Source: a virus
Virus record (IMG/VR): IMGVR_UViG_3300036830_000056
Location: 1-40,767 of that record
Reading direction: 5' to 3' (one strand)
Length of the DNA: 40,767 nucleotides
Shown here: positions 1 to 40,767 of the stretch, in pieces
How the letters are laid out: the number at the start of each line of letters is the position of its first letter
Numbering within the stretch: the stretch's first letter is position 1
Position numbers and translations under genes: made by a program
The notes under the pieces: generated by a model
What the model was told of the DNA's origin: nothing
The model's input: the letters and a program-made list of their open reading frames with translations, nothing else
The model's database searches: none

Positions 1-7
1 TGTGGGC

Positions 8-57
8 GTAAGTGGTTGATTCCACTTGACTTGCCCACCGCCGACCGAGAGTCAAGT
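8..57. promoter_or_regulatory. Operator-like inverted repeats at window left end
   Basis: Two inverted repeats lie here. AAGTGG (10-15) pairs with CCACTT (22-27) around a 6-base loop, and ACTTGACT (24-31) pairs with AGTCAAGT (50-57). The octamer GTAAGTGG at 8-15 occurs again at 14605-14612 in the central control region, and GTAAGTCG occurs at 14493-14500. I infer a binding site for a phage repressor or an RNA hairpin in the leader of the leftward transcript. No protein is shown to bind it. Confidence 0.3.
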
Positions 58-63
58 ATAGCA
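55..63 (-). promoter_or_regulatory. Extended -10 promoter, leftward
   Basis: On the minus strand this reads TGC followed by TATACT, an extended -10 element matching TATAAT at five of six positions. No good -35 hexamer is visible. If the window closes into a circle, the start site would lie about 48 bases upstream of the ATG at 40766, so this promoter would drive the small genes, the excisionase and the integrase. If the window is not circular it has no target inside it. Confidence 0.35.
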
Positions 64-90
64 AGGAAAACATATGTAAGATAGCACTCC

Positions 91-113
91 AACGCCTGAT
101 TTCACAGGGCGTT
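91..113 (-). terminator. Hairpin after small terminase gene
   Basis: AACGCC (91-96) pairs with GGCGTT (108-113) around an 11-base loop, 23 bases past the stop codon of the small terminase gene. No U tract follows on the minus strand, so it may be a weak or factor-assisted terminator of the early operon, or only a chance hairpin. Confidence 0.25.
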
Positions 114-135
114 ACCGTCTCGTTCCAGGCTTTTG

Positions 136-624
136 TCAGTGAGGCGTCGCCAAGGGCTCGTCGAATTCGTTGAACGGGTCATCCGAAAAGCTGTCCCCAG
201 CTCCCGGCGTGGTCGTGACTCGGCTGCGTGCAGACGGCGTCAGGCCCAGCTCGACCCAGAGCTTCACGCAGTTGCCGAGGGCCTTGTTTGCAATCGCGAT
301 GTACGGATTCGGCATCGGATATCCAGAGGGCGCGCGCACGACCATGCCGGCGACGGTGACCTTGGCGTTCGCATCCAGATATCTGCTCCACTGCTGACAC
401 AACGCGAGCAGGAGCCCGCGATCACCTTGCGTGACGGTGTGACTTTTTTTCAGCAGGGGCACGAGCCGGGACCATTCCGCCATCGCCACGGCGTCAGCCA
501 CCAGCTCGGGCGGCAGGTCCTCACTGGCGGCCGGCATCTCCGGTTCGTGCTCGTTCAACTTCCGCCCGCCCGGATTGCCTTCGAGCCGTTTCTGGGACGT
601 GGGCTTCGGCTTGCGGCCTCTCAT
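136..624 (-). CDS. terS: Terminase small subunit, P27 family
   Basis: This 162-residue protein is the DNA-recognition subunit of the packaging motor. It opens with the basic MRGRKPKPT signature and LEGNPGGRKLNE, continues through a helical core containing W51 and the CQQW segment, and ends with the NPYIAIANKAL and ELGLTPSARSR motifs that mark the P27 (Terminase_4) family. Length fits the family. Its ATG overlaps the stop of the glycosyltransferase gene (ATGA). It should work with the large subunit at 35912-37582, but the integrase module lies between the two if the genome is circular, which is unusual because the pair is normally adjacent. Confidence 0.9.
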   Translation of the reverse strand: MRGRKPKPTSQKRLEGNPGGRKLNEHEPEMPAASEDLPPELVADAVAMAEWSRLVPLLKKSHTVTQGDRGLLLALCQQWSRYLDANAKVTVAGMVVRAPSGYPMPNPYIAIANKALGNCVKLWVELGLTPSARSRVTTTPGAGDSFSDDPFNEFDEPLATPH

Positions 625-1484
625 TTGTGCACGACCTGCATGCCGTAGTTGTTCACGCCGTCAGGGATCACGACGCCGGCCTGCAGGATCAGCCGGTTGG
701 CTTTGAAGCGGCGGTAGTCGACGAAATGATGCCAGCGGCCCCACTTCCAGATCATGCGCGACACGTCAGGATGCAAACGGACCTGCATTTCCGATTTCGG
801 TTTCGTCCCTTCCTGCTGATAGAAGTCCGCTTGGTTCCCGCCCGAGACCGTCTGGGTCGCCAGCTTTTTTTGCAGGAAGGCATTGAACTGCACCGTGCAC
901 CAGCCCGCCTTCAGCAGCCGCAACGAGATATCGGTGTCTTCGTTGTAGCGGCCCCGCCAGCGGAATGGCACGTCGTTGCGAATCAGGTTGCAGGAATAAA
1001 TCCGCGTGTTCATCACGAACGGCGGGCACTTCGCTTTGCGTGGCGTGAAGAATTCGTAGGCCGGGCCCGCCATCGCCAGGTTCGCGTACCGCTGACAAAA
1101 TTCCTCCATCGCGAAGAACATCGTGCCGTCCTGCACGGGGATCTTGTGGTTGCGGTTCATCCAGTAAAACTTTCGGATGTTGTCATCCATGACCCAGTGC
1201 CACGCATGCCCCGCTGCGACGGCATGGTCCCATGCGAAGTTGCGGGCTGCGCCGGGGCCCTTGCTCTTCGTGGAGCCGAGGTCATCACAGGTGTCGTAGG
1301 TCTCCTGATACGTCGGGTCGAGCACGAGCAGCTTGCTCAGGTGGATGTGGGCCGCATACAGCTCCAGCTCCTGCTGCTCGACGACGACGAAGTACGGCAC
1401 CTGCATTTCCTCCAACGCGCGGCTCGTGAACCGCGTGTCGTGGCGTCCCTTCGACACGATGTAGATCGGTGCGCGCGGGTTCAT
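621..1484 (-). CDS. TAGT-type DNA glycosyltransferase
   Basis: The 287-residue protein resembles the TET/JBP-associated glycosyltransferases, GT-A-fold enzymes predicted to put sugars on modified bases of phage DNA. It opens with IYIVSKGRHDTRF, has a nucleotide-sugar and metal site at WHWVMDDN (residues 96-102), then MNTRIYSCNLI, the WRGRYNEDTDISLR block (176-189) with likely catalytic acidic residues, GWCTVQFNAF, and a C-terminal WKWGRWHHFVDY segment. The family is known by prediction and genomic association; the acceptor here is unknown. Neighbours are a ParB-like gene, a small linker gene and terS, all with ATGA overlaps, and a C5-cytosine methyltransferase lies 1.5 kb upstream in the same operon. 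No TET/JBP oxygenase was seen. Confidence 0.75.
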   Translation of the reverse strand: MNPRAPIYIVSKGRHDTRFTSRALEEMQVPYFVVVEQQELELYAAHIHLSKLLVLDPTYQETYDTCDDLGSTKSKGPGAARNFAWDHAVAAGHAWHWVMDDNIRKFYWMNRNHKIPVQDGTMFFAMEEFCQRYANLAMAGPAYEFFTPRKAKCPPFVMNTRIYSCNLIRNDVPFRWRGRYNEDTDISLRLLKAGWCTVQFNAFLQKKLATQTVSGGNQADFYQQEGTKPKSEMQVRLHPDVSRMIWKWGRWHHFVDYRRFKANRLILQAGVVIPDGVNNYGMQVVHK

Positions 1485-1663
1485 GGCTTCAGGGCTTTGC
1501 GTGGTGGCGGGTCAGGGATGCTTTCTGACGGCAGCGTGATCACGGCTGCCGAGCGGAGCAGAATCGGGCTGTCGGTAATGCCCCGGATGAGTAGCCGGTG
1601 CCCGTTCAGCGCCAGCACGGTTATTTCGATCACGGTGCCTTCTTCGATGCTGGCCCTTCTCAT
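1481..1663 (-). CDS. Small hypothetical protein between ParB-like and glycosyltransferase genes
   Basis: I do not recognise this 60-residue protein. It has an acidic start (RRASIEEG), a beta-rich centre (VIEITVLALNGHRLLIRGI) and a proline-rich, basic tail ending PPPRKALKP. Both ends overlap neighbours by the ATGA arrangement, so it is almost certainly translated in step with the ParB-like protein and the glycosyltransferase. Location suggests a role tied to those two proteins, but nothing in the sequence says what. Confidence 0.65.
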   Translation of the reverse strand: MRRASIEEGTVIEITVLALNGHRLLIRGITDSPILLRSAAVITLPSESIPDPPPRKALKP

Positions 1664-2307
1664 CGGTCGCCCTCTTCTTCGGTGCTGCTGACCACTCGCA
1701 CATCGCGTGTCAGTTCACGCACAGCGCGCGGGAACCAAATGAATTTTGTTTTTTCGTTGATGGGCTGATCGACCAGGGCGGCGAACGCATCGAGATCTGC
1801 CTGCGTATCGAAGTGCACCTTGATGGTGCGGAACGCCATCTCGTCTTCCTGCTCGAATTCGGGCATCCCTGCCCATGTCGGCTTGACCGCCTGACCGAGC
1901 AGCATCGCTTCTTCGGCGTCTGTCCAGAACGGGCGCAGGTCCAGCCCCGCTTCACGGTCGGCCGACAGCTGCGTGAAATCCCACGCCGCCAGTTCGGCCG
2001 TGCGGTTGTCGAACATGGATAGCTGACGCTTCTGTTCCGTGGTCAGGCCCCGCCGTCGAACGGCAATCAGTTCGGTGCCGTCTGCTTCAATGACCCGCAC
2101 GTTCGTGATCCCCGCTTTGATGGCAGCGCGGGTCACCCCGTTGCCCGCGAGGATGACATCGCCCTCGTCGATCACGATGGAGCGGGCTGCGCCGACTTCC
2201 TGCAGGGAGCTGCTGACCATCTCCACGTTGCGGTCGGGGTGCGTGCGCCGGTTCTCCGGGTCAGGCTTCAGAAATTCAATCGGCACAAGGTCGTCAGGAC
2301 CGGCCAT
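1660..2307 (-). CDS. ParB/Srx-like N-terminal domain protein
   Basis: This 215-residue protein carries a ParB/sulfiredoxin-fold domain in its first 100 residues: the IEFLKPDPENRRTHP opening, a helix with SSSLQEVGAARSIVID, the AGNGVTRAAIKAG loop equivalent to the ParB GxxR region, and the VRVIEADGTELIAV strand. The C-terminal half (KPTWAGMPEFEQEDE, then KVHFDTQADLDAFAALV) is seen in phage ParB-like proteins encoded near terminases and base-modification genes. In chromosomes ParB binds and hydrolyses CTP and loads at parS; in phages this domain has been linked to nuclease or DNA-modification roles. The ATG follows GAGAGAGGT. A 124-bp gap without a clear gene separates it from the HNH gene. Confidence 0.8.
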   Translation of the reverse strand: MAGPDDLVPIEFLKPDPENRRTHPDRNVEMVSSSLQEVGAARSIVIDEGDVILAGNGVTRAAIKAGITNVRVIEADGTELIAVRRRGLTTEQKRQLSMFDNRTAELAAWDFTQLSADREAGLDLRPFWTDAEEAMLLGQAVKPTWAGMPEFEQEDEMAFRTIKVHFDTQADLDAFAALVDQPINEKTKFIWFPRAVRELTRDVRVVSSTEEEGDR

Positions 2308-2431
2308 GGGTCGCTACCTCTCTCGTGGGGCTCGTTTGTTTGATACCCCTGTCCGAATTTCGCCAGAACGCGAGCGAACGAGCGAGGGGTTTCCTGCAGC
2401 GTCGTTTCGTCGTGATTGGAAGGGGCATACC

Positions 2432-2800
2432 CTATCGGCCGAAGCCGCCATCGTAGGCCACAGTTTTCCGCGCGTGACAGGCACGACACAATGCTTGATG
2501 GTTCTCCGGTGCAAAGAACAGCCGCGCGTCGCCTTTGTGCGGGACGATGTGGTCGGTCTGATTACTTGGTGTCTGCATCCCGAGCTGTTGACAGCGGCTG
2601 TCTGTTGTCGCCGGTGCGCCGGGTGGCCGCTGACCACAGAACCGATACTGCTGCAGGAACTGCCGACTATAGGCAGACCATGCCTTCGTGTATCCACGCG
2701 CAGAGGCAGAGGCACGCTGATGCAGAGCACACCATTTGCTGCCACGCACAAGGCGTCCGCAGTGAGGATGCGGGCACGGGTGTTCGGGTGCTGACGGCAC
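2432..2800 (-). CDS. HNH endonuclease
   Basis: The 122-residue protein has paired zinc ligands at the N terminus (CPHPHCGR and WCALH), then the phage HNH core: AYSRQFLQQYRFC, DHIVPHKGDARLFF with the first catalytic His, NHQALCRACHARKT, and a GGFGR end. HNH proteins of this HK97 gp74-like type assist terminase-driven DNA packaging and are usually next to terminase genes; here it lies upstream of ParB-like, glycosyltransferase and terS in one transcript. The start is a GTG placed 8 bases after GGAGGA, which itself lies inside the end of the upstream zinc-ribbon gene; no in-frame ATG fits. Confidence 0.85.
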   Translation of the reverse strand: MPSAPEHPCPHPHCGRLVRGSKWCALHQRASASARGYTKAWSAYSRQFLQQYRFCGQRPPGAPATTDSRCQQLGMQTPSNQTDHIVPHKGDARLFFAPENHQALCRACHARKTVAYDGGFGR

Positions 2801-2801
2801 G

Positions 2802-2954
2802 TCATCCTTCCTCCGGCCAGTCCTCTAGGCAATACGCACAGATCACGTCACCGTTTTTCGTGCAGTACTGCAGCGACTGCGGGTCTTTGCAGTTTGGACA
2901 ATTACCGACGACCAGCGTGATGCGCTTGACGGTGGGCTTCGTCTTCTTCTTCAT
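2802..2954 (-). CDS. 50-residue zinc-ribbon microprotein
   Basis: A short gene of 50 codons starts at the ATGA overlap with the methyltransferase stop and ends in GGAGGAAGGATGA, whose purines form the ribosome binding site of the HNH gene. The N terminus is basic (MKKKTKP). Cysteine pairs CPNC and CAYC, with another Cys between them, suggest a single zinc ribbon. The function is unknown; a DNA-, RNA- or protein-binding accessory is likely. Tight coupling on both sides supports it as real. Confidence 0.7.
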   Translation of the reverse strand: MKKKTKPTVKRITLVVGNCPNCKDPQSLQYCTKNGDVICAYCLEDWPEEG

Positions 2955-3760
2955 GGCTCCAGCTCCATGTATGCCTTCACGAACAACGCGCCGACCTGCG
3001 GGACGATGGCATTGCCGTACCCGCGCAGGCGTCCCACACGGGCGGGTATCCCATCAGCCAGCGGGAATGTGCCGGGTTCAACAGGCCGCGCCTTCCCGTC
3101 TCGACATTGGAGCCAGTCGGCGTCTGCCCAGACATCACGAGCAGGACCTGCCGAGGCAGCAGATCCTGTCGGCGGCGTGTGCTGCCATCTGGATTCGTCG
3201 CCGTCAGCGACATGCCCGCTGAGTCTTTCCAATCTCTCGCGGTCGGCGTCACCCATGCTGCGAGCGGCCACGAAAAACAATCGCGGGCGGCGATGCGGGG
3301 CACCAACGCACGCAGCGCACAGATCCGCCGACGCGACGGCGTAGTTCTCATTTTCCAGGTTAGATGAAACACGGTCGAACCACCCGAGACCGTCTGCGCT
3401 CGCAACCTGTTCACCAAAGACAACGACAGGGCGGCACTCGACGATGAGCTGAAACCACGCAGGCCAAAGGTCGCGCGAATCACCGGAGCCATCGCCGTAC
3501 CCAGAGGCGCTGAAGGGTTGACAGGGACAACTGCCCGTCCAGACTGCTCGCGTCTCCGGCCAGCCGGCGAGTCGGAGGGCGTAGGGCCAGCCACCGATGC
3601 CGGCGAAGAAGTGACACTGCGCGAATCCTCGGAGGTCAGCTCCGGAAACATCGACGATAGATCGCCGGTCCACTTCACCATCGGGTAACTCACCTGTCCG
3701 AATCAACGCGGTCAACCAGTCTGCGATCTGCGCATCGTTCTCGTTGTAGTAGACCGGCAT
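2951..3760 (-). CDS. DNA cytosine-5 methyltransferase
   Basis: This 269-residue enzyme transfers a methyl group from S-adenosylmethionine to C5 of cytosine. Visible motifs are the AdoMet-binding FAGIGG (52-57), the catalytic TGSCPCQPFS with nucleophile C80, FGEQVA (115-120) at the place of the usual ENV motif, APHRRPRLF (154-162), and the closing GYGNAIVPQVG (247-257). The target-recognition stretch between about 165 and 245 is short. The GEQV form is common in phage members. It overlaps the zinc-ribbon gene by ATGA and follows the J-domain gene by 3 bases. Role could be self-protection from host restriction or the first step of base hypermodification with the glycosyltransferase downstream. 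A second frame inside it also looks coding. Confidence 0.9.
   Translation of the reverse strand: MPVYYNENDAQIADWLTALIRTGELPDGEVDRRSIVDVSGADLRGFAQCHFFAGIGGWPYALRLAGWPETRAVWTGSCPCQPFSASGYGDGSGDSRDLWPAWFQLIVECRPVVVFGEQVASADGLGWFDRVSSNLENENYAVASADLCAACVGAPHRRPRLFFVAARSMGDADRERLERLSGHVADGDESRWQHTPPTGSAASAGPARDVWADADWLQCRDGKARPVEPGTFPLADGIPARVGRLRGYGNAIVPQVGALFVKAYMELEP
2977..3693 (-). other. Possible overlapping gene inside the methyltransferase
   Basis: In another minus-strand frame within the methyltransferase gene there is an open stretch of up to 238 codons, starting with GTG or an ATG four codons later. Unlike a random shadow it contains strings I associate with real phage proteins: SGGSTVFHLTWKMRTTPSRR, TPTARDWKDSAGMS, a cluster of Arg residues near LLPRQV, and at the end LNPAHSRWLMGYPPVWDAC followed by AMPSSRRSA. 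I infer either true dual coding (overprinting) or a family of database proteins that are themselves shadows of this methyltransferase. It has no ribosome binding site that I can defend. Confidence 0.3.
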
Positions 3761-3763
3761 CCG

Positions 3764-4429
3764 TCACCGAACGATTTCGTCAAGGGCGTAGTCGCGCGCT
3801 CGCGTCAGGTGCGCCATCGTCACGTCATCGCCGCCGTGGTCAGGATGTGCCACGCGGGCTCGCTCCCGATACCGCGAGGTCAGTTCATCAGCGGAGACAT
3901 ACTCGCCACTCGTGAACCCGAACACGCTGCGCCAGTCAGCCGCGCTGTCGGCCGGCAATGCCTTGTAGCCTTCCAGCGCCTGCTCGATGGTGCCGACGCC
4001 GTAGCGGTCCACCCGCCGAATCGCGTCGATGTGTGCCGCGATGGCTGCGACGTTGTCAGCCACTCGCGCCCAGCGGTCACAGGCCAGCACGGTCGCGCGG
4101 CCCTTGAAGGAAAAGTAGACCGCTGCGCCCGGATCTGAGGGCTGCTCATCGCCGTAGGGAATGCCCCGCAGATTGATCTTCACGTTCGTGGACAGCGTCG
4201 GGTCTGAGCCGGGCAGCAGGTGCAGCTGCCGCTCCAAACGCTCGACAGCCAGCGCCATGCTGATGGCCTTCGTGCGTTTATGAATCATCTGACCGGAGCC
4301 CGACGCCGGGTCCCCGATGCGTGTGCGCACAGTCTCAGTAAACGCAGCCTGCTTGCGCAGCTTTGTCCGTTTCCACCCGAGCGGCCAGAACAACGGGAAG
4401 CGCGGCACCGATTCAACGGGTGGCAGCAT
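3764..4429 (-). CDS. J-domain (DnaJ-like) phage protein
   Basis: The 221-residue protein ends in a J-domain: SADELTSRYRERARVAHPDHGG carries the diagnostic HPD triad, followed by helix LTRARDYALDEI. Upstream are the FPLFWPLGWKRT start, NVKINLRGIPYGDEQPSD, AVYFSFKGRATVLACDRW and VADNVAAIAAHIDAIRRVDRYGVG, the conserved body of a phage family. J-domains stimulate Hsp70 ATPases, so recruitment of host DnaK to phage DNA or assembly complexes is likely, unproven. I use the ATG at 4429, eight bases after GGAG, rather than the earlier start that would overlap the upstream gene. Confidence 0.8.
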   Translation of the reverse strand: MLPPVESVPRFPLFWPLGWKRTKLRKQAAFTETVRTRIGDPASGSGQMIHKRTKAISMALAVERLERQLHLLPGSDPTLSTNVKINLRGIPYGDEQPSDPGAAVYFSFKGRATVLACDRWARVADNVAAIAAHIDAIRRVDRYGVGTIEQALEGYKALPADSAADWRSVFGFTSGEYVSADELTSRYRERARVAHPDHGGDDVTMAHLTRARDYALDEIVR

Positions 4430-4431
4430 CG

Positions 4432-4644
4432 TCAAGGCTCCAGCGTGTTGCAATCGGCATGGCAGACCGGATGCCCATTGCGGTCGAGCACGTGCCCGCT
4501 GTAATTCCGCCCCCGCACATCCGTCTGCCGGCCTGTCCGCAGCAGGTGCACCTCAGCGCACCCGTCGTCGCGCAGACGCACCGAGACGAATCGGTGGTCA
4601 CCCCAGATCAACTTCGCCCGCTCAACCGCTTCGCTGATCGTCAT
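4432..4644 (-). CDS. Hypothetical 70-residue protein
   Basis: No family recognised. The protein begins MTISEAVERAKLIWGDHRFV, has a predicted helix then beta strands, a Cys in DGCAEVHLL, and a short His/Cys cluster near the end (GHPVCHADC) that could bind metal. The start at 4644 is fixed by an ATGA overlap with the upstream stop. It sits in the early operon between a small Arg-rich protein and the J-domain protein. Confidence 0.65.
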   Translation of the reverse strand: MTISEAVERAKLIWGDHRFVSVRLRDDGCAEVHLLRTGRQTDVRGRNYSGHVLDRNGHPVCHADCNTLEP

Positions 4645-4850
4645 CGTCGTCCTCGTTTCGGTTGCCGCCGTTTCCCTGCGTAGAATTCCCAATCAATCGC
4701 CGCGCGGGCCTGCCGGCGCACGGCCTGCGGCACGAACCCGCAGACCAGTGCGACCGCTTCTGGTCTCCCGACCAGCAGGTAAATCTCGGTCTCGTGTGCT
4801 GCGTTCCGCTGCGCCAGCTCCGCGTCAGTGGGCAGTCGCCGATGCGCCAT
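4641..4850 (-). CDS. Hypothetical small basic protein
   Basis: The 69-residue protein starts MAHRRLPTDAELAQRNAAHE and ends in a strongly basic tail (KRRQPKRGRR), which suggests nucleic-acid contact. No family recognised. I choose the ATG at 4850 because GAGG lies six bases upstream; earlier ATGs at 4880 and 4877 would give a longer overlap with the preceding gene and weaker ribosome binding sites. It overlaps the preceding gene by 26 bases. Confidence 0.6.
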   Translation of the reverse strand: MAHRRLPTDAELAQRNAAHETEIYLLVGRPEAVALVCGFVPQAVRRQARAAIDWEFYAGKRRQPKRGRR

Positions 4851-5349
4851 GGCGTCCTCGTCGAATCGGTTCGTCATCATCCATGCTCGTGAGCAGATCG
4901 CCCTGCTCCGGCTCGAAGGTCAGGTAGTGCGTATCGTTCACCCCGTTGGCGATGTACAGCAGCTGGTCAGCCGTCGGATACGAAAAACTGACTTTCAACG
5001 TGGCTTCGCAGACGGCGGGCTCGCGGTCATGCTTCACCTTCGCTTTCAGTTTTTCCTCGATGCGCACGTTCGGGAGCACGATGCGGCGGTCGCCCTGGTC
5101 AGGCGTCATCGCAAACGTCAGCCGCTGATCTTCATGGCTAATCAACGCCGTCACCGCATCGATGGCCGGCTTCAGCGTGCCGGTCGAAGAATCGAACAGC
5201 AGCGACCGGATGTTCAGGTCATCCGCCTGCGACGGGGTGAACGGCGCGATGGCAAACGTGCAGACCACAATCCGCCGCGTCTCTTCGTCTTCGACTTCGG
5301 TTGTGAACGTCACGTCGGTCAACGTCATCGGAGTGTCAGGTGCAAACAT
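4825..5349 (-). CDS. Hypothetical 174-residue protein
   Basis: A well-supported gene with GGAGG seven to eight bases before its ATG, but not a family I can name. Alternating hydrophobic strands (DVTFTTEVEDEETRRIVVCT, QRLTFAMTP, CEATLKVSFSYPTADQL, THYLTFEPEQGDLL) point to a beta-sandwich or beta-barrel fold, with an acidic C-terminal segment (SMDDDEPI). It lies among early genes for DNA metabolism. A single-strand-binding or accessory role is possible but nothing diagnostic is visible. Confidence 0.65.
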   Translation of the reverse strand: MFAPDTPMTLTDVTFTTEVEDEETRRIVVCTFAIAPFTPSQADDLNIRSLLFDSSTGTLKPAIDAVTALISHEDQRLTFAMTPDQGDRRIVLPNVRIEEKLKAKVKHDREPAVCEATLKVSFSYPTADQLLYIANGVNDTHYLTFEPEQGDLLTSMDDDEPIRRGRHGASATAH

Positions 5350-5363
5350 TTTCGGTCCTCCAG

Positions 5364-5714
5364 TCAGAACAGGTCAGCCGGCGTCGGTGTCGGCGGGGCA
5401 TTCAGCACGAGTGCGACGAGCCGTTCATACTCACGATGCGAAGCGCCGCTCCGCGCACACCCGAGCTTGTGCTGCAGCTCGCAGGCCACGTTCAGGAACG
5501 TTGACCCATCCTGCCGCGAGCGCACGGGGCGCATCATCCGCCCGCAGGCTGCGCACTCGACTTCCATCTGCAGCAGCTGCTCCCGCAGCGTCGGGGCCGC
5601 GTGCCGCACTTCCATCCGATGTCGTGGGTGCTGATGCCCGCCGTCACGGTCATACGTCGACACGCGCACGAGCGGCTGTAGGTCAGGCCAGAGCGGATGG
5701 CGGTCGATGGTCAT
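5364..5714 (-). CDS. Hypothetical zinc-ribbon protein
   Basis: The 116-residue protein contains a central cysteine set (CAACGRMMRPVRSR, then CELQHKLGCARSG) that looks like a zinc ribbon, with a His-rich stretch before it (GGHQHPRHRMEVRHA). The remainder, SHREYERLVALVLNAPP, is likely helical. The start overlaps the upstream membrane-protein gene by ATGA. Function is unknown. Confidence 0.6.
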   Translation of the reverse strand: MTIDRHPLWPDLQPLVRVSTYDRDGGHQHPRHRMEVRHAAPTLREQLLQMEVECAACGRMMRPVRSRQDGSTFLNVACELQHKLGCARSGASHREYERLVALVLNAPPTPTPADLF

Positions 5715-5854
5715 CCAATATCTCGCAGCAGCAGCCAGCGCATCGGCTGCACGAGAATCACCTTACGCAGACCCACGAAGATCAACAGTTTGAAAAGCCA
5801 GCCCGCTCCCCAGCGGGGCACCGACACCAGTTGCCATGTATGAATGTGGCTCAT
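5711..5854 (-). CDS. Small hydrophobic protein, 47 residues
   Basis: This short protein begins MSHIHTWQLVSVPRWGAG, followed by a hydrophobic run (WLFKLLIFVGLRKVILVQ) and a second short one (WLLLRDIG). A single membrane helix or membrane-surface association is plausible. Its ATG overlaps the stop of the upstream gene and its stop overlaps the next start, both as ATGA, which is the main evidence that it is real. No family recognised. Confidence 0.6.
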   Translation of the reverse strand: MSHIHTWQLVSVPRWGAGWLFKLLIFVGLRKVILVQPMRWLLLRDIG

Positions 5855-6045
5855 GCGATCCGCTTCCCTTCTCCGCGCTCGACGCGGATGAACACCGTCC
5901 CGCCGCGAGCCGACAGCAGCCGCGCGGGCGCAGTGACGTGATAGTCCTTGGGCCGATACGTGAGCATCAGGCGATCCATTTCGACCGCTGCCGCTTCTGG
6001 TGACTCGGCCTCGATGACCAGACTGGTCGTGACGGTGTAGTTCAT
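5851..6045 (-). CDS. Hypothetical 64-residue protein
   Basis: The protein has an amphipathic beta-alpha-beta look: NYTVTTSLVIEAESPEAAAVEMDRL, then VTAPARLLSARGGTVFIRVERG. The opening strand and the SPEAAAVEM helix resemble small phage proteins with a ferredoxin-like fold, but I cannot name the family. ATGA overlaps mark both ends. Confidence 0.6.
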   Translation of the reverse strand: MNYTVTTSLVIEAESPEAAAVEMDRLMLTYRPKDYHVTAPARLLSARGGTVFIRVERGEGKRIA

Positions 6046-6341
6046 GGGTCCTCGTCGTTGTGGTCACAGATGCCGTCTTCCTCGACACGCTGACAGCTCG
6101 CACAGACAAACCCGCCGCAGGCGCACGCGGCCGACTGCAACAGCGGCACCTCACAGCGACAGCCGATGCAGAGGATGCGGATCTGATCCGGGTCCTTCGC
6201 CAGCTCGCGCACATGGGCCTGCACAGCGCGACGTTCTTCATCGGTCTCTGGTTGACCGTCGCAGCGTTTCGGCATGTTCTGGCCCGATGTCATCTCCCGA
6301 AAAATTTCCTCGGCACCTGGAAATGATGGATGTTGAATCAT
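6042..6341 (-). CDS. Hypothetical zinc-finger-like protein
   Basis: The 99-residue protein has a helical N-terminal half (ETDEERRAVQAHVRELAK) and a cysteine-dense C-terminal half (CIGCRCEV, ACACGGFVCASCQRV, then ICDH) that should bind one or two zinc ions. The start is the ATG right after the rusA stop, five bases past a GGAGG; a later ATG (MTSGQN) is possible. The function is unknown; the position beside rusA suggests DNA metabolism. Confidence 0.6.
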   Translation of the reverse strand: MIQHPSFPGAEEIFREMTSGQNMPKRCDGQPETDEERRAVQAHVRELAKDPDQIRILCIGCRCEVPLLQSAACACGGFVCASCQRVEEDGICDHNDEDP

Positions 6342-6815
6342 TCACGCCTCCGGAAAGAGCGGCATCGGTGCCGGCGGCACCCGCAGCGGCGCAAGCCCCA
6401 TCGTCGCTTCGACTTTGATGTTGACGTGTGGTGAATCATGCGTGCCGGTGTAGAACTTGCCGGCGATGAGCTCGATCACCTGACTGTCGTCGCGATACAC
6501 GATGCCGCTCATGGCGTCCTCGGTGCTGCGGATCAACTTGGAACAGTCCGGGGCCTTCAGGTGCGCGGTAATTTTCTTCGCCAGTGATTTCGGGCGGGGC
6601 AGATAGAACGCCATCGTCAGCCGCACGCCGCCCTCGAGAATCTGCCAGTTCGTCCGCTCTTCGATGGCCCGTGAGGCAGCATCGGCCACGAGACTCTGCC
6701 AGCTTTTGAGATTGCGATTACTGTCCGTGATGATCGGCCGCGTCCAGCCTTTCGGCACGAAGGCCCGCTTGGAGCCCATGCCCGACGCGACACCGAACAC
6801 CGTGAAGCTGATCAC
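6342..6815 (-). CDS. rusA: RusA-like Holliday junction resolvase
   Basis: The 157-residue protein matches the RusA family of phage crossover-junction endonucleases, dimeric metal-dependent enzymes that cut four-way junctions. The first strand ISFTVFGVASGMGSKRAF, the central helix, the CSKLIRSTEDAMSGIVYRDDSQV block holding the catalytic acidic residues (DAMSG and DD), and the following beta strand are all present. The usual DLDK is replaced by CSKL, so the first Asp of the typical site is shifted or lost, while EDA and DDSQ remain. It acts on recombination or replication intermediates made with RecT and the nuclease-like protein of the same operon. Confidence 0.85.
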   Translation of the reverse strand: MISFTVFGVASGMGSKRAFVPKGWTRPIITDSNRNLKSWQSLVADAASRAIEERTNWQILEGGVRLTMAFYLPRPKSLAKKITAHLKAPDCSKLIRSTEDAMSGIVYRDDSQVIELIAGKFYTGTHDSPHVNIKVEATMGLAPLRVPPAPMPLFPEA

Positions 6816-7039
6816 GGTTTGATCCCCGCTGCGTCCCAGAGCGGATTGAGGGTTTCCGAAATGATTTTGTGCATATCGCGCCCGCCGTCCCGATAGGCAC
6901 CCATCATCAGTTCGACGAGCACGTTCTGCGGATTCTCGTTCGTCGCCATCAGGTCCAGAAACGTCAGCGCCATGCTGTCGTACTGCCCGCAGCGGCGTTC
7001 CATCACGACTTCTAGTTCTTCCACGGGGTTACCTTTCAT
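6812..7039 (-). CDS. Hypothetical helical protein
   Basis: A 75-residue, mostly helical protein (MERRCGQYDSMALTFLDLMA, VLVELMMGAYRDGGRDM). No family recognised. Two starts compete: the ATG at 7039, which overlaps the upstream stop by 11 bases, and a GTG at 7024 that has AAAGG at good spacing. The stop overlaps the rusA start. Confidence 0.6.
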   Translation of the reverse strand: MKGNPVEELEVVMERRCGQYDSMALTFLDLMATNENPQNVLVELMMGAYRDGGRDMHKIISETLNPLWDAAGIKP

Positions 7040-7235
7040 CGGCGCGCGCCGGCTTGCGTGGGCCCGCTGGGGCTGCCGAGAATATCGGGGGCGGTTGGTC
7101 GTGAGCCCACGAGAGCACATACGTCCGACCGCACTCGCAGTCGACATCGAATTCATACGGCGATGCGCCGGGGACCACAACGGCGTCGCGTCCGCAGTGG
7201 TCACAGTGAAACGTGTCCGCTTGCACTTTCGTCAC
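7029..7235 (-). CDS. Zinc-ribbon protein, 68 residues
   Basis: This small protein begins with GTG in a GTGA overlap with the upstream stop. It has a clear four-cysteine ribbon: CDHCGRDAVVV and, about twenty residues later, CECGRTYV. The C-terminal third is low in structure and rich in Pro, Ala and Arg (PPPIFSAAPAGPRKPARADER). Such ribbons often bind nucleic acid or host polymerase; no specific role can be assigned. Confidence 0.65.
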   Translation of the reverse strand: MTKVQADTFHCDHCGRDAVVVPGASPYEFDVDCECGRTYVLSWAHDQPPPIFSAAPAGPRKPARADER

Positions 7236-7816
7236 CCGTCCTCTCCCGGTTCGCGTGACAGCAGCCGCAGCACCCGCGAGGCTGCAGGCCGCTGCGAGAA
7301 TTCCTGCTTGGCGGCGTACCAGCGCCGCAGCTCGTCGCCATGTGCCCAATGCCCCGTCGTCACGATGTGATTGAGGGGCGGGCAGAATGCGCGTTCCTCC
7401 ATGTCGTTGCAGAAGTCGGGCACGAAGCGCAGCGGCAAGTGCGTGACCTCGGCGGACTGGCAGAGCACACAATCGCAAGGCTCGCCGTGATAGTGGAGAC
7501 GCAGGGCCCGCATGTACTCGTCGACTTCGGTCGTGCGCATGACCCGCTCGCCGTTGCTGGCTGGCCGGCGCACTGGCAACGCGGCCAACCAGTCGCCCGC
7601 TTTCGGCCAGCGGTTGCGTGATCGCAACGTCGTTTCCGCTGCGAGCACATCGGCCAGGTCGGCATGCTTCAGCGCATCGAAGTAGACCGAGACGGCTGTT
7701 CGAAATTCTGCTGCTGTCCATTTGCGATTCAAGGCTCCTGAGAGCCGCCGAAAGGCGGATTCGAAGGGGCCGATGTCCTCATCATTCACGGCTGTCTGTA
7801 GTACGAACCACCGCAC
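7232..7816 (-). CDS. Replication-associated protein, possible helicase loader
   Basis: The 194-residue protein has a helical N-terminal 70 residues (FESAFRRLSGALNRKWTAAE, LADVLAAETTLRSR, WPKAGDWLAALP) that resembles in pattern the phage loader or zonal proteins which regulate helicase loading. A Cys/His group follows (EPCDCVLCQ, DFCND, CPPLNH), perhaps a zinc site. The downstream part is Arg-rich. It follows directly the replication-initiator-like gene, which supports a replication role. This is inference; homology is not certain. Confidence 0.55.
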   Translation of the reverse strand: MRWFVLQTAVNDEDIGPFESAFRRLSGALNRKWTAAEFRTAVSVYFDALKHADLADVLAAETTLRSRNRWPKAGDWLAALPVRRPASNGERVMRTTEVDEYMRALRLHYHGEPCDCVLCQSAEVTHLPLRFVPDFCNDMEERAFCPPLNHIVTTGHWAHGDELRRWYAAKQEFSQRPAASRVLRLLSREPGEDG

Positions 7817-7855
7817 CGCTCCGCGTCGGCGCTGCGCGCCACGCTACGGGCGCTC

Positions 7856-7867
7856 GTACGTACGTAC
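7856..7867. repeat. 12-bp perfect palindrome
   Basis: GTACGTACGTAC is a perfect palindrome made of three GTAC units in the 87-bp gap between the replication-initiator-like gene and the next gene. It could be an operator or origin element, or a chance run. Confidence 0.3.
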
Positions 7868-7903
7868 CGGGGTCTTCTTCTTACGGGGGCAACGGATTCC
7901 GAA

Positions 7904-8287
7904 TCACGTCCGGGCGGAAGCCCGCCGGATTCCATGCGACTTCCGCGCGCCGTTTCGCTTCCGTTCACGTTCCGCTTCACGTCGTTCATTGACCTCTCGT
8001 GCGCTGAAATTCCAGTCGAGAAAATCGTGAATTTTGAACCCGCCATCGGCAGACTCCCAGAGCTTCGCCTTGACTAAGGCATGCGCCACGTCCAGCGGTC
8101 GACTGCAATGTTTGAAACGTTTGACGACTGCAGACGGCAGGTAACCGTCTGAGTGCACGCGGTTTGACCACGTCACCCCGATCACGAACAAGGCGACGGC
8201 GAGTGCAGGCCCATCCTTCCCGAGGTGGTCCCCCGCTGCGAAGATTTTCGGATGGTCAGTGAATGCGTCGTCGATCTTGGACCACAA
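7904..8287 (-). CDS. Phage replication initiator N-terminal-like protein
   Basis: The 127-residue protein opens with MWSKIDDAFTDHPKIFAAG, continues with a winged-helix-like body (ALFVIGVTWSNRVHSDGYLP, VAHALVKAKLWESADGGFKI, HDFLDWN) and a charged helix (REVNERREAERERKRNGARK). This is the usual N-terminal domain of phage replication initiators of the DnaD-like type. The known proteins are often longer; here the frame stops soon after the charged helix, so a C-terminal domain is lacking or was lost. It should bind the phage origin or primosome and work with the protein encoded next. Confidence 0.65.
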   Translation of the reverse strand: MWSKIDDAFTDHPKIFAAGDHLGKDGPALAVALFVIGVTWSNRVHSDGYLPSAVVKRFKHCSRPLDVAHALVKAKLWESADGGFKIHDFLDWNFSAREVNERREAERERKRNGARKSHGIRRASART

Positions 8288-8396
8288 ATACCGCCGACCT
8301 TTGGGCCGTGTTACCGCTGAGAAACCTTGACAACGTCAGACGCAGAGACTTTCGCCAGTGCGCCGACGATAAACCTGATTCGCAGTTAGCGTTCGG

Positions 8397-8624
8397 TCAA
8401 ATAGCAGAAACCGCTTCGGCCCGTGGTCCTTTGGCTCCAGAACCCGCCACGAACTGCACGCGGGATCCCCGCTGCAGCTGCTCGAATCGGAGCGGACTGA
8501 CGCAGGCCGAGTGATGAAAAAAGTACTCGTCCTGCCCGCCGTCCACGAGGATGAATCCGAAGCCTTTGTCTGCGACGACGTTCTTGATCGTGCCCGTCAT
8601 GGTGTTGCCGTTCTGCCTGCCCAT
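8397..8624 (-). CDS. Cold-shock domain protein
   Basis: A 75-residue CspA-type OB-fold protein. It has the first strand TGTIKNVVADKGFGFILV, which contains the RNP1 motif KGFGFI, then EYFFHHSAC for RNP2, and the closing strand RVQFVAGSGAKGPRAEAVSA. Such proteins bind single-stranded RNA or DNA and melt structure. It is encoded in the early operon just after the pentamer-repeat region and a coiled-coil protein, so it could act on structured transcripts. The start with MGRQNG is used; MTGTIK is the alternative. Confidence 0.85.
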   Translation of the reverse strand: MGRQNGNTMTGTIKNVVADKGFGFILVDGGQDEYFFHHSACVSPLRFEQLQRGSRVQFVAGSGAKGPRAEAVSAI

Positions 8625-8888
8625 ACTCGTGCCTCATCGCCGTGTTGTTTGTGATGGTGCTCCCGTGCAGAGCTGGCCTGCGTTGACCCGTCACGTCCTC
8701 GCAGCCTGCTTCGCGAAGGGCGCGAGAGCGATCTGCTGCGACTGGTCACGAGCTGCCGGACTGCAACCGGCGGGAGCCTGTCGGGGAGTGCCGAGCGGGC
8801 CGTGCGCGTCGTTTCTCCTCGGGGCAATGGCTGGCCCTTCGGTTCCCAGCAACGCAGGCCACAGTGGACCGCTCGACACTCGTCTCGT
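8625..8888 (-). other. 264-bp stretch without a convincing gene
   Basis: Between the cold-shock gene and the upstream coiled-coil gene two minus-strand frames are open. One (from 8905, overlapping the upstream stop by 17 bases) is Arg- and Ser-rich with a CRAVHCGLRC cluster. The other (GTG at 8879) gives 62 residues with no recognisable motif. Neither has a clear ribosome binding site or family resemblance. I list the stretch as unassigned. Confidence 0.4.
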
Positions 8889-9605
8889 CTAGCGAACTGG
8901 TTCATCCACGAAATAGATATCGAGCCCCGGAATTTTGCCCGCTGATTTCATGGCCGACGCGTACGCGGACACCTTGCGCGCATCGACCATCAGGAATTCT
9001 CGCGGCACCAACTGCATCGCTCGTGCGATCACCGGCCCCGGCGTCCGCGTGACATCGGTCGGCCCGCTTGCAAAACGCCAGCGCCAGTACCGTCGGAACT
9101 TCAAGCCGTCCACCTGCCGCAGCGGGTCCTCGACAACGACAGTCGGCAGCGGGGCCGCGATGGCTTCACTGATGACGCTCGCGGCCAACTCAGGCTGTCC
9201 GCTGCTTTCCAAGTGCGCTGCTTCCGCTGCGGCGCGTGCCTGATCCTGTTCACGTTGTTCTTCCGCCAGCTGCCGCTCGCGGGCTTCGCGCTCCCGATCT
9301 GCCCGCGTTTTGAAATTGGAGATCGCCGAGGCGAGCACGTCATCGATGCGCAGCAGCGGGGCCAACAGATCGCGCCGGCGATCACAAAGTAGGCGGTGCG
9401 TTTTGTATGCGGCCTTCACCAGGTCCGCGAACACGAACTCGACATGCGCTATCGCGTCCCCGATCTGCTGACGGTCGATGACGGCCTGCTCGAGATCGCC
9501 CGTTGTGACAATCACCAGATCGGGACGCAGTCGCTGCACCAGCGCCGTCGTCACCTGTTCCAGTTCCCCGCCGACTGCGCGTGCTGCTTCAGGATCGATC
9601 TGCAT
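8889..9605 (-). CDS. Coiled-coil protein of the recombination region
   Basis: This 238-residue protein has a long charged coiled coil (residues about 85-145: NFKTRADREREARERQLAEE, then QDQARAAAEAAH), followed by a small domain with GLKFRRYWRW, IARAMQLVPREFLMVDARKV and a PGLDIYF end. The layout resembles phage proteins that carry an N-terminal helical hairpin plus a C-terminal small domain and sit near recT or erf genes. I place the start at 9605 (MQIDPEAAR), where AGGG lies at good spacing, because codons farther upstream are part of the pentamer repeat tract. Exact function is unknown. Confidence 0.65.
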   Translation of the reverse strand: MQIDPEAARAVGGELEQVTTALVQRLRPDLVIVTTGDLEQAVIDRQQIGDAIAHVEFVFADLVKAAYKTHRLLCDRRRDLLAPLLRIDDVLASAISNFKTRADREREARERQLAEEQREQDQARAAAEAAHLESSGQPELAASVISEAIAAPLPTVVVEDPLRQVDGLKFRRYWRWRFASGPTDVTRTPGPVIARAMQLVPREFLMVDARKVSAYASAMKSAGKIPGLDIYFVDEPVR

Positions 9606-10808
9606 TGCCTGCCCTACCAAGGGTTGTCCCGCCGTATTCCGCCGAACCTCGTCATTGCCTGCCATGTCTCGCCCTGCTTTGCCCGGCTGCACCGAGCCAC
9701 GTCAGACCGAGTCGGACCTTGCGCCGCCTGCCTTGACTTACCTCGTGCTGCAAAACGTCACCGAACCCAACGTCACCAAACCGAGCCGCGCCTGCCGAGC
9801 GTTGTCTGGCCGGTCGTCACCCGGCCCAGCCGCACCTGATCGAACCAAACCACTCGACTCCGGGCCATGCCTGCCTCGTCGTGTCGAGCCGCCCATGCCC
9901 TGCCTGCCCGCTCCAGACCGCGTCCGTTCCTGCCGCGTCGAACCGGGTCGAACCGCACCGGGCCTACCACGCGTAACCAGACCGGGCCGGGCCTGCCTCA
10001 CCTAACGCTGTGCGGCCTGTCCTCGATCTGCCGCGCCAGATCAAGGCGTGCGTCTCCCGACCTTGCCGCGCCGGCCGTGTCATTCCTAACCACATGTCAC
10101 GCCGCCGTGACTAACGTCGCCTGTCTTGCCGCGACCGTACCTGCCGTGCCGAATTCCGCCGAGTCTCGCCCGGCCCGATCACGCCTCACCTGTCCAAACG
10201 TGGTCAGACCTGCCTCGCCTTACATCGCTGCGCCGCATCGCGTCCTGTCTAACCACGCCTCGGCCCGCCTCGCCGGCCGCGCCGTATCAGTCCTCACCGC
10301 GACCACCAGTCCCGACCAATCCGTGCCATTCCGCCCTTGCCTGCCAGTCCGGGCCAATCAAAACCCCGCCTCGTCGTTCCAGTCCTGACCTTGTGTTGCA
10401 CCGCGCAACCATGCCAAGCCTGCCGCGCCTGTCGTCGTGATGCCTGAGCCTCGTCATTCCACGCCACGCCGAGCCTGCCGTGTCTCGTCGTGCCACCCTG
10501 ACCCCGCCTTGTCGTGCCGAGGTCTGCCCCGCCCAGCCTGCCGCGCCGCGCCTTTCGTTTCGCTCCCGACCGTGCGTTCCCAGTCCGTTCCGAGCCACTC
10601 CGTACCACGCCTGCCACGCCGCGTCTTACCCGACCGCGCCCGGCCGGGCCTTGTCATGTAGTGCCATGCGTAACCGTGCGACGCCTGCCGTGCCCGACCC
10701 GGCCGCTCCATCACTCACGTCACGTCGCCAATCCCAGCCTGCCGCGCGTCGCCCAGCGCCACCCATCCTCGGCTGGTCACGCCTCTCACCGCCACGTCCG
10801 TTCAACTT
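9606..10808. repeat. 1.2-kb degenerate pentanucleotide (GCCNN)n tract
   Basis: The whole gap between two early genes is filled with an imperfect 5-bp period: on the plus strand GCC (or GTC, ACC) followed by two free bases, about 240 units; on the minus strand, the transcribed sense, NNGGC. Examples are the blocks from 9661 (gccat gtctc gccct) and from 10401 (atgcc aagcc tgccg). The phase slips by single bases near 9725, 9790 and elsewhere, as expected from small indels. Because 5 is not a multiple of 3, several frames on both strands stay open and yield Pro/Ala/Arg-rich shadows. No gene, tRNA or mobile element is visible inside. Confidence 0.85.
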
Positions 10809-11318
10809 TCACGCAGGCGGCGGTGCTGTTGCCGCTGGCGTCTCGCTCTCGGTGTCCTCAACGGTGTTCGCCACGCGCAAACCCGAAACGGTTTCGAGCA
10901 GCTGGTCGACATCGTCTTCCAGGCCGAGCGCCATCGCGACGATGCGGGCTCTCCGCAGCGCCGAGGTCACCCGTTCCAGTTCATTGACCAGTGCTCGACG
11001 CGCGAGCGATTCGGTTTCCTTCAACGTGTCGAAGGTGATGTAGCCGCCGCCCTCTTTCCCGATCATCATCGGGTCCCGCAGGTACTTCGGCAGCCGCAGC
11101 GTGTGATTCTCGGTAATCACAATGACCTTCACGAGCCGGATGATTTGGCGCGTGCGTTCCAGCCAGTGCGCCTCGGCTGCGCTCGCAGGGTCCCAATCGT
11201 ACAGTTCGTGCAGCGGGCTCTCCACCCGCTTCGCATCCAGCAGGATGGCCTCGGCCGATGTGTGCCCGAGTTTTTCGAGCGATGTCAGGTAGTTGATATG
11301 CCGTTCGGTGAGACGCAT
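10809..11318 (-). CDS. Conserved phage protein of unknown function
   Basis: The 169-residue protein starts MRLTERHINYLTSLEKLGHT, has the conserved phage stretch SPLHELYDWDPASAAEAHWLERTRQIIRL, a strand with NHTLRLPKYLRDP, the EGGGYITFDTL turn, a long helix SARRALVNELERVTSALRRARIVAMALGLED in broken form, and an Ala/Pro/Thr-rich tail. This pattern recurs in many phage early regions without a known function. AAAGGAG precedes the ATG by about ten bases. Its stop codon marks the right edge of the pentamer tract. Confidence 0.7.
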   Translation of the reverse strand: MRLTERHINYLTSLEKLGHTSAEAILLDAKRVESPLHELYDWDPASAAEAHWLERTRQIIRLVKVIVITENHTLRLPKYLRDPMMIGKEGGGYITFDTLKETESLARRALVNELERVTSALRRARIVAMALGLEDDVDQLLETVSGLRVANTVEDTESETPAATAPPPA

Positions 11319-11320
11319 GA

Positions 11321-12097
11321 TCAGGCGACTCCTTTGCCCTGACGCCTAGAAATTTCCTCATCGAACCAGCCGAGCAACGAGGCCGTCTCTTCGTCGTACG
11401 CGGCCGGGGCCTTCAGGGCTTCATCCTGCATGTCGCGCCCGCCGCCCTCGATGATGGACAGGAACTGCGCATCGTCAGGCTCGACGAGATGGAACCCGCC
11501 GAACGTGCCGGATCCTTTTTCCTTGCGCCAGTCCCCGACGCCGATGAACAAGCCGGCAGCAGCCAGCAGCCGCAGGACGGCATTGACCTTCATGAGCGGC
11601 TGCACGAATTCGATGCGCAGGCGACACGCCCACTCGGGGATGATGGCTCGCGTGCGGATGTCGGGCGTGCGGTTCATGTCAGCGGAGCGCACCGGAGCGC
11701 AGATGATCTGCGGCACGCCGAAGATGCTGGTGTACAGACCCTGCACCCAGACGAGCCGCCCGATCTGCGCCTTCTTCGTATTCGGCAGGTCCAGGGCCGC
11801 CGTCATCATCGCCTTCTTGAACGACGCCGACAGCACGGCGATCCGCGTCGGCCCTGACTGCAGCGCATAGGGCGACGCCCGGAATTCGTCGTACGGTTTG
11901 TGTTTGAGCATCGTCGCGCGTTCGGTGGCGTTGCGCTTCGGGGCAGGCAGGAGCAATTCGTGTCGGGCTTTCTCGCTCAGGCGATTGCAGATCAAGGGCT
12001 CATCGCCCACGATGCAGAGTTCGGCGAAGCCCTTGGAGACTTCCAGTACATCCACGGTGTCCGTGCCGCTGTCGCCCTTCGGTGTCTTTTTTGCCAT
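11321..12097 (-). CDS. Early conserved protein, possibly recombination-associated
   Basis: I do not recognise this 258-residue protein by name. It opens with a charged tail (MAKKTPKGDSG), then ELCIVGDEPLICNRLSEKA, a conserved block RIAVLSASFKKAMMTAAL, a second block RTRAIIPEWACRLRIEFV, and LFIGVGDWRKEKGSGTFGGF near the C terminus. The two beta-rich blocks with a glycine-rich end give it the look of a nucleic-acid-binding fold. It sits between the nuclease-like gene and the conserved 169-residue gene, in the recombination part of the operon. GGAGG lies upstream of its ATG. Confidence 0.6.
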   Translation of the reverse strand: MAKKTPKGDSGTDTVDVLEVSKGFAELCIVGDEPLICNRLSEKARHELLLPAPKRNATERATMLKHKPYDEFRASPYALQSGPTRIAVLSASFKKAMMTAALDLPNTKKAQIGRLVWVQGLYTSIFGVPQIICAPVRSADMNRTPDIRTRAIIPEWACRLRIEFVQPLMKVNAVLRLLAAAGLFIGVGDWRKEKGSGTFGGFHLVEPDDAQFLSIIEGGGRDMQDEALKAPAAYDEETASLLGWFDEEISRRQGKGVA

Positions 12098-12120
12098 TGT
12101 CGTAATCCTCCGTTGCCGAG

Positions 12121-12858
12121 TTACCGAGTTACCGCGTGTTCGAGCTGCAGCGCATCGTCGTCGGTCCTCCAGTCCCAGCCGACCGACTTCGGCCGCTCCG
12201 CGTCCACGACGTTCACCGCCTGCGCGACAATCAGAAATCGTGAGTAGTCGCGCGGGTCGTTGTACTCCGTCATGATGGGCAACTGCCCGTCACGGTGCAG
12301 ACGTACGGCCACCCGCCGCACGTAGGGATGTTGCGCGAGAAAGGATTTCAATCGCTCCTGTCCGGGCTGCTGCGCCCATGCTTTCGCGGCCAGTGAATAG
12401 CCACAGAGCTGCAATCCTTTCGATGCATCTTCAGGGTCGCCGGTCGCATAATCCAGCAACGCCGCCCGGCCGTCAAACAAGCCCAGCCAGTCAAACGTGC
12501 CGGCGTAGCGTGGCGCGATGTTGGCCACGCGATACTCGCAGAGGAAGGTCTGCAAGCGGCCCGACGCCATCAGCAGCTGCCACGACTGCAGGTAGCCGAG
12601 CAGGTCCGCATTGGCGTCGGCGAAGTGGGCTTCATCGAGCCGGCCCTGATTCCAGAGTTCGATGGCGCGATGGACCGCGCGGCCGCGCGACAGCGCCCGC
12701 GTCAGGATCCAGTCAGGCACGAAATCCTCGAACCGGACCGTCAGGCCCACCTTGCGCAGAATGTTCGTCGTGCTCCGCACCGGGCGCGGCTGCAGGTCCC
12801 CGAACCAGCGGACGGTGTATTGATGCGCATCGCTCAGGAAGATTTCGGGGCTCGTCAT
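12121..12858 (-). CDS. PD-(D/E)XK nuclease-like protein with altered active site
   Basis: The 245-residue protein follows the RecB/Cas4-like exonuclease plan: a helix with GRAVHRAIELWN (His63), then E108 in CEYRVA, the strand YAGTFDWLG (D123), ALLDYATGD (134-141), and LQLCGYSLAAKAW. In active members the third strand reads DxK, usually DYKTG; here residue 138 is Ala. The codon is GCG, so it is not a one-base sequencing slip to AAA or AAG. It may be a structural partner of the RecT-like protein or may use another Lys (K147 in ASKGLQ). It overlaps the upstream stop by ATGA. Confidence 0.75.
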   Translation of the reverse strand: MTSPEIFLSDAHQYTVRWFGDLQPRPVRSTTNILRKVGLTVRFEDFVPDWILTRALSRGRAVHRAIELWNQGRLDEAHFADANADLLGYLQSWQLLMASGRLQTFLCEYRVANIAPRYAGTFDWLGLFDGRAALLDYATGDPEDASKGLQLCGYSLAAKAWAQQPGQERLKSFLAQHPYVRRVAVRLHRDGQLPIMTEYNDPRDYSRFLIVAQAVNVVDAERPKSVGWDWRTDDDALQLEHAVTR

Positions 12859-13097
12859 CGGCGGGTCATCTTCGGAATATCGACGCTGGCGTTGCCGAAC
12901 ATGCCATCGGCCAGAGCGGCCCAGATGACGATGCGGGCCTGCTCCTGATCACGCACGAGCCCGTGCCCATCGAGGGCACAGAGCACAAGGTTCGTGAGGT
13001 CGAGCGCCCGCAGGCCGCGTTCTGTGGCCTTCGCATGATCCGCCGCCGTCTCGGCGTCGATCACTTGCTGCACGGGATCACCGTGATCGATCCACAT
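12855..13097 (-). CDS. Hypothetical 80-residue protein
   Basis: A small, mostly helical protein (MWIDHGDPVQQVIDAETAAD, LDLTNLVLCALDGHG, IVIWAALADGMFG). No family recognised. It lies between recT and the nuclease-like gene, with an ATGA overlap downstream and a 2-base gap upstream, so it is likely translated with them and may serve the recombination pair. Confidence 0.6.
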   Translation of the reverse strand: MWIDHGDPVQQVIDAETAADHAKATERGLRALDLTNLVLCALDGHGLVRDQEQARIVIWAALADGMFGNASVDIPKMTRR

Positions 13098-13099
13098 CG

Positions 13100-14107
13100 T
13101 CAGTCGGCGATGTGGAACGTAACCAGGTGCAGGTGCCCGTCAGCGGTCTGCGTGCAGGTGAAGCTGAACGTGTGATCGGTGCCGATCACTTTTTCCAATT
13201 CGAGCGCCGCAGGTCCGTCATCGGTGTCAATCTTCCGGCCGTCTGCGAGCGTGATGGCAAACATGCCGAGGAAGGGTTCGACGGCGACCACCTTCAGCGG
13301 GCCGATCACAATCTGGGCGTCGGCCACTTTCTGCGGCGATGGAAAGGAGACCGGCTCGGCGCGGCGCGTGTCCGCTTCCCGCTCGGTGAAATCCTGCAGG
13401 GAGCTGCGCACTTCCCGCACTTCACGGTCAGCAGCCGGGCGCGGCGTCTCGTCTGGCGGCAGGTCCTGCAGTTCTTCAGCGGTACGCGACAGCCCTTTCA
13501 GTACGTCGGCGAAGCCGTCGCGGGCCGCGAAGGCGCGCGCACGCATCTGCAGCTGGCGATCTGGAAAGGTCGTCCACGGGCCAGCCTTCCCGAGCAGGTT
13601 GGCCTTGCGGGCCTGCCCGATGCTGAAGTGCCGGGTCGTCGGTTCGTGTCCACGCCGCTGGAATGTGCAGACCGCCGCCGTGTCGTCGTCCTTCCAATCA
13701 GCAGCCACCAGCCCGTCGCGGCGTTCGCCCTTCACAAGGTAGTACTCGACGTGCCCGATGTACTCCGGGGATTTCATGACGATGCCGAGCAGCAGGTCCC
13801 CGTAAAAGCTGACGCGCCCGTTGACGATGTACGAGCCCTGCAGCGCCTGCATGGGGGACACGCCCACTTCGGCCCCGGCTTGGATGACGGCGAACACGTT
13901 GGCGGGTTTGTTTTTCAGCTCGGGCGGGACGAGGTCGGACTGCGCGAGGGCGTTCGCCACGCGGAAGACTTCATCGAAGGTCGTCGGGACCAGCCCGTAT
14001 GCGCCGGCCCGTACCGGCACGCGACTGGCAGCAGGCTGCAGGGCAGCGGACTCGGGCGGTCGCGTCTCAGCGGGCTTCGTATCGGGCGTGGTCGCGGGCG
14101 TGGTCAT
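13100..14107 (-). CDS. recT: RecT-family ssDNA annealing protein
   Basis: The 335-residue protein has the phage RecT core: FDEVFRVANALAQSDLVPPE, KPANVFAVIQAGAEVGVSPM, LQGSYIVNGRVSFYGDLLLG, VCTFQRRGHEPTTRHFSIGQ, KAGPWTTFPDRQLQMRARAF and GFADVLKGL. RecT proteins coat single strands and anneal them to complementary DNA in phage recombination. A Pro/Thr-rich leader (1-30) and an extra C-terminal domain from about residue 255 (QIVIGPLKVVAVEPFLGMFA onward), with beta strands, extend it past the core. GGAGGCACT precedes the ATG. With the nuclease-like gene and rusA it forms a recombination set. Confidence 0.85.
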   Translation of the reverse strand: MTTPATTPDTKPAETRPPESAALQPAASRVPVRAGAYGLVPTTFDEVFRVANALAQSDLVPPELKNKPANVFAVIQAGAEVGVSPMQALQGSYIVNGRVSFYGDLLLGIVMKSPEYIGHVEYYLVKGERRDGLVAADWKDDDTAAVCTFQRRGHEPTTRHFSIGQARKANLLGKAGPWTTFPDRQLQMRARAFAARDGFADVLKGLSRTAEELQDLPPDETPRPAADREVREVRSSLQDFTEREADTRRAEPVSFPSPQKVADAQIVIGPLKVVAVEPFLGMFAITLADGRKIDTDDGPAALELEKVIGTDHTFSFTCTQTADGHLHLVTFHIAD

Positions 14108-14132
14108 AGTGCCTCCGCGCGTGATGCGTGGT

Positions 14133-14411
14133 CTATAGCGGCTGATGCAGCGAGACCCGTGCCGCCAACCGTGGCGACGCCGCGTCGGTGTCCGTGTTCA
14201 CGCGGACCCGTTTCCGCTGGAGAAATTTCCGAATGTTGATGAGCGTGTGGTCGCGCAGCGTCGCGTCCGCATGCGCACGGCGGCAGATACTGTGCAGGGT
14301 CCGCGCGGAGACGGGCGTGCCGGCTTTCGCCATCTCGCCGCTGAGCGTGACCCAGCTCCAATTGTGCCGTAGTCGGTAGTCGTCGAGGGCTGTCAGTTCG
14401 GGCAGCAGCAT
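14133..14411 (-). CDS. Small HTH-like regulator, first gene of leftward operon
   Basis: The 92-residue protein has a helical core (LDDYRLRHNWSWVTLSGEMA, SARTLHSICRRAHADATLR, TLINIRKFLQ) that resembles an HTH of the phage Cro or accessory-regulator type. As first gene behind the leftward promoter and facing away from the repressor-like gene, it is the natural candidate for a Cro-like protein. The last 25 residues are Arg/Thr-rich and may be disordered. The Shine-Dalgarno is weak (GGTCAGG). Confidence 0.55.
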   Translation of the reverse strand: MLLPELTALDDYRLRHNWSWVTLSGEMAKAGTPVSARTLHSICRRAHADATLRDHTLINIRKFLQRKRVRVNTDTDAASPRLAARVSLHQPL

Positions 14412-14453
14412 CAGCCTGACCCCGTGGCCGTGAAATCAGCCTGCTGTAACCCG

Positions 14454-14479
14454 AGCGCTTAGGTTCCGTGAGAAGCGCT
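14454..14479. promoter_or_regulatory. Inverted repeat in leftward leader
   Basis: AGCGCTT (14454-14460) and AAGCGCT (14473-14479) are perfect 7-bp arms around 12 bases, inside the predicted 5' leader of the early operon. It may be an RNA hairpin or operator. No T tract follows on either strand. Confidence 0.35.
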
Positions 14480-14493
14480 GATTACCGCTGGCG

Positions 14494-14509
14494 TAAGTCG
14501 TGCAGCTTA
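14494..14509. promoter_or_regulatory. Operator-like TAAG-N8-CTTA
   Basis: TAAG (14494-14497) and CTTA (14506-14509) form an inverted pair across the -10 and start site of the leftward promoter. With the flanking base the left half is GTAAGTCG, close to GTAAGTGG at 14605 and at 8. I infer a repressor site that would block early transcription. Confidence 0.4.
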
Positions 14510-14532
14510 GGAACTTTTTTGCAGCGTGTCAA
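14504..14532 (-). promoter_or_regulatory. Early leftward promoter
   Basis: On the minus strand a perfect TTGACA (14532-14527) is followed by a 17-base spacer containing six A residues and by TAAGCT (14509-14504). Spacing is ideal for a sigma70-type promoter. It would start transcripts about 85 bases before the ATG at 14411 and drive the 14-kb leftward operon. Confidence 0.7.
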
Positions 14533-14592
14533 TCCCCCGCAGACTGAGCCCAACCGTTGCACGACTCCATCGGGCAAGTTGTGCATCAACTC

Positions 14593-14622
14593 TTGCTCTT
14601 GATGGTAAGTGGGGCTTACACT
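14593..14622 (+). promoter_or_regulatory. Candidate rightward promoter for repressor operon
   Basis: TTGCTC (14593-14598), an 18-base spacer and TACACT (14617-14622) form a moderate plus-strand promoter. The start site would fall at about 14629, at or one base before the GTG at 14630, so the first message could be leaderless. The 15-bp palindrome at 14605-14619 overlaps spacer and -10. Confidence 0.4.
14605..14619. promoter_or_regulatory. Palindromic operator-like site
   Basis: GTAAG TGGGG CTTAC is a perfect 5-bp inverted repeat around five bases, inside the candidate rightward promoter. Its half-site recurs at 14493-14500 and at the window start. Autoregulation by the adjacent HTH protein is the simplest reading. 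Confidence 0.4.
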
Positions 14623-14629
14623 GTCGCCC

Positions 14630-15118
14630 GTGCCTCATCAAAAGAAGACGCGACACCGACGACGACGACGACACCTGACGCTGCCGCCTTCCCATATTTC
14701 CAGGCTGGTGGCGGACATGGTGCAGGAGCGCGGCGGGATGGCGCAGGACTTCGCCAAGCTCGCCGGGCTCACCCCGCCGCAGCTCAGTAAGATCCTGAAT
14801 CCCCGCTTTACGGACAGCCCGCCCGGTGTCCTGACCTGTCTGAAGTTGGCGCGGGCCAGCGGCTTCAGCGCCGCGCTCGTGCTGCGTGCCGCTGGCCATA
14901 GCGAAATGGCCATCCTCATCGAACAGATCGCGGGCCGGGCTGAACGCCCGCCCGAGATGACAGGTGCCGAGCGGGACCTGCTCAGCGCGGTTCGGCGTCT
15001 CCAGACGAACACGCGACGGTCGTTCACGCACTTGATCTATGTCGCCGCCGACAATGAAACACCGCGCAGCGACGAAGACGACGACGGTAGATCGATGAAA
15101 CAGGCCAAAGGAGCGTAA
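14630..15118 (+). CDS. Repressor-like HTH regulator
   Basis: The protein (162 residues from the GTG at 14630; an upstream GTG at 14609 lies inside the promoter) has a very basic N-terminal tail with five consecutive Arg, encoded by a CGA microsatellite. A helix-turn-helix domain follows: HISRLVADMVQERG, AQDFAKLAGLTPPQLSKILN, VLTCLKLARASGFSAALVLR. The C terminus is charged with no peptidase domain visible, so unlike CI/LexA it has no obvious self-cleavage. It is transcribed divergently from the early operon, so a lysogeny repressor is likely. ATG at 14717 is a further start option. Confidence 0.6.
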   Translation: MPHQKKTRHRRRRRHLTLPPSHISRLVADMVQERGGMAQDFAKLAGLTPPQLSKILNPRFTDSPPGVLTCLKLARASGFSAALVLRAAGHSEMAILIEQIAGRAERPPEMTGAERDLLSAVRRLQTNTRRSFTHLIYVAADNETPRSDEDDDGRSMKQAKGA

Positions 15119-15122
15119 CCCT

Positions 15123-15317
15123 ATGGAGCGTCGGCGCGACCTGCAGAAATTCCAGCGAGCCCTGCGACGCAGCGAAGCCAGAGTGATCGCAGAACTGAAG
15201 CGATTAGGAAACGTCAGTGCACCGCCGACGATTCCCACATGGCGTACGTTGTCTGCGGCTGAACGCCGCGACCTGATGACGATTGCGAACGCGGTGCAAA
15301 AACGGCGAGGCAATTGA
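15123..15317 (+). CDS. Small basic hypothetical protein
   Basis: A 64-residue, Arg-rich helical protein (MERRRDLQKFQRALRRSEAR, then LSAAERRDLMTIANAVQKRR). It starts 5 bases after the repressor-like gene, preceded by AAAGGAG, and its TGA overlaps the ATG of the next gene. Nucleic-acid contact is plausible from charge. No family recognised. Confidence 0.65.
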   Translation: MERRRDLQKFQRALRRSEARVIAELKRLGNVSAPPTIPTWRTLSAAERRDLMTIANAVQKRRGN

Positions 15318-15775
15318 TGAACGGCAGCACCCCTCGGATCAGTCACGTCTTTGACCCGAATCGCTGGACGAACATTCTCGGCATCGGCTTCGCGCGTCAC
15401 GAGCACCGGGACCTGCTCGTCATCGGCGCGAAGCGCTGGGACTATTACCACCTCTGTCGGTTGGGCTGCGGGCATGCCATCAGTGCCGGCGTCGTGACCC
15501 GCGTCTGTAAGGAAATGGGGATTACGACACTGGCGGGACTGGCGAAGCACATTCGAGAGATCGGCAACTTCAAAGGCGTCGGCACCGTCGCGTACGCGTT
15601 GATGCTGGCGATTTTGGGTGAGGCCGGCTACGACATCGATGCGGTGCACGGCGAAGACCGCACGTTCATCTCCATCAAGGCGCAAGCGCGGCGCGCCGTC
15701 ACCAAAGAACAGAAGAAACGGAAACGCCCGCGCCGCGCCGGGCCACCCTCAGAGATGAAGGACGCGACCCTATGA
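15317..15775 (+). CDS. Hypothetical 152-residue protein
   Basis: Not recognised. The protein has strands and turns in its first half (FDPNRWTNILGIGFARHEHR, KRWDYYHLCRLGCGHAISAG), then two helices (VVTRVCKEMG and LAKHIREIGNFKGVGTVAYA, a glycine-containing helix-hairpin-helix look), and a basic C terminus (KEQKKRKRPRRAGPP). The GNFKGVG stretch could be a DNA-backbone-binding hairpin. Start ATG 15317 is in a TGATG overlap with the gene before. It belongs to the plus-strand operon behind the repressor. Confidence 0.65.
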   Translation: MNGSTPRISHVFDPNRWTNILGIGFARHEHRDLLVIGAKRWDYYHLCRLGCGHAISAGVVTRVCKEMGITTLAGLAKHIREIGNFKGVGTVAYALMLAILGEAGYDIDAVHGEDRTFISIKAQARRAVTKEQKKRKRPRRAGPPSEMKDATL

Positions 15776-16467
15776 AGATGATCAACCGCACGGAGCTGTA
15801 CGAGCTGGCGAAGGTGGGCATGCGGGAACGCCTGAAGGTGGTCGAAGCGCAGCTCTCAGGCTGGTATCGGGAATTTCCTGACGTGTTCCTCGGCCCGCCC
15901 CAGCTGCTGCGCCCCGAGCTGCGCAACGGGCACAGTCCCAACGGGCTCGGTCCGGTGATCACGACGTTGCCCAGAGAACATCCAGAATCGAAGGTAGCGA
16001 GAGCGTTGCCGTATCTGATCGCAAATGGCCCGACCCGCCTGACGGCGCTCGCGACAGCGCTGGGGCTGAAGTCGCCGGGTTCACTTAGTTCGTTCATCGC
16101 CCGCCACCTCGCAGCGGGCACCATCACGAAGGTCGGCAAAGGTGAGTACGCGGCGACCGCAGCGGGCATGGCTGCTGCAGCAGGCAGCAAGCGAACTGCG
16201 ACGCCGACGAAGAAGAAGAAGAAAACGAAAACGACAGGCGGGGCCGACCAGGTCCGCAAGAATCGAAAACTATCCGCGCAGTTACTGGATGTTGTGGCGC
16301 AGGATGGGCCGCTGACGGCTGACGTGCTCAAGGCGCGCGGCCACAACGTGCAGCAGTACGTCGGCCCACTGGTACGCCGGGGCTATCTGGTCAAAGGGCG
16401 CAACGGATCGTATAAGCGCACGCCGAAAGCCTTCGTGGTGGACACGCGCAAGAGCGCCGGGGCGTGA
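15772..16467 (+). CDS. Two winged-helix domains joined by lysine-rich linker
   Basis: The 231-residue protein has an N-terminal helix (ELYELAKVGMRERLKVVEAQ), a first winged-helix unit (ALPYLIANGPTRLTALATAL through TKVGKGEYAAT), an Ala-rich stretch, a linker with five consecutive Lys (TPTKKKKKTKTT), and a second winged-helix unit (NRKLSAQLLDVVAQDGPLTA through YLVKGRNGSYKRTPKAF). A bivalent DNA-binding protein, perhaps bridging sites or acting like a linker histone, is the simplest reading. The exact role is unknown. Start ATG overlaps the upstream stop by ATGA. Confidence 0.65.
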   Translation: MKMINRTELYELAKVGMRERLKVVEAQLSGWYREFPDVFLGPPQLLRPELRNGHSPNGLGPVITTLPREHPESKVARALPYLIANGPTRLTALATALGLKSPGSLSSFIARHLAAGTITKVGKGEYAATAAGMAAAAGSKRTATPTKKKKKTKTTGGADQVRKNRKLSAQLLDVVAQDGPLTADVLKARGHNVQQYVGPLVRRGYLVKGRNGSYKRTPKAFVVDTRKSAGA

Positions 16468-16471
16468 CCCC

Positions 16472-16951
16472 GTGAAAATGTGGGTCGTGATGTACGTCGT
16501 GGATCACCTGTGCTACGTGTTCACGGTCAATGCCGGGTCCACCTTCGCCGATGCCGCGACCGTGCAGGACGGCATCGATGACGTGCTGCGGCGCGGCGGG
16601 GTGAGACCTGACACGATCCAAGTCTTCGGCCCGTACATCCGCATCGTGTCGGATGGCCTGCCGGTGCAGGCCGAAGTGATGGCCGGTGACCCGCTCTACG
16701 ATGTCGCCAAGCGAGTGACGCACGAGGCCGGGTACTCGTGGACGGACCCGCGTACCAACATCACGCACGAGCCGCCGCCGATGCTGCCGTCTGGCGTGGT
16801 GGTCCGCGAGGCGACCCAGAAAGAACAGTACGAAGCGATTCTGCTGGCGGTGCAGCAGGCCATCCACGCCGGGACGGCCACGCACGACTGCGGCGAATGG
16901 GTCAATGGTTATCGGTGCGCCGCCTGCGGGCGCTGGACAGGGCACGCATGA
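16472..16951 (+). CDS. Hypothetical protein with C-terminal Cys motif
   Basis: This 159-residue protein begins MKMWVVMYVVDHLCYVFTVN from a GTG and has an alpha/beta body (VQDGIDDVLRRGGVRPDTIQ, RIVSDGLPVQAEVMAG). The end carries HDCGEWVNGYRCAACGRWTG, a likely zinc site of three Cys and a His. No family recognised. Downstream it overlaps a 26-codon gene by ATGA. Confidence 0.6.
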   Translation: MKMWVVMYVVDHLCYVFTVNAGSTFADAATVQDGIDDVLRRGGVRPDTIQVFGPYIRIVSDGLPVQAEVMAGDPLYDVAKRVTHEAGYSWTDPRTNITHEPPPMLPSGVVVREATQKEQYEAILLAVQQAIHAGTATHDCGEWVNGYRCAACGRWTGHA

Positions 16952-17028
16952 GCGGCGTCCAGATCGATACACTGGATCAGCAGCTGGCCGCAGCGGAGAA
17001 AGCGGCACAACGGCTCGACGATGAATGA
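16948..17028 (+). CDS. 26-residue microprotein
   Basis: A very short frame starting in an ATGA overlap with the upstream stop and running eight bases into the next gene. The product (MSGVQIDTLDQQLAAAEKAA plus RLDDE preceded by Q) is one charged amphipathic helix, suited to a short coiled coil. Its placement in phase with its neighbours is the only support for it; it may act mainly to couple translation. Confidence 0.45.
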   Translation: MSGVQIDTLDQQLAAAEKAAQRLDDE

Positions 17029-17461
17029 CTGCTGCGTGCGGGCGTTCGTGAACAGGGGCTTCGACACGATGTTCAGGCTGGCCACCCTCGGGGATCGGTT
17101 TGCATGCCAGACCTGCGGCACGGTCTACGAGATGAAGGAAACCGGCGCGGGCGATGGGCCAAAGTGGACCACGATGGAGCAGCCAGACGTGTTCGGCGGC
17201 AACTTTTACGGGCGGGCGACACCTGACGGGCCGCTCGTCCCCGCTCCGGCCACGCGGTCGCCTGATGCGTGGATCTGCCGTCGCGTCGTCGATTTCCCTG
17301 ACCAGCGGCCACCTGTCGGCAGTGCCGTTGCCACCTGCCATCTCTGCGGGGCACGTATCGCCTATGATCCCGCGCGTCATCCGCACGTCCCGCCCTTGAC
17401 GCCGAAACGGTGCATGCAGTGCGCCCGGATTCAGCCACTGGATATCGAGACCGGCTCGTAA
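17021..17461 (+). CDS. Hypothetical protein with two zinc ribbons
   Basis: The 146-residue protein contains two or three cysteine pairs: FACQTCGTVYEMKE near residue 30, CHLCGARIAYDP near 105 and RCMQCARIQP near 130. The region between them is polar and proline-rich (GRATPDGPLVPAPATRSPDA). The first Met is followed by DCCVRAF. A later ATG at residue 17 (MFRLATLGDRF) would give a shorter protein starting just before the first ribbon. A DNA-, RNA- or polymerase-binding role is possible but unproven. Confidence 0.6.
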   Translation: MNDCCVRAFVNRGFDTMFRLATLGDRFACQTCGTVYEMKETGAGDGPKWTTMEQPDVFGGNFYGRATPDGPLVPAPATRSPDAWICRRVVDFPDQRPPVGSAVATCHLCGARIAYDPARHPHVPPLTPKRCMQCARIQPLDIETGS

Positions 17462-17465
17462 CCAG

Positions 17466-17777
17466 ATGGCCACGCTGCTCCCCGTGGACGGACCGCCGCA
17501 GTTCATCACGCCGACGAATGGGCGGGCCTTCACAGCGGCCGAACTGTATGCACTGGTCGGCGGTCACATCGAGACGGTGCCGACCCGCTACGCGTTGACC
17601 GGGACCGTGGACCACGATTTGCTGATGGTCATCAACGAAGACGGGAAACGTCTGCAGCTGCCTGTGAATCGGTTCGCGTCCGAGATGGCGATGCTCGGGT
17701 ACGTTGACGGCCGACGCGATGACATCGTGGGAAACGCCGTCGTCTGCACGCGCGAGGAATTAGGCGACGAGCCCTGA
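17466..17777 (+). CDS. DUF3846-like protein
   Basis: The 103-residue protein matches the pattern of DUF3846 proteins common in phages and plasmids: ITPTNGRAFTAAELYALVGG, IETVPTRY, LLMVINEDGKRLQLPVN, MAMLGYVDG and DDIVGNAVVCTREEL. The function of the family is not known. It is the last gene of the plus-strand operon and ends 5 bases from the convergent end of the late operon. Confidence 0.75.
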   Translation: MATLLPVDGPPQFITPTNGRAFTAAELYALVGGHIETVPTRYALTGTVDHDLLMVINEDGKRLQLPVNRFASEMAMLGYVDGRRDDIVGNAVVCTREELGDEP

Positions 17778-17804
17778 CGCGCTCACCGCATCGGCGGCAG
17801 GGCT
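17770..17804 (+). terminator. Hairpin at convergent operon ends
   Basis: AGCCCTG (17770-17776) pairs with CAGGGCT (17798-17804), followed by TTC, with an inner CCG/CGG stem at 17787-17797. It spans both stop codons of the convergent genes. It could end the rightward operon and slow the leftward one, but the loop is long and the T run is short. Confidence 0.35.
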
Positions 17805-17929
17805 TTCATCAGAGCCAGAATCGTCAGCAGCAGCACCGCGATCCAGAGCGGCGCTCGACTCATCGCTGACGCAATCGTCACAAGAAACGCCGCGAGCGCC
17901 AGCACGATGCCGATGTTGAGTAGCGTCAT
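17783..17929 (-). CDS. Small two-helix membrane protein, holin-like
   Basis: The 48-residue protein has two hydrophobic segments, LLNIGIVLALAAFLVTIASA and PLWIAVLLLTILALMKAL, split by a short polar turn. Strong GAAGGAGA lies before the ATG at 17929; the longer upstream frame lacks such a site. It is the last gene of the late operon and follows a small secreted or lipoprotein-like gene, a usual place for lysis genes, so a class II holin is a fair guess. Sequence alone does not prove pore function. Confidence 0.55.
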   Translation of the reverse strand: MTLLNIGIVLALAAFLVTIASAMSRAPLWIAVLLLTILALMKALPPMR

Positions 17930-18171
17930 GGTGTCTCCTTCGGTTGCAAAATCAGAATCAGATCCCAGCGGCCCGGCAGGCACGAGTACCCGCACACGCT
18001 GCCAGGACAACGCCGGTCGATCAACAGGCGCACGGCTTCGCCGTCATTCGGACAGGTGGCAAAGCGCGGCAACATCCGCGCTGCCGCCCCGCGTGCCGTG
18101 ATGTTCTGCGCGAGCCGGGCACAGCCACCTGTCACCAGCACGAGCACGACCACGGGCCAGAGCTTCGTCAC
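17926..18171 (-). CDS. Small exported protein, possible lipoprotein or spanin-like
   Basis: The 81-residue protein starts with a signal-like segment MTKLWPVVVLVLVTGGCARL; the Cys after TGG could be a lipobox residue, though the -3 position is not the usual Leu. The mature part has four more Cys (FATCPNDGEA, RRCPGSVCGYSCLPG), so disulfide bonds in the periplasm or cell wall are likely. Next to the holin-like gene it may be an outer spanin or a tail-exclusion protein. This is inference from position and topology. Confidence 0.5.
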   Translation of the reverse strand: MTKLWPVVVLVLVTGGCARLAQNITARGAAARMLPRFATCPNDGEAVRLLIDRRCPGSVCGYSCLPGRWDLILILQPKETP

Positions 18172-19505
18172 TGCGGATAGTCAGTCGCGCCGACATCCTC
18201 CGGCGTCAGCTCGATGACGGCATCCGGCATCGCCTCTTCCCACGCAGCCACGCCAGACCCGCCGCCGTCGATCTTCATCCCGTAGTCTGACGGCGACATT
18301 TTCATGTTCCGCAGCACGAGGTCCGTCGGGTACGGGGGCGGGATCAGGTAGAGCGTCGTGCCGAGGCGCGTCGACTCGATGGTGATGTTCTCCAGCACGA
18401 GCGCATCGGGCCCGCCGAGAATGCAGACGCCGCGCGCATCGCCGCCGTACTTGTCGGGGTCGAGATCGGTGAACGCCACTTGGTCGAGCACGACATCAGT
18501 CATCGGCACCGACTCCTGCCCATCGTCGCGGCCGAGCACCTTCAGGCCCGCGCCGCCGTAGCGGCAGTGACAGTTGCTGATCTTCACATGTTGAATCGTG
18601 GTCCATGGGGCCGTGCCGTCCTGATTGCGCGTGCTCAGCAAGATCAGGTACGAGCCCTGCCCTTCCGCCGTGCCGCCGTATTCGAGAATGCAGTTCTCCA
18701 TCACGACGTTCACGGCGCATTTCAGTTCGAACGCGTTCTTGATTTGCACGCCCTTTGCGTACCACTCCGGGTTTTTCGTGAGCGTGCAGTTCGTGATCCG
18801 AATGTTGGTCGGCATCCGCTCCCGGCTGGTGGAGTCGGCCCCGCCGAACATGACCACTTCGCCTGCGCCCTCCAGATAGCAATCGTCGATGACGATATCG
18901 CGCGTGCCGTCCCAGCCAGAGATCGCCTGCGTGTCGCGGCCGAAGTCGAAGACGTTGTCGATGTGACACTGCACGACGAGCGCACTGGCCCCGTTCAACA
19001 TCACGCCGCGATGACACCCGAAGCCCGGATCGCCGAGCAGGCTGCAGCGGTCTAGCTCAAGGTTCTGGCCCGTGAAGCCGACCAGCTGGCGACTCTTGTT
19101 CGTCGTCTTCACGGTCAGGCCGCAGAGGGTCACATCGTTGCCGGGGATGCTGATCGCATCCTCATCCGTGCCGCCGACGATGATGACGCCGACGCCGGCC
19201 GCTGTGGCCCGCCCCTTGGGCACCGGCACCGACGGCTGGATGGTGACGGGCTTCCGCAGGACCAGACTGCCGGTATACGTCCCCGGTTCCACCGCGAGCG
19301 TGCTCCCATCGGGCGCAGCGTCCAGCACAGGCTGCAGCGGGGTCCCAGCGGCCACAGGAATGACGTTGCCGTCTGGGGGCGGTGTGGGGCCTTCACCTTC
19401 CAGCGCCTCAAGGGCAAGGTCGAGCGTCGCTTTGGCTTCGTTGATGTAGTCAATCGCGGCGGTCACATCCGACGCGTGTCGTCGTCGTCGCGATTGTGGT
19501 TTCAT
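18168..19505 (-). CDS. Parallel beta-helix protein, putative tailspike
   Basis: The 445-residue protein has a short helical start (AIDYINEAKATLDLALEALE), then a pectate-lyase-like right-handed beta helix from about residue 50: repeated strands of the form VTIQPSVPV, VTLCGLTVKTTN, LELDRCSLLG, LVVQCHIDNV, IVIDDCYLEG, IRITNCTLTK and VVMENCILEY. Such helices form phage tailspikes that bind or cleave surface polysaccharide. The first ~50 residues may attach to the tail. Active-site residues cannot be placed by eye. It follows a structural gene of the same operon by ATGA overlap. Confidence 0.65.
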   Translation of the reverse strand: MKPQSRRRRHASDVTAAIDYINEAKATLDLALEALEGEGPTPPPDGNVIPVAAGTPLQPVLDAAPDGSTLAVEPGTYTGSLVLRKPVTIQPSVPVPKGRATAAGVGVIIVGGTDEDAISIPGNDVTLCGLTVKTTNKSRQLVGFTGQNLELDRCSLLGDPGFGCHRGVMLNGASALVVQCHIDNVFDFGRDTQAISGWDGTRDIVIDDCYLEGAGEVVMFGGADSTSRERMPTNIRITNCTLTKNPEWYAKGVQIKNAFELKCAVNVVMENCILEYGGTAEGQGSYLILLSTRNQDGTAPWTTIQHVKISNCHCRYGGAGLKVLGRDDGQESVPMTDVVLDQVAFTDLDPDKYGGDARGVCILGGPDALVLENITIESTRLGTTLYLIPPPYPTDLVLRNMKMSPSDYGMKIDGGGSGVAAWEEAMPDAVIELTPEDVGATDYPQ

Positions 19506-20905
19506 AGTCTCGCCCCGTCAGGCATCCGTGCCCCGTTACCGAATCCCCAGACCTTCGCATCGGTCCGCTTCACGTCATCGATGGTGCAGCAGCTGATATA
19601 GCCACGCACGTTCGCATCTTCCGGCGTTGTGCTCACCTGCGTGTAGACCGGGTTGCCGTTCGCATCGACGGCGTCGTCCACCTGCACCGTCGCGATGTCT
19701 TCCATCCACATCCAGAACGCCAAGTCTTCTTCCATGCGGAATTTGAAATCGTTGCCGCGCTGGCCGAATTGATAGAGCGTGTCCACCATTCGCGCCTGCA
19801 GCATCTGCGGTGACCACATCGGTCCCATCGTTTGATAATCGATGCCGTCCACGCCGCCGCCCGCAAGGTCGTCGTACCAGCCGAAGCGGCCACGGTCATC
19901 GCCATCCGCGAACCAGCTCGTGTAGTGCGGACTGAAGTGCTGCCAGCTACTGAGGCCGTGCGCGTGCGCCTGTCCGCCCAGATGCCGCAGCGCGTCGATG
20001 AGCGGCTGGCCCGGCGTGTTCCACAGGTTCAGCTCCCAGCCGAGTGAGACTTCATCAACGACCTTCGCCGCGACCAGCTGCGCGAAGACCGGATCCACGT
20101 AGTCGGCCCACTGCTGCGCCGACATCCCTGCGGGCTGGAAATCTTTCGAGCCGAACCGCACATGCAGGTACTTCACGTATTTCTTGACGAGTGCGCACGT
20201 TTCCAAAAACTGATCGAGCGTCTGCCCCGCGCCCGGCGTCTTGCCGGGATTCTCCGTCGGGCCGGTGGCATCGGCGTACGACAGCAGGAAGTGCTTGTAG
20301 CCGTAGCCGGCGTACTTCGTCAGGTACTGCTTCTGGAAATCGAGCGGGTACTTCGGCAGGAACCAGCTGAAGATCCGCTGGTACTTGTCGCCCATGCCGG
20401 GGACCATCGGCGCGTCCGGCATCTCCACGCCCCAGAAGTCGCCGCGCAGAAAGTCGCGCTCGTCGGGTGGCGTCCACGGCAGCTCGGTGTAGTAGTTGAC
20501 CGGCGTAGGAAATGGCAGGAGTGGCCCCCGGACAATCACCGGGATGTCGGGGGCCCGCTTAAAACTTGAGGGCTTCAGGACCGCCGTGAAGTTGACGGTC
20601 GTGTCCTTGAACGTGATCTGCGGCGCGGCACCTGTGGTCCAGGGCGCATAGCCGTCCGCGCTGATCTCGATGTCGCCGCGCCACTCTTGCGCGGGCGGTG
20701 CGCCGGCCCAGAAGTTCGCCGGATTCGTGAAGCGCGTCGTGCCGCTCAGGCCCGCATCGATGCGGATGACCAGCGGTTTATCAATCTTCACGCCGGCTTC
20801 GTCCACGGCGACGACGTTGAATTCGACGTGTGAGGGTTCCGGCGGCGGGCGGTCGGGGTCGTGCCGATGATGATGGTGCGTCAGCCAGTCAAACAATTCA
20901 CCCAT
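19502..20905 (-). CDS. Large structural protein with barrel-like hydrolase look
   Basis: The 467-residue protein has a His-rich opening (LTHHHHRHD), a beta domain (VEFNVVAVDEAGVKIDKPLV, GTTRFTNPANFWAGAPP) of about 120 residues, then an alpha/beta region with FLPKYPLDFQKQYLTKYAGY, VKYLHVRFGSK, VVDEVSLGWELNLWNTPG, GLSSWQHFSPHYTSW, GGVDGIDYQTMG and MEEDLAFWMWMED. The second part looks like a (beta/alpha)8 barrel as in glycoside hydrolases; E in SLGWELNLW or D/E in RMEEDLAF could be catalytic. It lies among tail fibre genes, so a receptor-binding or glycan-cleaving tail protein is likely. It may substitute for a separate endolysin, which I could not find. Confidence 0.5.
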   Translation of the reverse strand: MGELFDWLTHHHHRHDPDRPPPEPSHVEFNVVAVDEAGVKIDKPLVIRIDAGLSGTTRFTNPANFWAGAPPAQEWRGDIEISADGYAPWTTGAAPQITFKDTTVNFTAVLKPSSFKRAPDIPVIVRGPLLPFPTPVNYYTELPWTPPDERDFLRGDFWGVEMPDAPMVPGMGDKYQRIFSWFLPKYPLDFQKQYLTKYAGYGYKHFLLSYADATGPTENPGKTPGAGQTLDQFLETCALVKKYVKYLHVRFGSKDFQPAGMSAQQWADYVDPVFAQLVAAKVVDEVSLGWELNLWNTPGQPLIDALRHLGGQAHAHGLSSWQHFSPHYTSWFADGDDRGRFGWYDDLAGGGVDGIDYQTMGPMWSPQMLQARMVDTLYQFGQRGNDFKFRMEEDLAFWMWMEDIATVQVDDAVDANGNPVYTQVSTTPEDANVRGYISCCTIDDVKRTDAKVWGFGNGARMPDGARL

Positions 20906-20985
20906 GTCGTGCCGTCCTTTTTGGTCGTGTTAGTCGGGTCGCACCGCCTTTGTCGTGTCGTGCGTGGTCGTGGTCGTGGTGGTCG

Positions 20986-21333
20986 CTATTCGTTCTTCTT
21001 CACGAGCAGGCTGTCGACGTATGCCTTCGTCGCCACGTCCTGCGGGTCAACCGGATCACCCGCGTGCGCAATGGGCACCCCAGCGGCATTCCACACGCCA
21101 TCTGAGTCGCGCAGGAGCGCCGTATTCGAGCCGCTTGGCGTGATGCGCACGGCCTGCGGTGTGGTTTCCGTCCGCAGCTCGGCAGGCAGGCCCGGCACGG
21201 AACGGTCGGTGTCGTCGGTCGCGATGTCCACGCGGGGCGGCGGTTCTGGCCACTCGTCGGGCGGTGGCAGCTCGCCAGAGACTGAACGATCTGTCTCGTC
21301 CGTGAGCATGTCGATGCGGTCTTCTTCGTTCAT
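20986..21333 (-). CDS. Small tail fibre-type protein
   Basis: The 115-residue protein has an acidic first half with an internal duplication (TDETDRSVSGEL and, 30 residues on, TDDTDRSVPGLP), then a short beta region (AVRITPSGSNTALLRD) and ends with GDPVDPQDVATKAYVDSLL, the PQDVATKAYVD motif typical of phage fibre and collar proteins where it forms a trimeric helix. It probably belongs to the tail tip or head fibre. Confidence 0.6.
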   Translation of the reverse strand: MNEEDRIDMLTDETDRSVSGELPPPDEWPEPPPRVDIATDDTDRSVPGLPAELRTETTPQAVRITPSGSNTALLRDSDGVWNAAGVPIAHAGDPVDPQDVATKAYVDSLLVKKNE

Positions 21334-21602
21334 GGCTGCACCTGTCCCCCAGTGAGCAACGCGTGCGCCGCTTCACGTCTGGCCACCGACGCGGCCTTCA
21401 CGTCATCCGTCCAGATAATTCCGGCGATGGCCTTCACGCGGGCATCCTCATCGCCAAGGTCTGCGCCAGGTTCATACGCGATGCGATGAAACGCGGGCGC
21501 GAGGCGGACGCCGTCGCGGAGAACGAACGTGGCATGCCGCACACCGATGGTGCCGTCTTCACTGATCTCGATCCGGTCGACGACCGCTTCTTCGGTCAAC
21601 AT
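21330..21602 (-). CDS. Conserved tail-region protein
   Basis: The 90-residue protein fits a common phage family encoded beside tail fibre genes: VVDRIEISEDGTIGVRHATF, RLAPAFHRIAYEPGADLGDE and VKAIAGIIWTDDVKAASVAR. Its role is unknown; a fibre assembly or small structural part is likely. It overlaps the next gene by ATGA. Confidence 0.65.
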   Translation of the reverse strand: MLTEEAVVDRIEISEDGTIGVRHATFVLRDGVRLAPAFHRIAYEPGADLGDEDARVKAIAGIIWTDDVKAASVARREAAHALLTGGQVQP

Positions 21603-21612
21603 GATTTTCCCC

Positions 21613-22533
21613 TTACGTTGGCGTGCGATACATCAGGGCACCGATGAGCGAGCCCGGATTAAAGCTGGTGTTGTCGAGGATCACGATGCCGCCTGCTGCG
21701 CCCATCACGGGCGTGATGGTGGCGTTCGTGATGTAGAACGCCGGGATCGTTGTGACGCCGGCATTGAAGGCGCCGAAATAGTTGGCATTGCCGCCGACGT
21801 TGCCGGCATCTCTATCCGCGAACGGCAATCCGGTGATCGACGCAGACCCAACCGATGTCCCTTTGTTGGCCAGAATGAGACGGAGACTCGCCCAAATCCA
21901 GCCGCCGATCTTCACGTACCACCCAGCGCGTTCGTTGTAGGTCATCCCGACAGCAGCGCCGCCGAAGGTCAACGTCGGCAACCATGTGCCCTCTTCGTAG
22001 TCATCGAGCGTGTTCGGGTCGGCGCTCGGATTCTGCGCGGCTGGGAATTTCAGTTGCCCGAGGCCGAGCGAGACCGGGCCTGCCGGGTCGGCACTAAGGA
22101 GAAAGACGCCGTTGGTTCGCGGGTTCGCCCCAACGGGATAGTGAATCCAGTAATGCAGCCCGTTGTTTTGCAGGTAGTGCCCCGACGGCTTGCTTGTGTC
22201 GTCGGCAATGTAGTTCGCCCCGTCGAACGTCACGTTTGAGGTGAGGTCGAGTCGGTTGAACCCGGCCCCGGTCAGTGCTTGACTGAGTCGCACAAGGTCG
22301 GTTGCCCCCGGCGTTTGCCCCTGCCATTGCGGGCGCGCTTTGAGAATTTTCTGATCGGCAGTGAACACGTTCGCCGCCGCGAGCTTCGCGTACCCATCCG
22401 CGAGGACCGCGCACTGCGCCAGTGCGGCGTCGATCTGGTCGTAAAATTCCTGCTTCCACGCGTTGTCGAGCGACGTGCCGGTGTTGCCGGTCAAGTCGTC
22501 GTCATGGATGGGCGTGCGGCCGATGAGGATCAT
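21613..22533 (-). CDS. Tail fibre protein
   Basis: The 306-residue protein starts MILIGRTPIHDDDLTGNTGT with an N-terminal region likely to bind the tail, followed by a helical stretch, then a receptor-side domain with DYEEGTWLPTLTFGGAAVG and YNERAGWYVKIGGWIWA, a sequence block found in many phage tail fibres and spikes. The C terminus is beta-rich (NATITPVMGAAGGIVILDNT). Host recognition is the likely job. Confidence 0.7.
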   Translation of the reverse strand: MILIGRTPIHDDDLTGNTGTSLDNAWKQEFYDQIDAALAQCAVLADGYAKLAAANVFTADQKILKARPQWQGQTPGATDLVRLSQALTGAGFNRLDLTSNVTFDGANYIADDTSKPSGHYLQNNGLHYWIHYPVGANPRTNGVFLLSADPAGPVSLGLGQLKFPAAQNPSADPNTLDDYEEGTWLPTLTFGGAAVGMTYNERAGWYVKIGGWIWASLRLILANKGTSVGSASITGLPFADRDAGNVGGNANYFGAFNAGVTTIPAFYITNATITPVMGAAGGIVILDNTSFNPGSLIGALMYRTPT

Positions 22534-22545
22534 GGGCTTCCCTTC

Positions 22546-25263
22546 TTACGCACCGGGCGGCGTGACGAGCCGCGCCAGCCGCAGCAGGTCTTCAAACGAA
22601 AAGCGATTTGAGGATGCCTCGATGGTCCGCAGCGGGGGCGTCGGCGCGAATTGGAATTGCGAGATCGTCACCTGCTGAATTTTGTAGGTCCCGACCATGT
22701 TGGTCGGCAGTGGCAGGTTGACGGCAATCATGGAGCCGGTCTGCGTCAGCCGGTCACGCGACTCGTAGCGCAGGGTCTCTTCGACCGTGTTCCGCAGCGA
22801 CAGCGCGGCCTTCGCTCGTGCGTGGGCTTCTGCCTCGGAAATCCGGTTGTCCGAGCCGTAGGCTTCCTGTATGCCGTCCCCGCCGATGATCGTGGCCAGC
22901 GCAGCCTGCGCCGCCGTGTCGTCTTCCTGCACGAGCAGGTTGACCGGGTCCCCGATCTTGATTTGCACCACGATGGCACCGGGGCCTGCGGCCGGCACAC
23001 CTTCCAGAGCTGGAGCGGCCGTCACGGTGGCGTTGTAGTTGATGGTCGCCGTAATCGCGCCGGGGCCTGTCGGCGGAATGCCCGACAGCGCATTGCCGAC
23101 GATGCTCGTGTACCGCACCTGCTGTCCACCAGGGAGCAGCGCCCAGCCGCCCGTGATGCGGAACGCTGCCGCGCCGGCCACGATCAACGTCGGGGATCCC
23201 GCGAGCACTTGCCCGTCCGGCTGCTTCAGCGCCGACGTATCGCCGGTCGGGGCGTTGGCGCCGAGACTCGCATCCGCGAGGGCATCAAGGAAGGCGGTCG
23301 TAATGTTGTCAGCCAGCGTCGTCAGCAGCTGGAGCTGAGAGACGCCCGCAGCGGTGCGGTAGACCTTGCGGCCGGTCACCGTGGACCCGCCAATGGGAAT
23401 CCCCGACAGCGCGACCTGAGCCGCCTGCGCCGTGCCGACTGCTGGTGCGTTGGCTCCGAGCGCACTGTCAAGGCTCAGATCAGAGGCGGTCGTGCTGGTG
23501 TTGTCAGCCAGCGTCCCGAGGAATTTCAGTACTGTTCCGCCCGCTGTCGTGCGCCAGATTTTCCGGCCGGTGACGCCAGCCGGCCCGAGGGGAATCGCAG
23601 ACAGATTCACCCCGCCGACGATGGGAATAAAGCCGCTCTGTTGCGGGATCGTCGTCAGGTCGCCACTAATGAACTGATAGTACGCAGACGACGCGCCCGG
23701 GTTATTTGCGAACCCATAGCTGCCGGTGATTAACAATTTCATCGCGAGGAAGTTAAACGACACCCACACGTGGATCGTCTTGACGTTCGGGTCGGGCGAA
23801 CAGGGGATGTAGTACCCAAACCCTTTGCCGTACCCGCCGAATCCCGTTTTGATGGTGTACCCATCCGAGGCGGGACTGAAGCCCGCTTCGTTCAGCCCGT
23901 TCAGCGGCGGGACCGCCGACGTATCGGGATTGGTCGAGTAGGTGTAGTACAGCGCCATCAGATCGCCCGGATGCAGTTCGCCGTACCCGGTGTTGTCCGC
24001 CACATCGACCACGATGATCTGTTTGAACGGTGCGGCGATGGTCGCTTGCGTGTACGGAAAGGACACGGGGCCGGGCTGGGTCTCGCCCGCCGCAGTGAGA
24101 AACGAGACGCCGTAGTAGTGCACGCCGGCATCAGGTCCTGCGCCACCGGCTTTCACGGCGGCTGCAGGCGGGGTCGTGGGACCCGCCAACAGGCCCGACA
24201 CATTGACCGCGATGCGTGGTCCGGGCAGGGATTCCCCGCTCGCGGTGACAAACGTCACGGCATAGTCGTGCGCTCCAGCAGTGACGCCGGCACCCATGCC
24301 GATGTTCGCCTGTGGGGCTGCTGACGGTGTCGCGCCGGGGCCGACCAGCGTGCCACCGCCACCGGCTGCGATGCGGGCGTAGGCGAGCCGCTGCGGACCC
24401 GAGGTGACCATCCCGCCAGCCGGGTTGTACCACGCTATCGTTTCGACGGGGATGATCGTTTCACCCGGCACGCACGGGGCTTCCGCATTGGCCCCGCCAC
24501 CTTCGTAGAACATCCTCGTGACGATCTGACTAAGATCCCGCAGTCGTGACAGGTTCCGCATCGTCGGGTGCGTGGGCGTCAGGGCCAGCGGGGGCACGAC
24601 CTGCGATTCTGCTCCGACAAAGAAGTGCAGATCGCCGTAGGTCGTGACGGTGCGCCCGCCATAGTCCACATAGAACGTTGCGCCCAGCCGCTTCGCCAGC
24701 TGCCCGAGCGCATCGGTCATGCTCTGATTCGTGAACGAGATTTCATCGAGGACGGCGAGCCCTTGCTGAACGCCGAAGGTCGTGAAGCCCTGCGTGTTTT
24801 TCGCCATCAGGTCCAGCGCGATGGCGGTCCCTGACTGATTCACGTAGCGCGCATTCACGAGACGGCGGTTGATCAGCCAGGTAAAATCGATGGCGTCAAC
24901 GCGATAGGCCACGTTGGCCGGCGCATCGGCCAGATAGACCTGCTCCGCTTTCAGCACCACGCCGCCGAACAGACGCGTCAACGAATTGATCGTGCCGAGC
25001 GTGATCACGACAGGCGCTCCGAGCGCCGGCACGAATCCTCGCGTGACAAACGCGCATGTATTCGGGGCCTGCTCAAGGTTGTCGCTGATGGTCAGTGATT
25101 CAACGAGGACGTTCTTGTTCGGGTCAGGACCTGCGGTCGCCACCTGTTCGCCGCCGACCGCGATGAAGGGTTTGACAGAGGTATATCCGCCGCGCGTGGC
25201 CCCGCCGCGAGCGATGCCACCGAGGGCATACATCAATGCCTTTTGTCCAGTGGCCAGACCCAT
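22546..25263 (-). CDS. Tail tip/hub protein with repeat modules
   Basis: The 905-residue protein lies just after the tape-measure gene. Its first 300 residues resemble siphophage hub proteins (VESLTISDNLEQAPNTCAFV, RLFGGVVLKAEQVYLA, WLINRRLVNARYVNQSGTAI, SMTDALGQLAKRLGATFYVD). The centre has duplicated modules: residues 315-358 and 369-404 share a TAAGE/TASGE..PGP plan, and residues 553-615 and 618-680 share the GRKIWRTTAGG / GRKVYRTAAG, LADN and LGANAP plan. The last 130 residues resume a hub-like fold (TVEETLRYESRDRL, NMVGTYKIQQVTI). It likely closes the tail tube and begins DNA passage. Confidence 0.75.
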   Translation of the reverse strand: MGLATGQKALMYALGGIARGGATRGGYTSVKPFIAVGGEQVATAGPDPNKNVLVESLTISDNLEQAPNTCAFVTRGFVPALGAPVVITLGTINSLTRLFGGVVLKAEQVYLADAPANVAYRVDAIDFTWLINRRLVNARYVNQSGTAIALDLMAKNTQGFTTFGVQQGLAVLDEISFTNQSMTDALGQLAKRLGATFYVDYGGRTVTTYGDLHFFVGAESQVVPPLALTPTHPTMRNLSRLRDLSQIVTRMFYEGGGANAEAPCVPGETIIPVETIAWYNPAGGMVTSGPQRLAYARIAAGGGGTLVGPGATPSAAPQANIGMGAGVTAGAHDYAVTFVTASGESLPGPRIAVNVSGLLAGPTTPPAAAVKAGGAGPDAGVHYYGVSFLTAAGETQPGPVSFPYTQATIAAPFKQIIVVDVADNTGYGELHPGDLMALYYTYSTNPDTSAVPPLNGLNEAGFSPASDGYTIKTGFGGYGKGFGYYIPCSPDPNVKTIHVWVSFNFLAMKLLITGSYGFANNPGASSAYYQFISGDLTTIPQQSGFIPIVGGVNLSAIPLGPAGVTGRKIWRTTAGGTVLKFLGTLADNTSTTASDLSLDSALGANAPAVGTAQAAQVALSGIPIGGSTVTGRKVYRTAAGVSQLQLLTTLADNITTAFLDALADASLGANAPTGDTSALKQPDGQVLAGSPTLIVAGAAAFRITGGWALLPGGQQVRYTSIVGNALSGIPPTGPGAITATINYNATVTAAPALEGVPAAGPGAIVVQIKIGDPVNLLVQEDDTAAQAALATIIGGDGIQEAYGSDNRISEAEAHARAKAALSLRNTVEETLRYESRDRLTQTGSMIAVNLPLPTNMVGTYKIQQVTISQFQFAPTPPLRTIEASSNRFSFEDLLRLARLVTPPGA
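23224..23607 (-). repeat. Tandem repeat modules in tail hub gene
   Basis: This segment encodes residues 553-680 of the hub protein, two copies of a ~64-residue module with the ALSGIP/NLSAIP, GRKxxRTxAG, TLADN and LGANAP signatures. A second diverged pair lies at 24052-24321. These look like Ig/FN3-sized surface modules made by intragenic duplication. Confidence 0.65.
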
Positions 25264-27687
25264 CTACGCCGAACTCCCGACGGCCCCGAACGGCAGACGC
25301 GTTCCCTGTGATTTCAGCAGCGACATCATGGCGGCACCGACCGTGCGCGCCAGCTGGTCGGGCGTCCCGAGCACGCTGCCGTTGACGTTGATCGTGACGC
25401 TCAGGCCAGAGCTGTTCGGCAGGACGGTGCCCGCGCTGCGGGGCACGAACGTCTCGGGGCCCTTCTCGCCGACGACGTACGGTTGGCCGGCTTCCACAGG
25501 TCCACCGGCCGCGCGGAAGTTCGTGATCCCGCCGATGGATCCGTGGATGATGCCGCCCGAGGCGATGTAGGCCGCTTCGCCCGGCGTGTAGTTCCCGCCT
25601 GCGTTCACCGTCCGCGCGACTGAGGACAGCCCACTCGCCAGACTGCCGAAGTACGCCGGGATTGTCGGGTCACTGACGAGCAGGTTGAGCGAGCCGTGCA
25701 GGTCGGTGACGGATTGTTTCGTGCTGTCGAGGGCCGGTTTGATTTTCTTGCCGGCATCCACGAGCGCATCGCTCAGCGCGTTGACCGGCTTGACCCATTC
25801 CCCAATCGACGTGAACAGGCCCGTGCTGGCGTCCGTCTCGGCCTTCAGATCCTTTAGGTATTGCTCCTGCAGTACCTGCTCCTGTGCATACTGCGAGATG
25901 CCCGCCTGCTTTTTTGCGTGCAGTTCATCCAGTGACTTGGCCAGCTTCGCATTCGCATCGATGACCTTCGTCGTGCCGTCCACGTTCTGGCCGTAGGCCG
26001 CTGCGAGCTGCGTCTGTGCCGCCAGCTCCGCGAGCACGGCGGCATTGACGACGCCGGCCTGCTTCTGCTGGATCGCGGCCTTCTGATTTTCGAGCGCGAT
26101 TTCGCGGTTCAGCAGGTCTTCGATGACCTTCGACCGATCCTTGGCGGAATTCAGCTGGTCGTACACCGCGCGGGCGCTCGCTTCCTCAGCAGCAATCAGC
26201 TGGTTGATCTGCGCGATCTGCCCTTCGAAGCTGTAGGCTTTCAGGTTCGCCTGCGCGATGCTCTCCAGTGATTTGATCCGCTTGGTGTACTGGTCCATCG
26301 CGGCGGCGTCGGCATCTTTCTGCGCCTTCGCCAGGTCGTCGGTGGCCTTCTTCGCGGTTTCGAGCCCAGCCTTGTATTTCTCCAGCTGCTGCACGGTGAC
26401 GCCGATGCCGGTGGCGTGCTGCGCATCGAGCTGATTCATCGTCTGCAGCTGTTCGAGGTATTTCACCTGCCACTCAAGCAGCGGAGCCCCGGCCTGACTC
26501 TGCAACGTCTCCATGTAGCGGACGGCCTCAGCGTGCTTGTCGAGGACCGGCGCGGCGTCGGCATGGGCCTTCGTGTTGTCGCTCGTCGCTTTGGTGTTCG
26601 ACTCCGTTTTCACATTCAGCGCATCGAACACGGCCGCGAGATGTTCCGCATGCTGCACGCCCGTGATCTGGGTCTGGAACCAGTCCTGCCAGCCGGCGGC
26701 GAAAATCTTGATGCTGCTGCCGCCTTGCCCCATGGCCTTATTCAAGTTTTCGATGCCGCCGATGGCCCCGCCGACGCCCTCGGTGACGAAATTCATGAAG
26801 GACGTTTTCGCCCGCTCAATCGAGTCGGCATATTCGGCCATCGCCTTGACCGAATCGGCCGTGGCCTTGTTCAACTTCCCGGCCTTCTCCATCGCGTCAT
26901 CGACGCCGGTCGAAAACGCCACCATCGAGGACCCGAGCTTGCCGCCGTACAGGTCCTTCGCTGCCGCATCCTGTATCGCGCCCGACAGGGAGCCGAGCCC
27001 GCGTTCGGTGTCGAGAAACAGGCTCTTCGCATCCTTGTTCCGCAGGTCATCCAAGCTGATGCCCATCAGGGCATACGCATGCACGACGCTCTGGTCGCCA
27101 CCCGCGATCCGCTGCTGCAGGTTGAAGAGGGCTCGGCCGAGTTCGTCGCCTGTGACGCCGTAGGACGCCGTCGCGGCGGTCAGGACCTGCAGATCCTCGA
27201 CCCCGATGCGGGTCTGCAGGCTCAGCGTCTGCAATGCCTGTGCGTTGGCGAACAGCTTTTCCCCGAAGCCGACCAGAGCGTCCACGCTGAACGCGATGCC
27301 GAAGGCCCCGGCGAGACTTTGGAGCGTGCCGAGCAAATCGCTCTGCGCCGTACTCACCTGCTTCGTCTGGTCCGCCAGCTTCTGCATGTCGGGCGGCACT
27401 TTTTCCCCGATGGCGGTGTACTTCGCAATCGCCTCGGTGAGCGTGGCGTTCAGTTTGGCCTGTTCGGTCGTGGTGAGGGCGGTTGCGCCGCCGACCTTGT
27501 CAATGGCGACGACGAGTTCGTTGGCCTGCTGGATGATGCCCCGGCCTGACCACTTGTCGACCATGTTGTTCAATTTCGTCGCGACCGTGTCAGCTCCCTT
27601 GCCGAAGTCGGCCATGGCCACGTCGGCCGCGTTGATCGCGGACAGGAACGTGGAGAAGTCGGCGATGAAGTTGGCGTTGACGCCCAT
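25264..27687 (-). CDS. Tail tape measure protein
   Basis: The 807-residue protein begins MGVNANFIADFSTFLSAINA and is rich in long helices and coiled coils (ELVVAIDKVGGATALTTTEQ, QMTDALGQL-like and QYTKRIKSLESIAQANLKAY segments). A few hydrophobic stretches (LQSLAGAFGIAFSVDALVGF) may cross the host membrane. The Gly/Pro-rich end (GGIIHGSIGGITNFRAAGGP, GPETFVPRSAGTVLP) is typical of tape measures. At about 1.5 angstroms per residue it would set a tail near 120 nm. It starts directly after the chaperone frameshift stop (TAAATG). Confidence 0.85.
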   Translation of the reverse strand: MGVNANFIADFSTFLSAINAADVAMADFGKGADTVATKLNNMVDKWSGRGIIQQANELVVAIDKVGGATALTTTEQAKLNATLTEAIAKYTAIGEKVPPDMQKLADQTKQVSTAQSDLLGTLQSLAGAFGIAFSVDALVGFGEKLFANAQALQTLSLQTRIGVEDLQVLTAATASYGVTGDELGRALFNLQQRIAGGDQSVVHAYALMGISLDDLRNKDAKSLFLDTERGLGSLSGAIQDAAAKDLYGGKLGSSMVAFSTGVDDAMEKAGKLNKATADSVKAMAEYADSIERAKTSFMNFVTEGVGGAIGGIENLNKAMGQGGSSIKIFAAGWQDWFQTQITGVQHAEHLAAVFDALNVKTESNTKATSDNTKAHADAAPVLDKHAEAVRYMETLQSQAGAPLLEWQVKYLEQLQTMNQLDAQHATGIGVTVQQLEKYKAGLETAKKATDDLAKAQKDADAAAMDQYTKRIKSLESIAQANLKAYSFEGQIAQINQLIAAEEASARAVYDQLNSAKDRSKVIEDLLNREIALENQKAAIQQKQAGVVNAAVLAELAAQTQLAAAYGQNVDGTTKVIDANAKLAKSLDELHAKKQAGISQYAQEQVLQEQYLKDLKAETDASTGLFTSIGEWVKPVNALSDALVDAGKKIKPALDSTKQSVTDLHGSLNLLVSDPTIPAYFGSLASGLSSVARTVNAGGNYTPGEAAYIASGGIIHGSIGGITNFRAAGGPVEAGQPYVVGEKGPETFVPRSAGTVLPNSSGLSVTINVNGSVLGTPDQLARTVGAAMMSLLKSQGTRLPFGAVGSSA

Positions 27688-28181
27688 TTACTCGGCCTCG
27701 GGTTGCTGTTCGATCAGCCAGTCCACCAGTACGTCGAAGTCATTGCAGGACAACGCTCGCACCTGCGGCAGGGTCCAGTGCATGCGTTGACAGATGGCTA
27801 GCTCGTGTTCTACACGCTCACGGTAGCCGGGTCTTTTTTTTCCTCCGCTCTCGCGGTTTCAACGCTCTCGGCATGCACGTCCAGCAGGTCACGGATCGCT
27901 CGCGCCACATGCGGGAACAGCTGTCGGATCGCGGCGGGCGTCACCCGCACCGGCTTCCCGTTCGGATCTTGGAAGGACCACGCCACGATGAAGGCTTCCA
28001 TCCGGCACTGCCCGATCAGAATCGGATCCAGTACCGGCGTTTGGTTCGGCCCCAGCTGGCGGCGCATGCTCGCGTACATGTCCTGTTCTTCGCCGTACGT
28101 CAGCTCGCGTTTCACCTCGACCCATTGATCCTCGGGCAGGGTCAGCTTGGTAAATGCCGGTTCGACGAACGCGTTATACAT
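27688..28181 (-). CDS. Tail assembly chaperone, -1 frameshift product (GT-like)
   Basis: The short chaperone frame at 27810-28181 can shift by -1 on the slippery A AAA AAA at 27834-27840 and continue for 48 codons (RPGYRERVEHELAICQR, CNDFDVLVDWLIEQQPEAE) to the TAA at 27688, which abuts the tape-measure ATG. Residues before the slip are shared with the short form. In phage lambda the G and GT products guide tail assembly on the tape measure in this way. The extension has no good start of its own, which supports the frameshift. Confidence 0.8.
27810..28181 (-). CDS. Tail assembly chaperone, short form (G-like)
   Basis: The 123-residue protein (YNAFVEPAFTKLTLPEDQWV, KRELTYGEEQDMYASMRRQL, GQCRMEAFIVAWSFQDPNGK, AIRQLFPHVARAIRDLLDVH) has the size, position and acidic character of a siphophage tail chaperone. 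It ends RAEEKKDPATVSV just after the slippery run. It overlaps the upstream gene by eight bases and lies before the tape-measure gene. Confidence 0.8.
   Translation of the reverse strand: MYNAFVEPAFTKLTLPEDQWVEVKRELTYGEEQDMYASMRRQLGPNQTPVLDPILIGQCRMEAFIVAWSFQDPNGKPVRVTPAAIRQLFPHVARAIRDLLDVHAESVETARAEEKKDPATVSV
27834..27841 (-). promoter_or_regulatory. Programmed -1 frameshift slippery site
   Basis: Eight A residues on the minus strand are read in frame as GAA AAA AAA G, which gives the canonical A_AAA_AAA heptamer. The -1 frame runs open to 27688. No strong downstream pseudoknot was worked out, though the following sequence is GC-rich. Confidence 0.8.
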
Positions 28182-28488
28182 GCACCCCTCGTGAGGATTG
28201 CGGAGCCCCGAGCCGCGCCGTCAACGCGTGGTCGGCGTACTTCGTGATTTCTACAATCGGCCAACGCCACTCGCCGTGGGTGACCGTGACGATGAACGTG
28301 AGCGACGACTGTCGGATCGCGTAGTCGTTGGCGTTGGCAATCGACGCCCGCAGTGACAGGTTCCCGAGCCCATCGCGCTCCACGATGAAGGCGTGGACAT
28401 CGGCGACAGGAATGCGGCCGTGCCAGTCAATGCGCCCGTGCACGCCTGTCGCGAGGGTCCCGGCCTTCTTCGTGCGGGTGTGCCGCAT
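28174..28488 (-). CDS. Hypothetical tail-region protein
   Basis: The 104-residue protein sits between the tail tube and chaperone genes. Its sequence (WHGRIPVADVHAFIVERDGL, SIANANDYAIRQSSLTFIVT, WRWPIVEITKYADHALTARL) has alternating beta strands and may be a minor tail protein. No named family recognised. The first residues are basic (MRHTRTKKAG). Confidence 0.6.
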   Translation of the reverse strand: MRHTRTKKAGTLATGVHGRIDWHGRIPVADVHAFIVERDGLGNLSLRASIANANDYAIRQSSLTFIVTVTHGEWRWPIVEITKYADHALTARLGAPQSSRGVHV

Positions 28489-28493
28489 CGCTG

Positions 28494-28901
28494 TTACGGC
28501 CCGACCGGTTCGCGCGTCCAGCCGGCAGCCGCCACGAAGTTGCCCGAGACGGCGATGGCGCCGGTCGCCTTCACGTCAATGGACGTGTCGAGCCATGCCA
28601 GACCCTTCCAGAGGAACGTCGGCATCAGCGTTGAGGGCACCAGCTCCAGCGCTGCCGCCACGTCGCCCATCGCCACGTCGAACATGTCGAGTTCGTCACT
28701 GTCGTACCAGCCGCCGAGCGTGCCCTTCAGATCGGGCAGACCCTGCACGTAGACCTTGTTCGGGTCCCCGAAGGCCGTCACGTCCGCTTTATCGCGGGCC
28801 ATGTTCAACGTCCACGCGTTCATGCTGGCGAGCGTGACCGCTGTTGCTCCTCCGGTGGGATCCAGTTTGATTTCGCCGTGAGAACCATGCATGCGATTCA
28901 C
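28494..28901 (-). CDS. Major tail tube protein
   Basis: The 135-residue protein has the look of a siphophage tail tube: HGSHGEIKLDPTGGATAVTL, NAWTLNMARDKADVTAFGDP, KVYVQGLPDLKGTLGGWYDS, DELDMFDVAMGD, LAWLDTSIDVKATGAIAVSG. The DVTAFGDPNK and GTLGGWYD stretches recur in this family. GTG at 28901 follows GGTAGGTG. It forms the hexameric tube rings around the tape measure. Confidence 0.8.
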   Translation of the reverse strand: MNRMHGSHGEIKLDPTGGATAVTLASMNAWTLNMARDKADVTAFGDPNKVYVQGLPDLKGTLGGWYDSDELDMFDVAMGDVAAALELVPSTLMPTFLWKGLAWLDTSIDVKATGAIAVSGNFVAAAGWTREPVGP

Positions 28902-28922
28902 TCTGCACCTACCTTTTTTCGA

Positions 28923-29351
28923 TTAGCCTTCGGTCGTCGGGACGACATCGAGTTCGTAGTGCCCGCCCCAGTGCTGCCAGCGTTGCGCCGGATCCACGTC
29001 GGGCTCGCTGTACCGGCGGTCGCCCACACGCTGGCACCTGGCGACGCGATAGCCGGTGGGCGCGAGCGTCGTGTTGTTGTGAATCAGCGCATCGATCTGC
29101 GTGTCGGCTTTGCGCGCGTCACTCGCGCTCGTGCTGAAGATCACGGCCTTGATCAGATATGCGAAGTGCTCGAATCCTTTTTTGCCCTGAAAGATGTACT
29201 CGTCGACATGGTCATCACGCGACACGACGACGAACCGCGTGCGGCCCTGCGGCGCAGCGTCGAAGAAGACGCCATCCGGCAACAGCCCTTTGAGCGTGGC
29301 ATCGCTCTGCAGCAGGCTGATCACCGCGCTATCGACCGCGCCACTGTCCAC
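28923..29351 (-). CDS. Tail terminator/completion protein
   Basis: The 142-residue protein lies between the HK97 gp10-like gene and the tail tube gene, the position of DUF3168-like tail completion proteins. It has VDSAVISLLQSDATLKGLLP, RTRFVVVSRDDHVDEYIFQG, AYLIKAVIFSTSASDARKAD, a set seen in this family. GTG at 29351 is used, seven bases after GGAG. It should cap the tail end that meets the head. Confidence 0.7.
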   Translation of the reverse strand: MDSGAVDSAVISLLQSDATLKGLLPDGVFFDAAPQGRTRFVVVSRDDHVDEYIFQGKKGFEHFAYLIKAVIFSTSASDARKADTQIDALIHNNTTLAPTGYRVARCQRVGDRRYSEPDVDPAQRWQHWGGHYELDVVPTTEG

Positions 29352-29352
29352 G

Positions 29353-29766
29353 TCAGGTCTCCGTCACCATGAAGCCGGCGCTCCGCACGAGTGCCACGAG
29401 CGCGGCGTGCATCGTCGCGCGATGGCGTTTGGCAATCGCGATCAGGCCCCGATCCTTGTGGGCGGGCTCTGCGCCTCGGTTCCAGCCCTGCTGCGTGTGC
29501 CGATTCTGCGTGCCAAATTCCCACCAGTTCGCCTGCGGTGTGTGACTCTGCACGACGAACTTCGCTTGGTACTGGTGACTGCGATCCGTCACGTCCACGC
29601 CCTCTCGCATCGGGCCGGCTGGATAGACGCTGCGGACTTCGGACGCCGTGTCTTCAGCGGCGGTCGCCACAATCGCCATCGCGTCATTCGTCAGCTCGTC
29701 GGGCATGTCGCGCAACGCCTTGCGCAGTTCATCCAGCCCATCGAGGAACAGGTTGACGGCAGCCAT
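29353..29766 (-). CDS. HK97 gp10-like tail/neck protein
   Basis: The 137-residue protein has FLDGLDELRKALRDMPDELT, a helical start, SVYPAGPMREGVDVTDRSHQ with the typical TG-type hairpin, SHTPQANWWEFGTQNRHTQQ and a helical end (IAIAKRHRATMHAALVALVR). This is the HK97 gp10 family of head-tail joining proteins. The TAATG overlap ties it to the next upstream gene. Confidence 0.8.
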   Translation of the reverse strand: MAAVNLFLDGLDELRKALRDMPDELTNDAMAIVATAAEDTASEVRSVYPAGPMREGVDVTDRSHQYQAKFVVQSHTPQANWWEFGTQNRHTQQGWNRGAEPAHKDRGLIAIAKRHRATMHAALVALVRSAGFMVTET

Positions 29767-30161
29767 TACGCCGCCCCTGCCGTCACGCCGGCACTCTGCA
29801 CGCTGGTCCCTGCGGCCCCGCCGCTCACGCGTTCCTCGCAGATGATCTCGAGCCGCACGTTCTTCTCATCGACGTTGCGCACGGCCTGCACGGCGAACGT
29901 CCGTCCGTGATAGGTCACGCGCGTCTGTGTCGTGACGCCCGCGACGTACGGCACGACCACGAGGTACGGCAGCAGCGCGGTCACCGTCCCGGCCACGACC
30001 TGCCGTAGTTCCTGCGCCGAGGCCGGGGAGACCCGCCCCCACAGATTCGCAATCAGGTCCCAGCCCTCCGTGAAGCCGCCATCGCCATCCGGCACCGCTG
30101 CGCCGGGGTTCTCCAGCACCACGCGATGCGCTCGTTCGCCGATGGACAGGTGCGGGGCCAT
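29766..30161 (-). CDS. Head closure / head-tail adaptor protein
   Basis: The 131-residue protein resembles SPP1 gp16-like head closure proteins: IGERAHRVVLENPGAAVPDG, GGFTEGWDLIANLWGRVSPA, ASAQELRQVVAGTVTALLPY, TQTRVTYHGRTFAVQAVRNV, then EKNVRLEIICEERV. The ATG at 30161 is used; an earlier ATG at 30182 would overlap the upstream stop by 17 bases. A Gly/Ala/Ser-rich tail follows residue 115. Confidence 0.75.
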   Translation of the reverse strand: MAPHLSIGERAHRVVLENPGAAVPDGDGGFTEGWDLIANLWGRVSPASAQELRQVVAGTVTALLPYLVVVPYVAGVTTQTRVTYHGRTFAVQAVRNVDEKNVRLEIICEERVSGGAAGTSVQSAGVTAGAA

Positions 30162-30165
30162 CTCG

Positions 30166-31188
30166 TCACACCAACGTTTCAAGCCGCAGCGCGTTGACCA
30201 GTTCGGTGTACCCGGCCGGCATCACGTCCATGCGGTCCCCGCCGAGCGCGACACGATCACGGCCGGCCGTCACGTAATGGGAAGCCAGCAGGCCCACGAG
30301 GAAGCGGAACGCATCCGGTGTTTCACCCTGCGCAAATCCCGCCGTGATGACCAGCCCGAGCGGCTGCATGGACGACGGCGCTGCAAGCCCAGCGAAGGCC
30401 CCGGACAGGAACGTCACGCGGGCCGGCATGGACACGCGATCCAGTTGGGCAATCACCTCGGGTCCGAGGTCAGTCGAGCCGCCCTCGACATCCATGTAGA
30501 TCACGCTGGTCACGTCCTGACAGGGCGGATACGGGATCTGATAGGCACCCAGATCAAGTCGGTCGTAGCCCACCGCCAGCGTGCGCGTCGACAGGGCAAA
30601 GCCGGTGTCGCGCTCCACCTGCATGCGTGCCGCCGCGATATAGCTTTGGTACAGCTCGTCGCTTTCCTCATCGCCGGGCAGAATGCGGGCGCGTTCCTTC
30701 AGTTGGGCCACGGTCAGTACGTCGTCTTCGTTGGGCGGCGTCACCGTGGACACGGACCAATGCCCGCCGACCGGGGACCATGGGCCGGGCAGGGCGAACG
30801 GATAGATGCCGGTTGACGGCACAGTCGGCGGCGGTTCGGGTGCAGGTGCAGGTCCTGATGCGACAAATTGCACGATCTGGTTTCGGGCCAGTGGATTCCC
30901 GTTACGCACCCATTCGACAGGCAGTTCGACGTATGTGATCTGGTCGATGGCGGGGCCCGTCGTCATGAACACGACGAACGCGGTGTGATCGTTTTCATCC
31001 TGCACGTACACCGTCGAGCCGACCGGCGTGAGTAGCGCCAGGTTGTGAATATCGACGCCGTCATTGGTGAGATTGCGGAGCCAGACCTTCGTGACAGCGA
31101 TGTACGGCGCAGCGGCATCGAAGCGCAGTTCCTTTTGCGCGGGCGGTGCAGCAGGCGTGTCGTCGAAACTAAACTCCCACGAGATCAT
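30166..31188 (-). CDS. Head-tail connector fused to an extra N-terminal domain
   Basis: Residues from about 155 to 340 (DDVLTVAQLKERARILPGDE, LYQSYIAAARMQVERDTGFA, AVGYDRLDLGAYQIPYPPCQ, AFRFLVGLLASHYVTAGRDR) are a gp6-like head-tail connector, which is normally a protein of 100-200 residues on its own. Ahead of it are about 110 residues (KELRFDAAAPYIAVTKVWLR, STVYVQDENDHTAFVVFMTT) of beta-rich character and a Pro-rich linker (PAPEPPPTVP). I infer a fusion that adds a surface or scaffold domain at the portal neck. Confidence 0.7.
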   Translation of the reverse strand: MISWEFSFDDTPAAPPAQKELRFDAAAPYIAVTKVWLRNLTNDGVDIHNLALLTPVGSTVYVQDENDHTAFVVFMTTGPAIDQITYVELPVEWVRNGNPLARNQIVQFVASGPAPAPEPPPTVPSTGIYPFALPGPWSPVGGHWSVSTVTPPNEDDVLTVAQLKERARILPGDEESDELYQSYIAAARMQVERDTGFALSTRTLAVGYDRLDLGAYQIPYPPCQDVTSVIYMDVEGGSTDLGPEVIAQLDRVSMPARVTFLSGAFAGLAAPSSMQPLGLVITAGFAQGETPDAFRFLVGLLASHYVTAGRDRVALGGDRMDVMPAGYTELVNALRLETLV

Positions 31189-31418
31189 CGGACCTTCAGC
31201 CGCTTGCCGGTCGGGTTATGTGTTTTGCGTCGATACGCTGCCGCGTTGAAGGGCTCCGAGGTCACCGGCACCTCGGGCGGCAACCAGCCCGGCCGCTTGA
31301 GCGGCACGATCACAGCGGATGCACTCACGCCCGGAATGCTCGACGGCGTACACGTCGTGTGCGGCGCGTCATCCACTGGACACGGCCCCGGATCGAAGCG
31401 ATACCTGCCACAGCCCAT
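31185..31418 (-). CDS. Small Cys/Pro-rich protein after the capsid gene
   Basis: The 77-residue protein begins MGCGRYRFDPGPCPVDDAPH followed by TTCT, a signature seen in small phage proteins encoded between capsid and connector genes. The three Cys may bind metal or form disulfides. The tail is basic (YRRKTHNPTGKRLKVR). Function unknown. It overlaps the connector start by ATGA. Confidence 0.65.
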   Translation of the reverse strand: MGCGRYRFDPGPCPVDDAPHTTCTPSSIPGVSASAVIVPLKRPGWLPPEVPVTSEPFNAAAYRRKTHNPTGKRLKVR

Positions 31419-31439
31419 TCAAGGCCCCGGCCGCGTGAA

Positions 31440-31467
31440 GACCGGGCGAGCCTGCGCCCGCCCGGTC
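31440..31467 (-). terminator. Strong hairpin after the major capsid gene
   Basis: GACCGGGCG (31440-31448) and CGCCCGGTC (31459-31467) form a perfect 9-bp stem with a 10-base loop, ten bases past the capsid stop on the minus strand. There is no U tract. It may protect the capsid mRNA 3' end or partly terminate, so raising capsid expression relative to downstream genes. Confidence 0.55.
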
Positions 31468-31476
31468 GCGTGTGGT

Positions 31477-32724
31477 CTACAACAGGGTGACTTTGCCGAA
31501 CGCCGCTGGGCGATAGACGGCCAACGCCAGTCGTTCCTCGGCGCGAATGGCGACGAGGTTCTTGATGAAAAAGTCAACGTGGCTGTTGCTGGCTTCCACG
31601 CGGATCCCGCCCTTGCGGAACACCTGCGCGCCGGTTTTGAATGCACCGACGAGCGCGGTCTTCGCCACAATTGCGGGCGTCAGGGCCACAGGCAAGCCCC
31701 ACAGCGTCGCAGTCGGGATGCTGGTGAAGGGTCCACCCGCGAGGTATTCGCCGGTCGTCGTCTTCGACGCGGCAATCGTGGCCCAATCAGCGGGATTCAT
31801 CACGATGCCGTCCGGCATCAGGTACGACGTGGACGCCAGCGTCATGATCTGCGTGAAGACGGCGTCGGCCGCTGTGGCCGGGGCCACGGCCTGCACGACG
31901 GTCACGCCGGTGGCGCGGTGCAGAATGCCATCCAGATCAGGCGCGACGCCCGTGCCGTTCAGCAGCTCGTCGTCTTCCTTCAGCTGCACACCGAGCCGCA
32001 GGCGGGCATCGATGTATGACTGAATCTGATCCACGTCTTCCAGCATTTCCTCGGAAACGGGGAGCCAGTGCGCGATCTTCCGCACGAGGTCAGAGACCGC
32101 TTCGAAGATGAGCGCCGATTCTGGTTTCGCCGCGCCTTCAAGGACCGCCGCCGCCGCATTTGTGAACGTCTTTTCACGCATGTACGAAATGGCGTTCGAG
32201 GTCGAGATGCCCTGCGCGAACAGATCCGCGACGACCAGCTGACGCGTCGGTAGCGGCTGAATGCCGGCGGGCGTGTACTGCGGCACCAGCAACGTGCCAC
32301 CGGACGCCGGGTCTTCGGTCAGCGTGGTCGCGCGCATCATGTCGAACAGCTCGACGCTCGGTGACCGCCATGCGGACTGTGCGCGATGATGCCCCTTGCG
32401 GAAGAAGTCGTATTCGGGCGCCTTGACGAACTGCTGGCCCATCGTCAGCCGCTGCCCTCTCAGTGCAGGTGCATGCACGGGCGTCAGTCCTTCGCCGTTG
32501 CTCAGACGGTGAATCGCGGCGAGCTGTTCGGTGTCCCCTGCGGCCCGCGCGAGCTGCGCCTTGATGCCTTCGGCCTCGTCGACCAGGGCTTTGACGGCAG
32601 CGCGTTCCTCATCGGTCGTCGCGCGATTGTCTTTTTCGGCAGCCTGCAAGTGCTTCTCATACAGCGAGAGCGCCGCTGTCTGCTTCGTCTTCAGGTCAGC
32701 CTGTAGTACGGCGATATTCAACAT
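31477..32724 (-). CDS. Major capsid protein, HK97 family
   Basis: The 415-residue protein begins MLNIAVLQADLKTKQTAALS at 32724; the longer frame upstream is unlikely because its first 26 residues overlap no conserved region. About 100 residues of coiled coil form the scaffold-like delta domain, then the mature HK97 fold: EDPASGGTLLVPQYTPAGIQ, FTNAAAAVLEGAAKPESALI, LPVSEEMLEDVDQIQSYIDA, LNGTGVAPDLDGILHRATGV, DGIVMNPADWATIAASKTTT, LWGLPVALTPAIVAKTALVG, VRVEA-like ending. The S49 protease upstream probably removes the delta domain. Confidence 0.9.
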   Translation of the reverse strand: MLNIAVLQADLKTKQTAALSLYEKHLQAAEKDNRATTDEERAAVKALVDEAEGIKAQLARAAGDTEQLAAIHRLSNGEGLTPVHAPALRGQRLTMGQQFVKAPEYDFFRKGHHRAQSAWRSPSVELFDMMRATTLTEDPASGGTLLVPQYTPAGIQPLPTRQLVVADLFAQGISTSNAISYMREKTFTNAAAAVLEGAAKPESALIFEAVSDLVRKIAHWLPVSEEMLEDVDQIQSYIDARLRLGVQLKEDDELLNGTGVAPDLDGILHRATGVTVVQAVAPATAADAVFTQIMTLASTSYLMPDGIVMNPADWATIAASKTTTGEYLAGGPFTSIPTATLWGLPVALTPAIVAKTALVGAFKTGAQVFRKGGIRVEASNSHVDFFIKNLVAIRAEERLALAVYRPAAFGKVTLL

Positions 32725-32753
32725 GGCCTGCGGTCCTGTTCGCGTGTTGCGCG

Positions 32754-33734
32754 TCAGCTCACAGCGAGCGTCAGCAGTTGCCGCTCGACGCTGGCCCGCC
32801 ATGCGCGTTCACTGATCCGTGCCGTCTCGTCCACCTCAGAAGGTGTCTGCGAAGTTGGCGCGTCAGCCCGCACAGTCGCCTGCGTAGCGGTCGTCGCGGT
32901 CGTCAACCGAATCAGCGTTTCATCCAACGTGGCGATGCTGTCGATCATCCCGAGCGCCAGTGCCTCGTCGGCTTGCACGGCGCGACCTTCGCCGAATCCG
33001 CCACGCACCGCTGCCGGGGACACGCCGCGCCCGTGGGCAACAGCGTTGATAAAATTTGTGTAGGGCACTTCCATCTCGGCGAGCCAGCGGGCCTTCGTGT
33101 CATCCGCCAGCGGTTCCGTCTCGTTGCCCTCGACCTTGAACTTGCCTTTCGAGAGATACGTGCGCTTGACGCCGAGGTCTGCGAGCGCCTTCGACAGGTC
33201 GTTGTGGATGGTGTAGACCCCGATGGCCCCGACGACGCCGGATGGCGCTGCCACGATTTTGGTGGCGCAGGCTCCGACCCAGTACGCCGCGCTGCACATT
33301 CGGTAATTGACTTGCGAGATGACGGGCTTGATGGTCTTCGCTTTCATGATCGCGTCGGCGAATTCCTTCGCGCCTTGCACGTTGCCACCTGGCGAATCCC
33401 AATCGAGCACGATGGTGCTGACATCCTTCGACGCCACGGCTTCCTGCAGTTGCGCCGTGGCCTGCTGAAACGTGGTGCCGCCACTGATTTCCGAAAACAT
33501 GTTCATCTTCGGGGCGATGACGCCGTACATCGGGAGCACCGCGACGCCCTTCGGGGCCGGGGCGAGCTCGCGTTTGTTGGACAGGGCCACGACATCGGGG
33601 TGCGTGTCATCACCGGCCAGCCGGCGCGACACGATGGAGACCACGACGGCCAGCATTTCCGGTTCGAGCGCCCATGGATGCGTGACGGCGTACGCCGCCA
33701 AATGGTCGTAGTTGTGCAGTGGCTGCTTACTCAT
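32754..33734 (-). CDS. S49-family head maturation protease
   Basis: The 326-residue protein is ClpP/SppA-like: VAVLPMYGVIAPKMN, TIVLDWDSPGGNVQGAKEFA, VISQVNYRMCSAAYWVGACA and SGVVGAIGVYTIHNDLSKAL. The Ser in CSAAYW is the likely nucleophile and a downstream Lys (near KRTYLSKGKFKVEG) the base, as in SppA. It processes the capsid protein during head assembly. It overlaps the portal gene by eight bases. Confidence 0.85.
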   Translation of the reverse strand: MSKQPLHNYDHLAAYAVTHPWALEPEMLAVVVSIVSRRLAGDDTHPDVVALSNKRELAPAPKGVAVLPMYGVIAPKMNMFSEISGGTTFQQATAQLQEAVASKDVSTIVLDWDSPGGNVQGAKEFADAIMKAKTIKPVISQVNYRMCSAAYWVGACATKIVAAPSGVVGAIGVYTIHNDLSKALADLGVKRTYLSKGKFKVEGNETEPLADDTKARWLAEMEVPYTNFINAVAHGRGVSPAAVRGGFGEGRAVQADEALALGMIDSIATLDETLIRLTTATTATQATVRADAPTSQTPSEVDETARISERAWRASVERQLLTLAVS

Positions 33735-35271
33735 ACAAGCGTGCCTCTCGGTCCGAGGAAAACGCGTTGTCGTGATCCATCAGGCGGTCGCGGGTGTCGG
33801 CATTGATGCGCCCGGCCAGTGACAACGCTTCACGGGCGGCATCGGCGTCGCCGAATCCTGCGGCGATGTACACGGGTGTCAGGTCTGCGGCCAGCTCCCG
33901 ATCCCAGCGGTCCGGGTCAAAGGCTGCCGCACGATCCGATGGGGCGGTCTGCTCCAGAATCTTGCGCTGTCGGTTCCACGAGGCCCGGATCACCCGCGCC
34001 GTCGCGGCAGCAGGCACGGCGGGCTCGACGGTGTCGGCCGCGTTGCCGATGCCGGACTGCTGGGTGCTGCCGCTCGTGGTGTTCAGCGGGGCCGAGAGCT
34101 GGTCGGCGCTCTCATCGTCCTTCATCGAGGGCAGGTTGAGCCGCGCCCGGCCTTCGTTCGCCGTCATAATCGGGCGCCCGACCAGCGTGTGCATGGCCCC
34201 GGCCTGTTCTTCGAAGCTGCCGGCCAGCTTCGCCGCGATGTTGAATTCGAAGTACACGCGGTCCTGATCGGCGGCTTCTGTCAGCAGCTGCCGCGAGAAT
34301 TCGTCCACGAGATATTCGAGCCACGGCCCGAGCGAATCCTGATACAGCTGCTTGTGCTGTTCCTTGACGTTGGAATAGGTGGCGTAGTCGAGGATGCCGA
34401 CCATCGGCAGCGGGACGTGATACGCGCGGGCCACTTCTTCGCGGGTCAGCTTGCGCGAGGCGACGTACTCAGAATCTTTTGCCGAATACGACACCTCTTT
34501 CCATTCCATCCCGTCTTCGAGGACGGCCGTTTGTCCTGCGTTGCCAGGTCCTGAGAATTTCAGCTGCCACTGCTCGCGGAACGATTGCTTCTGTTCCGGC
34601 GTCCACTTCGGGGCGGTGGCCGGCCGCTGGATCACGCCTTCCAGTCGGGCCGAGTTGCCCCAGAACGACGCGCGATATTCTTCGGCGGCGCACTCTTCTT
34701 CCAGCGTGCGGCGCAGGGTCTCCAGCGGCGACAGCCCGAGAATCGGATTGGTCGGGCTGTAGTTGCCGAAGTAGACCATGTCGTTCGGATCGACACGCCA
34801 GCTGCGGTTGTCAGGCCCATACCAGATGAAATAGTCGACCAGCAGGTGGCCCACGGGGATCACCCGCTCAGGCGGAATGCGCACGAGGCCCGCCATGTGG
34901 CCGCTCGCGTCCCGCAGCTTCAGCCAGTACGCGCTGTAATAAATCCCGAGGTCCTTCATCAACGATTCGATGAGGCGGAACTGCGTCGTCTGGGGATTCG
35001 GTTCGGTCAACCACTTGATCACCGGATGGCCGGTGAGCCGTTCGCGGTCAGTGTCACTGACACGCCGGAAGGCATGCACGTTCAGCTGCGCCACGTTGCG
35101 CGCGATGAAATCGACCACCGTGCGCACGTTGGGCTGCTGCTCATACATGGCCGCGTAGGTGGATGCCCCGCCGATTTCCCAGATCGTGTTCGCGCGGTAC
35201 GTGGACGCTGGGACCATGGCACCGGGAGTGCTGGCCGCGCGTGTCACCTGCCCGAAACTCTGGATGACCAC
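33727..35271 (-). CDS. Portal protein, HK97 family
   Basis: The 514-residue protein shows the portal plan: YAAMYEQQPNVRTVVDFIAR, FRLIESLMKDLGIYYSAYWL, DMVYFGNYSPTNPILGLSPL, EEECAAEEYRASFWGNSARL, KFSGPGNAGQTAVLEDGMEW, ASRKLTREEVARAYHVPLPM, KEQHKQLYQDSLGPWLEYLV and GRPIMTANEGRARLNLPSMK. The dodecameric portal is the DNA entry vertex. Start is a GTG at 35271 that shares its G with the TAG of the gene before (TAGTG). Confidence 0.9.
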   Translation of the reverse strand: MVIQSFGQVTRAASTPGAMVPASTYRANTIWEIGGASTYAAMYEQQPNVRTVVDFIARNVAQLNVHAFRRVSDTDRERLTGHPVIKWLTEPNPQTTQFRLIESLMKDLGIYYSAYWLKLRDASGHMAGLVRIPPERVIPVGHLLVDYFIWYGPDNRSWRVDPNDMVYFGNYSPTNPILGLSPLETLRRTLEEECAAEEYRASFWGNSARLEGVIQRPATAPKWTPEQKQSFREQWQLKFSGPGNAGQTAVLEDGMEWKEVSYSAKDSEYVASRKLTREEVARAYHVPLPMVGILDYATYSNVKEQHKQLYQDSLGPWLEYLVDEFSRQLLTEAADQDRVYFEFNIAAKLAGSFEEQAGAMHTLVGRPIMTANEGRARLNLPSMKDDESADQLSAPLNTTSGSTQQSGIGNAADTVEPAVPAAATARVIRASWNRQRKILEQTAPSDRAAAFDPDRWDRELAADLTPVYIAAGFGDADAAREALSLAGRINADTRDRLMDHDNAFSSDREARLYE

Positions 35272-35489
35272 TACGGGAACACCTGCATAAAGGCCACGTT
35301 CGCCCGATGAATCACGACATCACCGTCCACGGCCATCGGCGCAGTCTGCGGTTTGATGACGCTCACATCGCGCAGGACCAGCCACGGCCCGCGACTCTGC
35401 CAGAGCACACCGCGCAGAGCACTGTCACGATCACTGATCAAGTTGACGAGCACGGAGCGGAGCAAACACGGCGGACGCCACCAGAACAC
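35271..35489 (-). CDS. Small conserved protein upstream of portal
   Basis: The 72-residue protein matches a small phage family found before portal genes: LRSVLVNLISDRDSALRGVL, WQSRGPWLVLRDVSV, and DGDVVIHRANVAFMQVF. The strands suggest an SH3- or Sm-like barrel. Its role is unknown. It ends in the TAGTG overlap with the portal start. Confidence 0.7.
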   Translation of the reverse strand: MFWWRPPCLLRSVLVNLISDRDSALRGVLWQSRGPWLVLRDVSVIKPQTAPMAVDGDVVIHRANVAFMQVFP

Positions 35490-35546
35490 TGGCGATCAGC
35501 GTGGTGGCAAAGGGCGGGATTGTCGATTTAACAGTACAAAACTAGG

Positions 35547-35732
35547 CTAGTCGTCGTCGTCGTCGCGGTGCAGCCGTTGCCGCAACATGTCAGCCACGCT
35601 GACCTGCTGCCGTTTGGCCTGCTGGCAGATGGAGTCGTAATCAGGCGCGGTGAGGCGCACGCTGACAGCGACAGACTGGTAGCGGCTATCGAGCGGCGGT
35701 CGACCCTTGGGTCGTGCGGGGCGCTCGCTCAT
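35547..35732 (-). CDS. Ribbon-helix-helix-type small protein
   Basis: The 61-residue protein has a basic start (ERPARPKGRPPLDSRY), a strand VAVSVRLTAPDYDSI and helices CQQAKRQQVSVADMLRQRL, consistent with an RHH DNA-binding fold. It ends in five Asp encoded by a GAC repeat. It may regulate late genes. The gap of 57 bases to the next gene contains nothing recognisable. Confidence 0.6.
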   Translation of the reverse strand: MSERPARPKGRPPLDSRYQSVAVSVRLTAPDYDSICQQAKRQQVSVADMLRQRLHRDDDDD

Positions 35733-35761
35733 GCAGGGACGGCACGATCATACGTGGGCCG

Positions 35762-35902
35762 TCAAGTTTTTTTCTTTTCAGGGCTCGACACTTTGCGGCA
35801 CTTGGCGCAGATGGCCACGACGGCCCGACGACTCGGCGTGCTGGTCTTCTCCCGCTGGGCCTTCTCGACTTCAATTTTCACGCCGCAGATCGTGCACTTC
35901 AT
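35762..35902 (-). CDS. 46-residue zinc-ribbon microprotein
   Basis: The protein MKCTICGVKIEVEKAQREK... has CTIC at residues 3-6 and CAKC at residues 32-35, a four-Cys ribbon, and a Lys-rich end (PEKKKT). It is encoded ten bases after the large terminase stop. Too short for most gene callers, but codon frame and the Cys pattern support it. A role in packaging or regulation is a guess. Confidence 0.65.
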   Translation of the reverse strand: MKCTICGVKIEVEKAQREKTSTPSRRAVVAICAKCRKVSSPEKKKT

Positions 35903-35911
35903 GGTGACGGA

Positions 35912-37582
35912 TCATGCCACGACCAGCTCGGGATCCTCGGCAGCCTGTTCGCCCGGCAGGACCGAGAGCTTGCGGGCCAGCAATGCCGCCATCAGCGGGT
36001 CGATGCGGCCCCGACTCTGCTTCTTCGTCGGGTAAATGTTGTCTTTGTTGTCTCGTTGGACGCGGGCGTTGGAGATGCACCACGTCATCAGCGGATCGCC
36101 GCTCGCGTCCACCAGTCCATCGAGGACATCGGCTTCGAAATCCTTCGCCGGCCCGCTCATCTGGGATAGGTTCTGTGGAATTTCCACGACGCGCACGCCG
36201 TCCTCGGTCAAATCCTTCACGAGGTTGCCGGCGTTCCATGGGTCGATGCCGACCAACTGCACGTCGAAGCGGCCGATGGCTTCCTGCACCATCTGCCGCA
36301 CGATGTCCTGATCGATGCGGTTGCCGGGGTTCGTGCGCAGCGTGTGCCCGAGGCGGGTCAGGGCCAGCCAGCTGCGATACGGCACGCGGTCTCGGTGCGC
36401 CCGGTCGTCCAGCGTGTCTTCAGGGGTGAGGCACCACGGCACGACCCGCCATGATGCCCGCTCCGGCGTCGGCGGGAACACCATCACGACCGCCGTCAGG
36501 TCGATCTTGCTACTGAGGTCGATCCCAATCCAGCACGGCTGACCGTCCATCTCGTTGACGGTCCACACCGATTGCCCGCGCCGCCAGCCTTCCAGCGACA
36601 ACCACGGCGTCAGCGTGTTGACCCAGAAATTTAGCCGCTTCTGTTTGAACGCCGCCGCGGCCGGGGCCATGTTGCGCGCCTTCGTGGCCAACGCCCGCAG
36701 GTCCTCGGCCAGCACCGAGACGCCGTAGTTCGGATTCGCTTTCCGCCACGTCGCTTCGACCCACGGGTCATCGTCCAGGTCCGCATGCGCAATGAATGCG
36801 AACAGCGTCTCGTCGGTGATCACGCCGTCCAGCACTTTGCAGGCGTAGTCGTGCTGGTCCCCGCAGGGACTGAACGGGTCATTCCCGGCTGTCGTGATCC
36901 AGTTGATGATCGGCTGCTGGCGCGCGCCGGTCGCGGTCTCCATCACGTCGATCAGGCCGCGATTCTTCATCGCGTGCGCTTCATCGATGATGACGATCTG
37001 CGGGTTCAGACCATCGGTCGAGTCACGGTCAGCGCCCAGCGGCTCGAGTTTGGATGCCGTGTCGTCGCGGTGCAGATTGCCCTTGAGGACCGCGATCCGC
37101 GAGCGCAGGCCGCTCGACTGCACCAGCTTGCGGCAGTCATTGAACACGATCTTCGCCTGCTCCCGTTTGGTGGCGATGCAGTACCCTTCCGCGCCGGGCT
37201 CGTGGTCAAAGAACGCCACGTAGAGGGCAACGATGGCCGCTTCCAGCGACTTGCCATTCTTGCGCGGCACTTCGTTATACGCGGTCCTGAAGCGGCGCAG
37301 TCCCGTCTTCGTGTGAATCCAGGCGAACAGGGATCCGAGGCGGAAGCACTGATGCGGCTGCAGCACAATCAGCTCGCCCGCCCACTGCCCTTTGTAGTGC
37401 CGCAGGTGAGACGCGAAGCGGAAGAACCGCTCGGCGCGGTCCAGCTCAAAGCGGTACGGAAAGGCGCGGGAGCCCTCGCGGTTACGGTCCCGCTGATGCC
37501 GGGTGCAGGCCAGCCGGTGGTACAGCCCGGCCGGGATCTTTCCACTGACCACCGACGCGGCGTAGCGGTCGATGATGTTCAC
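35912..37582 (-). CDS. terL: Terminase large subunit
   Basis: From the GTG at 37582 (MNIIDRYAASVVSGKIPAGL) the protein has 556 residues; a TTG at 37639 would add 19. The ATPase domain has Walker A VPRKNGKS and Walker B IVIIDEAH, followed by the coupling motif WITTAGND. The nuclease domain has WIGIDLSSKIDLTAVVM with the first Asp, VGIDPWNAGNLV with the second, and RIDPLMAALLAR with the third. It cuts concatemers and drives DNA into the portal. GGAG lies nine bases before the GTG. A GC hairpin (37647-37670) precedes it. Confidence 0.9.
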   Translation of the reverse strand: MNIIDRYAASVVSGKIPAGLYHRLACTRHQRDRNREGSRAFPYRFELDRAERFFRFASHLRHYKGQWAGELIVLQPHQCFRLGSLFAWIHTKTGLRRFRTAYNEVPRKNGKSLEAAIVALYVAFFDHEPGAEGYCIATKREQAKIVFNDCRKLVQSSGLRSRIAVLKGNLHRDDTASKLEPLGADRDSTDGLNPQIVIIDEAHAMKNRGLIDVMETATGARQQPIINWITTAGNDPFSPCGDQHDYACKVLDGVITDETLFAFIAHADLDDDPWVEATWRKANPNYGVSVLAEDLRALATKARNMAPAAAAFKQKRLNFWVNTLTPWLSLEGWRRGQSVWTVNEMDGQPCWIGIDLSSKIDLTAVVMVFPPTPERASWRVVPWCLTPEDTLDDRAHRDRVPYRSWLALTRLGHTLRTNPGNRIDQDIVRQMVQEAIGRFDVQLVGIDPWNAGNLVKDLTEDGVRVVEIPQNLSQMSGPAKDFEADVLDGLVDASGDPLMTWCISNARVQRDNKDNIYPTKKQSRGRIDPLMAALLARKLSVLPGEQAAEDPELVVA

Positions 37583-37646
37583 TGACAGCTGCTCCAGAAG
37601 GCCCCGCGCGGGCGGCTCAGTGGCCCTTGTGGGCTGCAACGACGAA

Positions 37647-37670
37647 CCGGCTGGATGATTCTCCAGCCGG
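37647..37670 (-). terminator. GC hairpin before large terminase
   Basis: CCGGCTGG (37647-37654) and CCAGCCGG (37663-37670) form a perfect 8-bp stem, followed on the minus strand by TTCGTCGTT. A second stem, TTGCCC/GGGCAA, lies at 37678-37695. It may end the integrase transcript or structure the terL leader. Confidence 0.4.
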
Positions 37671-37710
37671 GGATCCCTTGCCCTCTGCGGGGCAAAGTTG
37701 AGTCGGGGAC

Positions 37711-37743
37711 AGGTCTAATTCAGGTGCAAATTAGGTGCACTTT
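37711..37743. repeat. Arm-type repeat cluster 1 (three 11-bp units)
   Basis: Three head-to-tail 11-bp units begin with AGGT: AGGTCTAATTC (37711-37721), AGGTGCAAATT (37722-37732) and AGGTGCACTTT (37733-37743). The last two recur exactly on the other side of the att core. The 11-bp period is one helical turn. This is the layout of integrase arm-binding sites. Confidence 0.7.
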
Positions 37744-37838
37744 CCCGCCCTGACGAGCCTTTGACCGACTCGGACCGAACGCGAGATACCCGCTTAGGCG
37801 TATCCCGCAAGTTGTTGTAATGATTGGTCTAACGAGGG

Positions 37839-37868
37839 CCGACAGGGGCGGCAAAATGCCCCTGTCGG
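37839..37868. repeat. Perfect 11-bp stem beside att core
   Basis: CCGACAGGGGC (37839-37849) and GCCCCTGTCGG (37858-37868) are perfect complements around an 8-base loop, 28 bases from the att core. It may be a terminator of the integrase message or a binding site within the attP arm. No T run follows on either strand. Confidence 0.55.
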
Positions 37869-37895
37869 TCTGACGCAGGATCCGTCTCTGTGGCA

Positions 37896-37939
37896 CTTTC
37901 AAGGCCGAAACGCGGGTTCGAATCCCGCTGGGGACGCTA
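37896..37939 (+). other. attP: attP core, resembles 3' half of tRNA-Glu
   Basis: The stretch starts with CTTTCA, like a tRNA-Glu anticodon loop with TTC, then a variable-region-like stretch, the T-arm GCGGGTTCGAATCCCGC (37912-37928) and an acceptor 3' strand TGGGGAC with GCTA. The 5' half expected of a real tRNA is not present (no GTCCCC acceptor strand, no proper anticodon stem). Phage integrases often use the 3' end of a host tRNA gene and carry a copy in attP so that the tRNA stays intact after insertion. Position between int and terL fits attP. Confidence 0.75.
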
Positions 37940-37966
37940 GACTTACCGGATTTCACTTTCCCCCGC

Positions 37967-37988
37967 AGGTGCAAATTAGGTGCACTTT
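37967..37988. repeat. Arm-type repeat cluster 2 (two 11-bp units)
   Basis: AGGTGCAAATT (37967-37977) and AGGTGCACTTT (37978-37988) repeat units 2 and 3 of the first cluster, same orientation, 245 bases away. The cluster overlaps the stop codon of the integrase gene. Together the two clusters bracket the att core. Confidence 0.7.
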
Positions 37989-39177
37989 ACGCCACCTGCT
38001 GCCGCTTGCGTCTGCCCTGCACCTGCACCGGCTGCACCTGACGCGGCCGGCCCTTCTTCGCCTGCTTCAGGACCTGCTCGTAGTGCTCGCGGCCACCCTG
38101 CACCGCCTGCTGCAGGCTTTTGCTGGTGGCATGCCCATAGATGTCGAGCATGCGCCGGCTCGTCCACCCGCCCATCACCTGCAGGGTCGAGGCGTCGGTC
38201 CCGTTCTCCTGCTGCGTCGTCGTGCCGGTGTGACGCAGGGCGTGATTGCTGATGCCCTGCATGCCGCGCTCCCTGAAATAGCGCGTATTGAAGACGGAGA
38301 CGTTGGCCGGGCAGATCCAGCCCTCGGCCCATGCCCGCGTGCGGGGCACCGTCAGCCGGCGCGGCTGCGCCGGGAACAGATAACGCTGCTCGGGTGTCTG
38401 CAGCTGCTGGCGTAGTTCCTTCATCAGCGCGGCGTCGACGGGCACATGGTCTACATGCCCGCCCTTGCGCCTGACACTGATCCATGCCGTCTTCGCATGC
38501 ACGGGGCTCAGGTCCGTCCGCTGCAGGCGGCACACCTCCCCGAGCCGTGGCAGGGCCAGCAGCGTGACGCGGTTGATCAGGCTGTACGGCATGGGCATGC
38601 TGCGCACCGTCTCGTAGTCAGCCGGCGTCTGGAGAATCGGCCGCACAAACTCGTCGGTCTTCCATGGGTGAACCTTGCGGGCCGGGGAGAATTCCAGCCG
38701 CCCCATGGCTTCCGCCCACGACAGACAGCCTTTGATGATGTTCAGCTCCCGATTGACGGTCTGCTTGGACAGGAACCGCCCACGACTGAACACCTTCAGC
38801 CGCCCCTGTCGCCAGTGTTCGATGGCGAGGCGGTCTATTTTCGTCAGGTCCTGATTGCCCACGGCCGCGAGGAACGTGGCCAGCGTGGGCTCGTCCTTCG
38901 TGCTGGCGGTCGCGGGGTGATCAATCTTCGCGTGCGCCAGATATTCCTGAATGTGCGCAGCCAGCAGGAACACCGGCTCGTCGGCCTTCTCAATCGGGAT
39001 CCCCGACTCCTGCAGGGCACGGTCACCCCGCTTCTTATCACTGATGCGCCGCGCGGCTGACTTGGTGGACGCCAGCGTCACCCATCGTCGCTTGCCGTTC
39101 TTCATGACCTGCTCTCGCCACTTGTGTTTGCAGGTGTCCTGATTCGGGCACTTGCACTGCTTTGTCATCGTTGCCAT
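37987..39177 (-). CDS. int: Tyrosine recombinase (phage integrase)
   Basis: The 396-residue protein has a short N-terminal Cys motif (CKCPNQDTCKHKW), an arm-binding region, a core-binding domain (VNRELNIIKGCLSWAEAMGR) and the catalytic domain with R211 in LLALPRLGEVCRL, K238 in SVRRKGGHVDHV, H312 and R315 in NHALRHTG, W338 in MGGWTSRRML and nucleophile Y347 in LDIYGH. All catalytic residues are present. It should recombine the adjacent attP with a host tRNA-Glu gene. AAAGGA lies ten bases before the ATG. The excisionase-like gene is just upstream. Confidence 0.92.
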   Translation of the reverse strand: MATMTKQCKCPNQDTCKHKWREQVMKNGKRRWVTLASTKSAARRISDKKRGDRALQESGIPIEKADEPVFLLAAHIQEYLAHAKIDHPATASTKDEPTLATFLAAVGNQDLTKIDRLAIEHWRQGRLKVFSRGRFLSKQTVNRELNIIKGCLSWAEAMGRLEFSPARKVHPWKTDEFVRPILQTPADYETVRSMPMPYSLINRVTLLALPRLGEVCRLQRTDLSPVHAKTAWISVRRKGGHVDHVPVDAALMKELRQQLQTPEQRYLFPAQPRRLTVPRTRAWAEGWICPANVSVFNTRYFRERGMQGISNHALRHTGTTTQQENGTDASTLQVMGGWTSRRMLDIYGHATSKSLQQAVQGGREHYEQVLKQAKKGRPRQVQPVQVQGRRKRQQVA

Positions 39178-39213
39178 TGTCGTGTCGTCCTTTGTCGTTT
39201 GTCGTGCGTTGTC

Positions 39214-39429
39214 TCAGCGGGCCACAGGGACGCGATGCGCATCGAGGTACGCATCCAGATCACTGCGGCGGTAGCGATTCAGTCGGCCCAACTTCGTGAA
39301 CACAATTTTCCGCTGCGTGGTCCACTTGCGCAGCGTCTCCGTGGCGATGCCCAGATAGTTTGCGGCTTCCACAATGGACAGCATCGGGTCGGCGTTGGTC
39401 GTACGCGGCGTCATTTGTGTCGTCTTCAT
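39214..39429 (-). CDS. xis: Excisionase-like MerR/HTH_17 protein
   Basis: The 71-residue protein is a helix-turn-helix of the excisionase type: MLSIVEAANYLGIATETLRK, WTTQRKIVFTKLGRLNRYRR and SDLDAYLDAH. These small winged helices bind att DNA and turn integrase toward excision. The start is the ATG in the ATGA overlap with the upstream stop (39429), not the longer frame. Gene order xis then int on the same strand is standard. Confidence 0.8.
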   Translation of the reverse strand: MKTTQMTPRTTNADPMLSIVEAANYLGIATETLRKWTTQRKIVFTKLGRLNRYRRSDLDAYLDAHRVPVAR

Positions 39430-39695
39430 TGTTCGTTCCATTCAGTCAGCAACTGCAGGAGTAGAGCCCGCATCGAGATGCCCTTGCGTCGGGCCTTCCG
39501 CGCGGCGGTGGTCCAGAGCTTCGCCGGAATGTGATCCAGCAGGTACCGATGGCTGTCGGGCTGCTTGGAGAAATCGCGCGAGTAACCCCGTTTGCGGGTG
39601 CGGCGTCGGCGGGGGTTTTGACCCGGTAACAACGACGACGACGCCGACGACGACGACGACGACGACGACGACGCAACCTGGCGCACGTCAGTCAT
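39426..39695 (-). CDS. Small protein with poly-Ser tract and RHH-like end
   Basis: The 89-residue protein starts MTDVRQVA, has a run of nine Ser, one Ala and three more Ser from a TCG microsatellite, then a basic stretch (PRRRRTRKRGYS) and a C-terminal part HRYLLDHIPAKLWTTAARKA followed by RRKGISMRALLLQLLTEW, like ribbon-helix-helix proteins. The Ser tract is probably a flexible linker. DNA binding near the integrase module is likely. Confidence 0.6.
   Translation of the reverse strand: MTDVRQVASSSSSSSSSASSSLLPGQNPRRRRTRKRGYSRDFSKQPDSHRYLLDHIPAKLWTTAARKARRKGISMRALLLQLLTEWNEQ
39632..39673. repeat. GAC/CGA trinucleotide microsatellite
   Basis: About fourteen ACG/GAC triplets with one GCC interruption lie inside the gene at 39426-39695 and encode its poly-Ser linker on the minus strand. 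Length could change in steps of one residue by slippage. Confidence 0.8.
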
Positions 39696-40042
39696 CGCGT
39701 CACCGTTGTCACCCGCACCGTGGCGGCTGGACGACCCGGCAACGGCGGGCCGTCCCATGTCGGCGTCACCCAGTCCGCTTGATAGCCAACGCCGAATTCT
39801 TCCTGCACATGGGCGGCGATGTTCTCGGCCATCCACTCACGCACATGGTCAGGAATGTTCGGGGCACAGGGCACCGTGACCGTCAGGACCAGATGCGGCC
39901 CCGGCAGGGTCGGAGCTGCAGGCTGCAGACCAGCCGCCACCTTCGCCAGCTGCTCAAGGGCATCCGCGATCCGGGGCATCGTGTGGTCGTAGAAGGTGGC
40001 ACCCATGCGGGTTTGAAAAAACTTCGGGCCGTTGTCGCTCAT
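39692..40042 (-). CDS. Hypothetical 116-residue protein
   Basis: The protein opens MSDNGPKFFQTRMGATFYDH, with a helix PRIADALEQLAKVAAGL, a Pro-rich turn and a beta/helix part (HLVLTVTVPCAPNIPDHVRE, ENIAAHVQEEFGVGYQADWV). No family named. The ATG follows GAGGCGACACAATC. ATGA overlaps on both sides place it in the small-gene cluster before the excisionase gene. Confidence 0.6.
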   Translation of the reverse strand: MSDNGPKFFQTRMGATFYDHTMPRIADALEQLAKVAAGLQPAAPTLPGPHLVLTVTVPCAPNIPDHVREWMAENIAAHVQEEFGVGYQADWVTPTWDGPPLPGRPAATVRVTTVTR

Positions 40043-40590
40043 GATTGTGTCGCCTCGGTCTGGTTAGCTGCGTTGTCCTCATCGTTCTCGTCCCAAATCC
40101 ATTCCCATGAGCCCACGGCATAGACCGTCTTCGGTCCTTCAGGTGTCTGCAGGACCTCGGCAGGGTAGCGGCGCGGCTCGTCGTCGCCCTCGGTCCACAC
40201 CAGCATCGTGTCGGTCGTCTCGTCGTACTGGGATTTGCCGCCGCCCTCGTCCTGCTTGGCAAGGATGGCCAGCGCGGCGTCGCGTTCAAAATATGGGCAG
40301 GCCCACCCGTTCCAGTGCGCTCCGCGCGTCCAGCCGGGCACCCCGCCCGGAATCCCGTAATCGTAGGTATCAATCAGAAAGCGGCGTCGGACAACGTGGG
40401 TCACGGCGTCTTCGTCCAAACAGCAGCCCTCGCGGCCACAGTAGCGGACGGCTCCACAGATGGCACAGGGCCGCAGCGTCCCGCCGCAGGGGACGTTGTA
40501 AGTGGTCACGCCTTCAGCAGGTCTGCCGCCTCCGTAGGTTGTGCGTCTGGGAAAGATCGTCGGGCAGGGAATGCGTATCGTGTCGCTCAT
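40039..40590 (-). CDS. Hypothetical Cys-rich protein
   Basis: The 183-residue protein (from the ATG in an ATGA overlap at 40590) has a cysteine-rich block, VPCGGTLRPCAICGAVRYCG followed by REGCC, suited to two zinc ions. The rest is acidic and Trp-rich: GWTRGAHWNGWACPYFERDA, EDDEPRRYP-like stretch and VGSWEWIWDENDEDNAA. No family recognised. It belongs to the operon that leads to the integrase gene. Confidence 0.6.
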   Translation of the reverse strand: MSDTIRIPCPTIFPRRTTYGGGRPAEGVTTYNVPCGGTLRPCAICGAVRYCGREGCCLDEDAVTHVVRRRFLIDTYDYGIPGGVPGWTRGAHWNGWACPYFERDAALAILAKQDEGGGKSQYDETTDTMLVWTEGDDEPRRYPAEVLQTPEGPKTVYAVGSWEWIWDENDEDNAANQTEATQS

Positions 40591-40766
40591 GATCGTGTCG
40601 TCTCCGCTTCGCAATGTTCACAGGTGGCACAGGACCAGAAGCGGCCCTCGTGCTCTCGGATGTAGATGGACGATTTGCCCCTGATGAATGGGGCCGGCAG
40701 CATCAGCGTGCCGATAGTGCCTTCGGTCAGCTCCATCAGCGTGCGGCAGGTCGGGCAGGTGTTCAT
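40587..40766 (-). CDS. 59-residue zinc-binding microprotein
   Basis: The gene starts one base before the window end and runs to the ATGA overlap with the next gene. The protein begins MNTCPTCRTLMELTEGTIGT and ends with FWSCATCEHCEAETTRS, giving CPTC and CATCEHC metal-binding clusters. The true start might lie beyond the window if the sequence is not circular here. In a circular genome, the extended -10 promoter at 55-63 would lie just upstream. Confidence 0.6.
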   Translation of the reverse strand: MNTCPTCRTLMELTEGTIGTLMLPAPFIRGKSSIYIREHEGRFWSCATCEHCEAETTRS

Positions 40767-40767
40767 G

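Follow-up and report, generated by a model that had tools for sequence, protein, structure and literature searches.

A long, degenerate and A-punctuated pentamer tract in a phage genome is very probably a guide-RNA array of the VIPR kind

Positions 9606-10808 of the window, which here means the whole analysed stretch of 40,767 nucleotides, can be identified with high confidence as an array of guide RNAs (vrRNAs) that forms part of a VIPR system encoded by a phage. VIPR, the Viral Interference Programmable Repeat, is a virus-encoded relative of CRISPR that was reported in 2026 (PMC13142463, bioRxiv 2026.04.26.720920). It combines a phage RAMP protein, Vipr, with vrRNAs of 9-16 YNNGG repeats in which GGY and NN alternate; the target, a double-stranded DNA, is defined by the NN pairs, one target base, usually the wobble base of a codon, being skipped between them, and binding represses transcription of the target, mostly in inter-phage conflict (PMC13142463). 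VIPR loci occur chiefly in phages and proviruses. The array in the window is very probably an unusually long, degenerate and A-punctuated array of this known kind, and the virus record that carries it also encodes an integrase, TerL, a portal and a capsid protein.

The period of five is visible in several measures. Within the tract, autocorrelation is 0.438 for a lag of 5 and 0.412 for a lag of 10, where composition alone predicts 0.302, and a 5-phase cyclic HMM describes the sequence best (BIC 2732, compared with 2826-3186 for periods 1-4, 6, 7, 10 and 15). The consensus of this HMM on the plus strand is G (.60), A (.25) or T (.13), then C (.78) or T (.17), then C (.82), followed by NN; on the RNA strand the cores of the window read G (.82), G (.78) and then C (.60) or U (.25), which amounts to 85% Y, with the NN positions nearly free. 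Parsing with the same model gives 248 units, 224 of them 5 nt and 22 of them 4 nt long. Scored by the model over 300 bp at a time, the tract reaches 101.5 bits (~100) above composition, while nothing outside it is positive anywhere in the window (maxima -25 on the plus and -34 on the minus strand). A pattern of 13 YCNNN units matches three times in the window, always inside the tract, and not once in 100 dinucleotide shuffles. The first-pass annotation had described a real array of about 240 GCC/NN pentamers and had proposed autocorrelation as a check; the peak above composition, the HMM and the parsed units bear this description out. The tract also fills its gap exactly, as had been noted, from the stop of the gene at 10809-11318 (minus strand) to the ATG of the gene at 8889-9605 (minus strand). 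Adjacent units are no more alike at their N positions than column composition predicts, and the tract is therefore not a decayed simple satellite, again in agreement with the earlier description. RNA folding of the tract exceeded that of shuffles by nothing over 903 nt (z 0.11), and no 3' tail was recognised; VIPR types other than type II may lack such a tail. Rfam returned no family for the tract, and a search among cultured phages found no near-DNA relatives.

Table 1. Coordinates of the array, its punctuation and the neighbouring genes in the window
Feature	Position	Strand	Remarks
VIPR-type vrRNA array (very probable)	9606..10808	-	RNA (GGY[NN or A])n, ~240 pentamers; sense from the family strand rule and co-directional flanking genes
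One-base reset, example	9729..9729	.	GCC-T-GCC; RNA GGC-A-GGC
Further one-base resets	near 9610, 9793, 9872, 9994, 10342, 10421, 10476, 10539, 10612, 10686, 10740
Predicted guide	10687..10736	-	10 NN (GCC strand): GT CG CG GC AT TC TC TC AA CA; bounded by two resets
Accessory gene Fam1, candidate vap	10809..11318	-	phrog_15946, 169 aa; family HMM E 6.3e-24; between vipr and array
vipr gene (Fam2), RAMP/Cas7-like	11321..12097	-	phrog_4652, 258 aa; family HMM E 1.8e-30
Gene next downstream of the array	8889..9605	-	phrog_10477 match (annotated exonuclease)
Cold-shock domain protein	8397-8624	-	Pfam CSD E 1.3e-15; downstream of array
Exonuclease gene	12121-12858	-	Early recombination region, context of module
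RecT gene	13100-14107	-	Early recombination region, context of module

The one-base phase slips of the tract, described at first pass as occasional, are not noise but a conserved punctuation (T on the GCC strand, A in the RNA). They are not random: a single T follows the core in 15 of the 22 slips, and GCCTGCC is present 14 times, against a phase-model expectation of 0.8. Roughly 15-20 such resets cut the window array into guide-like segments, many of them of 9-17 NN, and across the array family the length of the segments between resets peaks at 7-12 NN. Among the Cheoctovirus arrays, which are related to each other, the differences consist of whole inter-reset segments. Single A resets (GGC-A-GGC) would punctuate the array into separate guides, and each guide would be delimited by its resets. 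Staggered arrays with overlapping vrRNAs are mentioned for VIPR types other than type II (PMC13142463), and this may be the architecture of the window array. In some long and clean GCCNN arrays, one-base resets are rare or absent (L012:6331-7019, L102:468-955, L060:5685-6011 and L086:4823-5142); these arrays perhaps represent a different VIPR type.

Tracts of the same kind are widespread. Pattern scans found period-5 tracts, usually cleaner than that of the window, in at least 186 other loci, mostly viral contigs, and a stricter scan gave at least 120 loci in viral contigs and 21 in genome sequence that totals 257 Gb; the search of viral sequence for a GCCNN pattern, suggested at first pass, was thus rewarded with many tracts that share the window's grammar. 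In the 244 arrays parsed from 186 loci, 9002 spacers have two bases and include all 16 dinucleotides, and 1088 have one base, which is T in 1039; the pattern used to collect the second locus set itself contained one GCCTGCC per locus, and the T preference holds in the first set as well. The most frequent core variant is ACC, followed by TCC, GTC and GAC, and the window tract has the same spectrum. In pairs of arrays more than 92% identical, substitutions affect 21 of 218 NN sites and 3 of 396 GCC sites, an approximately tenfold difference (mismatch of 8-11% at NN against 0-1.5% at GCC); these pairs come from relatives, as the window array has no close relative. The earlier suggestion that the GCC core is under selection while NN varies is upheld by this contrast. 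Several arrays can occur on one contig, as on the 15-kb Bacterium HR16 contig, where a gene for a HAD-like hydrolase lies between arrays (L123 and L140). In several mycobacteriophages, part of an array has been called a hypothetical protein, or the vipr gene has been extended through it (L257:4483-4869, L262:596-784, L263:596-784 and L269:656-1588), and such coding-sequence calls, for example Donkeykong gp48, LastJedi gp43, Pippy gp47 and Philus gp52, are probably wrong.

Orientation is nearly constant. Genes opposite to the GCC strand border 176 arrays on both sides, and only 2 arrays have both neighbours on the GCC strand itself, which implies that the RNA reads GGC-NN-GGC or GGC-A-GGC. For the window, the strands of the flanking genes predict a co-directional transcript that includes the tract and reads NNGGC, as had been proposed.

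Two protein families dominate the flanks of the arrays, Fam2 (~209 aa, 98 members) and Fam1 (~160 aa, 117 members), and both are encoded in the window, where transcription would pass through them immediately before the array. A comparison of the Fam2 profile with PDB 36pp_D, the 'SUSP1 Vipr protein', gives E 9.2e-23, and the Vipr of SUSP2 is recovered by the Fam2 HMM at E 2.8e-32. The AF2 model of Fam2 (pLDDT 87) gives 47 Foldseek matches at E<=0.001, all 47 of which are CRISPR RAMPs, and aligns with Csm3 at a VIA-align Z of ~10; Vipr proteins are characterised by an RRM core and a G-rich loop, and a loop, VGIGEGRP...GxGxF, is conserved in the family. Fam2 has no Pfam and no NCBIfam model, and phrog_4652 carries no function. 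Judged by these profile and model comparisons, the window gene is predicted to encode a Vipr homologue with the RAMP fold. A reverse search with the Vipr protein alone returned cultured Mycobacterium and Gordonia phages and one cyanophage, and in 21 of the 21 cultured phages inspected, which belong to a few lineages, an array adjoins the vipr gene. The earlier idea that a small protein reads the array is retained in part, the candidate reader being a Cas7-like RAMP encoded just upstream rather than a zinc-ribbon protein.

The function of Fam1 is less directly indicated. Its AF2 model (pLDDT 88) has no PDB match at E<0.9, no Pfam model covers it, phrog_15946 has no assigned function, and comparison with the SUSP2 vap alone detected no homology (E 0.039, 0.9 bits). 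From its constant position beside the arrays, Fam1 is a candidate for the VIPR accessory (vap). A family that is homologous to SUSP2 vap (HMM E 1.1e-11, 9 members) flanks some arrays (L126:6696-7178), so that reset-bearing arrays also occur with that accessory type. Upstream of some arrays, a ParB/Sulfiredoxin-type nuclease-like family (assigned by eye, 5 members) replaces Fam1 or Fam2 (L054:3502-4194 and L123), and genes for RecD-like helicases (by eye, 7 members) also occur as array neighbours (L148:662-1903 and L188:2635-3840). The gene next downstream of the window array is probably not part of VIPR, and no evidence was found that the cold-shock gene belongs to it. A close search for relatives of the immediate neighbours of the array returned none.

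By analogy with the published system, Vipr would polymerise along the RNA with one protomer per pentamer, holding GGY and exposing NN. The NN pairs of one stretch, with one target base skipped between pairs, would then specify a double-stranded DNA site, probably in a gene of a competing phage, prophage or satellite, and binding of the Vipr ribonucleoprotein there would repress transcription. The copy in the window may be active. Its cores are much more degenerate than those of most relatives, which leaves two readings, that the array may be decaying or that it may follow a divergent consensus.

The composition of the NN pairs supports a 3-nt target step without the use of any target match. 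In RNA orientation, the NN dinucleotides pooled from 232 arrays are closest, among the six frames, to codon positions 1-2 in sense, in 500 of 500 bootstraps (JS 0.034, compared with 0.061-0.144 for the other frames). The 224 NN of the window alone give +9.6 bits for the same frame and -24 to -99 bits for the other five. Successive pairs show no correlation at the junction or at a lag (N2-N1 junction MI z 0.5), and TA within pairs stands at 0.67 of expectation. A target step of 3 nt explains both the codon-position signature and the flat junctions. The NN positions, for which drift had been one suggestion at first pass, most probably hold guide-RNA information.

Among the alternatives, the one that survives best is a sequence-specific RNA scaffold or sponge that is coated by the RAMP, with NN as free filler and no DNA target, yet it too is unlikely. 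It is consistent with the lack of junction and lag correlation between successive pairs and with target searches that gave no significant match. Free filler, however, would not be expected to fit codon positions 1-2 in sense, as both the pool and the window alone do; the flat junctions are also what a 1-nt skip predicts, and in the published system NN serves as the guide (PMC13142463). That the tract is a decayed tandem repeat or an assembly artefact without function is a still poorer explanation. The degenerate cores of the window copy speak in its favour, but the same grammar recurs in at least 186 loci of many samples and in cultured phages, and GCC is conserved where NN varies, which refutes this explanation for the array family.

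No significant natural target emerged for the window guides. In ~2.3 Mb of local DNA, 1-nt-skip targets showed no excess over shuffles, and gapped guides matched viral_contigs 0, 0, 1 and 2 times, about the chance number. For a single guide from M. szulgai, a search of 396 Mycobacterium genomes gave no match with two or fewer mismatches, and five cultured phages had no contiguous self-targets within 10 kb. Apparent gap-3 matches in local DNA were rejected when they were traced to unmasked arrays of the same phages, and a visual impression that the NN guides form palindromic operators did not rise above shuffles. One 1-nt-skip site for the predicted guide at 10687-10736 matches 9 of its 10 NN (L280:4556-4581), which is not significant. 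It lies in a gene that by eye resembles a phage head-morphogenesis protein, with the skipped base at the wobble position and the RNA in sense; it is held to be only a candidate, because the chance of such phase and sense is ~1/6 and L280 has no protein similarity to the window. These searches also bear on contiguous guides, that is, on the view that the concatenated NN of a segment copy a contiguous target with a 0-nt skip. Local sequence has two contiguous matches of 18-19 nt where controls gave 0, 0 and 1, which would suit such guides, but gap-0 near matches are not in excess, natural DNA is strongly dinucleotide-biased, as is seen within the pairs themselves, yet the junction is flat, and for SUSP1 the binding assay of the preprint excludes them (PMC13142463). 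Contiguous guides are accordingly highly improbable. An element acting at the DNA level (an origin, a packaging or pause site, a zinc-ribbon or recombinase-site array, or primase sites) is just as improbable, for although the array adjoins genes for RecT, exonuclease and RusA in the early region, such recombination genes are not its constant neighbours elsewhere, and both the strict dependence of the array's strand on that of its flanking genes and the constant RAMP association across unrelated phages tell against it. The functions first proposed, namely an origin, a packaging or pause element, a zinc-ribbon array or a structured RNA for the cold-shock protein, gain no support.

With VIPR as described, the window shares a RAMP homologous to SUSP1 Vipr, an adjacent candidate accessory gene, a phage location, a sense RNA of GGY/NN pentamers with hypervariable NN, and an NN composition that fits a target read in steps of 3 nt with the wobble base left out. 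In characterised type II loci, such as that of SUSP2, the vrRNAs are separate, have 9-16 repeats each and end in a structured 3' tail, whereas the window has ~240 pentamers without a gap, punctuated by single A resets; its cores are degenerate, and its candidate accessory gene (Fam1) is unrelated to SUSP2 vap. Class 1 CRISPR-Cas systems (type III Csm3, type VII Cas7) have the backbone fold in common with it, and a helical RNA-protein complex is implied in both. In contrast to them, the window has no CRISPR repeats, spacers or cas operon, its period is 5 with a GGY core instead of a 6-nt step, and guide information would reside only in NN. A CRISPR array of near-identical repeats and unique spacers is likewise not what the tract contains, with its 3-nt cores and spacers of 1 or 2 nt. 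TIGR-Tas (PMC12045711) is also an RNA-guided system of phages and prokaryotes with a tandem array, but it uses another guide-RNA-binding protein and contiguous spacers, whereas the protein of the window is a RAMP.

These results indicate that raw sequence is enough to recognise a VIPR guide array, with no need of its protein. The signature is simple: period-5 GCC/ACC, spacers of two bases or one T, and genes on the opposite strand. It is now tied to two widespread phage families of 'unknown function', phrog_4652 and phrog_15946, which include members in cultured mycobacteriophages and Gordonia phages. The codon-phase signature of the NN pairs independently supports the 1-nt skip code, and with it the target proteins may be decodable from the guides. 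It is tentatively proposed, as a possibility somewhat short of even, that the single-A resets are an undescribed punctuation by which many VIPR guides are set in shifted registers on one transcript of hundreds of pentamers, and that each guide is an in-phase copy of codons from a coding strand. If this is true, an array could be read as a series of peptide fragments encoded by its target genes.
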